NCBI GenBank assembly: GCA_963575745.1
Contig: CAUYUJ010014171.1
Location: 1,616,005 to 1,680,004 of the forward strand
Direction: 5' to 3'
Source of the DNA: Prorocentrum cordatum
Lineage: Eukaryota; Sar; Dinophyceae; Prorocentrales; Prorocentraceae
Length of the DNA: 64,000 nucleotides
Shown here: in pieces, positions 1-64,000 of the stretch
Position numbering within the stretch: the first letter of the stretch is position 1
How the letters are laid out: each line of letters opens with the position of its first letter
The notes under the pieces: model-generated
Seen by the model: only the letters and a program-made list of their open reading frames with translations
The model's database searches: none
Told to the model about the DNA's origin: nothing
Translations under genes and position numbers: made by a program

Positions 1-2
1 AG

Positions 3-410
3 AGGGATGAGGCCAAGAAGAAGGCGGTGATGAGACGGCCCGCAGCTGCGGATCCAGCCAACGAAGACGACTTCGAGGCGGACGCTCCCGTGTCCGCCCC
101 TGCCAAACCGAAGGCCAAACCAGACAAGAAGTCCGAAGAGAAGAAGTGCAAGGGGCTTCCGAACGTGACCTTCGAGGACCTCCTCACTTGGTGCCCCGCC
201 GACAAGGGCGCCACTAAGAACGCATTCGCTTCGAGGGCCAACGGAAAAAACGAGGGCGAGAGCTATCAGAGCTGGCTGGCCCACGTCGAAGGCTGTGGAG
301 CTTGCGCGCGAGGCTTGCCAGTCCGCGGCGGCAATCTACGACAAGAAACGCAAATGACGCACTTGAGCCCAGCAGCTGGCTGTCCATCCCCTCTCATTCT
401 CCTCGCATGA
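3..410 (+). CDS. Partial ORF of unknown function at the window edge
   Basis: The frame is open from base 3 and ends at TGA 408-410. The first part is Lys/Ala/Pro-rich (PAKPKAKPDKKSEEKK) and then becomes less biased (LPNVTFEDLLTWCPADKG), with a CxxC pair near GCGACARG. The non-repetitive middle, roughly bases 150-320, looks like true coding sequence. The last 30 codons may be intron or UTR. The 5' end lies outside the window, so neither the start nor the family can be judged. No domain is recognised. Confidence 0.35.
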   Translation, partial: RDEAKKKAVMRRPAAADPANEDDFEADAPVSAPAKPKAKPDKKSEEKKCKGLPNVTFEDLLTWCPADKGATKNAFASRANGKNEGESYQSWLAHVEGCGACARGLPVRGGNLRQETQMTHLSPAAGCPSPLILLA

Positions 411-669
411 CTCTGACTATGCCCCTCCTTCTCGACGCCGTTCCCTTCGACAGATTCATCCGCCTCCTCCCTCTCCTGTTCCTCGTGATGACCCCTCCTA
501 TTCGAGCCATTCTACCGTCTCTGTTTTCATTGCTGCATTGTTGTTTCCATGGGCGCTTCTGTAGCAGGCCACCCGCGGGGCAGCGGGGCTCGGCAGCGAA
601 GCGGTTGAAAACAATATGACGCGCCCCTGCAGACGCGTCGAATTGGGGGGGAACACGCTAGGGAGTCCT

Positions 670-1085
670 ACGCCTCCCCCCCCCCCCCCTCTCTCCTCCC
701 CCCCCCCCCTGCCCCCCCCCCCCCCCCCCTCTTCCTCCCGCTCAGAGCAAGAACAGGAGGGCCCCGACCAGGATCAGGAGGGCCAGATCAGGGGGGCCAG
801 ATCAGGAGCCCCCCCCCCCCCCTCGCCCTTCCTCCCCCCCCCCTCATCCTCCTCCTCCTCATCCTCCTCCTCCGCCTCCTCCTCCTCTTCCTCTGGGCCA
901 TTGCAAACGTTCGCGTTGCTCTAAACATGTTCAGCGTCACGCATATTTATGACCGCGATTGCCCCCCCCCCCCCCCCCCCCTCCCCCCTCGCATTCTCCG
1001 CGCCCCCCTTCTTTCCAGGTGCCCGAAGAGAAGGGGGCGCAAGGGTAGGAGGAGGGGGAGGGGGAGGAGGCGGGGGAGGATGAGG
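670..1085. repeat. Low-complexity C-, CCT- and GGA-rich tract
   Basis: Runs of 8-17 C, (CCT)n/(TCC)n stretches and a (GGA)n stretch at about 1045-1085. All six frames give Pro, Ser or Arg homopolymers here, so the long ORFs are compositional artefacts. Confidence 0.9.
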
Positions 1086-1192
1086 ACGACGACGACAGCG
1101 CGGCGCCCCACCACAAGCAATTCCAGTCATGGGGGGCATTGACCGAGAGGCCTCGGGTGCAGAATCATCTCACGAAAGACGCGTTTTCAGAT

Positions 1193-1460
1193 TGTTATCA
1201 GAGTGGGCCGAGTTCGTTATCAACGTGCTCAGGTGCGTTGATAACGTGTTATCACGCATGGTGCGTTGGCGTGACAACACCGAAATAACGTTGGTAATAT
1301 CACTGATAATGTTGGTAACCATAGCTGATAACGTTGATAACGATACCGCTCGATACATTCATGTTTTCAGGAATTCGTGATTACGGTTATCAACATAACC
1401 AGGGACGTTTTCAGTATGTTTTCAAACGTTTAATAACAGCGCTGATAACATTGATAACGC
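1193..1460. repeat. Dispersed TGATAAC / GTTATCA motif array
   Basis: The heptamer TGATAAC or its complement GTTATCA occurs about nine times in under 300 bases (for example 1194, 1216, 1239, 1247, 1326, 1335, 1385), with near copies such as TGATAAT and TGGTAAC between them. Spacing is irregular and both orientations occur, so this is not a simple tandem repeat. It lies just upstream of the RING gene. No function can be assigned. Confidence 0.6.
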
Positions 1461-1574
1461 GTTTGGTAACACGCTGGTAACATACACGCCCCAAGCCAAA
1501 CCCAACGCCTGCTATCCACCGAGGTCGCCCGCCATCCTTTCCTGTCCTCCCAGCGGCTTCACCGTTGTAGCGGG

Positions 1575-1593
1575 TCATCCGCTGTGGCTCAAG
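1575..1593 (+). other. Possible spliced-leader relic upstream of the RING ORF
   Basis: The dinoflagellate spliced leader ends in TTTTGGCTCAAG. Bases 1585-1593 read TGGCTCAAG exactly and the preceding bases match only weakly (about 13 of 19 overall). The site is 35 bases upstream of the ATG at 1628. A retroposed, trans-spliced mRNA would leave such a trace, but nine exact bases can arise by chance. Confidence 0.35.
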
Positions 1594-1627
1594 CATCAGC
1601 CATGCGCACCACAGCGCACCATCCGAG

Positions 1628-2014
1628 ATGGCAGCAGCCTCGGCGTCAGCGCCAGCAGAGGCTGACGTGCGTGTACGCCCAGACGAGTGCTCTGCCTGTC
1701 AGGACAAGCTTGCCGACGGCACGGAACTACAGACATTGGCGTGTGGACACTCCTTCCACCAATATTGCGTGGATACCTACTGCAGCGTCAGCAATTGCAG
1801 CCTCCCGGAGATGCGCTGCCCATCGTGCAGGGAGGGCGCGGCCTCACTGATGGAGATGGAGAACGCACTGCTCGGTGGAGCAGCGGTGGTTCCAGGCGGC
1901 ATCATCGAGAACTCGGACTTGGAAGTCGAAGAGGTCAGCCCAAGCCCTTCAGCGATGCGCGATGAGGCCAACGAGGACGAGCACTGGGCACCTCCAACTA
2001 CGCAGAGCACCTGA
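1628..2014 (+). CDS. Small RING-H2 finger protein (putative E3 ubiquitin ligase)
   Basis: A 128-residue ORF from ATG 1628 to TGA 2012-2014. After an Ala-rich N-terminus come the metal ligands of a RING: ECSAC near residue 21, LACGHSFHQYC near residues 38-48, and CPSC near residues 64-67. The C-x2-C, C-x-H, H-x2-C, C-x2-C order fits RING-H2, which in known families binds two zincs and recruits an E2 enzyme. The C-terminal tail is acidic (LEVEEVS, DEANEDEH). There is no intron and no membrane segment. A possible spliced-leader relic lies upstream and the stop codon sits inside the 46-bp inverted repeat at 2008-2053, so this may be a retrocopy truncated or re-terminated by that repeat. The substrate is unknown. 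Confidence 0.7.
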   Translation: MAAASASAPAEADVRVRPDECSACQDKLADGTELQTLACGHSFHQYCVDTYCSVSNCSLPEMRCPSCREGAASLMEMENALLGGAAVVPGGIIENSDLEVEEVSPSPSAMRDEANEDEHWAPPTTQST

Positions 2015-2053
2015 TCCCCACTAATCCAGGAAGCAACCTAAACGTGCTTCCTG
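2008..2053. repeat. 46-bp element, left member of a long-range inverted pair
   Basis: This sequence reappears in inverted orientation at 27349-27393 with one single-base gap and otherwise full identity. Its inner part forms a hairpin with CCAGGAAGCA / TGCTTCCTGG arms and a nine-base loop. Every credible gene between the two copies is on the minus strand and the adjoining genes on both sides are on the plus strand, so the pair may be terminal inverted repeats of a 25.4-kb element. No target-site duplication is obvious. Confidence 0.8.
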
Positions 2054-3638
2054 GAATGTGTTCGTTGCAAGCGACGTTGCAAAAGCATAACGACACTCGC
2101 GCAATGCAAATGATACCGCATGCAACTACAATACATAGACCCCAAGCGGTCACACTCGCATGCTTCAAGTTTTAATGAGAGCACACAGGGTGACAGCGAA
2201 GGCCTTTTACCACACGTCTCACGTGCTAGCGTTGCAAATGGCGCACATCATCACACAAATCACCACCAGCAACGTCAGCCTACATTGCACCCAACATCAC
2301 AAACATTCTCGACATCCACCTCATCATTCTCATCACCGTCCTGCCCGTCGGCATCCTCGTCATCACCCTCCCTACCATCCCTATCTCATCTTGCCACGGC
2401 GGCGGCTGGCTGCGACGACGGCAACGATGACCACGATGACGACGATTACGGATGACGACGAAAGGCTACCGACGACGTTTGGCGACCGACGTCGAGAGCT
2501 GAGTCTGACGGTGATGGCCTGAGACAGGCCGACCGATGGCGAAGACGAACAACGGCGATCGACGGCACCCGACGACGACCGACAGCTACTGCCAGTGCGA
2601 CGACGGCGTCGACGGAGGCGCCGAGGACGACGTCGACTCTGCGCCGACGACGGCGACTCGACGGTCGACGAGTCGACGAGTCGCGGCGACACGGCGTCGA
2701 CGGCGGCGGCCACGGCGACGGCGACGACAGCGGCGACGCCAGCGCTGCACGCCGCACGGCAGCGTTTTCGCGGGGCCGCTGCGCGCCACCACGCGCAGTC
2801 CAGTCCTGGCGGCGCCGCGCGCAGGCACCCGGGGACGGCGGGTAAGAGGTCAGCAAGACAGAGCGAGGGAGGGGACGGGCGGAGGAAGGATACGAATGCG
2901 ATGAGAAACGGCGAAGTTGAGGGGTAAGAGTGAGGGGAGGTGAGATAGATGATGTAGTGGAGAGGTGGAAAGGAGGGGGCATGGGGAATGCGATGAGAGA
3001 GGAGATCAAGCGGGGTGAGGGAGGGGGTTGGGATGGGTATAAGGTAAGAGGGGTAAAATGTAACAGGTGAAGGGTGATGGATGGCGAGGCGAGGGGTACT
3101 CGTTGAGTCGGAGACGAAGGCGTGAAGATACAGCAGAAGATATGGTAGGATAGACGCAGGACAAGGGACGTGAGGCACGTTTCCGAGCGAAGAGCGTGCG
3201 CACCCCAGCGCAGGACCGTGCGGCAGCACAGATGTGAGTAATGCGAGTGGCCACCTCGTCTCCTCGACTCGTCTCCTCTCCTCCTCCTCATCGCCATCCT
3301 CGCGTCACCTTTCGCATCATCAAACCCAGCGGTGATACTCACATGTACGACATGAGCCGGCAGTCGCACTGCCATGCCAATGTTGCGCCCCGCATAGACT
3401 ACGACAGGCGCGAGCCGAGACCATCTGGTCACTGGTCGCGGAGGCAGGGGGCAGTGAGAGGGAACGACGGCGGCGGTGAAGTTGTGCCGTCCTCATTTCG
3501 TCGTGCACGTGGCAACGCGGGGTAGCCGCGCCCTCGGTCACCAGCCAACCATGCGGACACAGGAACCAGCGCACTGCCCAACACCAGTTCGCATGCGAGC
3601 CGAGCTGACCAGATACAGAATTACTGCACTAATTCAAC
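2054..3638. other. Intergenic, no supportable gene
   Basis: CAT/CAC-rich sequence at 2.2-2.45 kb, then GAC/CGG-rich quasi-repeats (GACGACG) to about 2.76 kb, then purine-rich sequence to 3.1 kb. The long minus-strand ORFs here translate to Arg/Ser/Pro low complexity. I see no gene. Confidence 0.6.
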
Positions 3639-3965
3639 TCAACTCAGCAAGTGCTGGCACGAGCACTTCTTCTTCCTCTGACCCTGCTGAGGCTGAGCCT
3701 GAGCCCCGCCCGTCACGCCCGTCTGGCCTGTCTCCGCGCCAGCCTCGATAGCGGCGAGCTTGGCCATATGCACCGACGCCGCGGTGGGCCCGAAGAGCGC
3801 GGAAACGTCGGCCGGCGGCTGGTTCGCGCACCGAGACTTCCTCTGCTTCGGCATGCACTCGCCAGGCAGCGCCGCGCGTGCCAGCTCGACTGGTCCTGCC
3901 TCACACGCATCAGGCGCACGCGGAGCTCCTGTCGAATCTGCCGACTGTGCCGAGAGGTACGTCAC
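3639..3965 (-). CDS. Terminal exon of an unknown multi-exon gene (3.6-8.5 kb)
   Basis: On the minus strand an acceptor-like pyrimidine/CGCAG boundary at 3966-3968 opens a frame VTYLSAQSADSTGAPRA that continues through CMPKQRKSRCANQPPADVS and ends QHLLS at TGA 3639-3641. A GTGAGTACG donor at 4033-4025 and a short exon-like stretch at about 4034-4127 lie just upstream, giving an intron of about 68 bases. The tail is basic with several Cys. This is read as the C-terminal end of the gene that starts at 8549. Function unknown. Confidence 0.45.
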   Translation of the reverse strand: MTYLSAQSADSTGAPRAPDACEAGPVELARAALPGECMPKQRKSRCANQPPADVSALFGPTAASVHMAKLAAIEAGAETGQTGVTGGAQAQPQQGQRKKKCSCQHLLS

Positions 3966-4198
3966 CTGCGCACGCGCGGTGGGACGGATGCGCGTCGGCG
4001 AGGGGGTAGTGGCACCAAGTGCCACGTACTCACCCCGCCCACAGGCATATGTCCCATCACGAGTCTCGAGCGTATAAGCCTCCGCATCATAAGCATCATC
4101 GTCCTCACTCCCTTATATCCCACATCGTCCTGCCCCCATCGCATTCGCATCCACCCTCCTCCACCTCCACCATCCACCACCTTCATATCGTCCCTCAC

Positions 4199-4782
4199 AC
4201 ATCTCATCCATCATGATCATTTTCAGGAGTGAGGCGAGGGCAAGAAGGGTCACCTGGATATTGATAGCCGTCGTCGCGTCCGCATTCTTCACCAGGTAGC
4301 CTGGCAGATCAAGCCGCACGATGCGCTTCTGACCAATCAGGTTGGCCTCCTTCGCGTCGGTAGCCACTCGCACCATCCACGCTGGCACGGGGCACTTGGA
4401 GGTGGCCGCATCTGACTTGTCGGGGACCACGTAGATCCCCATGAGAAGCGAGTCCCTGGGGTCCGTGGCAGGTACCTTGATCGCACACAGCAAGTGCGAA
4501 CGGCTCCCGCGCGAGAGACTGACCTCACCAGTGAAGACGAGCTCCTTCAAGTCGTCCAGGCTGCTAGCGACGACCTTATGTTGGGGCGGTTTCGGCCTAC
4601 TACCACCAGCCGCAGCGTCACCTGCTGGAACCCACTCGATTGCGATGCGGTCCAGCTGCTCGGAGTTCGGCAGGCCATATGCAATGCGATCCAGCATGGG
4701 CCCAATAAAATTCATAAACATGCGAAGCCAGTACGCTGTAGGAAATTCTCCCGTCGGCATCTCATACACGCACTCGGGAGGG
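4199..4782 (-). CDS. Exon of an unknown multi-exon gene (3.6-8.5 kb)
   Basis: Minus-strand frame with balanced composition: MPTGEFPTAYWLRMFMNF, LDRIAYGLPNSEQLDRIA, LDDLKELVFTGEVSLSRG, MGIYVVPDKSD, KRIVRLDLPGYLVKNADA. A GTGAGG donor candidate is at 4198-4193. The 5' side follows a short intron after the small exon at 4808-4875. Aromatic and hydrophobic spacing suggests a folded globular domain, but no catalytic motif is recognised. Confidence 0.55.
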
Positions 4783-4807
4783 GGTTCGCGCCGTCGCCGC
4801 ACAACTC

Positions 4808-4875
4808 ACCCGCCAGGTTGATGTGCGAGCCGGCTGCCAGGGTGATCGCCTCCGAGTTCTTGAACCTGCGGAGGC
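4808..4875 (-). CDS. Small predicted exon of the same gene
   Basis: On the minus strand CCTCCGCAG is followed by a short open stretch FKNSEAITLAAGSHINLAG and then GGTGAGTTG (GT donor, with a GC donor possible a few bases earlier). Joined to the exon ending at 5456 the frame reads through in phase (IYG then FKNSEA). It is too short to stand alone, and the phase to the next exon fits only if a GC donor is used, as dinoflagellates often do. Confidence 0.4.
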
Positions 4876-4989
4876 GCGGGGGTGGATGGGGAGGGGGTCA
4901 GGGAGTTGGCAGGGGTTGGTGATGTTGTGAAGAAATACTGGATTCAGATTTGCAGGAGACACGCGCGAAGGAAATGCACAGGCGGGCAA

Positions 4990-5380
4990 GGGGAGAGCGA
5001 GGAGGAGGTTGCGGAGGAGGAGGAGGTGCTGGGAGCTCGGGGGCGTGGTAGAGGGGGGGGGGGGGAGCACGAAGAAGAGGGGGGAGAAGAGGAGGAGGAG
5101 GAAGAAGAGGAGAGGAGGCAGAGACGGAGGAGGAAGAGACGGAGGGGAGGAGGAGGAGGAGGAGGAGGAAGTGGCGGAGAAGGAGGAGAAGAGGAGGCGC
5201 AGCAGCAGCAGCAGCAATCCTCAGCGTCATCCTCCTCTCCCCTCCAGTCCGCATCACCATCCTCATCCTCATCCTCCCCCTCCTCCTCCGCCTCTGCCTC
5301 ATCCGCGTCCTCCTCATCTCATCCTCGCATCCTACCTCCTCATCCACGTCCTCCTTCTCATCCTCACCTCGTCCATCATT
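4990..5380. repeat. GGA/GAG-rich then TCC/CTC-rich low complexity
   Basis: Purine-rich triplet repeats to about 5200, an AGC/CAG run, then pyrimidine-rich CTC repeats. It lies within the intron between the exons ending at 5456 and starting at 4875. ORFs here are Glu/Arg or Ser/Pro homopolymers and are not coding. Confidence 0.85.
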
Positions 5381-5455
5381 GACCATCATCGCTCACCCTC
5401 CACTCATCCCTCCTTCCTGCTACTCAGCTACATGCATGTACGATGCCGAGTGAAC

Positions 5456-7146
5456 CCGTAGATGTCCACGAAGGGTATCGCCTGCGGCGGCCAGGCGTAC
5501 CCGCACTGCTCGGCCTCCACCAACGCGCCGTCGAAGTTGGTCAGGGCGGCCTGCGAGTCAGCAGCAGGAGGTGCACCGTCGGTCGCAGCCGACGGCGACG
5601 CAGTCGCACTGGTCGCTGGAGAGGGCGCATGAGCCTCTGGGAGCGTGTACTTGGTCAAGATGGTCTCGCGGAGCGAGTCGTGCGAGGTGGCGCCGGCGCA
5701 CGCGCCCGTCACAAACGCAGTGTAGGCTGGCACCCACTGGTCGAACTTCAGGCGACGATCCACGTCGCGCAAGTGGGTACTAGCATCCCTGGCGGCCGAT
5801 GTCAACTTCGCCAAGTCGAGGCGGCAGTGAGACCCGGAGAGGTTCACGAAATCATCGCTAGTGCAAAGGATGTCGCTGATGGCCAGGTGCGCATAGACAG
5901 GCCTCAGGCGCATGAAGTCGATGAGCTCCGACACGTTCTTGAAGTACTTCAGCATGCAGGCAGGCATCTGGGCCGTTAACTGCACGTACTGGTATGTCAG
6001 CTGGCACATCTCCATCATGGAGGAGTCGAACACATCCGATAGCTTATCGTACACCAGTGAGAGAAGATGCTGCAGGAAGGTAGCCAGTGCAACCTCCGCG
6101 TCGCCGCTGCCAGATGCGGCCTCGGCCAGCGAACGACCAATCTCGCCGTTGTTGGCTCCAAGGTGGTCGGCCAGCGCATCGATGATACCGCGGCAGGAAG
6201 GATGGCGCTTCGGCTGCGTGGTCGTAATCTTGTTGGTAGAGGTGAAATCACTGAGCCGCTCGCCACACTCGGACCCCGCAGCAGTCTGCAGCGCGTCCAG
6301 GAGCCTCGACTGCTCTGTCGGTCGGATGGCGGGCGCGCTGGCAGCAGGCGTGGCGTTCTCGAGGCTGGCCACGATGATATCGGGAACGGTCATCTCGACT
6401 CTGTCGATGTCGCCATCAGCACCGATAGCACCGACGCGGCTCATGGCTGTAGCAGCTGCAAGGTCACGAAGCTTTGGGCGCAGATCTGACCACTTCTCGT
6501 ACGTGACGTTTCCCAGGCGCACCTTGGTCTCGAAGCAAAACTCAAGGGCTGGGCCGAGCAACTGCATGATAATCGCGTGTTCATCGCTCGGGTCGAGCTG
6601 ACAGTCGGCCATTGCTGACCAAATAGCATGAAGGGCGTCCAGCAGCCACACCTGGTGTTGCTCAAAGTTGGCACCGGTGAAATCCTCCTTCGGCGCGCCC
6701 TTCGAGGAGCTCTTCCCCGCTCCCGAGCGGCCTGAGGTCCTGGCATTGGGATCAGATGGTGCTGTCGGCGGCCGCGCAGCCTTCTCCTTCAGTTTCCGCG
6801 CGGCCTCGATGCCGCGCTTGACGACAATGCTGTCCGGCATCGCCTGAACCAACCATTTGCACTTGTCCTGCTGGATGCGGTCGAAGACCATGGGCGGCGC
6901 GCGTCCGCCAGCAGCGGGCATCTTCACAGGAACGCACATCGGGAGGACGCTGAACCATACGAGCTTCAAGATGTCGAGATCCACGACCGAGCGGACTGTG
7001 TCATGGAATATTGACACAGCGATCTGGTGCAGGGTGAAGCACGCAACAGTATTGTCCATGCGCTTGTCGCGGAAGAGGCAATTGGCACCGAGATAATTGC
7101 GTGTCTCCTCGGTTATCTTGAACCGCTTCATCAAGTTAACGAGTGC
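5456..7146 (-). CDS. Large central exon of an unknown multi-exon gene
   Basis: About 563 open codons on the minus strand. The acceptor CCCCAG precedes ALVNLMKRFKITEETRNYLG and the donor GTTCAC follows FVDIYG. Visible content: an N-terminal mixed alpha/beta-like stretch (HQIAVSIFHDTVRSVVDLD), a Lys/Ser-rich linker (SGRSGAGKSSSKGAPKEDF), a helical region (HQVWLLDALHAIWSAMADC), and a C-terminal half rich in Leu/Ala helices (MACMLKYFKN-like, FMRLRPVYAHLAISDILC). The end is Ala/Pro-rich. Composition is that of a real protein, unlike the flanking repeats. No known domain is recognised. It continues the exon at 7387-8549, whose CACCCCACC/GTGTGA end joins in phase. Confidence 0.65.
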
Positions 7147-7386
7147 CTGGGGAACCGTAATCGCACATACGATGGGGGGATGCAATGCAGACCTCAGGGC
7201 GCTTGGGCTGCGACTCACTCGGCCCAACAAGGGCCATGGCGGATCGCCGAACCATCCAAGACAACCCCCACGCGGAACCTCAGATATGGCCGACGTGTCG
7301 GATGACATCTCCTGGGCTCCGGGCCCCTGGACTCCTGGACTCCTGGACTTATCGTGTCAGACTGGCGTCTATGACGTGCGTCACAC

Positions 7387-8549
7387 GGTGGGGTGCGGCG
7401 GATAAGCGAAGCTGAATTTGAACAAGTGGACCGTCGCAGATTGCATCTCGTTGCCGCTCTTGATACGCCTGTCCTTCTCGGGGTACGTGGCACACACCCA
7501 GTCCCACGTGGAGGCGTAGGTCTCCCCGCTGCTGGTGCGCCCGGTCTTGTGGCCCGCCATGCACTCCCTGGTGAGGTCGAAGTACTGCAGCAACGTGAAA
7601 GCGGATCCACCGTGCCACGCGTTGTGGAAGTTCAGCAACAACATTATCACATCTTTCGGCGTACGATGATCCAAGACTGTCATGTTGCGAAGCCCCTGCT
7701 TAAGTGTGTATCTTACCATCTTGTTTTTGGGATCCTCTTCAGAGGCCTTGTACACAGCGCGACTCAAAGTACCGTACGTGATCATTAAATACGGTCCGAC
7801 ACCTCCTGGCGAGAACACCGCCCACGGATCACCGCGGATACCCGAGACATTACCATGCTCCTTGATGGACTCAGTGTTTCCTCGAGGACGGTGTCCTGCT
7901 TCCTCTCGTTGAGCGGGTGGGGCACCATGGACTTCTGGCCGCTCTCGGTGAAGAACTTGACCGTGATGTTGCGATGGCCCGACACAGCATGCATGTCCAT
8001 CCGCCGATCGACCAGCTTGGCCCCCGTGAGGCCAGGGCACCGCTCGTGGACGGACGAGCACGGCTGGTACTTGGCATCAGTGTCGTCCTCGCCGCCGGCG
8101 CTCGAAGAATATGAGCCGGTGTCGTTAGACTTCTCGTCGTCGGAATCGAAACGAAAGTCATCATCATCATGCTTCGACGTCTTCGGCTTCGCAAGCTTCG
8201 CCTTCTTGCTCTTGCTCGCAACGGCAGCAGAGGCAGAGGAAGCTGCCGTCTTCGCCGCCTTCTCCTGCTTGCGAGCCTCGCGGCCTGCCTTGCCTGTGCT
8301 CTTCTTCTGGTCGGCTAGGTCACTCCGACCGAAGCAGCCACCTTCGGGATATCTGCGAGGATCCTGAGCCTGATCCCGATCTCGACGCGCACGCTTGGCG
8401 GGCGGATGCGCAGCAGTGCCAGCACCAGATGACCCGGAGCCGGAGGAGCGGACCGCCTTCGGCATGGGCTTGGGCACGGCTCGCGAGGCTCGCGAGGCGT
8501 TGGAGGCTGCGGACTCATCAGCAGAGGACGCCGAGTCTGACATCGCCAT
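7387..8549 (-). CDS. First exon of an unknown multi-exon gene, with a frame break
   Basis: The start is ATG 8549-8547 (MAMSDSASSADES). The N-terminal half is Ser/Ala/Lys-rich with basic, nuclear-localisation-like patches (KSKKAKLAKPKTSK) next to an acidic block (DDDDFRFDSDDEKSND). From about residue 165 the sequence is less biased: CSSVHERCPGLTGAKLVD, GHRNITVKFFTESG, then after a frame change near 7885 HGNVSGIRGDPWAVFSPG, GPYLMITYGTLSRAVY, LNFHNAWHGGSAFTLLQYFD. The change is equivalent to one missing base, so it is either decay or an assembly indel. It ends before a GTGTGA donor at 7386. Basic and acidic tracts suggest a nuclear, possibly DNA-associated protein. This is inference only. Confidence 0.55.
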
Positions 8550-11199
8550 GGCGGGGTCAGTGGTGAAGTTAGCACGAGCTGGGCTGAGCAGAAGTGATGT
8601 CGCGCAGGCGCAGCACAGCACCTGTGCTAGCGCGTCCGAGCAGAAAATGGCTGTCGACGACACCGACGACACACGATCAGTTGGCCACGCGATACATGCG
8701 CGGCGGCAGTGTTCCCACAGAAACACGAGGGATGCGGGAGGTCTGTCGGATGTCCTCACAGGGCTGTACGAGATCTTCGGTCGCGGGCCCGCAATACATC
8801 ACCTCTCATGTCCTCCCACATCCCGCCTACACTACACCAGCCCGCATCATCAGTCCTCTATCCTCCATATCAGGTCTGAAGACGGTACCCTGAGTTTCCC
8901 TCCCCGCTAGAAAACAACACGCATACATGCAAGACAGTTTGGAGTCCTCTTGTGTTTGTGCACTACGTTTGTTGTTGGGATGTTGAGGGCAGTCTGGCAG
9001 TCGCGGGTCAATCTTGGACCCGGCCATGGGCCCCGGCGCGACCGCGTAAACGACGCGAGCGGGCACGAAGGCTCTGAGCGGCGGCCCCTGGAGACATAGA
9101 GAACCTCAAAGGGTGTGAGGGGGTAACGCGCCACAGTCAAACTCAACTCAGAAAGGCCTCTGGAGGTGATCAACTTAAGTCGATCGTGAGAATGTGGATC
9201 ATGGGTCCCAGCACAGGGAGCTTCACCAGGGTAGGGAAGGGAGCGGGGTGACAGCATATTGGAACACGAAGCGAGTACTGTACTGTCTAGACATTTAGCA
9301 AGCCGTACTCCTCAGCATCGTCGACCCTCCTCCTCCTCCAGAAACTCAGAAACACATCCTCAGTCTCCTCCTCATCGTCCTTCCTCGGCCACCGCCTCAT
9401 CATCTTACTCATCCCCAGTCTCATCATCTCCTCGACCGCCGTCGCCGCCGTCGTCGTCGCAGCCGCCGTGCCGTCGACGCGCCAGCGGCCGCCCAATCGC
9501 GCGGGGCAAGGAGCTGGGCTGGCCTAGATGCAGCGTGCAACGCGCGACCGCGCCCGCTCCCGGCGCGGACAGGTCGGCGATGCCGCAGACGTCCCAGCCG
9601 ACGTCCTGGCGGCAGGCCCCCCCCCCGCCGCCGCTCGAGGGCGCCCCGCCCGCGCGAGGACAGCAACGAGGATGGAGCAGGAGGAGGAGGTGGTGGGAGA
9701 TGATGGCGACAAAGGTCGGGCGGAGGGGGGGGAAGGGGGGGGGGGGGAGGAGGTTGGATGAGGAGGAGGGGAGGGGGGGGGAAGAGGAGGAGGAGGAGGA
9801 GGATGAGGAGTTCAAGAGGGAGTTGGGGAGGAGGAAACCCACGCGAGTTTAGGCCCAACTCCCACTGGATACTGGTACGACGCCACGCCATCCCGGCGGT
9901 GGCTGACCACATCAGAACAAAGTCAGTGAGTCAGTGGTTAGATAGCCCATGGGATGGCGAGGAGGAGGATGCCAAGGAGGAAGACGAGGAGGAGCGAGAG
10001 AACACATGGAAGATGGGATGGGGCTGATGCTGAGGAGGACGGACGATTAAGGGCGTAGACGGCGTAGGCACCAGGGCAACAGGATTTCGGACGACATGCC
10101 AGCAATATGATAGCATGTGACTCAGCGAGCTATCTACATGTGATGGCCACGATGGTCAGTCCAGAAGGCATACAGGTACTCTGGAGTTTTGTTTCTGACG
10201 GAAACCGAACTTATGGTCTCGCCGAGCCTTATGGCTGTAAAACTTGGTCCAGGGTTCGGGGCTTGTTGGGATGAAAGCGTACCACCGCAGGCCTCATATG
10301 TATGCTGTGCCACCCCCTGCATCCGGTGAGCGTCAGCATCATAACACGACACCTCACTGCATCGTATCTGTTTGAGGCCAGAAACAACCGCTTGTAGGTC
10401 ATAGATATGATGAAACGAAGGGTGGCACCCTGTGGCCCTGGAGAGACCGTGACGAGACGAGACGACTCGACGACATTGAAGAAGCCACACCACGCAGACA
10501 GACATGGTCACGATCCGCGTGAGGGGTACGAGGCAGCGCCTGCTCCAAGAAATGAAATCCCAAGGACGCCTGAAGCGGCGCCGACCCCCCCGCACATGGC
10601 CCGCGCAATGGCAGTGTGTGGGGGGCTGGGAAGGGGGGCTCCGAGAAGGCCACATAATAAGCGCAGGCGCAGACCCTATGACGGACGGGAGTGGGTGAAT
10701 AGGTCGGGTAGCAGACAACAGTGTCTGACATGATGGCAATGCGAGGAACACGCAAACACGGCCCACACGATCGCCGATCGCATCGAAGCACATGTCAGCA
10801 CAGCGCCCCGAACGCGTTGAGTGCCGAGTGTCTTTCACACTGGCGTATGCAGTCGCGGGGTTAGCGACACAATGAGAGCAACATAATTACCCATGTACAG
10901 ATTGGCAGGGCACGGGCACGGAATTCTTGAATTCACAACACACATTCGCACCCGACACGCGTGTGACAGCAGTCGGCTCGCCCACATGCCAACAGCATGG
11001 GTCCTCCTCATCATCCTTGCTCGTCTCCCCCTGATCGGCATAATCACCTCATCATCATAGCGTCCGTCGCCATTCTCCTCACCCTCATCCCTCCCTTCTG
11101 CTAAAGCTAAGAACGGCAGTGCCGCTTGCAACTACGGTGCCCTACACCGACACCGAGGTAGTATGTCCTACTAGTAGTAGGTGATCGAGCTAAGCTGAG
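8550..11199. other. Intergenic with low complexity, no supportable gene
   Basis: Includes CTC/CAT-rich sequence at 9.3-9.45 kb and GGA/G-rich sequence at 9.68-9.83 kb. A 234-codon minus-strand ORF at 10134-10838 has no domain and its composition matches non-coding sequence, so it is not called. A small direct-repeat cluster (CTAGTAGTAG, GAGCTAAGCTGAGCTAA) lies at about 11168-11204 beside the methyltransferase stop codon. Confidence 0.5.
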
Positions 11200-11791
11200 C
11201 TAAATCAGCTGGTCCGCCCTAACCACTTGCGTGAGCGCATACAACCAATGTGCTCCACACACGTGCAAGTGCATAGCATTCCCAGCCTGCATCATGGTGC
11301 TCACGCGCGTGCGCCCCTGGCGAGCGGCGGTGAACGAGCACAGGCGATGCCCTCCTCGCCGCGGCAGTGCGAGGCGCTCTTCTACAGGAAAGCCCTGTGT
11401 GATCAAGAGCTCCCGCGGCGTGAACCAGCGGTTGATCGCGTCGTAGAAGATCAGCTGGGGGTTGCGGATTACGGCGCTAAGGAAATGTTGTGTACTAGAC
11501 CAGCCACGACCGTCCTCGTGACTCTGCCCCAGGTTGTGACAGCACGCCCCTGGGGTGGCGTCCTTCTGATACCCGCGCAACTGCCTGAGTTCCCACTCGG
11601 TGAGGCTCTCGACGAAGGCGGAGCTGCCAGGTGCGACGTCTGCCAGCGTGACAATTTTTTTGTGGTTTCGGCTGCCAGGCCGACTATGAGCCCACGTGAG
11701 CTCTTCCATGAGCTCGGCCGGGGTGGCGATGCAGAACGCAGCCATCGTGCTCCGCAGGGTCCGGTGGAAGATCGGGGCAATGTTGGCACAG
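11200..11791 (-). CDS. Cytosine-5 DNA methyltransferase, C-terminal exon
   Basis: The minus-strand frame opens after an acceptor-like TTGCAG at 11797-11792 and ends at TAG 11202-11200. It carries the two C-terminal hallmarks of the C5-methyltransferase family: motif IX as WFTPRELLITQGFP (about 11388-11427) and motif X as QAGNAMHLHVCG (about 11262-11296). The stretch before motif IX (CIATPAELMEELTW, LRQLRGYQKDATPGA) is where the target-recognition region lies in this family. Together with 11994-14462 this makes a full motif I-to-X catalytic domain. The product would methylate cytosine in DNA using S-adenosylmethionine. The intron between the two parts contains two adjoining hairpins. Confidence 0.75.
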
Positions 11792-11832
11792 CTGCAACGC
11801 ACCTTTGCGAGACCACACCGAACGATCGCAAC

Positions 11833-11938
11833 CACATGCACCAGAGAACTTCTCTGGTGCATGTGATGTGAGCGTCGTTGTACGATCAGCTCTTCTCTGG
11901 CAGAGAAGAGCTGATCGTACAGCGACGCTCACATCACA
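11833..11938. repeat. Two adjoining long hairpins in the methyltransferase gap
   Basis: Hairpin 1 spans 11833-11865 with perfect 16-base arms around a single C. Hairpin 2 spans 11862-11938 with 38-base arms (one mismatch) around a single G. They share four bases. Both arms are unique sequence, not simple repeat, and the near-zero loops suggest recent inverted duplication. They lie between the methyltransferase coding parts. Confidence 0.9.
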
Positions 11939-11993
11939 CACTGACAATCAGACCGAAGTGATCGACCCACGACAGGGATCAGATCGGAATGGC

Positions 11994-14462
11994 TCAGGAA
12001 ACCCTAAGGTGGCCGATCAGATATCGATTCGATCGATCGGGCATCGAGAGCAACACCTCCATCACGAAAGATTTGTGCAGGAGGACTGTGAAGCGGCGCA
12101 TGCGCCGCACAGGCCAGCCGAGCTCGCACGGCTCGATGATCACGCTGGTCACGGCGTACATGTCACCGAGGAGTTCTTGAAGCACGTTCACATCAAAACG
12201 GTGTGAGTTTTCATGCACGATGATGGCCTCTTGCACGCGTCGCCGCAATAGTGCCCATACCATGAGCAAGCAGGACGACTGACCTGCGTCACGCTCGTTG
12301 GTGCCGATCGGTGCCCAATCTGGGCACGGCGTCCCAGCCCAGTGGACCTTCCCGCGGGGGTGCGCACAGTGCGCCCGACACCGCGAGCATGACGCATATT
12401 CACGGACAGCAGCATGGCGATTCAGAAGCGGCCGAAGATGATCCAGCGTCACGGCATGTCCCTTGGCGAGCAGGGCGTTGATGGACGCGGCAACGTCGGG
12501 CAACCAGAAGGTCATGATGTCGCCGTGCATGTGCTCAGGCCGATGACACGGTGATGACATGAGCTCAGCGACAGCGTCTGCTGATATCTCTGTCGCTGCG
12601 AGGTGGCGCATTGGCGGAATATGTTTACCAAGGAACTCGCCCAGTGCAACCGCGAGCACAGCTATTGATGTCCCCGGGGCATCGATACCAGAGAATGCAG
12701 TGGTGTAGGTGGTAGACGCGAACGCTCGAGCGAGGTCGGCCAACGCGCCATCGCCACACTTCACCGCCAGCGCCCGGATGGCGTCGACTGGCCAGCTGAA
12801 CATGTCGTCGATATCCCTGACGACGGGTTTGACCCACGCTCCATCGTGTAGCTGCAGGGGGGCTCTGGCTGACAGTGGTGGCGTCGGGGGGACGGGCACT
12901 GCGCATTGATCAGCGGGCGTCCAGACAGCCGACACCACTGTGGACTGGGAGTCGCTCCTGCCGATGGGTGCGGCGCCAGCATCTGCAACGTCATCCCCTG
13001 CGTCAGCGTGACCCTCGAACAGCTCGCCGTAGAGAGCAGCATCGTCGGCGCTCAAGCCAGGCGCAAGTGCATGCGCCAAGGGCATGTTATGAAGGTTCCC
13101 CTCTGCGTCGGTGGGTTCTTCTTTCACCGCCATGAGTGGCAGTGCCGACGCCGCGACCGCGGCAGGCGCGCCGCCGCCGTCGCGGGCGGGCGACGCGGCC
13201 TGGGGCGAGGCCGCACCAGGCGCATCCGGCGACGGCATGCGGACACTGCGCGCAGATGGCGATAACTCCAGCGCCGCCAGCGCAGAGTAGTCTGGTGACT
13301 GCGCGCGTGGCGACGGGGGGGCGCTGTCCTTGAGCGTGCCAGTGGCGGGGGCGGGCGAGCCTGGCGGTGCTGGCTGAAGGTGCGGCGCCTGATCGCATGG
13401 CGACGCTGGTGCAGGCGAGCCCCGCGGCGACGGCACTGCAGGTCGCTGCGATGGCGTGGGCGGCGCTGACGCGGCTGTCAGCGCCACGGGCTCCGTCGAC
13501 GGCAGGGGAGGTGACGGCGCCGCTGCGGCCGACTCTGGCAGCCCGTCCTGTGGACGCGGCGACGGTGGCGCAGCTACCGCTGATGGTACTGGCTCTGGTG
13601 GTACATCCAGCGGTTCGCCGTCCGACGCGCGCGCGGGCGGGGTGGCCTGCGGGCATGGCGGAGCAGAAGCTGTGGTAGCGTCAGGCGCAGGAGGCGCGCA
13701 TGTCGGGGTGAGCACGGGGGCAGTGTCCGCGTCGGCGTCATGGCGCGACGGTGGGCCTGAAGCCTCCGCGGCGTCGGCGGGAGGTGCTGGCACTGGCACA
13801 GGCTGACATGACGGCGGAGGTGCGTCGGCACCTGCGTCGGTCGATGCAGCACCTGGGGCGGCGGCGGCAGGTGGTGGCAGGGGCGGTCCTGTGAGCGCGG
13901 GTGCCGCGCCTGCTAGTGGCACGGCGTCACCAGGAGGCGCCTGTGCAGCGCGCGCCGCGCGTCGTGCACGAGCGGCATCTCGGTTAAGTTGAATCTGTGC
14001 CAGCGTGTCCGCGCTGAGCGCCACGCGAGGGTGGGGCGCAACGTCAGCGGGGGCATCATCGCCAGCCTCGCCAGCGGCCGTCTCGGATGGCGACAGGTCG
14101 CCGACGGCGGCGGCGCCGCCGGCAGGGCGCGCGGCGTCAGCATCCGCCGCGACAGCGGCACCAGGCTCGGCGACTGCAGCGGCCTGCGAAGCGGCCTCGA
14201 GGACGGCTGTGTCTTTACCGATGCATGCCTGCGCGGCGGCGTCGGCATGCGCAGCAGGCGATCCCAGCAGCACAGCGTCCGCGACGCCTGGTGCGCCGAC
14301 CCCCTGCGCTGACGCGGTCGGCGGACCAACAGGTGAGCCCCGCGCAGGCGCCACAACGTGTGCAGCTGCACGCGATGCACTCCGGGCGACACGATCGGAT
14401 GCTGGCTTGCGTCGGGGTGGCGACGCAGCTGATGGCGTGCGCGTGACTGCGCGTTTACCCAT
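11994..14462 (-). CDS. Cytosine-5 DNA methyltransferase, main exon
   Basis: An 822-codon minus-strand frame from ATG 14462. Residues 1 to about 520 are Ala/Pro/Ser-rich and probably disordered, with a basic start (MGKRAVTRTPSAASPPRRKP) suggesting nuclear import. The catalytic part begins near residue 560: motif I FSGIDAPGTS (SAM binding, about 12665-12700), motif IV AGTPCPDWAPIG with the catalytic Cys in a TPC rather than PPC context (about 12305-12335), motif VI HENSHRF (about 12195-12216), and motif VIII RMRRFTVLLHK (about 12085-12115). Motifs IX-X are in the next exon. No chromo, BAH or PHD domain is visible. A spliced-leader relic 37-52 bases upstream suggests the copy passed through a processed mRNA. 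The exact donor near 12000 is unresolved. Confidence 0.8.
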   Translation of the reverse strand: MGKRAVTRTPSAASPPRRKPASDRVARSASRAAAHVVAPARGSPVGPPTASAQGVGAPGVADAVLLGSPAAHADAAAQACIGKDTAVLEAASQAAAVAEPGAAVAADADAARPAGGAAAVGDLSPSETAAGEAGDDAPADVAPHPRVALSADTLAQIQLNRDAARARRAARAAQAPPGDAVPLAGAAPALTGPPLPPPAAAAPGAASTDAGADAPPPSCQPVPVPAPPADAAEASGPPSRHDADADTAPVLTPTCAPPAPDATTASAPPCPQATPPARASDGEPLDVPPEPVPSAVAAPPSPRPQDGLPESAAAAPSPPLPSTEPVALTAASAPPTPSQRPAVPSPRGSPAPASPCDQAPHLQPAPPGSPAPATGTLKDSAPPSPRAQSPDYSALAALELSPSARSVRMPSPDAPGAASPQAASPARDGGGAPAAVAASALPLMAVKEEPTDAEGNLHNMPLAHALAPGLSADDAALYGELFEGHADAGDDVADAGAAPIGRSDSQSTVVSAVWTPADQCAVPVPPTPPLSARAPLQLHDGAWVKPVVRDIDDMFSWPVDAIRALAVKCGDGALADLARAFASTTYTTAFSGIDAPGTSIAVLAVALGEFLGKHIPPMRHLAATEISADAVAELMSSPCHRPEHMHGDIMTFWLPDVAASINALLAKGHAVTLDHLRPLLNRHAAVREYASCSRCRAHCAHPRGKVHWAGTPCPDWAPIGTNERDAGQSSCLLMVWALLRRRVQEAIIVHENSHRFDVNVLQELLGDMYAVTSVIIEPCELGWPVRRMRRFTVLLHKSFVMEVLLSMPDRSNRYLIGHLRVS

Positions 14463-14498
14463 CGTCTAGGTTCGCCCAGTGGAAAAAAGTAGTGTATT

Positions 14499-14514
14499 AG
14501 CCAAAATGGGCTAC
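14499..14514 (-). other. Relic dinoflagellate spliced leader upstream of the methyltransferase
   Basis: On the minus strand the 16 bases read GTAGCCCATTTTGGCT. The dinoflagellate spliced leader contains GTAGCCATTTTGGCT, so the match is complete apart from one extra C. It lies 37 bases upstream of the ATG at 14462, where a genomic copy of a trans-spliced transcript would carry it. Confidence 0.65.
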
Positions 14515-14609
14515 TGACATATACAAATGCATCATACTTTGAGATCGAATGTTTTAGAAGTTCCTGAGGTGATCTAGAAGGCAATCGATGCAGCAGTCTC
14601 TCGATTTGA

Positions 14610-15262
14610 GACTGATCGAGGAGGTGATTCATGGATTCGGAGGCGGATCGAGGAAGTGCTTCCTGGATTGAGGACTGAATCGAGGAAGCGGTTCCTGGAT
14701 TTGGGAATCAGATCGAGGAGGCGGTTCCTGGATTGAGGCTCCGATCCAGGAGGTGGTTCCCAGACTGTGTGGCAGATCAAGGAGGTGGTTCCTGGATTGG
14801 GGGCCAGATCCAGGAAGTAGTTCCTGGATGTGGTGTCAGATCGAGGAGGCGGTTCCTGGATGTGGGGGCGGATCGAGGACGTGCTTCCTGGAATGAGGCC
14901 AAATCGAGGAGGTGGCTCCTGGATTGGGGAGCAGATCGAGGAGGTGCTTCCGAGGAGGTGCTTCCTGTATTGGGGGGAGGGGGGGGGTGTCGGATCGAGG
15001 AGGCGGTTCCTGGATTTGGGGGTGGATCGAGGAGGCGGTTCCTGGATTTCGGGGCCGATCGAGGAGGTGGTTCCTGGATTTAGGGGACAGATCGATGGGG
15101 CAGCCCCTGGATGGGGGATAAATCGAGCAGGCGCTTCCTGGCTTGGGAGGGGGGGGAGGGGTGGGGGGGGGAGAGCAAATCCAGGAGGTGACTCTGGATT
15201 GGGAAAGGAGGGGGGGGGGGGGGGGGGGGGGGGTGGGGGGGGGGGGGGGGGGGGGGGGGGGT

Positions 15263-15296
<34 letters not shown>

Positions 15297-16580
15297 GGGG
15301 GGGGGGGGGTGGGGGCGCGGGTTCCCTGTATTTACGGTTGCGATCGAGGAGGCGGTTCCTGGATTGGGGGGCCGATCGAGGAAGGCAGTTCCTGCGATTG
15401 GGGCTAAACACGACGAGGAGGTGTTTCCTGGATTGGGGGGGGGGGGGGGGGAGGGGGGCGGGGGGGCATGTCAGATCCAGGAGGCGGGTCCTGGATTGGA
15501 GGGGGCGATCGAGGAGGCAGCTCCTGGACGGGGGCCAGAGCGAGGAGATGATCCCTGGATTCGGAGCCAAAATCGAGGAGGTGGTTCCTGGATTGGGGGC
15601 CGATCGAGGAGGTGTTTCCTGGATTGGGGGTCGGATCGAGGAGGTGGTTCCTGGATTGGGGGGGGGGGGGGGGGGGAATCGGGGCGGTTCTGGATTATGG
15701 CGGGGCAGATCGCGGAGGCAGGCGGTTCCTGATTGGAGGGCAGATACGAGGCGACCTAAGTTTCCTGGATTGGGGCTAAATCGAGGAGGGCGGCCTCATG
15801 GATTGGGGGGGGGAGATCCAGGCGGTGGTGCCATGGAGTGGGATTGGGGGGGGGGTGGGGGGGCGCGATCGAGGAGGTAGTTCCTGGATTGGGGCCAGAG
15901 CGAGGAGGCGAGTCCTGGATTCGGGGCCAAATCGAGGAGGTGGTTCCTGGATTGGGGGCCGATCGAGGAGGCGCTTCCTGGACTGGGGGTCGGATCGAGG
16001 AGGTGGTTCCTGGATTGGGGGGTGGATCGAGGAGGTGGTTCCTGGATTTCGGGGCAGATCGCGGAGGCGGTTCCTGGATTTGGGGTGGGGGGGTGGGGGG
16101 GGGGCAGATCGAGGCGGCAGTTCCTGGATTGGCGCTGACTCGAGGAGGTGCCTCATGGATTGGGGGGCAGAACCAGGAGGCGGCTCCTGGATTGGAGGGG
16201 GGGTGGCCGATCGAGGAGGCGGTTCCTGGATGGGGGCCAGCTCGAGGAGGTGCTTCCTGGATTCGGGGCCAAATCGAGGAGGTGGTTCCTGGATTGGGGG
16301 GCAGCTCGAGGAGGTGATTCCTGGCTTGGGGGTCGGATCGAGGAGGTGGTGCCTGGATGCGGGGGTGGATCGAGGAGGTGGTTCCTGGATGTCGGTGCAG
16401 ATCGACCAGGCTGTTCCTGGATTTGGGGTCGGATCGAGGAGGCGGTTCCTGGATTGGGGGCTGGATCGAGGAGGGGCGTCCTGGATTCAGGCTAGATCGA
16501 GGAGGTGGTTCCTGGATGTGGGGTTCAATCGAGGAGGTGGTTCCTGGATTTGGGGTTATTCCATGAAGTGCCTCCTGGAT
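14610..16580. repeat. Minisatellite, unit about 31 bases, over 50 copies
   Basis: Degenerate tandem units of the form GATCGAGGAGGTGGTTCC followed by TGGATTGGGGGCC, about 30-36 bases apart. Copies diverge by scattered substitutions and by expansion of the G run. The TTCCTGGATT core also appears in the 46-bp inverted-repeat termini at 2008 and 27349. Long ORFs here on both strands (Gly/Trp/Pro repeats) are products of the unit length and are not called as genes. Confidence 0.95.
15208..15312. repeat. Near-uninterrupted poly-G tract
   Basis: About 100 bases of G broken only by single T residues inside the minisatellite. It looks like expansion of the GGGGG end of the repeat unit and could form G-quadruplexes. 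Exact length is unreliable in any assembly. Confidence 0.9.
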
Positions 16581-17236
16581 GCGTTGCCAAGTCGTGGCAA
16601 AATCAACCATCGGAATAGTATCGGCGCCTAAACCAGGATGTGCTGCACAGATCCAAGGGTGATGTTCGAGAATCCGAAATAGCGCCCTCTGTCTAATGGT
16701 GCTGCGAGCGCAGGCGGTGCGAGCGCGGCGGCAGCGGCGGCGCCGGCCCTTCCTTGCGGTCGCGTCGTGAGAGGGGAAGGGGGGGAACGCATCCACGCAT
16801 CCTCATCATCCCACCCTATCGCCCCTCCCCCTCGAGGAGGGGGAGGACGAGGGGGGGGAGGGGGAGGGGGAGGGGGGAGGGGGGAGGTGGAGGAGGAGGA
16901 GGAGAGCAATGAGGAGGATGAGGAGGAGGGGTGAAGAGTGTGGAGGGCTCAGGGACCAGGGATACAGCATAGCTGTGTGAGCGGGCAGAGCATGGATGAA
17001 TGTACCCTGAGCGAGTGGACCAAATAGGCAGGTGGTGCTGCTGGGACTGGTGATGATGATGATGGTGATGATCGTATCAACTGCGCATGGCAAACGCGAC
17101 AAACGCGGTGTGCACCTGTAGTGCTGTACTGCACAACTGCACAACTGAAGGACTGTGAAATACGCGTGCAAACCCACATGCGGCATTGTATCGCAGCCAG
17201 CGAGGCACTGTACATACAGCTGAAAGGGTGCGTCTA
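16581..17236. other. Intergenic, partly GGA/GGGGA low complexity
   Basis: 16820-16930 is GGA/GGGGA-rich. The remainder is unremarkable unique sequence. I see no gene or site. Confidence 0.5.
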
Positions 17237-17238
17237 GA

Positions 17239-17370
17239 ATGACGATCTTGCAATCGCTGGGCTTAGGCGCGGGCACGCTAGCATCGCGATCTTGCAATCT
17301 ACCAGCCGCGCGGGCACGCTGGCATCACGATCTTGCAAGTCACTGCGCGCCTGAAAGTCGGGCACGCGAC
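17239..17370. repeat. Three imperfect direct repeats of about 45 bases
   Basis: The block CGATCTTGCAA preceded by GGGCACGCT-GCATC recurs at about 17244, 17288 and 17328. It starts immediately downstream of the stop codon of the minus-strand gene at 17371-17811, so it would lie in its 3' UTR. Confidence 0.7.
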
Positions 17371-17811
17371 TTACGGCTCGCCGCCCTCGATCGCAAGAAG
17401 CACCGGCACGCCGGGAGCCGGAGGAGGATGGTCCTGAAGCGCAAGATGTGGCTGCTGCTGCGGCGCCGGCACGCCGCCGCCGGCGCGGCCGTCGACCAAC
17501 GCGAAGTGGATCGGGTCGTCGAAGCCGGGGATCGGGTAGAGGCCCATGCCAAGGCGATGCAAGCACCGGCCGGCGTACCTCGTGGTGCAGTACCTGGGGC
17601 ACTCCGCGCACAACTTGCGGGGCATGCCATGGCGCGTCCACCCTCCGCACTTGATGCAGAACATGATGGACTTGTAGGTCCTGAGCCTGTGCGACGGGTG
17701 AACCTCGTTCACCCGTGGGGAACCCGCGAGCGAAACAGCCCGCACCACCAGGGGTGCAGGTGGAGACCTGGAGCGAGAGCGCTGGCGCGGGTCCTGGGCC
17801 ATCGCCGCCAT
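17371..17811 (-). CDS. Cys-rich zinc-module protein of unknown function
   Basis: 146 residues from ATG 17811 to TAA 17373-17371. After a Ser/Arg-rich start (QRSRSRSPPAP) the sequence has HRLRTYKSIMFCIKCGGW, then LCAECP, then CLHRLGMGLYPIPG. The H...C-x2-CG...C-x2-C spacing suggests a single zinc-binding module followed by a conserved-looking RL-GL-P tail. It reads as a compact dinoflagellate-type Cys module, but I know no function for it. The C-terminal third is Pro/Gln-rich. No signal peptide or membrane segment. Confidence 0.55.
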   Translation of the reverse strand: MAAMAQDPRQRSRSRSPPAPLVVRAVSLAGSPRVNEVHPSHRLRTYKSIMFCIKCGGWTRHGMPRKLCAECPRYCTTRYAGRCLHRLGMGLYPIPGFDDPIHFALVDGRAGGGVPAPQQQPHLALQDHPPPAPGVPVLLAIEGGEP

Positions 17812-17939
17812 GGCGACACAGCAGCAGCGCGAGGGAACTGGGGCGGAGCTGGAGGAGCTGGACTGGAAGATCGAGTGGTGACGCCAACACAAATCGGCTC
17901 GCGTGAAAATGGGTACGGTGACGATATACGACGGCGACG

Positions 17940-19139
17940 GCATAGGTGGGATGATGACGATGATGACGGCGTCCGGTGACGTCGACGTCGACCGACGCCG
18001 ACGACGTCATATGAAATGGGATCCGTCCGACGACGTCGACCGACGACGACGACATGATAGATATGGTGATGGTGTGGTTGGGGGCCCGATCGATCTGAGG
18101 TGGTGGACCTGCTAATGCCTTGGAGCGTGGACTTCAGAACTTCAGCGGGCCGGGGCGGGGGGGCCCCAAGACAACCCAAGATACGCCATCAACCCATCAA
18201 CCCAAGACTCGAGACCTCCCTTGGGACTGGGTGCGGAGCACCGAGTACAGGCCTGCGCGGCAGCTCCAGGAACCCGAACGCTGCGGCGCCACAGAGCCCC
18301 ACTGGCACAAGATACGTCGACAAGGGGGCGCGAGACAGTGGCCCCCCGAATGTCCCTCATCCTCCTCCTCCTCCTCATCCTCCTCCTCCTCCTCATCCTC
18401 CTCCTCCTCCTCATACTCGTTCTCATCCCCCTCCTCCGCGCCGTTGTCGACGCCGTCGTCACCGCCGCCAGGCAGAAGCATCGGGCGTCGCGGCTGGCGC
18501 GGCCGCGTAGGTGAGCTCGAGCTCGACGATGGCCAGCGGCATCATGATGTTCATGAAGCTGGTCAAGAAGGCCTGCGCGCGAAAAAGGGAGGGGGTGGTC
18601 GCGAGGTCCACGATGAGACGGAGGGTAGTGGGGGGCACAAAGAGCACGTGAAAGCATGATACCGAAGGCAGGCGTGGTGACGACCACATTGATATCAGGC
18701 TGGCGGCGACAACGACAGCGACGACATCGGCATGATGACGTTGACAGGTCGTGACGGCACCGACGTCGGCGTCACCAAACAACGACAACAGCGACTACAG
18801 TGAAAGCCAGCGCCCCAACAGCGCCGGCGGCGGCGACCGGCGAGGCCGCCACGCGAGCCTCAAGTCAGCAGTGGTGACGAGCGGCGTGTACTACACGGCG
18901 TCGGTTGTCGCCTGGGCTGAAGGCGCGGGCGGCCCTCCCCTCCCCCTCGCCCCTCAGCCGACGACGCGTGCCCAGCCTGTGCCACCGTTGTCATCGTCGA
19001 AGTCGTCATCGTGTCCGCCATCATTTCAGCCGCCCTTCCCCCCATCACCCCATCGCCCGATGGGGGGAGGGGGGCTGAACGAGAGGTCAGGATCGAGGCA
19101 GTGATTAGCACGTGGTGGATCGCCTCGCACTCAATGCGA
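17940..19139. other. Intergenic with GACGTC- and CTC-type repeats
   Basis: 17970-18060 has GACGTCGAC-type palindromic triplet repeats and 18357-18440 a (CTC)n/(CAT) tract. Apparent ORFs are repeat-driven. A possible short minus-strand coding stretch (MNIMMPLAIVELELTYAA, about 18500-18560) is too small to call. Confidence 0.45.
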
Positions 19140-19419
19140 TCACTCCAACCACGCCCGACACAAGCCACACGTCATAGTCGAATCCTCACGTACGAAGCAA
19201 GTGAACACGCCATCCATCAACGCCTCCACGTCATGTGGGGCATCAGGCACGCGCCCCGCAAGTAGCGCACGAGCCAATATGTCCCGGGCGCAGTGCTCGT
19301 GCATTGGTAACATGCACAGTCCACACTCGCGGATGATCCCATCTGTTGTCCCGCACACCACGCACGGTGCAAGTGCATCGGATGGTACACCGCAAGCGAT
19401 ATCAACCATACGTAACAAC
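19140..19419 (-). CDS. RING/PHD-like zinc-finger exon
   Basis: On the minus strand a CCCGCAG acceptor at 19426-19420 opens LLRMVDIACGVPSDALAP, then CVVCGTTDGIIRECGLC, MHEHCARDILARAL and finally MTCGLCRAWLE with a stop at 19140. The ligand order C-x2-C, C-x2-C, H-x2-C, C-x2-C is that of a RING- or PHD-type cross-brace. A helical insert separates the last pair (DAPHDVEALMDGVFTCF). It is probably the 3' exon of the gene whose other parts lie at 19.6-21.5 kb. A ubiquitin-ligase or histone-reader role is possible, but the motif alone does not decide. Confidence 0.5.
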
Positions 19420-19619
19420 CTGCGGGCGCGGGCGCACAAGCGCACACCAATCAGCCATTAACGAGTGTACGAGGGGCCACCACCACCACCACATCATCAT
19501 CATCATCATCAAAATCGTCGTCGCTGTCGGATTCGCGGCACCGTGTTGCCACCACCGCCAACACAACAATCTAAACAACACCCATCGGACCGACCCGGGG
19601 AGGTGGGGGCGGGTGGGAT

Positions 19620-20770
19620 GGTATGCGGCGCGTTGGGGATCCCACGGCCGCTGGATACCAACAGGAATGTCGGCTCGTAACACGCCCCTGCCTTTTGCGA
19701 CCGCCACCCCGATTGACGGCATCACAACTGTGGCACTGCTGATGTCACGCACTGGAAAGAAAGCAGGTGTAGGGAATACTGCACGCCCATCCACGATACG
19801 GATCACGCGCGCAGTGGATGCGTCGGGGTCAACCCAGTGTAGCAGTCTGGCAGAAGCATCTCCCCAGGGCCCCCCCGGCAACCACACAAGCCCCATGCAC
19901 AATATATCGCCTCGACGGCGCGTGATACCACCACGTGGCAAACCAGCAGCAGGTGGGACGAGTCTAAGAGCGGCAACACCCTCTGTGGCGCCATCCGACC
20001 AAGCAGCCATGAACTCTCTGAGCGCGTTGTCAGGAGGGGGGTCGGGTCGGGGAGGGGGGTCGGGGGGCGGGCCGCCGCCGTCTCCGGGGGGGTCTGCTGC
20101 GGGCGCGGGCACATGCACCCCCAGGGCCGCTGCCTCTGCCTCGTGAGCAGCTGTCAGCACGGCTTCCCTCTCCAGTTGGTCGGGGTGAGCGTCCCGACCC
20201 AATCCGCCTGCTTCTAAGACAGCGCTCCAGTCCAACTTACCAGTGAATGCGTGCTCTCCCCGAGCCCCAGGGCGACCTCCCGCGCCGTCGGCGCCGCGCG
20301 CGCCTGCAAAGGCGGCAGCGCGACGGGCCCCCTCCCGCTCGACAAGCTCGTCGTCCAGGTCATCACCCAGATCTGCGGCTGCTTCCGCCTGCCGTGAGCA
20401 GGCGCGGGAGGGGGCGGCGACGGCGACGGTCCGACGGTGGCCGCTGGCGGTGGCGCGACGACGACGATTCCGACGACGTATGACGACGACGGTGAAACGA
20501 TATGATATGACGACGACGCGGGCCGACGTCGTCGTCGTCGGCGGCGGCGTCGTCGTAACGGCGACATGGGCGACGCCAGCGCCAGCGGCGGCAGCGTCGT
20601 GCGCCTCGTCATCAGCCTCATGCTCAAATACAGACTCCAACTCACGGATGAAGTCGCCATCGTCGACATCGGTCTCCTCGCGCTCCTCGATATCGTCGAT
20701 GGCTCCAGGGTCGGGGCCCTTGGCCCTTGCGGGTCTTTGGTTGTCGCGGCGCCCGGTCAGTTTCTCGAAT
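19620..20770 (-). CDS. Probable coding block, unknown function
   Basis: Open minus-strand frame entering as GRRDNQRPARAKGPDPG with an acidic run (DDIEEREETDVDDGDF), then Ala-rich sequence, a Pro/Gly/Asp-rich spacer at about 20040-20110, and a less biased stretch PRGGITRRRGDILCMGLVW, ARLLHWVDPDASTARV, IRIVDGRAVFPTPAFFP, DISSATVVMPSIGVAVAK. The latter looks like a folded beta-rich domain. It sits between the 20.8-21.5 kb block and the RING-like exon on the same strand, so all three may be one gene. No domain is recognised. Confidence 0.45.
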
Positions 20771-20774
20771 CACT

Positions 20775-21490
20775 AGAGCGGGCTCGGCGGCCTCGATCTT
20801 AAAATGCCCGAGCGGCCCCTGGACATCATCTCCTGTCTCGCCGCCGGGCATCGGACCAGAAAGACGCCACATCCAATCGATGTTGTGCTTGTACAAAGTC
20901 GAAGAATGTGAGATGCACATGCGGTCCCAAATATCACGCAAGAGCTCGCCAGACGTTCGGAACTGCAACTCATCGAGAAACCTTACCAGACGAGCACCGT
21001 CGTCGCCAACAACAACCACCACTGCAATCGCAAACGTCGCAGTTGAAAAGTGTTCCTCTGCAGGGATGAACAATTTCGTTCCAACTGGGCACCTGCAGTC
21101 ATCATCGCCACATGTCTCGGAGAGGCCTACACCACAATCGATGGCTGGAGTCACACGGTTCAATATCTTATGGTTCCATCCGAGGAGCGCACGGACATGG
21201 ACTGGCCAAACGCACACGTCACTGGGAGTCCATTGTCGGGCATCTGCTGCGCTGATGAATGCAACGTCGGCGGGTGGTGGTTCAGACCACCGGTGTAAAT
21301 CTGAGAGGACCTTATCTCGCTCACTGCCATTCATTGCCATGTGAAGGAGCCTGGCTGCTCGCGGCCTAACATCTGTCCACTTCAAAGAATCGCCCTTCGA
21401 TCCCAACCCCATCAGTTTCTTTATCTGGATGCGCGCGGAAAGCGCTGGTAATCCCACCAGCCCAATGGGCGTGACGGGCGTAGGCGGCCC
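20775..21490 (-). CDS. Probable coding block, unknown function
   Basis: Minus-strand frame with balanced composition: ARIQIKKLMGLGSKGDSL, VRPRAARLLHMAMNGSER, DVCVWPVHVRALLGWNHK, CRCPVGTKLFIPAEEHFS, RLVRFLDELQFRTSGELL, NIDWMWRLSGPMPGG. After about 20775 this frame turns into Arg-rich shadow while the frame of the next block becomes acidic and plausible, so a frame change or short intron lies there. Several Cys/Asp groups (CGDDDCRC) might bind metal. Family unknown. Confidence 0.5.
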
Positions 21491-21977
21491 ATCTACTTGT
21501 GACCCCCGGCACACCCCAGGAGGATCAGGTCAGCGGGGGCGGGGGGTGGGTAGTTTGAGAAATGTCTGATGGTCAGCAGAGCCCCCCAATCCCTCTAGAT
21601 AGCCACATGGCGACGCATCACTGTTACAATGCACGACGCCAGACGCCCAAGAGCCCCGACGTGTCACACTGCCGCTTCTGAGGCCCTAAAGGCAAGGTAT
21701 TGCGGTAAAGGTGGCTCGCTGAAAACTCGATGCAGGGTACCGGGTACAGGGCACTATACAAAGAGCACTTGCTAGGGCGCAGCAGGGGGGGGTGGGCACG
21801 AGAGCTAATTTAACATAGCGGGTGGTGGTGGTGGTCTTCGTCGGCGGTTGGTCGTCGTCGTTGCTCGCGATGCGTGCGCCAGTCGACCAGTCAACCAGCG
21901 CGCCAGGAGCGACGACGGACAACCAGCCACCCAACGAAGGCGACCACGTGAGACGAGCTACAAAGCGGGCAATCTTC

Positions 21978-22335
21978 TAAAATCGTTCAATAAGATTGGG
22001 GGTGCGGGCGCGAAGCGACGCCAATTTTACGTTTGGGCTCTGCTTTATCATGTGCTTCAGAAGTGAGTTCACCCCCTCGTTCTCTTGCACGTCGCCCCAT
22101 GCTACAGTTCTCAACATCTGCACGCATGCCCACAACGGTCGACTACACAGCCCTGTCCTCGCGGCTTCGTCAAGGTCGCGGCCAAAGGCGTGCCTGACCT
22201 TGCAGCTGGAGCGGTCCAGGCGGGCGATGTCCGTCGACATGAGCAGGGCGGCAATGCCTACGCACGCGGCATCACTCTGCTTTACACTGGTCACTATATC
22301 ACTACACTCCCTTTCCCCTGGCGCGCGGAGGTAGC
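21978..22335 (-). CDS. 3' exon of a transposon-like multicopy-family gene (22-25 kb)
   Basis: Minus-strand frame CSDIVTSVKQSDAACVGI, ALLMSTDIARLDRSSCKV, RPLWACVQMLRTVAWGD and a C-terminal segment ENEGVNSLLKHMIKQSP, VKLASLRARTPNLIERF ending at 21977. The terminal helix-rich segment with a conserved-looking N-E-G-x-N/K pattern resembles the C-terminal ends of repeated dinoflagellate genes that I suspect are transposase-derived. That relationship comes from general recall, not a search. It continues the exons at 22508-25092. Confidence 0.5.
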
Positions 22336-22507
22336 AGCGCAGTGCGCGCGATGGCAGGAGGGGGAGGGGCGGAGAGGGGGGCGGCATGCAGTTGCATTGG
22401 CGTATGTGTAGGGGGTGGGGCGGGATGGAGCTGAAGGAAGTGTCAGGAGCAGGTTCAGTGCGTCACATGATACGTCACACATACGCACGATCTCACATCC
22501 ACGCTAC

Positions 22508-22690
22508 TCACACCGTGAGACCGAGAGCAGACAAGCACGGGCGGGCGGCGAGGGCGCCTCTGCGACGCGGGCAGACCACGTCGTGGGGCTTGCGAGCGAT
22601 CCAGCAGAGCCAGTCGGGGAACCTTGCCGCGTAGCGGGCTAGCCGCACGATCTTCCCAACAGCCATCCCGCTGGCAGTCCGATACCCCGC
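22508..22690 (-). CDS. Internal exon of the same 22-25 kb gene
   Basis: Minus-strand frame GYRTASGMAVGKIVRLARY, ARFPDWLCWIARKPHDVVC, PRRRGALAARPCLSALGL, ending near 22508. Another short candidate exon lies at about 22790-22890 (EFLHRGASFCRRVVRCFNKC). Boundaries are not resolved. Composition is coding-like and in the same orientation as the neighbouring exons. Confidence 0.4.
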   Translation of the reverse strand, partial: AGYRTASGMAVGKIVRLARYAARFPDWLCWIARKPHDVVCPRRRGALAARPCLSALGLTV

Positions 22691-23188
22691 CTCAAGTATA
22701 CCCCATCCGCTCGACAGCGCCGCCCTCCCTCCCCACCCACCCCTCCTCACGCATCCTATCAGGCCGCCGCCGCAAGTCGTCGTCGTCAGCGCAGCGGGCG
22801 GGGGTGGCGGGCAGAGGCACTTGTTGAAGCAGCGGACGACGCGGCGGCAGAAGGAGGCGCCGCGGTGCAAGAACTCCTGACGCGGGCGCCGGTGGAGGGG
22901 ACTGCTCCCCGGCACTGCCCCCCCTCCTCCTCTTGCCCCCTCCCCCTCGTCCACCTCATCCTCATCCTCCCTCTCCTCCTCCTCATCCTCATCATCCTGT
23001 GCCTCCTCTCCCCCCCTCATCCTCTCCCTCCCCCGCTCTCATCCTGGGCCCCGAGCGGGGCTGCTCGTTCCGCTCTACCGAAACTGCCCTACCCCTCCGC
23101 ATGCAGTCAGGAAGTCAGGGAGGGGAGGTGAGGAGAAGGAGCGAGGGAGAGGAGGAGGAGGAGGAGGAGGAGGAGGAGGTAAAACTTT

Positions 23189-23245
23189 ACCTCCTCCTCG
23201 CCAGCCCCCTTTACCTCAGGTAAAGGAGGCTGGCGAGGAGGAGGT
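23189..23245. repeat. Compound hairpin
   Basis: Perfect 18-base arms at 23189-23206 and 23228-23245 (ACCTCCTCCTCGCCAGCC and complement) enclose a second hairpin TTTACC-TCA-GGTAAA. A further GGTAAA-AC-TTTACC hairpin abuts at 23179. It lies in an intron or just 3' of the exon at 23310. Confidence 0.8.
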
Positions 23246-23309
23246 GGAGGAAGAGGCGAGAAGGGGGAAGAGGAGGCGGGGGGACTGGGAGGAGGGGGCG
23301 ATCCGTCGT

Positions 23310-23824
23310 ATCGGATCGCGGCAAGCGAGGCTCCTCGAGAGCGAATAACATCATGTCCCTGGACGCGTCCTCGCCGATGAGCGGCTCCTCGGATAGGCGC
23401 TGATAGACGCCTGGCCAGTCGCGCCCGAAGATGGTGTCACTGTACATGTGGATGATATCGCCCATCCGATACTCGACCAATTGAGCGATGTGGTTGCCAC
23501 AAGTGGCGATGTCATCTGGGTCCGGGCGCGTCTGCATGATGGCCTGCAGCGCCGCGCCAGGTTGGTGGGAGAGCGACATCACCTCGACCGCGAACCAAAA
23601 CCTGGGGTCGCGGATCGTCTCCAGCACCTCGCGACGCCACCGCCCCAGCTTCTGGCGGTATGCTGTCTGGGCGTCGTGGCGCACTTCGTCCAGTATCGCC
23701 AGCGCAGCTCCAGGGGCGGCGTCTGCGTCGGCGATGGCTAACTGTCGGAGCTCTTTATCGCCTAGCGCCAGCGCCGCTTCCAGCGCGACAGCGAGATCTC
23801 CGCCGACACCGTCGCCACCGGATG
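23310..23824 (-). CDS. Internal exon of the same 22-25 kb gene
   Basis: After the acceptor GGTCAG (23830-23825) the minus-strand frame reads GGDGVGGDLAVALEAALA, LGDKELRQLAIADADA, RQKLGRWRREVLETIRDP, RFWFAVEVMSLSHQPGAAL, MGDIIHMYSDTIFGRDW, YQRLSEEPLIGEDASRDM and fades near 23310. It is helical and rich in Arg/Trp. Composition and direction match the exon at 24000-25092. Phase across the intron was not resolved, so the model is approximate. Confidence 0.55.
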
Positions 23825-23999
23825 CTGACCGACAGAGGGCGGAGGGGGGGTGGGCGGGAGCGTGATATGAGAGGGGACGTTACAGGAGGGAGGAGGAGAG
23901 GAGGAGGACAATGGAAGGGGAGGGCGAGAGCGGTGATGGAAGGATAGGAGGAGGAGGCTTAGGGGCAATGAGTGCAAGAATATGCTGACCTCAACCGCG

Positions 24000-25092
24000 C
24001 CTCCGTATCCGACACCGACAACCAGCGGCCCGCCACGCAAGCCGGGGGCAACTTCAAAGCATGGTCACACGCGGCCACAGAACCAAAGAGGGCTGACCAT
24101 ACACGCAACACGTTCGCAGAGGCATCACGCCAACAATGAGTGATCTTGGCGCAACTCGAAAAATATTTCCACCGTGCGCCTATCCGACGAGCCCACGAGT
24201 CGCAAAGCCGTAGTCCTGTCATTGTAGTAAGAGCACCGATGTGGCACACGCAAGGGATACCAATGAATATGTTATGTGGGTTGTCAGCTGTATCCCTAAG
24301 AACCAATCGTTTGAAAACCGTCTGATCTGGCCCGCCGTCGGACGTGTACAACCACCACGACAAGACATGCTTGGTGTCGTTCCCAGAAATCCAGAAAGGA
24401 CAACCCACCGAAGTAACCTGCTTTTTTAATAGTGCATACGTGCCGAGGCCAGTTGCGTCCTGAACGCGGTGTATGTCTGGCACAGACTCGTGCAGTGTAA
24501 GGCAGTGCATGAACGGAACGTGGCCGATGCTCTCATAATCACGTATGTAGGCAGATCTGACCATCGTGTTATGCAACTTCGCCTCGTGCCAGATCGCAGC
24601 GTTCGTCGCGTCGGAGCGGAAACAATGAGCTGCCATGTGGAACGTAAACTCAGGATCCGATGGTGGACGGGAGCGGAGGGCGTGCTCGCAAACAAAATAA
24701 TACTTACGAGAGTAGCTGATGAGAGATGCCGCCAACAATTGTTCATACCTCACTATACTCTGGCCACTAACGTCCTCCATCACAACGCACCCGATGGTAG
24801 CGGAGCCAACGCTACTGGTATTTCGTCGGATTGCGAGCGCCATTTTGGAACGAAATGACAAGTGCCCACGTTCCCCACGAGGCCGAACCAACTGAAACGC
24901 ATCATTAGATCGACCAGCCAACTCTGACGATGCTGCAACAAGCTGCTCCCGACGCTCCTCAACGGCGACGGCGTCAGTCGGCGTAGCGGCGGCAGCAGCA
25001 AGGGCGCGAGCGTCCGATCGTCGTCGACCCCGCTGGAGCACCTTGGCCTGCTTCTGGTAGCAGAGCAACTCCTCGTCTTTCCGCGCCAACAA
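24000..25092 (-). CDS. Main exon of a transposon-like multicopy-family gene
   Basis: Opens after a GCTCAG acceptor (25098-25093), runs about 364 codons on the minus strand and ends at a GTCAGC donor (23999-23994). Notable stretches: a Lys/Arg/Ala-rich start, MALAIRRNTSSVGSATIG, QSIVRYEQLLAASLIS, CFRSDATNAAIWHEAKLH, YTSDGGPDQTVFKRLVL, RWKYFSSCAKITHCWRD, LKLPPACVAGRWLSVSD. The spaced acidic residues (SDATN, SDGGPDQ), the His/Cys-containing middle and the Trp-rich end are what one would expect of an RNase-H-fold transposase remnant, but no DDE/DDD triad can be assigned with confidence. I recall this as a high-copy dinoflagellate gene type. Confidence 0.55.
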
Positions 25093-25741
25093 CTGAGCGC
25101 GCGGGCGGCGGGCGGAGGCGCTGGCGCTAGGGGGGGAGGGGCAAGGGGCAGGGGGGGCATGACGGAATGGAGATGAGGACGCGAGGAGGGAGGGGGGCAG
25201 TTGGATCAGACGTAGAAAAGGATAGAAATAACCTGGGAGAGGAGACAGGGCCCCGGGCAAGAGAAGAAGGGTAGAGGACGCCGCCCCCGCCCTGTCTAGG
25301 GAATTCGCTATGCGACCGAGGCGGGCGCGGCGAGTGCCCTCGAGCAGGCGCGCAAAGAACCGGCGCGCGATGGGAAAGAGGGTCGAGGAGGGCCGACACA
25401 GGAGGAGGAGGAGGATGAGGAGGGGGGAGGGGGAGGAGGAAGACGACGGCGAGGGGGGGGGGAGAGGAGAAAGACGAGAGGAAGGCGGCAAGGCGTAAGA
25501 GACCCGTCGCGGACACGGATGGCGGCGCCGTCGACGACGCCGACGCCGACGCCATCCATCCCCCCCCCCCCCCCTCACATCCCCCCTCAACGCCATCCAT
25601 CACCCTCCCTCGCGCGCCCTCCGGCTAAGGGGGCGGGGGGGCAGGCGCCTCCACTTTAGTGCGGTCGTCGAGGGCGGCGTACTCCTCGGCCGACAGCGCG
25701 GGGGCGCGCCTGGCGGGAGGCCCCTCATCCTCCTCTTGCTA

Positions 25742-25992
<251 letters not shown>

Positions 25993-26212
25993 TCCTCGCC
26001 GCCCTCACCCTCATCCCTCATCATCCTGACCGTCCCCCCCCCGTTCATCCTCTTGCTCCTCCGCCACCTCATCATCCTCAACCTCCTCATCATCGTCAGC
26101 CTTCTCCTCATCATCATCCCCCTCGTCCCCATCCATCCTCCGAGAGGGCGGCGCACGCGCGATGTAACCGTGCATGTGATAACCCATTACAACATTCAGC
26201 GCACAAGAGAAT

Positions 26213-26722
26213 TCACAACACAATGAAACGACAGGGAGAAGAAGCGCCGCGCCTCTTCCGCGTCGAACCGCTGGTCGCCGGCACGAGCGGCCCCGACTCG
26301 ATCGCCACGATGGCTCCGCTCTCTGGGGCGGGCGGCGGCGGCGCGGGCAGCGGCAGAGGCGGCAGAGGGTGCCGAGGCGGAAGGGGCGGCGCCGACGCCA
26401 CAGCGTCGCGGACCAGCGAATCCCAGACGCCCGCGGGCATATCCGCTCCCCCCGCGGACAGCGCCAACAAGACGACGAGGGCCGGGCAATGGGCGGGGGG
26501 CGCCGACTTGGGGGGCCCTGGCGCGCCCTCGGCTGCACGGAGCCGCGCCTGCGCGGCTGCCAGGGGCGCGCCGCACAAGTCCGCCACCACCTGCGGGGCC
26601 GCTGCCTTCGGGAACCAGAGGTCTCCAGTCGGCCCGACCCGCCCGTGCGCCGACGGCGCAACCCCGAGCTGCCGCGCGCCGCCTGCATCGAGGTACGCCG
26701 ACCTGCCCCGACGCGGCGGCAT
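26213..26722 (-). CDS. Ala/Pro-rich small protein or first exon, unknown
   Basis: 169 residues from ATG 26722 to TGA 26215-26213. The N-terminal 110 residues look coding (MPPRRGRSAYLDAGGARQ, VGPTGDLWFPKAAAPQVV, ALVVLLALSAGGADMPAG, VWDSLVRDAVASAPPLPP). The C-terminus is Pro-rich then basic (GSTRKRRGASSPCRF). A spliced-leader relic lies 22 bases upstream of the ATG, which supports this start. It is either a complete short gene or the 5' exon of the 22-25 kb gene on the same strand, with the CT microsatellite in the intron. Function unknown. Confidence 0.45.
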   Translation of the reverse strand: MPPRRGRSAYLDAGGARQLGVAPSAHGRVGPTGDLWFPKAAAPQVVADLCGAPLAAAQARLRAAEGAPGPPKSAPPAHCPALVVLLALSAGGADMPAGVWDSLVRDAVASAPPLPPRHPLPPLPLPAPPPPAPESGAIVAIESGPLVPATSGSTRKRRGASSPCRFIVL

Positions 26723-26743
26723 GGCCCCTTAAGGGCAAGGGGG

Positions 26744-26763
26744 CTGGGCCAAAATGGCCTCGG
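26744..26763 (-). other. Relic dinoflagellate spliced leader
   Basis: The minus strand reads CCGAGGCCATTTTGGCCCAG. Aligned to the dinoflagellate spliced leader, about 16 of 21 positions match, including an unbroken GCCATTTTGGC. It lies 22 bases upstream of ATG 26722. Confidence 0.55.
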
Positions 26764-27348
26764 GTATGACGAGGTGACAACAACCGAAAGCAGTGGTGAC
26801 ATCAGGCCATCGGGCAATGAAAAGGGTGGCCACGATTGAGAAAACACGTTGGGGGCAAATCGAACACTATGGGTCAATGCCGAAGGGCCGAGCGGGGGGG
26901 TCGCTAGAGGCGAGAGCAGGGATCCAAATTACGCGGTCAACCAAGGCCAGCCGCAAGCGCAGGGACCTCAAACACACGATAACCAAGGCCAGCCACATCA
27001 CAAACAAACAACAAGCTCTTGAAAACTAAAACTGCGATGGCTTAATGTTAAAACCACGATGGCGTTCAAACAAGGGTGTGGCCTTCAAGAGACGTGGCCG
27101 AGGGCGTGAGGAACGATGCGGCGGGGTACACCAATCGGTTGCGCTGGCGTCATCCCCCCATTAAGTTACCCAGGAAACCCTTGAAACGAATCACAAACTC
27201 CCCTGATTTACAAAGCGAAACCCATAAACTTGATAAGGGAATTCCTATTGTTGTAAAGCAAATCTCTTAATATGAATAACAAAACTTCTTACCAAACGCA
27301 GAGGTTTTGAGGAAGCAGAGGAGGATGTTGAGGAAGCAACGCTGGTTT

Positions 27349-27393
27349 CAGGAAGCACGTTTAGGTTGCTTCCTGGATTAGTGGGGTCAGGTG
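27349..27393. repeat. 45-bp element, right member of the long-range inverted pair
   Basis: Reverse complement of 2008-2053 with one missing T. Its outer edge at 27393 abuts the first recognisable base of the plus-strand retroelement block (stop codon TAA 27394-27396, then an open frame). Related GAGGAAGCA units lie just inside it at 27309-27340. Confidence 0.8.
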
Positions 27394-27396
27394 TAA

Positions 27397-28509
27397 GGCC
27401 TAGGTTGGAAGTACCCAATTGATGTCGTATTCCCGCCAGAAGGACTTGGAGGTCCGGCTAGCCCGAAGGCAGCCGTGACGAGCGCCCAGATCCGCGATGG
27501 ACACAACGCGGTGAAAGCGATCAAGCTCATGTGCAAATACTGCGTGAACCGAGCCGTTCCTGACATGGCGGCGGCGATTGATGGGGCCAGACCGTTGGAG
27601 ATCATCGCCGATGCATGTGGCTACGGGTGGGGCGCAGCATGCGTGCAAATGAGCGAGGACTTGCTAACCTTCAATGTGCTGATGATAGTGGGGGGCGGAT
27701 TCGCTGATGCACAGCAGAAGTGGCCGCCACTAGTCGCAGAAGCGCACGCCCAGCTCATGGCAAAGCGGGCGCAGAAAAAGCACCTTGGTGGTGGCAAGAC
27801 GATCATGTGGACAGATCACGCGAACGTGACGCGAGCTGCGAACAGCATGAAGACCGAGGACGTCGACGCCAAGATCCTGCGTTGGGTGGCGGAGATCATG
27901 GGGGACGGGTCGGAGATTCTATTGTTGGGAGGAAGATCAGCCCGTCTGGCCGACGGTATCCCGAGGAACTGCGGCAATCGAGACGAGCTTCTGGAAACAA
28001 TAACCCGAAAATTGTTCGACCGACAGGGCCGGGTGAAGAATTTCGACCTGGTCAAGTACCTTTCGGATTGCGAAGTCCAGGACTCGCTTCAGCCGTGGGC
28101 GATTGGAGATGATGGCTATCTTGGGAAGGATGCGGACGTTGCGGCGTTATCAGTACTTGCGAACCGAAGAGGCGCTAGCTCTAGCAGCGCAGGACGAGAG
28201 TCTGACTATTCGGAGGTCTTGTCTCACTGCTCCGATAGCATTGGGGGGCGAGGCTGGTTCGCCGTCTTCGAGTACTTTTGCGACCCCGCGCTTCTTTTTT
28301 TCGGCCAGATCGCCAGGACTTACCCCATGGAATCCCGTTCGAAGAAATCGGATTCGGCCGGGAAACAATGCTACAATTCACGGACGATCGACAAGTACGG
28401 CCAGGAACGTGGATCGGAGAAGGGCCAGATCGGACAAATATACGACCATTATTTGAGTCTAACGACGGCTTTTCGAGGCCTCCAAGGCCGAGATCCAACC
28501 GCTACTTGA
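27397..28509 (+). CDS. Retroelement RNase H domain and C-terminal extension (5'-truncated)
   Basis: Open from just after TAA 27394 with no start codon, as expected of a fragment of a polyprotein. Connection-like sequence (KYPIDVVFPPEGLGGPAS) leads into RNase H: EIIADACGYGWGAACVQ gives the first catalytic Asp, WPPLVAEAHAQLMAKRAQ the Glu, MWTDHANVTRAANS the second Asp and ARLADGIPRN the last Asp. In known retroelements this domain degrades the RNA strand of the RNA:DNA hybrid. After about 28140 the frame becomes Ser-rich and the stop at 28507-28509 may be a decay product. The missing RT upstream and the abutting inverted repeat suggest truncation. Confidence 0.75.
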   Translation, partial: GLGWKYPIDVVFPPEGLGGPASPKAAVTSAQIRDGHNAVKAIKLMCKYCVNRAVPDMAAAIDGARPLEIIADACGYGWGAACVQMSEDLLTFNVLMIVGGGFADAQQKWPPLVAEAHAQLMAKRAQKKHLGGGKTIMWTDHANVTRAANSMKTEDVDAKILRWVAEIMGDGSEILLLGGRSARLADGIPRNCGNRDELLETITRKLFDRQGRVKNFDLVKYLSDCEVQDSLQPWAIGDDGYLGKDADVAALSVLANRRGASSSSAGRESDYSEVLSHCSDSIGGRGWFAVFEYFCDPALLFFGQIARTYPMESRSKKSDSAGKQCYNSRTIDKYGQERGSEKGQIGQIYDHYLSLTTAFRGLQGRDPTAT

Positions 28510-28540
28510 TGCCCGGAAGCCAGTTTTCTATTGTGAAGAT

Positions 28541-29053
28541 ATGCGGAAGACAAGGTTCGCAACGACGGGGACTGAAGAGTCAGACGGCCCTTGGTGGGCG
28601 GGAGCCACGATCTTCAGGTGCTACAGACCAAGCGGACCGCCGGAGCCCTATGGCCCGGATCAAGCGCACGAAGGACTGCAGAAAGTAGGACCCTACTTGT
28701 ACTTGATGCCAGGAAGACTGCAGAAAGTGGGAGTATGGGAGCGCGTCGATTTCGGAGTCCACAAGCTCCAGTGCCCCGAAGGCCGCGGAGCCCCTCCGCC
28801 GGAGCAGGTCTATCGGAGAGTTACCTTCTTCTTCGACCTGGCGGACTTCGAGAGGGAGAAGCGGTCCGGCCTAGTCTGGGAGAACCACGAAGGGGACCTC
28901 ATCGAGGACATATGGTTTCATCCTGGGGAAGCTGATCGTGATTTCCTGCAGAGAGAGATAGCGCCTGTTCTCGGATGTGCCCTGATGGACTCGTGCAAGA
29001 CGTGGGATATCCTTACTCAGTTCTATTTTGATCCAGGTCTCGGAGGACAATAG
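28541..29053 (+). CDS. Retroelement-associated ORF, unknown (part 1)
   Basis: Coding-like plus-strand frame: GPWWAGATIFRCYRP, ERVDFGVHKLQCPEGRG, YRRVTFFFDLADFEREK, GDLIEDIWFHPGEADRDF, GCALMDSCKTWDIL. A short direct repeat (GACTGCAGAAAGT) occurs at about 28674 and 28718. The frame then shifts by one into the next ORF. It probably belongs to the C-terminal end of the first element's polyprotein. No domain recognised. Confidence 0.5.
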   Translation: MRKTRFATTGTEESDGPWWAGATIFRCYRPSGPPEPYGPDQAHEGLQKVGPYLYLMPGRLQKVGVWERVDFGVHKLQCPEGRGAPPPEQVYRRVTFFFDLADFEREKRSGLVWENHEGDLIEDIWFHPGEADRDFLQREIAPVLGCALMDSCKTWDILTQFYFDPGLGGQ

Positions 29054-29543
29054 GATCGAGAGGCTATTGCCGGCCGCCGCGGAAGCCGGAGCGCCAATGC
29101 AGGTTCGTGCGTTGTACCTAGCAGCTGGAGGATTGCCGATACTTACTAGAGCGGAGCTCTCGAGGCTCGCTCGGGATATGGAGAGGCATTTCCCCCACTG
29201 CCAGACGACGGTCGTCCGTGGAGAAACGCCGTTCGAGGGGGAAGTGTCTTCGTTCGGGTCGTATTTCGATAAGGCGACCTTTTCCACCAAGAACGAAGTA
29301 GAGAAGACGAAGCGCATTAAGCGAGACCTGTTGACGAGTATCGCTACCACCCTCCGCTCGGTTGAACGTCAGAAGCCGACCATCATCGTAGGAGATTGTC
29401 CAGGAGCGCTGGTCGCGCTCGAACTTTCGAAGCCTGAGTGCTTGGCGTACGTCCTGCAGCAGAGGAATCTACAGCAAGTTGAGATCGAGAAGATAACCCC
29501 TCACTGCGCGAATGTGCTGATGGTTGTCTGCAGGCGGCAGTGA
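29028..29543 (+). CDS. Retroelement-associated ORF, unknown (part 2)
   Basis: Continues the preceding ORF after a frame change near 29030: EDNRIERLLPAAAEAGAP, RALYLAAGGLPILTRAEL, RLARDMERHFPHCQTTVV, RDLLTSIATTLRSVERQK, TIIVGDCPGALVALELSK, ending at TGA 29541-29543. The TIIVGDCPGALVA stretch resembles a buried beta-strand with a loop, of hydrolase or Rossmann type, but nothing firm can be said. Confidence 0.5.
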   Translation: MIQVSEDNRIERLLPAAAEAGAPMQVRALYLAAGGLPILTRAELSRLARDMERHFPHCQTTVVRGETPFEGEVSSFGSYFDKATFSTKNEVEKTKRIKRDLLTSIATTLRSVERQKPTIIVGDCPGALVALELSKPECLAYVLQQRNLQQVEIEKITPHCANVLMVVCRRQ

Positions 29544-29594
29544 CAGACGAAAGGAAATCTGGATGTTGACTCTCTAGATCAGGCGTCCCCACTG

Positions 29595-30983
29595 ATGTTC
29601 AAGGCAGGAGACGTGGAGCCTGACGTCCCGGTGGTCGGAATCGGGAGGTCTGACGCGGTGAACTCCGGCGTAGCCTTCAGGAACAAGGCCGTGGACCTGT
29701 TCGAACGGGCGGGAGTTCAGCGGTATTCCGAACTCGGAGACGTGGACTGGCACGGAGTGTTGCTCACATCGCGCCGGCCATTCATGGCGCATGAGGGAGT
29801 TTGCGCGTGCGGCAAGCGGACGTACTTGCACGGCAGGTGCTTTGGCTGCAAGAGGGCAGACAAGCGTGAAGAGGAACTTGCCTACGACGCCTACCTCAGA
29901 GGAGGCGGAGTAGAGCCCGTGGAACCATGCCGACCAAGCGTGGTGAAGATAGACCCAGAGCCGGAATCGATCGGGCCGGGAGCCGGCGAGGCCGACCCCG
30001 ACGATGGACTGCGAGAGGAGATTGCAGCAGCGACATCTGAGATCGACCGGCGGAGGACGCCCTGCGGTGGGCGAAGGCCGGATTCGGCTCCGGCAGACCT
30101 TCCAGTCGTGTTCAGCACGAGTGAGATGATCAAGAGCGCGATTGCGGAGGCAGGAGGTTTCGTCCGGATTGCGGAAGGCGAGCCCTTGCAGCCGCCTCGG
30201 AACTTGAGCGCTCTCGAAGGGAACGCGGCGGAGTTGCACGCGGAGATCGGCATCGAGTCGTGGTATCGGGACGGGCGCGATCGGAAGGCGGACGAGAATG
30301 GACGGCTGGGAGCCGATCCGTACACGCCTGCGGACACTTATGGAAAGCATATGCCTAAATTCCCTAGTGCTCGGAGAGTCTGGAAGATGAGGCGTGCGAC
30401 CGATGCTGGGGACGTGGGCCCTGGAGCCTACCGCCTGAGCTTCGCCGTCGACCCGAATCCCATTCCGAATCGGCAGCGCGTCGATATGCTGCCGGGGGCT
30501 GACCCCGCAGTGCAGGTGGCGTTGCTGCAGCCCTGCGTCGACCTCGACAGAGCACTTCCTAGTGCGATGTACGCCTGGAGGGACGCGAACCGGCTCAAGC
30601 GGCGACCTGTTGACACGACTGGAGTCTGCCCGAGTCTGGATCGACTTCGTGAAGCGCATGCTGAAGCCGGCAAGGGAGGCGATTCCTCTCTGCTGCACGA
30701 CGCCCCGCCGGAGGTTGCTGCCTTTGGTGCAGTATGCGGGCTTAGCTGTGGCCTGGTCTGGGGACACACAGGAAAAGACTGGGGCCGACTTTCGGACTTG
30801 GCCGGAAGCTGGACGCTGGAAGAGCGCGAACGCGCTCGAGTCCCCGCAGCAGTTCGGGAAGGCTCGCGAGCCTTGAGGAGCGGAGAGCGCCTCGGTCGGG
30901 AGCGCGCCGCCCGTGAAGTCGAACCTCTCACGATCCTGATTTTCGGGAAGACGTACGGGAGTGCGTACTGGGAGCTAGTATGA
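29595..30983 (+). CDS. Retroelement-associated ORF with zinc-ribbon-like CxC..CxxC
   Basis: 462 codons. Near residue 70 it has VCACGKRTYLHGRCFGCKR, a plausible zinc ribbon, followed by acidic/Pro-rich spacers, then FSTSEMIKSAIAEAGGFV and HAEIGIESWYRDGRDRKA, KHMPKFPSARRVWKMR, YRLSFAVDPNPIPNRQRV. From about 30580 another frame (ESARVWIDFVKRMLKPAR, VQYAGLAVAWSGDTQE) looks equally coding, so a frameshift is likely. Zinc modules near the start of such polyproteins often serve a gag-like, nucleic-acid-binding role. That assignment is inference. Confidence 0.45.
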   Translation: MFKAGDVEPDVPVVGIGRSDAVNSGVAFRNKAVDLFERAGVQRYSELGDVDWHGVLLTSRRPFMAHEGVCACGKRTYLHGRCFGCKRADKREEELAYDAYLRGGGVEPVEPCRPSVVKIDPEPESIGPGAGEADPDDGLREEIAAATSEIDRRRTPCGGRRPDSAPADLPVVFSTSEMIKSAIAEAGGFVRIAEGEPLQPPRNLSALEGNAAELHAEIGIESWYRDGRDRKADENGRLGADPYTPADTYGKHMPKFPSARRVWKMRRATDAGDVGPGAYRLSFAVDPNPIPNRQRVDMLPGADPAVQVALLQPCVDLDRALPSAMYAWRDANRLKRRPVDTTGVCPSLDRLREAHAEAGKGGDSSLLHDAPPEVAAFGAVCGLSCGLVWGHTGKDWGRLSDLAGSWTLEERERARVPAAVREGSRALRSGERLGRERAAREVEPLTILIFGKTYGSAYWELV

Positions 30984-31375
30984 AGGGGAACTGGGACACA
31001 CAAGTAAATACACACAAATAAAAATATCCCCCATATTTTCCTATATTTTCTGGGTTTTTGTCTTCCCCCCCACTTCCCATATTTTCCCATATTTTCTGGG
31101 GAATCGAGGATTAATTGTGTCTGTGTGTTTTTTCCCCTCCTGATAATAGTCGCGGAAACGATAGGGGAGCCGGTCCGCCGATCGACGCGACTTAGTTCCA
31201 CGGGAGGTCCGGAGTCGGGGAGCGAGTGAGGCGAGCAGTCGCAGACCAGATGATCGATCCAAGCGTCGAAGTCGTGAAGATCCGATGATTCTCATTTGGA
31301 GAACCTGATGATTCATTTGGATTCTCAGACCTGATGACCTGATGATTCATTTGGATTCTCGGACCTGGTTTTCAT
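30984..31375. repeat. AT-rich gap with short direct repeats
   Basis: 31000-31130 is unusually AT-rich for this window, with repeats of CCATATTTTC and CACACA. At 31280-31430 the motifs GATGATTCATTTGG and CATTTGGAGAACCT recur, and AGTCGCAGAC-AGATGAT occurs at about 31232 and 31396. This may be a degenerate LTR or element junction between the two retroelement copies. No matching second LTR was found. Confidence 0.45.
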
Positions 31376-33823
31376 TTGGATTCATGTGAACGTGATCGCA
31401 GTCGCAGACTAGATGATTCTCATTTGGAGAACCTCTGGCCGTGCTCTGTGATGTGCACCATGCACCGCCAGCGGCGACCGTGTCCGGGCGACCCGAGGCT
31501 GCTGGTCTTCCTGCACGGAGACAAGTGGATGATCTTTGACAAGTGCTACCAGACCGATGGGACTACCGCATCCAAGGGGGCGGATTCCAGGTCGGGAGAA
31601 CAGCCGCGTAAGAAGGGCAGGCCCTCCCTGGCAAGAGTGAGAGCCCAGCTCCTCGAGGATAGTGCTGCGGTGAGGCCCAAGCCCGCCGAACGAAGGAGCC
31701 CGTCCGAAACGGAGCCGGAGGAATCCGCCGGCGCCCTGGACGACTCGGGAGACCTGTTCAGCGACGCCGCGGAAGAAAAGCTGCTGAAGGAGTCTAATCT
31801 ACGAGCATACGAGGAGTTCAATCTGAAGAGGGACGAGAACAGAGCGAGACTCGAAGCCGAGATGGAACGCCCTCGAGAGTTCACGATCGGGCATTCGCTA
31901 CGGATGGAGCGGACGACGAGTCAGGCGAAGGACCCGGAGTGTCTCGATATCCTGCGCATGCTGGATCGGCGGAAGGAGCAGAAGGCGGGCGCGGCCGATC
32001 GTGGTCTGGCGCCAAAAGCCGCCGAAGAATTCAGGAGGGCTGGTGACGGCCTACTTGAAAGGAAAGTTAGGACGACGGTCCTCGGTCAGCCCGACTGGGC
32101 CCCAGTCGCCCCTCGGGGGCAGGCCACAGGCAATCTGACGTGGAGGAGATGGGCCTTCCTGCAGTGCCACATCGGAGTTCTGGGGGCTCATCGCAATGCG
32201 GAGAAGACGGCAGCTTGCATCCGAAGAATGTGCTGGTGGAAGAACATGAGTTCCGACATCTGGCAGTGGGTCCAAGCCTGCGGCACCTGTCTAAGGTATC
32301 GCCGAGTGCCGCAGAAGGCGCCGACCAGCCCGTCGAATCCGACGGACCTCGAGTGTTGGCAGGATGTTATGATCGACTTGGAAGGCCCGAGCCCCCGGGA
32401 CAAGATTGGGAATCGGTATTATATGACCTACATCTGTTGTCTCTGCCACGGAGTGCTCATCGTAAGCATGATTGACACCACAGGAGCCGAGGCGCGTAGG
32501 GCATTCGCGATGTGCATGTTCCGATCGGGAACTATTCCGACGATGGTGCGGAGTGACCAGGGACCCGAGTTCAAGAACCGGATCATGGAAGAGTATACCG
32601 CTCTCCTCGGGATCGGCCAGAAGTTCGGAGTTGCCTGGAGGCCCGTGGAACAGGGGCTTGTCGAAAACGAGCACAAAGAAGGTCAGAAACTCTTTGGAAT
32701 GCTCGTTAGGGACATCATGAAGTGCTTCCCATATGAGGTCGGCGAGCTCATCCCCTGCGTGGAATATATGATCTAGAACACGCCGGGACCGCACGGGTAC
32801 ACTCCGTGTGACATCGACCGCCGGTGGTCTATGGGGACGCCCCTGGAGCGCGAACTCCACGGCCAGGTGGTGAACGAGTCGGAACCGATTTCCGAGCGCG
32901 CGCGGATCATCTTCAAGGCTTATGAACAGGTCAGGCAGCGTGCGCTGCAGGTGAAGCGGCAGGACGCGATGAGGCGCGCGGATCTTTCGAACCGACGACG
33001 GCTCGGGAAGAGAGTCGAAGTGGGAGATCGAGTGTTGGTGCGCGACAACCGGCCCCACAGGACAGGAGGACGAACGATGTGCAAGAGCCCTCTGTCGGAG
33101 CCTGCTGTGGTTACTCGGGTCAACCATCACAAGATTCACGTGCAGTTTTCTGATGGGACTACTAATGAAGTGCATCTAGAACGAATCCTGCAGATCCCGC
33201 GTGGGTACTACGACCCAGAGCATTCGACTTCAGCGGCGCCCGGGCCCGGCAGTGACGTGATGCCTGACGTACTGGCGACAGGGAACCTTGGAGCGCCAGC
33301 CATGGAGCCAGGAACGATCCGAAGGCGTTCCCCGGGGATGATGCTGGAAGACGACGGCAAGACCGTGCTGGAGCATGAGGACCAAGTGCGAAAAGGGAGT
33401 GGGAAGCGAGGGAAGCTGGACGGACTCGTTCCAGGCAATTCGATGATCGCCTACTCCGTGTCGTCGTCCGAGAAGCTCCTGAACATCGGGCTGTATATTA
33501 GCTCGAGTGAAGGAGGACAAGATGTGGATGTCCACGTGTACGGCGTCGGAACGGATTACAGGATGAACGCGAAGTGGAAACCTCTGTACCGGACCAGTGA
33601 TGGAGTACCCCGATTCGAAAGAGAAGATGGCGGATCGGTCACCATCCTACGCGACGGGTGGATGCCTAATATCGAGCGGATTTTGACCAAGAACATCATC
33701 CGGATAGTCGGACTTACGCCAAAGGGATGCTGTACCACAAGGACAGCCGCGAGCTTGACTAGCAAGGATGGAGTTGGAAACCTCATCGCGAAGCGGGGAT
33801 CTACGCTGCTGTCAGCCGCTTAG
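31376..33823 (+). pseudogene. Retroelement integrase (H2C2 zinc finger, D,D-35-E core), one internal TAG
   Basis: After a charged N-terminal region comes the zinc-binding HHCC module: CHIGVLGAHRNAEKTAA then ACGTCLRYRR (about 32165-32300). The catalytic core follows with Asp 32375-32377 (MIDLEGP), Asp 32555-32557 (RSDQGPEF) and Glu 32663-32665 (LVENEHKEG). There are exactly 35 residues between the second Asp and the Glu. A TAG at 32774-32776 interrupts the same frame, which resumes NTPGPHGYTPCDIDRR. An SH3-like tail (VEVGDRVLVRDNRPH, VQFSDGTTNEVHLERIL) ends the domain near 33200. The remainder to the stop at 33823 is unassigned. Integrases of this type insert retroelement cDNA. The TAG makes this copy defective unless read through. 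Confidence 0.8.
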
Positions 33824-33840
33824 CGTGCCTCGTGCCGTGA

Positions 33841-34512
33841 GCTCAAGGGTTCCACCACATTGATCAACCGTACGACCAACTCCTAGACTCAGGTAAGGCC
33901 GCACTGGAACTGGGGGCGCTGGAGTGCTCGTGCGACATCGACCCGATCATCAGCGAGTTCCAGCACAAGCCGCACGAGGAGCTCGGGTGGCCGACAGGCG
34001 GCTACTGGCCGGGCCGAATTTGGGAGAACGCACCGAGCCTCGAGAGCCCGCCCGAGGCCTGTCCCGGGTTAGGGGCGGTGAGAACGTGCGGATCCCGCGG
34101 CAACGGCAGGTACGAGGTTGACGTACTAGAGCTCTTCGCCGGAGGAGCGACTCTGACGAGAGCTTGCCTCGCGGCAGGCATGAAGGTAGCTTCAGCACTC
34201 GAAAGTTTCTACCAATGTTATGGACGTGCTTGGGACTTCTCGAATCAGGATCATCAGGCTGACGCCGCGTATCTGACTGCGTTCGTATTCAAACCGAAGG
34301 TGATCCACCTTGGGCTCCAGTGCAAGGATTATTGTGCGCTGGGCAAGAACCAGCCGAGTCGGGAAAGTGAAGCGTGCGTGGTGTTTTCTGCCCTATGCGC
34401 TTTGCATCAAGAAGACTGCGAACTCGGAATGAGCATTGAGAATCCGTGGGCCTCGGACCTGTGGCGCCATCCCGTCCTGAATTCGTACCTGGATTTGGAG
34501 ACGCAAAGAGAT
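33841..34512 (+). pseudogene. Methyltransferase-like (Rossmann) domain, N-terminal part, broken by an insertion
   Basis: The frame from 33841 reads HIDQPYDQLLDSGKAALE, WPTGGYWPGRIWENAPS, then VDVLELFAGGATLTRACL, which has the shape of SAM-binding motif I. HLGLQCKDYCALGK follows, at the position of the PCQ/DPPY-type loop, and then MSIENPWASDLWRHPVL, like the ENV/ENP motif of cytosine-5 methyltransferases. The catalytic-loop Pro is replaced (LQC). The frame is interrupted after 34512 and resumes at 35864. Cytosine methyltransferases captured by retrotransposons are known in some protists. Whether this domain methylates DNA is not established. Confidence 0.6.
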
Positions 34513-35863
34513 TGTTCTTTTATCCACGGGGGTAACGCATGTTACCTGGGGGGGAGGGCCAGGGGGGGAGGTAACGGTAACGGCGGCCGCGGCGTGCACC
34601 CCACCCCCCAAGGCATGCCTGCTGCACCGGCGCGCCAAGCGCCTGTGCAGCGCCGGTGTACGCCACGGCGCCTGCGTACACTATAGGAGCCGTGTGCGCC
34701 GCAAACCAAAGCGCTTGCGCACACCACAAAAGCCGCGTGCACCACAGCGCCTGCGCACACCGCGTTGCCTGCGTACTCCACAGCAGCCGCGTGCAGTACA
34801 GCGCCTGTGCACCACAACGCGTGCACGACAGCGCCTGTGCCGCCAATACATACTCCTCCCTCCCCCTTCCGCCGCCCCCTCCCCTTAATCCCTTCCTCCC
34901 TCCCCATTCCATTTATCCCTCCCCCACCCTACCGTTTCCCTCTCCCCTTCCTTCCTTCCATATAGTCGTGCTAGAATCCCTCCTTTCCCTGGCCCCCATC
35001 CTCCTCCTCCTCCTCATCCTCCTCCCCTCCTCCTTCTCCTCCTCTGTTATCTTTCTGTTGCGCCACAGCGCATGTGCGCACCACACCGCCAGTGCACGCC
35101 AGCAGCCGCGTGCATCACATTGCTCGCGCACGCCACATTGCGCACACCACACTGTGTACACCACACTTCGTACACCACACTGCGTATCACATTGCGTACC
35201 TGCGCACATCCTCGTCCTCCTCCTCATCCTCCTCTTCCTCACCACGAATCGGCGAAACATATAGGACAACATCATAAGTCTGCGGTCAGGATGAGGACGA
35301 CGGGAAAATGAGAAAATTGCCCGAGCACGTGTGCTTGCGTACACCATTGTGCTTGCGTTCGCACCAGCGCCTGTGGACACCGCGTTGCCAACGATCACGG
35401 CAACCATTTGCACCGAAGCGCTTGTGTACACATCACAATGCCTGCGTGCACCACACCACCTGCGTGCACCACGCTGTCGGTGTAAAATGGCCCTGCGTGC
35501 ACGTCGATGCCTGTGTACAGTGTACACCGCCAATTGCTGCAGCAGCGCCAGCGGCAACTGTGTGCCCACAGCGACCCCGTGACAGGCGCACGACAATGCC
35601 TGTGCACCTCCGGAAGTTTCTGGCCACGTCGGTTGTCGTCGTCCTCCTCCTCCCCCCCTCCTCCGCCGACTCCCTCCTCCTCCCCCCCTCCCCCTCCACC
35701 ACCTCCCTCCTCCTCCTCCTCGTCTTCCTCCTCTCCCCCCCATGCCCCTCCTATGGAAACTGCAAAGGTTCGCGCCTGTGGCCGGTTCCCCGGCGTTACC
35801 GTTACCTGGGGGGGGGCCGGGGGGGAGGTAACATGCGTTACCTCCCCAGGTGATAAAAGAACA
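34513..35863. mobile_element. 1.35-kb inserted element with terminal inverted repeats
   Basis: The ends are inverted copies: TGTTCTTTTATC (34513-34524) against GATAAAAGAACA (35852-35863), then GGTAACGCATGTTACCT and, about 20 bases further in, AGGTAACGGTAACG on both sides, separated by G/C-rich spacers. It splits the methyltransferase-like domain, whose coding frame stops at the left end and resumes after the right end. The interior has degenerate repeats of GCGCCTGTGCACCACA-like units (34680-34850 and 35060-35540) plus CTC-rich tracts and no credible ORF, so it looks non-autonomous. No target-site duplication is clear. Confidence 0.7.
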
Positions 35864-36180
35864 GCCACAAGGGACCCCGTGGACGGTGGTAAAGAGCGCG
35901 GCGTGCCAGTACGGCATGTCGCTTCCGGGTACGGACCTCGACACAGAAGGAAGAGCCCTGAGAGGACAACCGATCGAGAAAGCCCGTGGATGGCTGACGA
36001 ATTTCGACTTGTCTCTGCTCTCGAACCAGTGCCTCGAAGGTGGCGCCGACAGCCTCAGCAGTACGGCTCATGAACACTATCACGCCAGAGGGAACTAGTC
36101 GGACCCAGGGACCGGGCGGAGACCCAAGCTGTCGCTCTTCACGGCGAGGTACACGCCGGAGGAGAGTGCCTGCTACGCAG
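35864..36180 (+). pseudogene. Methyltransferase-like domain, C-terminal part
   Basis: The frame resumes as PQGTPWTVVKSAACQYGM, RGQPIEKARGWLTNFDLS, LLSNQCLEGG, which continues the methyltransferase-like fold (an aCqYG strand and a K-x-WLTNF strand). A TAG at 36096-36098 interrupts it and the same frame continues SDPGTGRRPKLSLFTARY, TPEESACYAAGVKHAIGE. It lies between the inserted element and the reverse transcriptase. Confidence is lower because the fold assignment rests on motif shape. Confidence 0.5.
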
Positions 36181-36192
36181 CGGGCGTGAAGC

Positions 36193-38114
36193 ATGCGATT
36201 GGCGAGCGCCTGGAACGGCGATCTGAGGTGTTCGATAAGGACACTGCTCTTCGCCGCCTCGCGAAGAGCTATGGTGGTATCGGTCGTTTGGCGGGGGACC
36301 CCCGCGAGAAGTGGACTCAGAAGCGAGGAGCTCACGCGAAGGCGAGCGGAAGAACCGCGAGCCCCTGTCAGCGATCGGGACCAAGGGTACGCCGAGCTCA
36401 TCAGCCGGCGCGGAGAGTCTTGGGGCAGTAGCCCTCCGACTGGACGGTCGTGGGAAGTCGAGTCGGTGCCTTACCAGAGGATCGGACTCCTCGAGCCCGA
36501 GGCCGAGGTGATGGACGACTTGCGAGACGAAGACCCCTGGTATATCTGCGCCAACGGTCTCGCGGCAGCTCGGTTAGGGGACGGAGCAGAGGTTGCGGCG
36601 CCTGACTGCGTAGCCGAGGACGAAGAATCTGCGCCCCCGCTGAGGAGCCTCGAGGAAGAAGCTGAGGAGCGTCGGCGACATCGGCAAGAACAGCGCAAGT
36701 GGGATACGATCTGGATGGACCGAGCACATCGGCGGGACTGGAGTTATCCCGAGGTCCCGCTGGAGGCCTACCGACACTCCGGAAGCGCTGAGGAAGTCAC
36801 CGCCGACCCCCGTAAGGAAGCCAAGTACATTGAGGAAGTGCTGAAGACCTTGGGTCTGCAGGAAGGCGCCCCGGTGTACGAAGGTCTTACGGAAGACGAC
36901 ATGAACGCCGTGCGGGAAGTGATCCGGCGCAAGGCGTCTGTGTTCTGGGTCGAAGGTTCCCCTAGGACTACGCTCCTTCATCTCCGGCATGACACAAGGC
37001 CGACTGGGCCAGCTGTCAGGACCCCGCCCCATAATCTGAAGGCGGAGGAAGCGGACTTCGTCGATGAACAACTAGAAAAAGAAGTCCGCACAGGTCAGCT
37101 GGAGCGAGGAAACAGCACCTGGGGATCGCCGCCCGCACGAAGGAGATGGCGGTGCACAAGAAAGCTAGGAAGCGGCGGATAGTGGTCCACTACCGTCGGG
37201 TGAATGCGAGGACCCTCCGGGCCGTCTACTATGTGAGAAATCAAGAAGACATCGCGATGGCCTGTGCGGGGAGTGTCTTCCTGACCCTAGTGGGTGCGTG
37301 CAAGGGCTTCAATCAGATCGTGAAAACGGATCGGGCGCGCCAGATGCTGGCGATCCTCACGCGAAGCGGTCAGTTTCTACCTCGATGCCTTACCTTCGGG
37401 CCGACGAACGGGCCCGAAGACTTCGCCTACGCGACGGATCGAGTATACGCGCCTGGAGTCGGTCGGAGACGATGGTTCTGCGAGAACTGGCAGATCTACG
37501 CTGACGATATCACGATCCGGACCGGAAGGGTCCGCGACGGAGTCTTTTACACGGACGAGGAGGACCGGGTCAGGATTGAACGAGCGAAGGAGGAGCGGAT
37601 CCGGAAGATCGAGGCAGGCGAAGCGCAGGACGTTCAGATGACCAGCCTCGAGGAGTCGCTTAGGGCGCCGGGTTTTGCCCCAAAGGGAATCGCCAAGTCA
37701 AGCGCTCGGAAAGGCAAGGAGGGCGAGACTAGCGCTCCGCGGTCGAGGCCCAGGAGCTCGACTGAAGGAGAACAGACGGCTGCGGGCCTTAATGACGCGA
37801 ATTGGGCTTTCCAGTCGCCGTATGCCCACGGGTCCGAGTCCGTAGTCCGGGCCGAAGCCGAGGCCGGCGAACGGCCCGTGGACTTACCGACGTGCCCGAT
37901 CTGCGAAGACTACGGGTGCGGCAAGTGCGAGGGCATGTGCTGCACCTCGTGTCGCGGACTGGCTGCCCTGCGTGCGGGATTTGCGACGTTTGTGGCACCT
38001 ACACTCCTAAGTGTCCGGAATGCGGGAGTCGGACTTGTCACCAGTGCGAGCTCCGTCGCGTTCGTCGAGAGCGGGCGTCGCTTCGCCTCGAGGACGACGA
38101 CGTCAAGCATGTGA
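36193..38114 (+). pseudogene. Retroelement reverse transcriptase with a frameshift and a catalytic Asp lost
   Basis: The 36193 frame ends in the typical RT entry (PTGPAVRTPPHNLKAEEADF, TGQLERGNSTWGSPP). Near 37120-37140 it must shift by one base to continue TKEMAVHKKARKRRIVVH, YRRVNARTLRAVYYVRN. The palm motif that normally carries the first catalytic Asp reads LTLVGACKGFNQI, with Gly encoded by GGT 37293-37295 where G-A-T would give Asp. The second motif is intact (QIYADDITIRTGR; Asp-Asp 37503-37508). RLTFGP-NGPEDF-like residues (LTFGPTNGPEDFAYATDR) support a Ty3/gypsy-type RT. The end is Ser/Arg/Glu-rich, then runs into zinc modules. Confidence 0.75.
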
Positions 38115-40080
38115 GGTTCGTCGCGAGCCCGCGCCCCGACCAGGCTGATAGTAGCGCCGCGGGAAGCTCACGCATCAGGACTGGAGCCACAGCTCTGATG
38201 GTGCGATTCAGGGGGATGCGTTGGAGAACGCGGAGTCGCAGCAGGACGCGGAGCCCTGTGCCCGCACCGGCGCGAGAGGACCCGCCGAGTCCCGAGCTTC
38301 CGTACACGATGCGTTTCGCGGCGACGGCGGTAGCAGACCGCATTGCCTGGGGGCGGAGCGTGCCAGTGGGGGCGTGGCCAGGTCAGCTGGATCAGCTGAA
38401 GGATACGATCTGGACGTCCTGGAGGCGGTATCCTCTGTCAGTGGGCGCAGCCGCCGCGTTCAGGCGACGCAGGGCACTGTGGTCAGGCGAGCTGGGGGCG
38501 ATCGGACGTTCCAGAGCAGGAACGGGGTTCTATTCCCCGTGCGCGCACGCCGCCCGCCCGCCGCCGACGGGGCTACCGCGGCGAGGCCGACCGCTCTGCG
38601 ATCGCTGTCTACGCCAGAGGCCCGGTGCAAGGATCAGGTGTGTCCTGTGCCACCGACGGGTAGGTCCTGGTTGTACTCCAGGATGCCTCCTCGTGGAATG
38701 GAGAGGCGTGGCGCGGGAACGGGTCGGTCTGTGCGCGGACTGGCCGCGCTGCAGAGCTCCGACGGCCGGAGGGTCGTGGGTGGAAGCAGCGATGGAAGCT
38801 GTGTTCCCAGCTGGGCGAACCCGCGCTCATACCGGCCGAGCCCTAGGGCCGGCTAGGTTTGGTTCTGCTCACTACTGGCTCAAGTTCATTTTCATCATCA
38901 TTTTCCTCATCGGCAGGGCCGACGGTATCCAGACGTCCCGAGACGGAGTTTTGTACGATCTTCGCACGTTTCGAGACCGTCAATTCCCCTACGCCTTGGA
39001 CCTCGGCTTCGAGGCCGGAAGATTGGAAGAGAGCTTCGGACAATCTGAACGTGAGCAGAAGTTGTGCAGGAGGTTAGAAGGCAGTGAAGGGAATGTGCAG
39101 TTTTTGCATGCTCATGCGGACCGTAGTCAGTTGGGCTCAAACCGTTCTGGCTGCAGACTCTGCTCCTCGCCAGCGAGTGACTGGAGTCCCTTTCCGCGTG
39201 TAGCGGACGTTTTTTGGCTAATTCGAGAGACTCGACCGGGCATCATGAGTAAACGGAAGAACGTGCCTCGAGATCGAAGCCGAAGGCGCGATTGTCCCCA
39301 CAGGTATACGAAGAGAGGATTCAGTCTGCTCGAGCCGGACTACTGCGTGGAAGCGCCAGGAGACGCTCCAGCTCGTTTTCCGTGTGATGTTTCTAAATAT
39401 TCACGGACCAACCCAATCCTCAGCCACGTCCAGGAAGGCGACTCCGCCAACTGCAACATCCTGGACCACCGCAATTCTACCGAGGCGTTCGAACCTCCGA
39501 CTTGTCCGTGTGTAACCCCTTTTCGACCAGAGCAGTGCGGAAGGATCAGACCTCGTGAAGCGGATATCCACGCAATGTATTCAGTGCGGGAATGCGCCAG
39601 GCGTTGCCGCGTCGGAGGCGGGGCCGGCAAGCTGACGACCGAGTTCCATTGCTGGAATTGTGGGCTCGCCAGTCGAGGAGACAGCTGGCACTGTCCGGAG
39701 CACCGGACAGATACCTGTCAAGAATGTGGGGGCGAGATCAGCCGCGTGCACCTGCCCAGGACCTGGGGCAACCCGGCCTATCGACGGGAGCGGGAGGAGT
39801 ACGACCCTCCGCTGGCTTGCACGCGGGCCGAGATCGAGCTTTTGCGCATGGACATCATGGAAGCCCACGAGAAGAGGATCGAGCCTGCGTTGAAGCACGA
39901 TCGCCCCGTTCTTTATGATGCTCTTCCCAAAGGAAAGAGGAAAGGAGACGGTCCAGCTCAAGAGCGGACAGCGAAGGGGGCGCGCCTGACACGCCACAGT
40001 ATGCGTGACCAGGTGGAGAAAGCACATGTGAGGGAGCGCAGACGGGAGCGCCAGTCAGGCGAACTTTGGTCTGCTGATCT
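37802..40080 (+). CDS. Cys-rich zinc-module region of the retroelement polyprotein
   Basis: Just before a frame change near 37980 the previous frame reads TCPICEDYGCGKCEGMCC. In this frame it continues CPACGICDVCGTYTPKC, PECGSRTCHQCELRRVR, a string of CxxC pairs suggesting two or more zinc sites. A second cluster RPLCDRCLRQRPGARIRC, VLCHRRVGPGC lies near 38600 and a third, FHCWNCGLASRGDSWHC and TCQECGGEI, near 39650-39750. Between them is a short hydrophobic stretch (YWLKFIFIIIFLIG, about 38875-38920). The modules are of treble-clef/B-box style and could bind RNA or protein. Start and exact limits are unknown. Confidence 0.5.
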
Positions 40081-41259
40081 TGTTCCGGTCATGAGAGAGA
40101 ACCAAGCCCCTGACTGGTTCGCTCGCAAGAGCCGTTACACCCAAGGCAGTCTGAGGAGCCTCCTTGGCGCGAGCTCCACTCGAGGGAAGAACTACACCCA
40201 GGGAAGCTGGATGGAGGCCTTGGGGTTCTCCCTGGCTCAGCTCTTGAGGCATGGCCATCGAGGACCGAATCGCCGGAACCACGACCAAGTCCGGGGAATG
40301 GTTGACCTCGAATGGAGCGGCGACGTCAGTCTCAACGTCAGCCAGGTGGCCGATCAGCCGACGTTCTCGATGCTGGGGGCGACGGCGGATGATATCATCA
40401 ACTACGTGACCGCCATGACCAACACCGAGCTCCTGGAAGCGAGGGCCAAGAGGTTCGAACTCGTGGAGGTCGAGGGCGGCTACCGCGTGAAGGCAGTACA
40501 AGGGCACAAGGGCATAGCGAAGAGACGAAAGCGAGGGTTGCCGATGCGACAAGAGCCGAGCCGAACAAGGGCAAGGAATACCGGGTCAATGACGAGTATT
40601 TCTCTCGGTATCTCCTTCACGGCATCCATTCTGGCGATGCGCCCTATATCCATCGCGATGGGCTGCTCGCCGGAGGCCTGGAAGGGCACCGAGCGCACAT
40701 CCACCTTGTTCATGCAGTCGAGGAGAGGACGGACACCTCCAGAGGCGTGCGATGCCACGGCATCAAGAGGGAATGCGACGCGTACGTCGTGGTCGACGCG
40801 AAGAGATTCCTTGAGCAAGCCACTCTGGATGGTCAGAGCGTTGCTATGTTCGAGAACTCGAACGGGGTCGTGCTGACGGCGGGCGCCAGAGGCCCGCAGC
40901 AGGACGGCACGGACTTGCCCAGAGCGTGCATTCCACCAGGCTGCATTGAGATCATCAGGAAGAAGCGTAACGGGGACGTGATTCCCAGGAAGGAAGTCTT
41001 CACGGGCAGTCTCGTCCTGCGGGACGCGGAAGGTCAGCCCGCGGCGATGGTTACCAGGAGGACCGCCATTACCTGGTGCGCCATCCCTGCGGCCGAGGGC
41101 CCTGGTGTGAGCCCTGAGGCCGCACCTCGAGAAACGTCGGCCTCTCGCGCCAGCCCTGAGGCTGCTCCTCGGGAGCCGCCTGCTTCTGATGCGAGCCCTG
41201 ATGCCGCACCCCGAGTGCCGCCAACTTCTGGTGCGGGCCCTGGTGTCGTACTTCGATAG
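40081..41259 (+). pseudogene. KptA/Tpt1-like RNA 2'-phosphotransferase domain, frame broken
   Basis: The first lobe has MEALGFSLAQLLRHGHRG (the LRHG motif), then ATADDIINYVTAMTNTEL and AKRFELVEVEGGYRVKA leading to QGH. After the break the second frame gives SEETKARVADATRAEPNK, YLLHGIHSGDAPYIHRDG, LLAGGLEGHRAHIHLVHA, RECDAYVVVDAKRFLEQ and MFENSNGVVLTAGARG. These match, in order, the LRHG, KxRF, RAxQGHS, HGT, GL-R-HVH and NGVILT signatures of Tpt1/KptA enzymes, which remove a 2'-phosphate from RNA using NAD+. An 8-bp tandem duplication at 40498-40513 inside QGHS explains the frame change. The tail is Ala/Pro repeats. Its place 3 kb downstream of RT in the same orientation suggests an accessory domain of the retroelement. 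Confidence 0.7.
40498..40513. repeat. 8-bp tandem duplication breaking the QGHS motif
   Basis: ACAAGGGC occurs twice in direct succession (40498-40505 and 40506-40513). Removing one copy restores a continuous frame reading KAVQGHSEETKA across the KptA-like domain. Confidence 0.85.
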
Positions 41260-41340
41260 GCGCCAGCTCCTCGTGCGAGCCCTGAGGCCGCGCGAGCCCT
41301 GAGGCCGCGCCAGCTCCTCGTGCGAGCTCTGGTTCTGGGG
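41107..41340. repeat. Tandem repeats coding SPEAAPR-like units
   Basis: Units of about 40 bases (AGCCCTGAGGCCGCACCTCG and variants) repeated five to six times, giving SPEAAPRE-type peptide repeats at the end of the KptA-like ORF and continuing past its stop codon at 41257-41259. Confidence 0.8.
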
Positions 41341-41345
41341 ACCCT

Positions 41346-41972
41346 GTGCGAGAGCGACGAGAGATGGAAGTGGAAGAGGAACAAGACACCGGAGCGATCA
41401 TCGTACGCGACAAGAACGGCACCGTGGCGATCCTCCCCCGCGTCCGAGGGACAGATCAGCGGACGGAGAGCGCCTTCAGGGCCGAGAAAAGCAAGATGGT
41501 GCAGTTCCAGGCGATCCTCAATTCCATCGACATGAACGACATTAATGTGTGGCAGAGCGGACCGACGGAGGTGGAGACAGTCGAAGGTTCCCTCACCTCC
41601 GGCGTACCACAGCTGGACGCCGAGAGTGTACAACAGATATATGAGGAAATCATCAGCGACCCGACGGTGCATGAAGTCCTTAGCAGCGACATGTCAGCCG
41701 ATAACATGTCTCAAGTGGCAGCTTTGAGTGGTGCAGTCAGCGGATCCTCTGCGTCAAGGCTGGCAGCCGCAGAGCAGGGGGCGGGAGCTGTAGCCGATTC
41801 ATTTCCACACATTTGTTTTTCTTCACCACAAGCTCCGGCGGAGTCCGAGGAACCCGTGGAGGTTACCTTTGCCCGTCATCTGCTGGTCGATTGGAAGAAG
41901 AGGATGTATATGACAGTTCAAAGAAACATCGTCACTCATCAACGAGCACACGGCGGGGCTTTGGAAGATTGA
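41346..41972 (+). CDS. Unknown ORF downstream of the KptA-like domain
   Basis: Coding-like: EEEQDTGAIIVRDKNGTV, ILPRVRGTDQRTESAFRA, DMNDINVWQSGPTEVETV, LDAESVQQIYEEIISDP, FARHLLVDWKKRMYMTVQ. Acidic first half, basic end. It stops at 41970-41972, and about 30 bases later the next ORF starts in another frame with a smooth-looking continuation (KIEERRKWLTEESVFRQ), so the two are probably one broken gene. No domain recognised. Confidence 0.45.
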   Translation: MRERREMEVEEEQDTGAIIVRDKNGTVAILPRVRGTDQRTESAFRAEKSKMVQFQAILNSIDMNDINVWQSGPTEVETVEGSLTSGVPQLDAESVQQIYEEIISDPTVHEVLSSDMSADNMSQVAALSGAVSGSSASRLAAAEQGAGAVADSFPHICFSSPQAPAESEEPVEVTFARHLLVDWKKRMYMTVQRNIVTHQRAHGGALED

Positions 41973-42003
41973 AGAAAGACGTAAATGGCTGACGGAGGAG
42001 TCA

Positions 42004-42831
42004 GTGTTCCGCCAGATGGCTCGCCGCCGACCGTCGACGTGGATGAGCTTCAAGAGCCAACTCTCGGCGGACAAGAAGCTGACGGTCTCCCAAGAAGAGC
42101 TCCTAGCCTTCAAGGAGGAGGATATCGACAAGCTCACCTCAAGCTGGATGAAAGAATGGTGTGAGCGCGGAGACGACTTCGCCTTAGGAGGATACGTGGA
42201 GAGGTTGGAGCGTAGGAAGGCGAAGCTAGCCCAGGTCCGCAGACAGGACTACGAGGAGACCCCCACGACTCAGAAGGATGCCATTGACGGGATCAGGAAG
42301 TTGGCCAAGGAGTGGGGACAGAACCAGATGCGAAGCTTTGCCAAGTTCCGCAAGAGCGTCGGGGAGAACCAAGGAGCCAAGCTCTGGAGAGCCTTGCGCG
42401 AGACAGGCGTCAAAGTGTATGGGAGTCACCAGAGGAAAGTTCACAGATTACGACGTCTAGGCGATGACCATCCTCATGCGATCCGCTTCGGTCGCGGTGT
42501 CGCACTCGGTTTGGCGCACCTCGCGAAGATCAAGACTTCGGTCGACGCCCCAGGAATGCTGGAGGCGGGTGAGTCCGCCGCCGAGAATGCGATGGACGAG
42601 TATGCCGGAAGAGCCGTCAGAGACGCGCCCCTGGATGCATGTAAGGACGACGCGAAGCTGGCGAGGGAGATCCTGAGCGCAGATCGGATGAGAGGAAGTG
42701 GTATCAGTGTAGGCTCAGGGGAGGATTCCCCCGAAGGGTTCGACGTCGAGACGTCAGAGAAGCAGAAGGCGGAAGGGCTTCTGGAAGCGGAAGCCGCAGG
42801 TGCGAGCTCAGCAGCCGCACCCTTGCGGTAG
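42004..42831 (+). CDS. Unknown helical ORF, basic
   Basis: 275 codons, rich in charged helices: WMSFKSQLSADKKLTVSQ, EELLAFKEEDIDKLTSSW, GYVERLERRKAKLAQVRR, IRKLAKEWGQNQMRSFAK, FRKSVGENQGAKLWRALR, then HAIRFGRGVALGLAHLAK and an acidic/Ala-rich tail. A gag-like or capsid-like scaffold is possible given the retroelement setting, but this is inference. No zinc knuckle (CX2CX4HX4C) is seen. Confidence 0.45.
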   Translation: MFRQMARRRPSTWMSFKSQLSADKKLTVSQEELLAFKEEDIDKLTSSWMKEWCERGDDFALGGYVERLERRKAKLAQVRRQDYEETPTTQKDAIDGIRKLAKEWGQNQMRSFAKFRKSVGENQGAKLWRALRETGVKVYGSHQRKVHRLRRLGDDHPHAIRFGRGVALGLAHLAKIKTSVDAPGMLEAGESAAENAMDEYAGRAVRDAPLDACKDDAKLAREILSADRMRGSGISVGSGEDSPEGFDVETSEKQKAEGLLEAEAAGASSAAAPLR

Positions 42832-43072
42832 ACACCGCGGGAGGAACCAGCGCCGAGCCAGCCTCGGCCACCTCCTCTCGCAGGCTTCGGAGCCAATCGG
42901 CCGGTGGTAGAGTTGAGCCCAGAAGTGAAGGAGTTGATGGAAGAAGTGCTTGACAAAGCCAAAGCCGACCTCCGCCAGCAAGTCGAGGAGGGCCGGCGGT
43001 TGCGGCCGGAGGTTCGCGAAGGAGGAGTCGATGGGCGAATGAGTTCGCGAGCTGAATTACTACTTCCACACG

Positions 43073-44050
43073 ATGCTGGAACTCCTGCCGGGCGGAGAAG
43101 ACATGCCCTCGTCAGGCGGGAGCGAAGACTCTTCGGGCGGTGGCCCCGGAGGAGAAAATAAGAATTGGAGTAAGAAGTCAGCGAAAGTCTTCATGATGCA
43201 GACCGTCTTGCGGACTATCGGACCGATGAGGCCGGACGAACGCAGACATTTTCTCGAGTCGAACGGTGTTGAGAAGGTGCTGAAGGATTCGTTAGCGATC
43301 GTCATCGCCCAGTGCAAGAGGAACTGCGGAGAAAGGAAGACCGGCTACCTGCTCCAGGCCGTGACGAGTGGGACTGGAGCAGGGCCCATCCTCGACGGAG
43401 GGATTGCCGTGGCTTTCGCCAGGATGAGCCGACCCCAAGGGCGGCAGACGGCGGACGAGCGAGGGATCAGTGCTGACCAGCCCTCGGAAATGGAGGGAGC
43501 CTTCCGTCGAGCCGAGGAACGAAGTTTTCGCCAAGACCCCGAGTTCGGTACATTCCGAAATACTCTGGCGAGATGCGTCGATGAAGCCAAGGTCTGGCCT
43601 ATGGTGGAAACGGAGACCCCGGACGAGGAGAGAAAGATTCCAGAGGCGGAACCAGCCCCGGAGGCGGTTCCAGCTCCGGCTGATGCGGGAGCCGCAGACG
43701 CGGTGATGGCGCCAGCAGCTCCGGAAGCAGAACGAGAGACTGGAGATCCTACCGCCGCCGGAGATACGAGCGCGCGCGTGTCCAGGTTCACGAGGACTGC
43801 CGAAGCAGCCCAGGGCGCAGCGGAGGCTGCGGAGACCAGCGGGACCGGAGTGGTCGGTCGAGCTACCGCGCGGAGCTCGTGGTTGGGGCAGAGCCTGAAC
43901 CGCCAAGGTGGAGTCCGGCCTTCAGTTCGCGCAGAATGCGATAAGCTGCTCCGCTGGAGGAAGCAGCAGCTGGTGGAACATGCCAGAGAAGAGGCCGACC
44001 GCCGTGCGGCTGATGAGGAAGCCAAGAACACGAGGTTGAGGCAGGCCTGA
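43073..44050 (+). CDS. Unknown ORF, helical with Ala/Glu/Pro-rich linker
   Basis: The first 190 residues look folded (KVFMMQTVLRTIGPMRPD, RRHFLESNGVEKVLKDSL, AIVIAQCKRNCGERKTGY, RQDPEFGTFRNTLARCVD, AKVWPMVETETPDEE). An Ala/Glu/Pro linker and a basic coiled-coil-like end (LLRWRKQQLVEHAREEAD) follow. It is followed in the same orientation by the ORF at 44222. Possibly a structural protein of the retroelement block. Confidence 0.45.
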   Translation: MLELLPGGEDMPSSGGSEDSSGGGPGGENKNWSKKSAKVFMMQTVLRTIGPMRPDERRHFLESNGVEKVLKDSLAIVIAQCKRNCGERKTGYLLQAVTSGTGAGPILDGGIAVAFARMSRPQGRQTADERGISADQPSEMEGAFRRAEERSFRQDPEFGTFRNTLARCVDEAKVWPMVETETPDEERKIPEAEPAPEAVPAPADAGAADAVMAPAAPEAERETGDPTAAGDTSARVSRFTRTAEAAQGAAEAAETSGTGVVGRATARSSWLGQSLNRQGGVRPSVRAECDKLLRWRKQQLVEHAREEADRRAADEEAKNTRLRQA

Positions 44051-44221
44051 GCACAGGCTGCGAAGAACACGGCATCGGCTGTTTGGGCGGGAAAAGGTAG
44101 AGCTGCGCCGGCGAAGACAGACGCAGACGAGCGGATGCCGGATGCCGAGCCCGCGAGGGCGGATGTTGGAGATTAAGGAGCTCCATCGACGAAGAAGAGG
44201 GCGAGAAAGGCTGAAGGAGCG

Positions 44222-45346
44222 GTGGGGTCGGCGTCTGCTGCCCCTGCCGTCGGAGGCAGCGGCAATGAGCCGACGGCTATCGTCGGCCTCAGTACGGAGT
44301 CGGAAGGAGAAAAAGAAGTAGTGCGTTCGTCTCCGACCGAGATGCCAGTGGCGACCCAAGCTCTTTCGCCTACGTCGCCGGCCGAGGAGCCCGCCCCGAC
44401 AGAAGTGCCGTCGGCGCCGACTGGCGAGCCCGAAGAGCAAGGCACCCCGGGCACCCCGGGTGGGGGAGGACCGCGGTCAGAGCGAACGGAAGAGCCGGCC
44501 GTCGCCCAGGAGGAGGGCCGAGCCCAAGGGCCGGCAGGACACGGCGAGGCCCAGGAGCGCCCTGTGGCCGAGCCTCAGGGCAAGCCAGTCGGCATCGAGA
44601 CGGTGGACGAGCAGATCGCGGCATTGGATGAAGTGACAAAGCAAGGAGTCCGGGACACTTTCCGAGACCATTGGATCAGGGAAGCTCTAGTCCGGCTCTA
44701 TGACGTGACGCAGAAGAAAGAAGCAGGCCAAGGTGGCGAAAGTGGCAGCAGTGGAAGGCGGAGCCAGATCGGGGAAGGATGTCGCGGACCTAAGCCCGGG
44801 AGGCCAGTGTGCCGGCCGAACAAGGTCGTCTCAGGATCTGCCATCCTCGTAGCCGCCGCAGCGGCGGACCACAGCCAGCTGGACCCTGTGAGCCTTGCTC
44901 GGCTAAAAGCAGAGGACCCGACGGGAACCGGAGTGGCCGCTGATGCAGATAGGGTCCGACTGTGCGCTGCCGCTATTGCTCGATACCAATACGAGAAGCG
45001 GACTACTGTCAATCGCCGGCTGGAGTTTCTTAAATCCGAGCCGGCACTCCAGTATTTGGAAGTCCAGAAGGGGCTGGATCGCCTCGAGCGGATTGAGCCG
45101 TGGCCGGGAGCGTCGCTGGAAGACCTGAAGCTTATCTGCGGGATGCTGGATTACGCTGAAGATCACGTCAATATCCGAGAGAGTGCCTGGAGAGAAGCAG
45201 TCGCCAAGGCTGGTGCGAAGTACTCAGACGGGAAGAAGGAAGAGTTAGACGACTTGGATTATGCCCATACGGACCCTCCGGACGGGACGGACTTCAAGCG
45301 GGTCGTCGGGATGCCGTATATCCGCCGACCCCTTGTGGGTCTCTAG
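44222..45346 (+). CDS. Unknown ORF ending the retroelement block
   Basis: The N-terminal third is Pro/Glu/Ala-rich. Then folded-looking sequence: IETVDEQIAALDEVTKQG, VRDTFRDHWIREALVRLY, GSAILVAAAAADHSQLDP, ADRVRLCAAAIARYQYEK, LEFLKSEPALQYLEVQKG, LKLICGMLDYAEDHVNIR, and a stop TAG at 45344-45346. The inverted terminus of the next element begins only 39 bases later. No known domain. Confidence 0.5.
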   Translation: MGSASAAPAVGGSGNEPTAIVGLSTESEGEKEVVRSSPTEMPVATQALSPTSPAEEPAPTEVPSAPTGEPEEQGTPGTPGGGGPRSERTEEPAVAQEEGRAQGPAGHGEAQERPVAEPQGKPVGIETVDEQIAALDEVTKQGVRDTFRDHWIREALVRLYDVTQKKEAGQGGESGSSGRRSQIGEGCRGPKPGRPVCRPNKVVSGSAILVAAAAADHSQLDPVSLARLKAEDPTGTGVAADADRVRLCAAAIARYQYEKRTTVNRRLEFLKSEPALQYLEVQKGLDRLERIEPWPGASLEDLKLICGMLDYAEDHVNIRESAWREAVAKAGAKYSDGKKEELDDLDYAHTDPPDGTDFKRVVGMPYIRRPLVGL

Positions 45347-45384
45347 GCGTGTGAGATTGTTCCCCCCCCATAACCCCCCCCCAG

Positions 45385-45640
45385 CTTGGATGGCCGCGGC
45401 GGTTGCTGAGTACTTAACATACTTACTACGCTAAGTTAAGTACTTAGTAAGTAGTTAGCGGACTTAGCCAAGTACTTACTCAGTCATTACTAAGTGGCCC
45501 ACTTAGTAATGACTTAGTAAGTACTTAGCTATCCACTTATAACCAGTTAGCTAAGTGCTTAGCGCACTTAGCTAACCACTTATAACCACTTATAGCTAGT
45601 TTGCTAAGTAGGTTATAAGTGACTTAGCGGTTACATTGCA
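45385..45640. repeat. Left inverted terminus and ACTTAGTAAGT subterminal array
   Basis: After the 26-bp terminal repeat come many overlapping copies of ACTTAGTAAGT, CTAAGTACTTA, AACCACTTATA and GTTAGCTAAGT in both orientations, which also makes short local palindromes. Subterminal repeat arrays of this kind are transposase-binding regions in several DNA transposon families. Confidence 0.85.
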
Positions 45641-46283
45641 CTTATCCAAGGGCCATGCACAGGGAAAAAAGGTAAATCCACGTCTTGAAAGAGCTGAGTT
45701 TGTTCGTTGAGCGCTGCAGCGCTACAAATTTTGCATTTTGATTCGGAGTCGGTGTCCTGGATTTTTGCTTTAAATATGAGAAGCGCTGCAGCGCTGCCTT
45801 CGGATTTATATGAACATGAAGCGCTGCGTGCGCTGAATATGAAGCGCTGCAGCGCTGAATGTTGAGTTAAATGCATGTTTTCTAGTTGCACGTTGTTCGG
45901 ATCTTCATTTTCGCCCAGCTCCGTTTGCAAGGAATTTGAATGCACATGTCAATTATGTTTTGTTGTATTCGTTGTTTTTCAATGGTCGCATTGAGCGCTG
46001 CAGCGCTCCAAATTTGATAGCACGTATGTTACTTTGCGCTGCAGCGCAAAAAAATGGTTGTCGTCGTGATGTCGCATCGCGCTGCAGCGCGTGCGCGCTC
46101 GTGCTTCATGGGCCTCGGGCTGCAGCCCAGATCAACATTTTTGCTCGCAAGTTGCATGTCCATGCAAGTCGATGTTCACGCGCACGCCGCGCGACAGCTT
46201 GTCTCAAGCTGCGGCCGCGCGCCGCATCCGCCGTCGCGCCCGCGGGCTCGCACGTTGCATTCGGCGCTATATATAGCGCTGGC

Positions 46284-49178
46284 ATGGCGCTGCAGGCGCG
46301 TCAGGAGGAGCAGATCTTGCAGTACATCGAGGAAAGCAATTCCTCGGGGAGGTTGGCATCGGGGTGGGATCAACTGAAGGAGTTCCTGCTGGCGGAGGGG
46401 CTAGCGTATTACCAGCAGGTCCCACCGAACCAGATGGGCATCGACATTCGGAACCGCAGCGGTTCGTTAGTGAACCCTGCGCGGGCTCGCAATGTAGGCG
46501 CGAAGATTTGCGCCCAGGGCTTCGTCTTGGCCAAGACGGCTGCAGCCACTGCCTTCGAGGCCCCGCAGGGGGCGCAGTTGGAAGAGACCGCGATGGCGAA
46601 CGACCGCCTTTCGCGGCTCAGCGGGGGTCGGTGCCCCCCGCTGGACTCATTGCGGTATACGTCAGTGGGCGGCTCCCACACGAACGTCTTCCTCCGCTGC
46701 GTGCTGGCCAAGGCGCCGACCACAGTGAAGGCGCTGGCAGACTCTCGGGACAACATCGACTCCGAAAAGCTGTGCGCGTTGCATCCGCAACTTGCGACGG
46801 CAGTCAAAAAGGGCCTGACGTGGTTGATCATCAAGCACGCGGTGGCCAAAGTGAAGGGCCTCAAGAACTTCGTGCAGAGGGCTTTGAACGCCGACGTCAG
46901 GGAGGCGGTTCACGAGACCGAGATCATTCGGTCAGGCTGCAGCCTATCCCCACTATAGTATATAGCGGTATGTAGTAAGGACCAGGATGATGCACGAGGA
47001 GGGTGATGAGTGGGAGTGCGTTGGGGAGGAGGTGAGAACGAGGAGCAGGAGCATTATATCTTACCGTGCTGCAGCACTTGATCGGCTCGGCGCTTGCTGC
47101 AGGCAGGTGGGCGGATGCTCTTGGCACACAGCCTCGCTGAGGGTTCCAGCAAGCCCGATTGGCGCGACATCGCCGAGCAAGCGGGCCACGCGAACCCACC
47201 TTGCAAGGCGTGGATCGCTGACTTGTGCAAGTTTGTTGAGCTCGGGCCACAAAACGGAGAACTTCTCCGTGAAATAGATGAAGCCCTCAAGACCTTCACG
47301 AATGTGGACGTCTCGGGGCAAACTTTGATGTGCGGCTCTGAATTTTGGCGCAAGTTGAATTCGATTAAATGGGGGAAGCACCAGGAGTCGTACCCGTATG
47401 TCGTAGCGGCGCTCGTGAAGGCCAACTATTCAGGCGAGCACGTGGTGGATAGCATGTGCAGGACCATCCATAAGCTTGTCGGCGCCCCCTTGTAGTGACA
47501 TGCGCTGCAGCGCATCTATGCATTGCGCTGCATTGTTAGAACTGCGTACCCACCCCTCCCCCCTCCCCACACACACACCGTTACATTGCTTTATTCCCAG
47601 ACGCAATCGCTGGAGCGATGGGCGGATCAAGGCAAACGAGATCGTCCACGTCGCGTCCCGCAAGGCGGACGTGGCTGCGGCCGACAACCTCATGGCCGAC
47701 GCAAGGTCGCTCGTGAAGAGGTTGGATATCGGAGCGGAGCAGGGCTTCTTGCACATCGCTAAGTTGGATGTCCGCTGTGCCATGCACCTGGTGAAGAAGC
47801 GAGCGCCAGGAGACCGCACTTTCGGATGCGTGGCAGATATAGCACAGGTATCTTCTCATGCCACCTTTCGTGTGCTCCTTGTTTCCCTCCCTCCCTGCTT
47901 TTCGCCATTCAATGTCGCTGCAGCGACCCTCCAGAGAGGTCTTCCTCCATGAGCTCGGGGAGCCAGCCCAGCTGCAGATGAAGAGCTTGGGGATCGAGTT
48001 CGGCAAGGCGGTGCAGACCGACAAGCAAGGCGATGGCGCACCCGAGTTCCCAGCAGGCGCCGATGCAGACGCGCCGCGCGCGGCAGCGTCGTCGGCCGCT
48101 GAGTTGAAGAGCAACGTCTTCCGCATGCGGCGTGCAGGGTTCGACGTGGGGAAACACATCGTCCAGAAGAAGGAGGTGGATGACGTCTTCGAGGTGCTCT
48201 CCATCTCGGAAAATGGGATCACCGCTCAGAAGAAGTTGCACGACGACCTGGTGGGCGAAGGGATCTCCATTGCGTGGCTGCAGCCACCCCGCCGCCCGTG
48301 GGGGGCAGGGAGGGGGGAGGAGGAGGTAGTAACTGCGATATTGTATTTCCTGTACTTAAGTTGCAATGGGTTGGTCGATGCGCTGCAGCGCACGGAGCAG
48401 TTAGCCGAGCGGGCGGATTGAAGTAAACATATTGCTCGAGAATTACAAGTTGACGTCCAAGGTGCAAGAGCAGTTGTCGTTCACGAAGGAGCACTTGCCG
48501 CCAGCCCACGAGGGTTGGGCGATGGACGCGTTCAAGGGGGCATGCAACATGGCGCTGCGGCAGCGCTGAAGTCCCAGGCGAACATTTTGCACTTGGAGAT
48601 CCTGCAGGACCCACCTGCCGCGCGCTGCAAGCGAGCGTTCAAAGTTGGTGAGCTCGTCAGACTTGTGCCTCCGCAGTCGTCCGCGCCCCCTCCGACGACG
48701 CCGCGCTGCAGCGCTGCGCTGAGCACGAGGTAGCGAGGATTTCGGGGCACGTCAGGCCGTAGCGACGAGGTCAGTGATGTTACCGACTGCGCGCCATGTA
48801 GCTCGACGCGGTGGGAGTGGTCGCATGTCGGCCTCGTCCACGCGGGTCAGCACGGGCTGCGTTGCGGAGAGCATCTCGTTGGGGAAGGTTGGCCTCTACG
48901 AGTTCTTCGTGGGCCCGCATTTCGCAAGGCCCCCCGCTGAGGGGTCGCGGGGCCCCGACGCCTTTGTCAGCCCCTTCTGGGTGGTGGCAAAGTCCGACTC
49001 AGAGCCCAACGTGGAGCTCCGAAAGGAGACCGTGACGTTCGGGACAGGCGTCAGCAAGGTGCAGGTGGGGGTGCCCCAGATGCATAACACTTGCGCCCTG
49101 TCCGCGGGCGACTTCCTGGTGGTGAAGCCGTGGCCGCGGCTGCAGCCGCGGCCAGCCAAGATGCTCAGGACGGCCTGA
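46284..49178 (+). CDS. Multi-exon gene A of the TIR element, unknown function
   Basis: Start ATG 46284 (MALQARQEEQILQYIEES), just downstream of a palindrome AGCGCTATATATAGCGCT that contains a TATA-like core. Exons read by eye: 46284-46930; about 47103-47491 (MLLAHSLAEGSSKPDWRD, DWRDIAEQAGHANPPCKA); 47601-47847 (NEIVHVASRKADVAAADN); 47939-48273 (VFLHELGEPAQLQMKSLG, RAGFDVGKHIVQKKEVDD); about 48425-48640; and about 48800-49178 (VGLYEFFVGPHFARPP). Exon 1 has SVGGSHTNVFLRCVLAKA and KKGLTWLIIKHAVAKVKG. Exons 2-3 and 3-4 join in phase. Several introns start or end at a GCTGCAGC palindrome. It reads as a member of a dinoflagellate multicopy family whose function I do not know. Confidence 0.6.
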
Positions 49179-49672
49179 GCTGGCGATATAGAGGGACCAC
49201 GCGGGAGGATGAGGCAGGAGGGAGGGGTGATGCGGAGGAGGAGGAGGAGGCAGGGCAAGGTTTGGCATCGGGAGGAGGATGAGGGGGCTTAAGGAGCGGC
49301 GAGCGCACATGACGGCACCGAGCGTGGCCCTCCGATTGGTGTAAACAGTGTGCGGGTTGGTGCGAAGTGCGATACTTGCCGCGGCGCTGCAGCGCGCGGA
49401 ACGATTCGTTGCGCCAGCATCGTCGCTGCAGCGACTGTACAATATTGGTGCTGACATCAGCCTTTCCCACAGACATGCCGCTGCAGCGGCTTCGTCATCA
49501 CTGTTGTGCTCGATGTGATCGTTGCTCTTCGCTTCATCTTTCACATGCGCTGCAGCGCACCTCATCATGAGCACCTCGTCCGCGCACATGTTGCCTCATC
49601 ACTCCATCGCAGCAATTTTGGCGCTGAAGTGCGACCGCGCTCGGGCTGCAGCCTCGGCGCGCCGCGCGCGCG

Positions 49673-50437
49673 ATGACGACGATCAAGCGCGACTGCGTCG
49701 TGTTGCACGACAACCGTACGGGGCGCGAGCTGGTCACGGCCGTCGAGGTCATCGGAGACCGCGAGTGTATCACCGTGACCACCGCAGGTTGGAGCAAGTG
49801 GGCGTGCGGCAAGGCTCAGGGCTTGCGAGGCACGATGTTCCTAACGTGGCTGAAAAATCAGCGCGCCGCGTCGTCGGGGCCAACGGCGCCGACGACGCTC
49901 TTCGCTGCAGCGGAGCCAGGCCGCCGCCCGACCACGCGGTCCGGCCGCGCCAGTCGCCAGGTTCCAGTGGACAAGTGCTTCAAGACAGTGCAGCTGCCGC
50001 CGTTTGGCGATACGGAGGCAACAGAGCTGCAGATTGTCATTCCCCCACCTCATAGGGGGGGGAGGGACAAGCTGCAGGTGGTGCTGCACGAGAAGGGCGT
50101 AGAGTACATCAAGGCCAAATTGCTTCAGGAGGCGGCGGAGGCGGCAGAGGCGAGCACGGTGCTGAAGCGCCCGCGGCGCCACGAGACCGATGTTCCTTGC
50201 GGCACCCGCATCTATTGGGTGCAGCGGCTCCAAGCTTGGCGGGCCGTCCGCACAGACTGCGGTTGCAGCAGGACGGCCTTGTTCCGCACAAACCGCGGCT
50301 GCAGCAAGGATGACGCTGAAGCGGCCGCGGCGAAGTGGTGCACCGCCGAACTCAAGGATTGCGAAGCGGATGAGCTCCAGGAGATGGAAGCGGAGGCGGA
50401 GGGCGATGCGGAGGAGGAGGAGGCCGACTCGGACTGA
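49673..50437 (+). CDS. Gene B of the TIR element, unknown, acidic C-terminus
   Basis: 254 residues in one exon from ATG 49673 to TGA 50435-50437: MTTIKRDCVVLHDNRTGR, VEVIGDRECITVTTAGWS, GLRGTMFLTWLKNQRAAS, FKTVQLPPFGDTEATELQ, GVEYIKAKLLQEAAEAA, CGTRIYWVQRLQAWRAVR, then an acidic tail (EMEAEAEGDAEEEEADSD). A partial GCTGCAGC palindrome lies inside the coding region. A basic middle with an acidic tail suggests a nuclear protein. No domain recognised. Confidence 0.6.
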   Translation: MTTIKRDCVVLHDNRTGRELVTAVEVIGDRECITVTTAGWSKWACGKAQGLRGTMFLTWLKNQRAASSGPTAPTTLFAAAEPGRRPTTRSGRASRQVPVDKCFKTVQLPPFGDTEATELQIVIPPPHRGGRDKLQVVLHEKGVEYIKAKLLQEAAEAAEASTVLKRPRRHETDVPCGTRIYWVQRLQAWRAVRTDCGCSRTALFRTNRGCSKDDAEAAAAKWCTAELKDCEADELQEMEAEAEGDAEEEEADSD

Positions 50438-50715
50438 GCTGCGGCGCGCTCGGTCGACCGCATCGCTGGGGCGTGCGATCACGGTCGGCAGTGCGATTGA
50501 GAATGGCAGCGAGGAGGACGAGCACGAGGACGAGGGCGAGGAGGAGAAGGAGGAGGAGGATTGGGATAATAATTGCGGATTGTTGGTGGATCCCCCCAAT
50601 GTTCGCTACTGTTGGTGTCATTGCGAATCGTTGGTATGATCAAGCGTGCTGCAGCACGACGACACTACGATCAAGTGCGCCTCTCACGCGTTGCCGCCGT
50701 CGATGTGTGACCTCA

Positions 50716-50850
50716 CAGCGCTGCAGCGCTGACTTACGTTTCGTGCGTTTGGAGTCCATCGTGCTGCAGCGCTGACTTACGTTCGGGTGTCTGGCGTGCC
50801 GATATCAGAGTTTTGCGTCGCGCTGCAGCGCTGACTTACATTTTGTGTGT
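50716..50850. repeat. Three direct repeats each containing a GCTGCAGC core
   Basis: The block GCTGCAGCGCTGACTTAC followed by GTTT/ATTT-type sequence and GTGTCTGGCGTG occurs at about 50719, 50763 and 50822. This is the one place where palindrome plus flank is duplicated as a unit, suggesting local tandem duplication. Confidence 0.75.
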
Positions 50851-50947
50851 CTGGCGTGTTGATGTAGCGCTTCGATCGCGCTTGCAGCCCGCATGTTCGC
50901 TTTATGTTATTGTGTGTGGTTCGCAGCCACCTGTGATCAGAACATCA

Positions 50948-51301
50948 ATGGCTGCCAACATGAATGCAGCGACGCCGCCATGGCGGCTTCCCTCGGAGCC
51001 AGTGCCGCCGCCGAAGGCGGAGTCCGCTGCATCGGATGCGACATATGCGGCTACCCCCCCTCCTCCGCCGCCGACGCCGCCACCACCGCCTCCGACGTCG
51101 ACGAGGACCGCGGCTGCAGCCGCCAGTGATGTGCCAGCCCCGCGCGCGGCTGCAGCCGCGCGCAAGCGCGATGCTGAGACCAAGGTTGGCATGTGGAAGC
51201 TTGTGTGCGACATGATTCGGGAAGCGCTTCAGCGCGGGGACCGCGGGACAGCGGTTGCGCTGGCAGTCCAATGCCACGTCGCGAAGAAGCCGCGGAAGTG
51301 A
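50948..51301 (+). CDS. Gene C of the TIR element, small Pro/Ala-rich protein
   Basis: 117 residues from ATG 50948 to TGA 51299-51301. The N-terminal two thirds is Pro/Ala/Thr low complexity. The end is a helical segment (ETKVGMWKLVCDMIREAL, QRGDRGTAVALAVQCHVA, KKPRK). The 22-base palindrome 51142-51163 lies in frame and encodes an RAAAAAR run. Probably a small nuclear protein or an exon. Function unknown. Confidence 0.5.
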   Translation: MAANMNAATPPWRLPSEPVPPPKAESAASDATYAATPPPPPPTPPPPPPTSTRTAAAAASDVPAPRAAAAARKRDAETKVGMWKLVCDMIREALQRGDRGTAVALAVQCHVAKKPRK

Positions 51302-51419
51302 CGGGCGCGCGGCGCGCGCGCGGTCAGTGCTGCAGCACCACTGTTTCAGTCGGAGACAGCATCGCGACGGCGGCGACGGCGACAGAGACAACGACGACGG
51401 CGTTAAAGACGACGTAATT

Positions 51420-51960
51420 CAGAGCAGTGCATGCAGGAGAAGAAGGTGGAGGGAGGATGATGATGAGGAGGAGGGTGATCAGGAGGACGACGACATTGAG
51501 GACGACGTTCTGGAACGCCCTCATTTTCACAGGTTCCCACCGCTCGCTGCCAGCACCTCGGAGCAGGGGAAGGGGGAGCAGGATGATGATGATGATGAGG
51601 AGGAGGAGGGGGAGGAGGAGAAGGAGGCCGGGGACGAGGAGCATGACGAGGAGGAGGAGGAGGAAGACAACCAGTTGACACCCATGCCCCGCCCCCCCGC
51701 TCCTTCTGCCTATTCCTGCCTCCGCATACTCCCTCTCCTCCTCCTCCTCCTCCTCCTCCTCCTCCTCCTCATCCTCCCTCTCATTATCCTACTCCTCCTT
51801 CTCCTCCTCCTTCTCCTCCTCCTCCCTCTCCTTCTCCTCCTCCTCATCCGTGTCCTCCTCCTCCTCCTCCTCCTTCTCCTGCCCCCCCTCCTTCCCCCCC
51901 CTCCTCCTCTCCCTCCAATCCTCCTCCTCCCCCTCATCCTCCTCCTCCTCCTATCCTGAG
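51420..51960. repeat. GGA-rich then CTC-rich low complexity
   Basis: GGAGGATGATGA-type repeats to about 51665 and CTCCTC repeats to 51955. ORFs are homopolymeric. No gene. Confidence 0.9.
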
Positions 51961-52210
51961 GGGGCAGCCCTAGGGAGGTCAATCCAGTCGTTGGCCTTCG
52001 GAGGTTCAATTGGGGGTGATGTTACTTTGCGGGGTGATGTTACTTTGGGGGGGTCAGTCGACTGGTTAGCAGGGGTCCATCGTCGTCAGCGTCGTCGCCA
52101 TCGTATTCGTCGTTGGCACCGCCGCTGTTTTTGTTCCGCGCAGCTGCAGCTGCAGCTTCGCGCGCTGCAGCGTCGCGCGCCCGCGCGCCCGAGTGCAGCT
52201 TCAGCTGCAG

Positions 52211-52332
52211 TGATGGGACTGGTTTCCACCACCACTACCAAATGTTGGAGAAGGAGGAGGAGGAAAAAGAAGAGGAGGAGGAGGACCTCCCCCTCCAACT
52301 TATGGTACTGGTGGTGGAAACCAAGCCCATCA
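52211..52332. repeat. 40-bp imperfect inverted repeat upstream of gene D
   Basis: Arms 52211-52250 and 52293-52332 pair at roughly 34 of 40 positions (TGATGGG--TGGTTTCCACC against its complement). The 42-base loop is GGA-rich. It ends 45 bases upstream of the gene D start codon and may be its 5' UTR or an intron-derived hairpin. Confidence 0.75.
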
Positions 52333-52376
52333 TGCAGCTTGGCGAGCTGCAGCTTCGCTCGCTGCATCGCGCAGCG

Positions 52377-52934
52377 ATGGCGTCGCAGCTCGACTACGAC
52401 GAGGACGCCGAGGAGTTCGCCGTCCTGCGGCCGACGCCGCCTGCGGCGCCGCCGCCAGGGTTCGAGCCGTGGGACCCCGCGGTCGAGCTCGCTGCCGCCA
52501 AGGCGCGGCCGACGTCGCGCGCCGCCCCGTACGGCAAGGGCGGCAGCGACGGCCCACCTTGCAAGGGCAAGGGCAAGGGCAAGGACAAGGACAAGGACAA
52601 CGTCGGCGGCCCACCTTGCGGCAAGGGCAAGGGCAAGGACAGGGACGGCGGCGGCCCACCTTGCAAGGGCAAGGGCAAGGACAAGAGCAAGGGCGGCAAG
52701 GGCAAGCTTGTCCGCGACGGGGACCAGCAGCTGCGGCGTGGCGGCTGGTCCAATCGGGCGCAGCAGCTCTGCGAGCTGCTGTTGCAGGGCGAGTGCGCCG
52801 ACGCGGCCGCCCTCGCGGAGGAGTTCTACGCTGGGCCTGCACAGGTCTGGGTCGGCGCTGGCGCCGAGGAGGCCGCCGAGGAGGCGCAGGCGCCCGAGGA
52901 GGCGCTGAGGAGGCCGCCGAGGGGCGCCTCATGA
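52377..52934 (+). CDS. Gene D of the TIR element, Gly-Lys repeat protein
   Basis: 185 residues from ATG 52377 to TGA 52932-52934: MASQLDYDEDAEEFAVLR, then three GGPPC-KGKGKGKDKDKD-type repeats between residues 60 and 115, then a folded-looking helical tail (GGWSNRAQQLCELLLQG, CADAAALAEEFYAGPAQV). The Cys before each Lys-rich run is constant. Such KGKGK repeats bind nucleic acid non-specifically in many proteins and recur in gene E of the same element. The last 20 codons run into GCC/GAG repeats. Confidence 0.55.
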   Translation: MASQLDYDEDAEEFAVLRPTPPAAPPPGFEPWDPAVELAAAKARPTSRAAPYGKGGSDGPPCKGKGKGKDKDKDNVGGPPCGKGKGKDRDGGGPPCKGKGKDKSKGGKGKLVRDGDQQLRRGGWSNRAQQLCELLLQGECADAAALAEEFYAGPAQVWVGAGAEEAAEEAQAPEEALRRPPRGAS

Positions 52935-53149
52935 GGAGGCCGCGGAGGAGGCCGCGGAGGAGGCCGCCGAGCGCCGAGGGCGAGCCCTCGCGAGGGCGAG
53001 GGCGCCTGCCGAGGGCGAGCCCTCGCGTCGCCGAGACGGCGCGGCGCTGCGCCCTCCTGGCGCTGCAGCGCCTGCGGGCGCCACATGAGAGCTGCGGCGC
53101 GGCCGCGGAGCATTCCACTACTGGTGGGCGACGGAATGGGACGGTAACT

Positions 53150-54130
53150 CAGTAGAGGTAGACAGGGGGAGAGGGGGGACTATAGTAGAGGTAGACAGGG
53201 GGGAGACGTGATATACATAGGGAATGCGAGGGGGACGATGGAGACGCAGCGTGGGGGGGGGAGTGAAGACACATTGGAGAGAGACGGTAGACAGGATGCC
53301 CGCTGCAGCGGGTATCCACTCTCCCGTGAGCGAGGGGGACAACGAACGCATAGTGATAGGATACATGCTGTAGCAACCCAACATGTAAGATCAATGGGAG
53401 CAATGGGGGGGTGGATTGGATCAGTTCGCGAGCATAGCTGACGCCGACGCATGCATGTGTTTAGGCCAGGTTATATTTCGTGCGCCAGATCGCGTGGTGC
53501 GCCCGCGCTGTCGCCCAGAAAGGCGCTCCGATATCCTCATCACATCTATCTGCCATCGTCGACGTTCACATCCTGATCCGCTGACATTTTTTCGTATGGA
53601 ATGATGTGCCAGGGGTCGGCCTTGGATTGGCCAGGAAAGTTTGGGGGCACTTGGGGGGGTCCTGGGGCACTTCAGATGGCAAACCGTCTCGCATCGCATC
53701 GCCCTTCGCCACTCTCCCTGCTCCCCTTCAGCACAGTTCGTTGCGCCGCCGAGTAGCTCCCCCCATGGCCTCCTGGCAGCCTCACCAGCTCCCATCAGCC
53801 TTGTCCTCAGCAGTCTCGAGCCATCGCGACGCTGCTGCAGCAGAGCCGTGAGCGTAAATCTTTGCAGTTGACAGCGGTTTCGGCATCGTCAACCTCGTCG
53901 CGACGCTGCTGCAGCAGCGCCGCGTGATGTACTTCGCGCCTCTCTTAGCTTCACCCCCACATCGAAATCAGCAGTGTGGACAGTGTTCTGGGACTGCGTG
54001 GGTGGGCGTTGGGGTGGGCTGGAGTGCTGGATGTTGGCATCAGGATGGCTGATCTGAGGTCGAACGGGAGCTTCGGGTGAAGCGATCTGAGAGCGTCGGT
54101 GCCCCTCTGCAGAGGTGATGCTGTCTGACA
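53150..54130. other. Intergenic, one palindrome, no gene
   Basis: Repeats of GTAGAGGTAGACAGGGGG at 53153-53210, a CCCGCTGCAGCGGG palindrome at 53299-53312 and two CTGCTGCAGCAG palindromes at 53832 and 53904. Nothing else is supportable. Confidence 0.5.
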
Positions 54131-54132
54131 GC

Positions 54133-54285
54133 GGCGTGTCTGTTCAATAGCCCCCTCTATTGAACAGCCACGCCCGTGTCTGTTCAATAGCCCCCTCTAT
54201 TGAACATGCCATGTTCAATAGCCCCCTCTATTGAACAGCCACGCCCGTGTCTGTTCAATAGCCCCCTCTATTGAACAGACACGCC
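54133..54285. repeat. Array of four identical hairpins with palindromic outer flanks
   Basis: TGTTCAATAG-CCCCCT-CTATTGAACA occurs four times (54141-54166, 54181-54206, 54212-54237, 54252-54277), with no mismatches seen. The spacers before copies 2 and 4 are the same 14 bases and the middle spacer is 5 bases. GGCGTGTC before the first and GACACGCC after the last make the whole array symmetric. The loop CCCCCT is constant. Confidence 0.95.
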
Positions 54286-54359
54286 TCTGTCGATGTCCCA
54301 GCTGCCTTCGAGGCTCCCAGATCGCTTCGGTATTTGCTCCTGATCACACTTCGCGCATC

Positions 54360-54800
54360 TCCTGAATCCGTCCCGCGCCCTCCTCGGACACCTTCCGTGT
54401 CCCTCCTGTGTCTGCCCGCCCGCCCGCTCCCGAGCTCCCGTGTATACCTATCCGTCTCCCGTGTCTCTCCCGCGTCTCTCCCGTGCCCCTTCCGTGTCTC
54501 CACCTGCCTTCCGTGCGCTCCCGCCCGTGTCCCTCCGCGCCGCTCCCGCGTCCGCCCGCCCGCTCGCCCCCGAACTCCCGTGTCCCTCCCGTGTCTCTTC
54601 CGTGCCCCCCCCCCGTGTTTCTCCCATGTCCCTCCCACCCCTCCGTGTCTTTCGCACCGTCCCTTCCGTGTTCCTCAAATGATCATGCATCTCCCCCCGT
54701 GTCCTGCCCGCCCGCCCGCCCGCGCTCGTGTCCTTCCCTCCCGTGTCTCCTCGCATCTCCCCCCGCCCCCCCCCCCCCCCTCGTGTCCCTCATTATCTCC
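54360..54800. repeat. CCCGTGTC-rich minisatellite-like tract
   Basis: CCCGTGTCTCT / CCGTGTCCCTCC units recur irregularly, 10-25 bases apart. ORFs are Pro/Arg/Ser-rich in every frame. Not coding. Confidence 0.8.
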
Positions 54801-55105
54801 CTCCTCTCCTTTCCATCACTCTATATCTCTCTCCCTATTGCCCACTACCATGCGTTCCATCATGGTGCGCATGCATAGCGCTGCAGCGCTTCATGTTACT
54901 TTGTGACGATGATTTCTGCTGAGCGCTGCAGCGCTCACGTGTTTTCCTTAATTGCATGCGATCGTTGCGCTGCAGCGCATCTGTACTGTTGTGGCCTCTC
55001 TTCCACCTCAGCAGCCGAGTGCTTCAGCTCTCGCAGTGTGGGGGGCCCTCCCTCGCGCTTCCCCTCGGAGCGTCCGCGCACCCCCTCGCCCTCGCGGAGG
55101 GCATC

Positions 55106-56961
55106 ATGTCTGCCGCGGCTGCGGCCACACCCATCAACCACATCCTGGATAACCTGGACAGCTGCGACGCTTTCTTCGCATCGCAGATCGGCGTCATCGC
55201 CGCCGACGCGATGGCGCAGAGCCAGTCCGCCTTGTCCATGAGCGTACAGCTGCAGCTTCACAACTTGGGGACGATCGGGGCTGCCCAAGCAGCTACCCTG
55301 CATAATCGAATCACCGCGTCGGGCTTCGCGGACAGCCACGAGGCGCGCCTCAGCGCCGCGCTGGCCGCGCGCGTGGGCACGGCGACGCCCGCGCTCCAGA
55401 TGTGCGTGCAGGCGCTCGCGTCAGGGCGGTGCTGTCCATCGTGCTTTGCACATCGGACCGCCGAAGTGTTATTCACATGTATGGTTTAATTGTTTGTTCT
55501 GTACTTTATGTATGTTACCATGTTCATGCTTCAAATGTACTTATGTTATCATGCTGCAGCATGCCTGCGTCGATTCGTCGGCTGGTGGACTTTACCATGC
55601 AGGACTGGGGTTTATTTCGCGACCCCAACCAGAGCATCGTCGCGAAGGTGCGCGCGTTGATCAAACGTTGCGGTGCCATCGGCTTGACGGTTCCGAGCGA
55701 GAACACGCTGAAATAGTTGGCGGCGTTGATGGAATGCGCCCACCTTCCAGACGCAAGCCCTGGGCAGCTCTACGGGATCGTGACGGAGATGAAGGTTTGG
55801 GATTCGGCGGGAACGCCTAACGCAGACGCATCGCATCGCACTGACTGCAGCCAATGCGATGCGGCGCGTCAGCGTTAGGGTTTCCCGACGAGTCGCCCTT
55901 TACAGGGTCAGCTCTTGGCGAGCCGCAGGGGCGCGACGGGGCAAGCGGCGACAGTGACTTGGAATTTCCCAGCGGATCCTCGGCAGCTCCCTCAGCACAT
56001 CTTCGACGCGGCGCACGCCGATGCGGACCCGCCGGTCGATGTGACGCGCGACCTCGTCAACGTGGCATCGCATCTACGAGGCTGCTGCCACCCCGTCATG
56101 CGCTGCAGCGCTGATTGTTCTGGATGTCTTGGGTGCTTCGGCGAGCTCGGTCCTTTAGGTCCACCTCGCATAGAGCATGATAGGTTTCATGCTACGCGTG
56201 CGCCGCTGAAGCGGCCTGCGGGTCTCAACGCCATCAAGGCTCGCGTGCCTCTCAGGCTGACCAACAAGGGCTTGCGGGCTGCCGCCCCGCCGCATCAGCC
56301 GAGCACTGCCATTGTGCCATGGACACCATCGGGGTCACCCTCCGTGCCGCCTGCAGCGCCAGTGCAACCCATGGACGCGATGGCCGTGATGCAGCAAATG
56401 CTGGCAGCGTTTGCGCCACCGCCATCGCCGCCCAACGAGCTGCAGCTGCAGCTCTTCCCGCGCCGCCCTGCGGCGCCCACGGCGAGCCCCCCCGCGAGTC
56501 CCCCCGCGATTGGTGATTCGCCAGCTGGGCCAGCATTGTCAGCGGCGGCGCCAGATGCTGCTGCAGCAGCGCCAACGCCGCCAAACGAAGATGCTGCTGC
56601 AGCAGCAGACGGAGACGAGGATGCTGCGCTGCAGGCGATCGAGACCTTGGCTGCGGGCAGCGCGAAAGGCGAGCTGCCTCGCAAGGGCAAGGGCAAGGGC
56701 AAGAAGGGCAAGGGCAAGAGCGCGAGCAAGGGCAAGAGCAAGACAGGCGCTGGCAAGGGCAAGACGGCGGCCAAGGGCACGGCCAAACCGAAGGCCAAGG
56801 GCAAAGGGAAGGCCAAAGCCAAGGCCAAGGCCAAGCCCAAGGGCAAGGCGGCAGCCAAACGGGGCCAAATGGCACTCGGGTGCAGCAAATGCCGCTACCT
56901 GCCGAATGGCTGCGGCACGTGCCGCGACCCGAACTTCACTGGCCGTCGCGGCAAGCCGTGA
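55106..56961 (+). CDS. Gene E of the TIR element: four-exon protein with KGKGK region and Cys-rich end
   Basis: Exons join in phase by eye: 55106-55428, 55560-55794, 55906-56094, 56212-56961. The first intron's acceptor is the CTGCAG of a palindrome (55550-55563) and the third intron starts GTCATGCGCTGCAGCGC. Protein: MSAAAAATPINHILDNLD, ALASGRMPASIRRLVDFT, MQDWGLFRDPNQSIVAKV, then an in-frame TAG (55714-55716) before LAALMECAHLPDASPGQL, TVTWNFPADPRQLPQHIF, Pro/Ala-rich sequence, a long KGKGKGKKGKGK region and a final GCSKCRYLPNGCGTC module that probably binds zinc. The TAG sits where Gln (CAG) would fit. Function unknown. The basic region suggests nucleic-acid binding. Confidence 0.6.
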
Positions 56962-57704
56962 GCGCGCAACGGGCACTGTCGGCATATGGAGGTGAGGATG
57001 AGGATTATGAGGGCGAGGAGGAGGATGGGGAGGATGATGAGGAGGATGAGCATGTGGAGGGGAAGGAATGAGGAGGATGGTGAGGATTAGTGCGAGGTTG
57101 GATGGAACGCTGGCCGATGATATGAACGGTAGTGGCGATGGTCTTGCCTGGCGGTCGCGCGGCTCGCACGGACGACGAGGAGGATGAAAGTCAAATATGT
57201 TGAAGGGTTCTCTTGGATGCGGGCGCTGCAGCGCTGGCGCCTTTGTGTTCAACGTTTGCATCGCCATCATGATCACGATGCAGCGCTGCAGCGCTCGCTT
57301 TCCTGGATGGTGGCGTAGATATTGCGTGCTGTTGTGTTCCGATGCAGCGCTGCAGCGCCTGTCAGATTTGTGGCACCGTTGTAGCGTTGGCGCGTTTGTG
57401 AGTGTGCAGTTGCAGCCGCGGTGTCCATGTATTGCGTGACGTGCTCGTCTTGAGTGCCAGTCGCTTCTCGTCGATACGCGCTGCAGCGCCATCATTCGTG
57501 ATGTCGAGCGTTGTCTCCCGCATGGTTGTTGCCAAGTCACGCGCTGCAGCGCTGTGATTCACTCATGTTGCGCGTTGCCGATGGCATGCCCTCCTCTCCC
57601 TCCTCCTCATCCTCCTCCCCACTTGGCTCGCGCGTCGCAGCCGCCATCGTTCGTTGCAGCGGGTGCTGGCAACGGACCTCCTCCGCCTCCTCACTGGGCT
57701 CGCA

Positions 57705-58136
57705 ATGGCGGCGCGCCGCTGCGACAAGCCGTTCGGAGCGCAAGCGCGCGTCGACCGTCGCGACGAGTTGCGCGAGGCCCGCGCGAGAGCGACGGCGACT
57801 GCTACAGCAGAGGTGAAGGAGGCGCGGGAGAACGCCAGGAAAGCGGAGAAGCAGGTGCAGATCCGCACCGCGGAGCTGCAGGTGGATGAGGAGGCGGATG
57901 AGAAGGAGGACGGTGGGGTTCATGAGTGCGGCAGGCTACTCCCCCGCTGCAGCGGGGGAGAAGGACGACAGGGGGGATGATCAGGAGGAGGTGGAAGGCG
58001 ATGATGTGGGAGGATGAGGAGTATGAGTAGCAGGGTCGGGGTCAGATGGACATCGCCGCTTCGGACGTGGCCAACCAGAAACTCAACGAGGCGTTGACCT
58101 CGCTGCGGAACGCCAAGAAGATGAAGGTGACCTGAG
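57705..58136 (+). CDS. Gene F of the TIR element, two-exon coiled-coil protein
   Basis: Exons 57705-57881 and 58046-58136 join in phase. MAARRCDKPFGAQARVDR, then long charged helices RRDELREARARATATATA, EVKEARENARKAEKQVQI, RTAELQ and, after the intron, MDIAASDVANQKLNEALT, SLRNAKKMKVT to TGA. Heptad-like Ala/Leu/Val spacing suggests a coiled coil. The intron holds the 22-base palindrome 57939-57960. About 88 residues. Function unknown. Confidence 0.5.
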
Positions 58137-58789
58137 TGAGGTCGGCCTCGGCGACCGCCTGCTGAAGCATGCTGGTTCGATTGATTGGTAAAGGCTGGAG
58201 GGAACGTGGTTGAGCGTGTTGTTTGAGTTGCGCTGCAGCGCTTCTCCGTGGACCACGGTTGAAAGTTTGCGCGCGGATCATGATGTGTTAATGTGTTGCG
58301 CTGCAGCGCAGTTTCGCTTGCAGTTTCTCGTTGGATGGTGATGTGGCGGATGATGAGGGCGAGTGATATTGATGCTGTTGACGATGAAGGTGATGGTGAC
58401 GGGGAGGATGAAGGGACGGGAGACGGATGATGAGGAGGATGGGTAGGTTGAGGAGGAGGATGGGGAGGATGAGGGGGCGCATGGGGAGGAGGAGGAGGAG
58501 GAGGGGGAGGAGGAGGGGGAGGAGGAGGAGGAGGAGGAGGTATAGGAGGGGGAGGAAGAGGAGGAGGACGATGGGGGATGGCGAGCAGATTGTCATCATT
58601 GAACGTTAGCGGCGCTGTAGCGCCATGTGCTCCCAGACTGTTGCTTGGCAGTTGGCGCTGCAGCGCGCATTTGGTTGCTCTCCACGCGGCGCAGCCTCAT
58701 TTCCATCCGTAGTCGCCGCGGCCCCTAGCGGAGGGGCCCCTCCGCGCGCGCGCAGCGACGGAGGCAAGCTTGCCTCGGGAACGCGCGCG

Positions 58790-61346
<2,557 letters not shown>

Positions 61347-61616
61347 AACGTGGATTCCTTACTGGCGCTGCAGCGCACTTTTTTACATTGCTAAATGCTT
61401 CGGTGCTGCAGCACCTGAACGTTGCATGGTCGACGACTCCTCTTCTCCGCCTTGAAAACGTGGATTCCTTCTGCATGGCGCTGTAGCGCACCTTTTTCAT
61501 TGGCACTTCGGTGCTGCAGCACCTGAACAGTGCATGGTCGCCGATTCCTCTTCTCCGCCTCGTTCCTCCTCCTCCTCTTGCGCTGCAGCGCTAATGTCGT
61601 TGATCAGTGGTGCGGT

Positions 61617-61763
61617 CGTTCAAACTCCTCCTTCCCCGCATCCTCCCCCTTCTCCCCCTCCTCCTCCTGCTCCTACTGCTGCTCCTCCTCCTCATCTTGC
61701 TCCCCCCCCCCTTCTCCTCTCCCCCCCATCCTCTGACGAGGGGGGGAGGGTGGAGGAGGGGGA

Positions 61764-61794
<31 letters not shown>

Positions 61795-62375
61795 GAGGAG
61801 GAGGAGGAGGAGAGGAGGAGCGTGGGGGAGGAGAGAGGAGGAGCATGAGGAGGAGGGAAAACGACGAGATAGCTCAGAGCGAGTGGAGGTTGGGAGGAGG
61901 ATGGGGGGGGGGGGGAGGAGGAGGAGGAGGAGGGGGAGGAGGAGGAGGAGGAGGAGGAGGGGAGGGAGGATGAGGTTGGGAGGAGGAGGAGGAATGAGGA
62001 GGAGTAGGAGGAGGAGGAGGAGGAGGAGGAGAGAGGAGAGAGAGAGGTGCTAGGAGGAATGTGGCAGGAGGAGAGGAGGAGGAGGGGAGGAGGTGGAGAG
62101 AGGAGGAGGAGGAGGAGGAGGAGGAGGAGGGGATGAGGGGAGGAGGAGGACGAGGGAGGAGCGGAGGGTTAGGAGGACGAGGAGGAGGATGAGGAGGAGG
62201 AGGACGAGGGAGGAGTATATGATGATGACGAGAGGAGGAGGGCGAGAGGAGGAGGCGGAGAGGAGGAGGAGGAGGAGGAGGAGGAGGAGGAGGAGGAGGA
62301 GGAGGAGGAGGAGGAGGAGGAGAGGGAGGAGGAGGAGGAGGAGGAGGATAGAAGGAGGGGGGAGGAGGAGACGCC
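61617..62375. repeat. CTC-rich then GGA/GAG-rich low complexity
   Basis: Pyrimidine triplets to about 61730 and then over 600 bases of GGA/GAG repeats. No gene. It separates gene G from the hairpin chain. Confidence 0.95.
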
Positions 62376-62441
62376 GCCCGCGCGCGTGCGGCTTACAGGC
62401 CGCGCGGGGAGCGCGCCCTCCCTTTTCCCTTTGCTTCGCGG

Positions 62442-62825
62442 CTCGGGATCGCCATCGAAAAACATATCAAGACATGTTTTTCGATGGCGACCCCGAGCCA
62501 TGGGGCAGTCTCCTCTCGGAGGACCCCTCGGGGATGTCGGGGATCCTCCTCGACATCCCCGAGGGGTGGGACGGGCTCGGCAGCCATCGGCCCGTCGCAC
62601 GTCGTCGTCTCCCAACCCTCTGGGTTGTGGACGACGGCTACGTGCGGTGGGCCGCTCTGGCTGCCGAGCGGCGCGCGGGGCCCCCCCCGCCGCCCGCGCC
62701 AGCGGCAATGCCGCTGGAGATGGCGGCGCAGAGCGCGGCGCAGGCGAACTTCGCCTGCGCCGCGCTCAGCCGCGCCAGGCTGCCGCTCGACGCGGCGGCC
62801 CTGCAGGGCCGCCGCGTCGAGCGGC
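62442..62825. repeat. Chain of consecutive inverted repeats, ending in a 44-bp perfect palindrome
   Basis: Successive hairpins: 62442-62497 (24-base arms, one mismatch, 8-base loop); 62524-62566 (16-base perfect arms, 11-base loop); 62575-62669 (about 46-base imperfect arms); about 62700-62718 (9-base arms); 62731-62767 (18-base perfect arms, one-base centre); 62782-62825 (22-base perfect arms, no loop, CCTGCAGG centre). A plus-strand frame through it starts MFFDGDPEPWGSLLSEDP at 62474 and may be a short coding segment in which each piece has an inverted copy beside it. Confidence 0.9.
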
Positions 62826-63052
62826 CGTCTTGGGCTGAGGCGCGCCCGTCGCCGCCTCCGCCGCCGCCTCCCCCTTTCCTCCTCCTCCTCATCCTCCTCC
62901 CCGTCCTCCTCCTACTCCTCCTCCTCCTCGACATCTCCTCCTCCTTCTCCTCCTCCTCCTCCTCCTTCTCCTCCTCCTCCTCTCTCCCCCTCCTCTCTCC
63001 TCCTCCTCCTCCTCCTCCTCCTCTTCCTCCTCCTCCTTCTCCTTCTCAGAGT

Positions 63053-63425
63053 CCGCTAACCACTTAGTAAGTCCGCTAACCACTTAGTAAGTAAGCTAGC
63101 TAGCGGACTTACTATGTGGTTACTAAGTGGTTAGTAAGTGGTTACTGGGTGGTTACTAAGTGGCAGCTAAGTGGTTACTAAGTGGTTAGTAAGTGGTAGC
63201 TAGAGTGGGGACTTAGCGAGCTAACCTCGACTAGAGACTTAGCAAGGTTAGCCTCCAGCTATAAGTGGTTAGTATCTCCTACTAACCAGTTGTAGCTGGT
63301 TATACAATTTACATCCTACTTACAACACTTATAACCTACTTACAACTCACTTGTACGTACATACTAAATCCTCTAACCCCTTAGTATCCGCGCTAACCAC
63401 CTAGCAGCCGCCGCGGCCATCCAAG
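63053..63425. repeat. Right subterminal ACTTAGTAAGT array and inverted terminus
   Basis: Contains CCGCTAACCACTTAGTAAGT twice in succession, then GTGGTTACTAAGTGG, AAGTGGTTAGTAAGTGG and ACTTATAACC-type motifs, ending with GCCGCCGCGGCCATCCAAG at 63407-63425, the complement of the left terminus. Same motif family as 45411-45640 in inverted orientation. Confidence 0.85.
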
Positions 63426-63429
63426 AGGG

Positions 63430-64000
63430 ACCCCAAACCGGATTTTTGACGCCCCCCCGGCTGCCCCGGACGACCCACCCCCGAACTCATCAGGGGCGGT
63501 CCGGGCTCCCCAGGCTCGGTCTGGAGCCCCAAGACAGCCCGTCAAGCCTCTCAAGACACCTCGAAGACGGTCCAAGAGAGCCTAGAGTCGCCGAATGATC
63601 GATTCAAGACGCCCAAAATGGGCCCAAGACGGCCCAAGAAGCCGCGAAGACACTGCAAGAGGCCTCCAAAAAGTCTCCCAGGAAGTCCCGGGGACGCCAA
63701 AAGCTTCAAATTCTTTTCTAAAAGCGTACATTTTTAGCATATACGACGTTTCGGCCTTCACGGCGTTGGAAGCCGTCCAAGAGGCACCCAAGACCGCCTC
63801 AAGACGGCCTAAGAGGCTCCCAAGAGGCCGCCAAGACGGCCCAAGAGCGCTTTAAGACGGCCCAAGAGTGCCCCAAGACAGCCCCAAGAAAGGCCGACGA
63901 AGGGGACCTCGAACCGAGAATTCGAATTCTCCGCCCGAGAAGGCTCCCAGGAAGCCCCAAGAGGCGCCCAAGAGGGTCCCAGAGGCCCCCAAAAGACACC
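63430..64000. repeat. Degenerate CAAGACGGCCCAAGAGG repeat outside the TIR element
   Basis: Imperfect units of about 16-20 bases (CCAAGACGGCC, CCCAAGAGG, TCAAGACACC) recur through to the window end. A 16-base palindrome GAGAATTCGAATTCTC lies near 63915. No gene is supportable. Confidence 0.7.

What the first reader, a model, noticed from the sequence alone, without database searches (positions are those of the whole stretch)
45710..61591. About 50 perfect palindromes with constant GCTGCAGC core and variable arms
In each copy the outer 2-7 bases differ (AGC, TTTGC, GGG, CCG, GTC, GTT, CTCCCCC and others), yet the two arms always match. Descent from one repeat would not preserve pairing in changing arms. 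Either the arms are copied from each other at insertion or by fold-back synthesis, or pairing is selected. I counted them only inside the TIR-bounded segment.
Basis: seen in the sequence. Interest (0 to 1): 0.9.

Follow-up and report, generated by a model that had tools for sequence, protein, structure and literature searches.

The report
Palindrome array in a giant transposon
A large jumping gene of a red-tide alga carries about 70 short mirror-image sequences with one fixed centre and varying but usually matching arms, mostly between its genes and near its introns; related elements in the same genome carry such arrays too, which suggests they do a job not yet known.

Summary
69 GCTGCAGC cores lie in 45,700-61,600, against 1.5 in shuffles and 0.064 per kb genome-wide (4.34 per kb here). 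The base pair next to the core matches in 67 of 69, the second in 57, the third in 41; the fourth is at chance. The unit is a 14-bp palindrome.

The segment is an 18-kb DNA transposon of Prorocentrum cordatum with 18-nt terminal inverted repeats and a 2-bp target duplication. A relative of its transposase models as RAG1-like with a BAH-like domain. Among up to seven copies compared, none lacks a palindrome cleanly, so insertion or excision was not seen.

Four lineages with 54-62% identical transposase exon D, and a fifth at about 35%, also carry dense arrays. In the four, 11 of 16 places at the ends of two introns keep an intact or one-mismatch core, with arms that partly differ yet pair. This favours selection for pairing. 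My best guess is RNA hairpins with a self-complementary loop that help noncoding parts of the transcripts to be handled (0.37). A two-fold DNA-binding site is the main rival (0.3). Copies within the family show no clear constraint (p = 0.26). There are no RNA data.

The parts
45385..63425 (+). Whole DNA transposon (18 kb), terminal inverted repeats CTTGGATGGCCGCGGCGG, 2-bp target duplication (AG here)
   Evidence: a copy on C1 aligns at 95.7% and stops at the same ends; 2-bp duplication in 3 of 3 copies whose two ends were read, one of them (C4) interrupted by other sequence
45385..45402 (.). left terminal inverted repeat (outermost C in 6 of 7 left ends read)
63408..63425 (.). right terminal inverted repeat
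45410..45650 (.). left subterminal CTAAGT/ACTTAG repeats (no GCTGCAGC here)
63050..63400 (.). right subterminal CTAAGT/ACTTAG repeats (no GCTGCAGC here)
45710..46129 (.). 7 palindromes 38-151 bp apart before gene 1
46284..48569 (+). gene 1 (unknown protein; exons inferred from homologous proteins and reading frames). Cores 46936/47068, 47504/47609 (decayed core), 47917 and 48277/48382 in or beside its inferred introns; borders uncertain
49386..49652 (.). 5 palindromes before the ORF at 49673
50645..50831 (.). 4 cores before the ORF at 50948; one (50763) is asymmetric
54877..54979 (.). 3 palindromes before the ORF at 55105
57223..57552 (.). 5 palindromes before the ORF at 57705
58230..58666 (.). 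3 palindromes and one decayed core (58614) before the transposase gene; a further one present in C1 and C4 is deleted in this copy
58790..61346 (+). transposase gene (exons A-F inferred)
   Evidence: relative P0023 modelled, RAG1-like with BAH-like C end
59247..59489 (+). intron B/C (GAG|GACTTT...TTCGCAG|GAT, inferred); cores 59265 and 59455 inside, near its two ends
59685..59792 (+). intron or insert C/D, 108 nt and in frame in this copy (232, 169, 95, 184 nt in four other lineages); cores 59693 and 59774 near its ends
60372..60540 (+). region D/E. An NCBI gene model joins after TMQ (60371), but amino-acid likeness among lineages runs on to about core 60417; core 60532 probably lies in the first codons of exon E (AAAPA), so its conservation can be due to the protein
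61367..61591 (.). 4 palindromes after the transposase stop

Best explanation
Shown: an 18-kb P. cordatum transposon carries 55 cores GCTGCAGC in predicted noncoding sequence (provisional mask), most with paired arms of about 3 bp, clustered before genes, after the transposase gene and near intron borders; other element lineages carry dense arrays with the same core and often with other, paired arms. Inferred: core and pairing are under selection in active elements. Inferred, less sure: they act in RNA. Each would fold into a 4-5 bp hairpin capped by UGCA; the constant part is self-complementary, so any two hairpins could also pair with each other, for instance across an intron. They would mark or bridge noncoding parts of the element's transcripts so that introns are removed correctly in a host with varied splice sites.
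For: Enrichment and arm coupling. Density 6.5 per kb in predicted noncoding against 1.9 in coding sequence. In introns B/C and C/D of the window cores lie inside, near both ends; in four lineages that are 54-62% identical to the window and 57-71% to each other in exon D, these four places hold an intact core in 7 of 16 cases and a one-mismatch core with three paired arms in 4 more. Arms change yet pair: B/C 5' end CGTT/AACG in the window, CGCT/AGCG in C16514, CGCT/GGCG (one T-G) in C15189. All cores of the four lineages: arms 1-3 paired 27/38 (22.5 expected, p = 0.01), 27/38 (19.7, p = 0.0007), 22/38 (17.8, p = 0.04). In a fifth lineage (tblastn 34-35% in exon D) locus C18031 alone pairs 10/12, 9/12, 9/12 (4.8, 5.0, 5.5 expected; p 0.003-0.03). 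Homologous proteins of 60-75% identity read through as xLQR at like places (protein level only).
Against: No RNA evidence. The strand test is inconclusive: among cores counted as noncoding, T-G/G-T cells at arms 1-3 number 7 against 5 A-C/C-A in the window and 8 against 4 in the four lineages. Within the family, variation in the 14-mers is not clearly reduced (16/524 against 133/3554, p = 0.26; 7/510 against 125/3509, p = 0.004, only after leaving out one replaced stretch, a post hoc choice). 5 of the 16 matching intron-end places have neither an intact nor a paired one-mismatch core. The 3' core of D/E is probably coding. C on the left is preferred at arm 1 (40 C-G against 9 G-C), which a pure hairpin would not need. 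The intron at 47848-47923 has a core only at its 3' end.
Confidence: 0.37

Rival explanations
1. Double-stranded operator: a two-fold symmetric DNA-binding protein, of the element or host, binds the 14-bp palindrome; clusters upstream of genes are promoters and intronic copies are further control sites.
For: Clusters of 3-7 sites before ORFs; fixed 14-bp length with an abrupt end; preferred half-site GCGCTG.
Against: Independent half-sites would give about 28 of 69 pairs at arm 1, not 67. No 10.5-bp phasing of the 28 spacings between 20 and 160 bp (R = 0.08). No DNA-binding domain was recognised in the 12 translated pieces of the element scanned with Pfam (2, 10); not every ORF was scanned.
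Confidence: 0.3
2. Copying origin: arms were made by fold-back synthesis or by opening of hairpin ends (as RAG/Transib/hAT-type transposases leave, recalled), and then inherited without function.
For: Pairing falls off from the centre outwards, as copying from the centre would give. The transposase relative models as RAG1-like. Decayed cores at matching places in other lineages.
Against: No empty site among up to seven copies and no two-sided change inside the family. Several places are shared by lineages with 54-62% identical exon D, far for unselected 14-mers to stay paired. A fixed 8-bp centre is not expected.
Confidence: 0.12
3. Introner boundaries: the introns are introner elements and GCTGCAGC is their terminal inverted repeat, palindromic by accident.
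For: Inverted repeats of 8-20 nt within 30 bases of both intron ends, with direct repeats of 3-5, are the working definition used for P. cordatum (PMC10666404, passages); GCTGCAGC satisfies the inverted repeat for B/C and C/D.
Against: Does not explain matching arms within each palindrome, nor the clusters between genes and in the 3' region. No mobility of these introns was seen; it was not searched for.
Confidence: 0.1
4. IRE1-type cleavage hairpins: CUGCAG in a stem-loop is the consensus of IRE1 substrates, and introns could be cut at both hairpins and ligated.
For: Consensus CUGCAG in a stem-loop (PMC8301375, passages). Cutting at both cores keeps the transposase frame in C/D and D/E of the window.
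Against: It breaks the frame in B/C of the window; of ten intron tests in five loci five keep the frame, five do not. In gene 1 the joins 46936/47068 and 48277/48382 run into a stop at once or within about ten codons (read by hand). Seven hairpins in one leader are not explained.
Confidence: 0.06

Closest known systems
Introner elements of dinoflagellates (Amoebophrya, P. cordatum)
   Same: Inverted repeats of 8 nt or more close to both ends of introns, noncanonical splice sites
   Different: Here each repeat is itself a palindrome with one shared core and private, mostly paired arms, it also occurs between genes, and I saw it as an array only in this transposon group
Dispersed palindromic repeat families such as the PstI palindromes of Neurospora mitochondria (recalled; the three papers listed are, by title and abstract start, not about them)
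   Same: Short GC-rich palindromes with CTGCAG between genes and in introns
   Different: Nuclear, inside transposons, arms vary while staying paired
Subterminal transposase-binding repeats of CACTA/En-Spm-type elements (recalled)
   Same: Many short repeats in one DNA transposon
   Different: The subterminal CTAAGT repeats of this element are separate; the palindromes lie only in the interior
IRE1/XBP1 splice hairpins
   Same: CUGCAG in stem-loops near splice sites
   Different: Frame test mixed (5 of 10 kept); far more hairpins than introns

Membership tests
Introner element (definition in PMC10666404) | Inverted repeat of 8-20 nt within 30 nt of each intron end | tested here: inconclusive
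   Met for B/C (18 and 27 nt from the inferred ends) and C/D (8 and 11 nt); D/E borders uncertain
Introner element | Direct repeat of 3-5 nt at the intron ends | tested here: inconclusive
   AGGA at both ends of B/C; only AT at C/D
Introner element | Intron itself is a dispersed repeat | not tested
   Intron-only searches of the genome were not made
RAG1/Transib-type transposase | RAG1-like catalytic fold | tested here: met
RAG1/Transib-type transposon | 5-bp target duplication (recalled) | tested here: not met
   2 bp in 3 of 3 copies
CACTA/En-Spm | TIR beginning CACTA (recalled) | tested here: not met
   TIR CTTGGATGG
IRE1-type intron | Cutting at both hairpins keeps the reading frame | tested here: inconclusive
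   Kept in 5 of 10 intron tests in five loci; in the window kept in C/D and D/E, not in B/C

The most novel reading that the evidence does not exclude
A transposon-wide RNA address system: hairpins with one shared self-complementary loop and private stems tag the noncoding parts of the element's transcripts and pair with each other across introns, so that the element defines its own introns in a host with weak splice sites. It has persisted while the transposase diverged to about one-third identity.
Probability: 0.2. Interest if true: 0.87.

Novelty: new variant of a known kind. Interest (0 to 1): 0.7.

Why it matters
P. cordatum genes use GT, GC and GA donors (PMC10666404, passages), and what marks introns or promoters in such genomes is unclear. 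A motif that occurs about 70 times in one element, keeps its pairing while its arms change and recurs in diverged elements is a direct handle on how transposons are expressed or controlled there. It can be tested in transcript data and in simple binding or splicing assays.

Tried and rejected
Chance or composition: rejected. Recent insertion or excision of palindromes: no clean empty site in up to seven copies. Helical phasing: none. Excess pairing at arm position 6 in the window (32/69, expected 16.5) is absent in other lineages (2/38 and 8/25); unexplained. Viral and prokaryote collections: no relative of transposase exon D confirmed; phages: no match. Pfam: no family for the transposase pieces or nine homologous proteins beyond hits under the cut-off. 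Solved-structure sequences: nothing meaningful for exon D. Paper searches: (0 papers; 2; 3; 0) list nothing on such palindromes by title; I read passages and one section of PMC7789003. Subscription papers are not held.

Full report
Where it is. The window lies in a genome of 4,128,499,153 bases in 21,875 contigs. Two proteins of 99% and 94% identity to gene 1 are named Prorocentrum cordatum at NCBI, whose genome is about 4.15 Gb (abstract of PMC10449503 as shown in the listing). I take it as that species.

Check of the observation. 69 cores GCTGCAGC lie in 45,700-61,600, 2 elsewhere in the window. 100 dinucleotide shuffles give 1.47 on average, at most 5; for perfect palindromes of 12 bp or more with this core, 56 against 0.08. 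The whole genome holds 264,970 cores, fewer than the reversed control at 302,592: 0.064 per kb, against 4.34 per kb here. In the 45 kb to the left plus nine other loci, 134.6 kb in all, 10 cores remain after removing the nine by which those loci were chosen; these 10 pair in 5, 3 and 5 cases at arms 1-3. Around the nine I saw no array.

Arm pairing. 67/69 at position 1, 57/69 at 2, 41/69 at 3, 18/69 at 4, with 28.0, 28.7, 19.2 and 17.6 expected from column make-up. So the unit is 14 bp, with an abrupt outer end. In the 55 cores that my provisional coding mask leaves as noncoding it is 54, 49, 33 and 10 (the mask is drawn by me from ORFs and homologous proteins; core 60532 is among the 55 but is probably coding). 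Cores with one mismatch but three paired arms number 5, against 37 intact with three.

Copies within the family. In the 5' part I compared W, C1, C94, C48, C41, C26 and two pieces from C4; in the 3' part W, C1, C4 and a short second C4 piece. No palindrome is precisely missing. The window lost one by a 36-bp deletion that C1 and C4 lack, C4 has another stretch at 59265, and the rest are single substitutions. Variable columns: noncoding 14-mers 16/524, other noncoding 133/3554 (p = 0.26); leaving out the replaced stretch, 7/510 against 125/3509 (p = 0.004, post hoc). Coding background is 139/4118, hardly lower, so these copies drift almost freely and say little about selection.

Diverged lineages. 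I fetched five loci that the exon search listed at 57-72%. One, C17721, is close kin of the window in its other exons (95-100%) and is left out of counts. The other four are 54-62% identical to the window and 57-71% to each other in exon D. They hold 38 cores in 13.8 kb (2.75 per kb); arms 1-3 pair 27/38 (22.5 expected, p = 0.01), 27/38 (19.7, p = 0.0007) and 22/38 (17.8, p = 0.04), arm 4 13/38 (11.0). For the 30 that one search counts as noncoding it is 22, 23, 18 and 10; three of these, at the D/E 3' place, I now judge to be coding. At the four intron-end places of B/C and C/D an intact core stands in 7 of 16 cases, a one-mismatch core with three paired arms in 4 more, neither in 5 (my count). 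Arms change: B/C 5' CGTT/AACG (window), CGCT/AGCG (C16514), CGCT/GGCG (C15189, one T-G), CGCC/ATCG (C2703, unpaired at the two inner positions); C/D 3' GCGTC/GACGC in C14987 and around decayed cores in C15189 and C16514, GCGTC/GGCTC in the window. Cores also stand upstream and in the 3' region. Two loci of a fifth lineage, 88% alike and 34-35% identical to the window in exon D by tblastn, carry 25 cores in 7.6 kb, paired 20, 17 and 18 of 25 at arms 1-3; C18031 alone 10, 9 and 9 of 12. There I did not match places one by one, nor separate coding from noncoding.

Introns. Distant homologous proteins without the inserts (P0023, P0024, P0025, P0027, P0028) place the junctions SSE|DAW and LGIY|IADED. 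B/C then runs GAG|GACTTT...TTCGCAG|GAT with cores 18 nt and 27 nt inside its ends. C/D is 108 nt and in frame in the window, but 232, 169, 95 and 184 nt in four lineages, where it ends in AG; whether it is spliced in the window's own family is open. For D/E an NCBI model (P0015) joins after TMQ, but a VSxxxxHxR-like run follows TMQ in the window and three of the four lineages, up to about core 60417, and the 3' core is read as GAAAPARSA-like or DAAAPAVRSA before VFE-like residues in all five. So there one core lies near the border and the other probably in exon E. All of this is inferred from sequence, not from RNA.

Interpretation. Constant core plus private, matching arms is what selection for a paired structure with a recognised loop gives; independent half-sites of a DNA-binding dimer would not couple the arms so tightly in the window's element. 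A self-complementary loop would also let any two hairpins pair, which would suit two ends of one intron. That is inference. The sense-strand wobble test (7 against 5; 8 against 4) is too small. I put 0.37 on RNA hairpins (0.4 before the D/E correction) and 0.3 on a duplex operator.

Comparison with known kinds. The P. cordatum paper defines introners by inverted repeats of 8-20 nt and direct repeats of 3-5 nt within 30 bases of the intron ends (passages); the Amoebophrya paper describes such repeats (one section). B/C meets it, C/D meets the inverted repeat only, D/E is uncertain. IRE1 substrates share CUGCAG in a stem-loop (passages of PMC8301375); cutting at both cores keeps the frame in 5 of 10 intron tests, in the window for C/D and D/E but not B/C, so I raised this rival from 0.04 to 0.06. 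The recalled 5-bp duplication of RAG/Transib-type elements and the CACTA start are not met. I therefore call the element a TIR transposon with a RAG1-like transposase, without a family name.

Noticed in passing
G000 C1:282889-283002 and others, e.g. L134: A tandem repeat of about 53 bp also contains GCTGCAGC (CCAGCGCTGCAGCGGGAGCACGATTCGG...); it makes up many of the listed triple-core matches (3,951 in all, control 1,227) and looks unrelated to the element.
   Followed up: no
62782-62825: A single perfect 44-bp palindrome (22-bp arms) with centre GCCCTGCAGGGC near the right end of the element.
   Followed up: no
54141-54317: Copies of TGTTCAATAGCCCCCTCTATTGAACA, a short inverted repeat, within the element, including a duplicated 66-bp unit.
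   Followed up: no
55796-55905: A likely intron with a long inverted repeat (GCCTAACGCAGACGCATCGCATCGCA...TGCGATGCGGCGCGTCAGCGTTAGG), introner-like, seen by eye.
   Followed up: no
P0023 residues 457-543: The transposase relative ends in a BAH-like domain after a RAG1-like core, an unusual combination to my knowledge.
   Followed up: partly
P0017, P0019: UniRef names copies of this transposase 'RNA-directed RNA polymerase', which looks like a misannotation.
   Followed up: no
31376-32776: ORF with integrase zinc-binding domain (and rve below its cut-off) to the left of the element, probably a retrotransposon.
   Followed up: no
cores in 45700-61600, arm position 6: Excess pairing ten bases from the centre (32/69, expected 16.5), not seen in other lineages.
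   Followed up: partly
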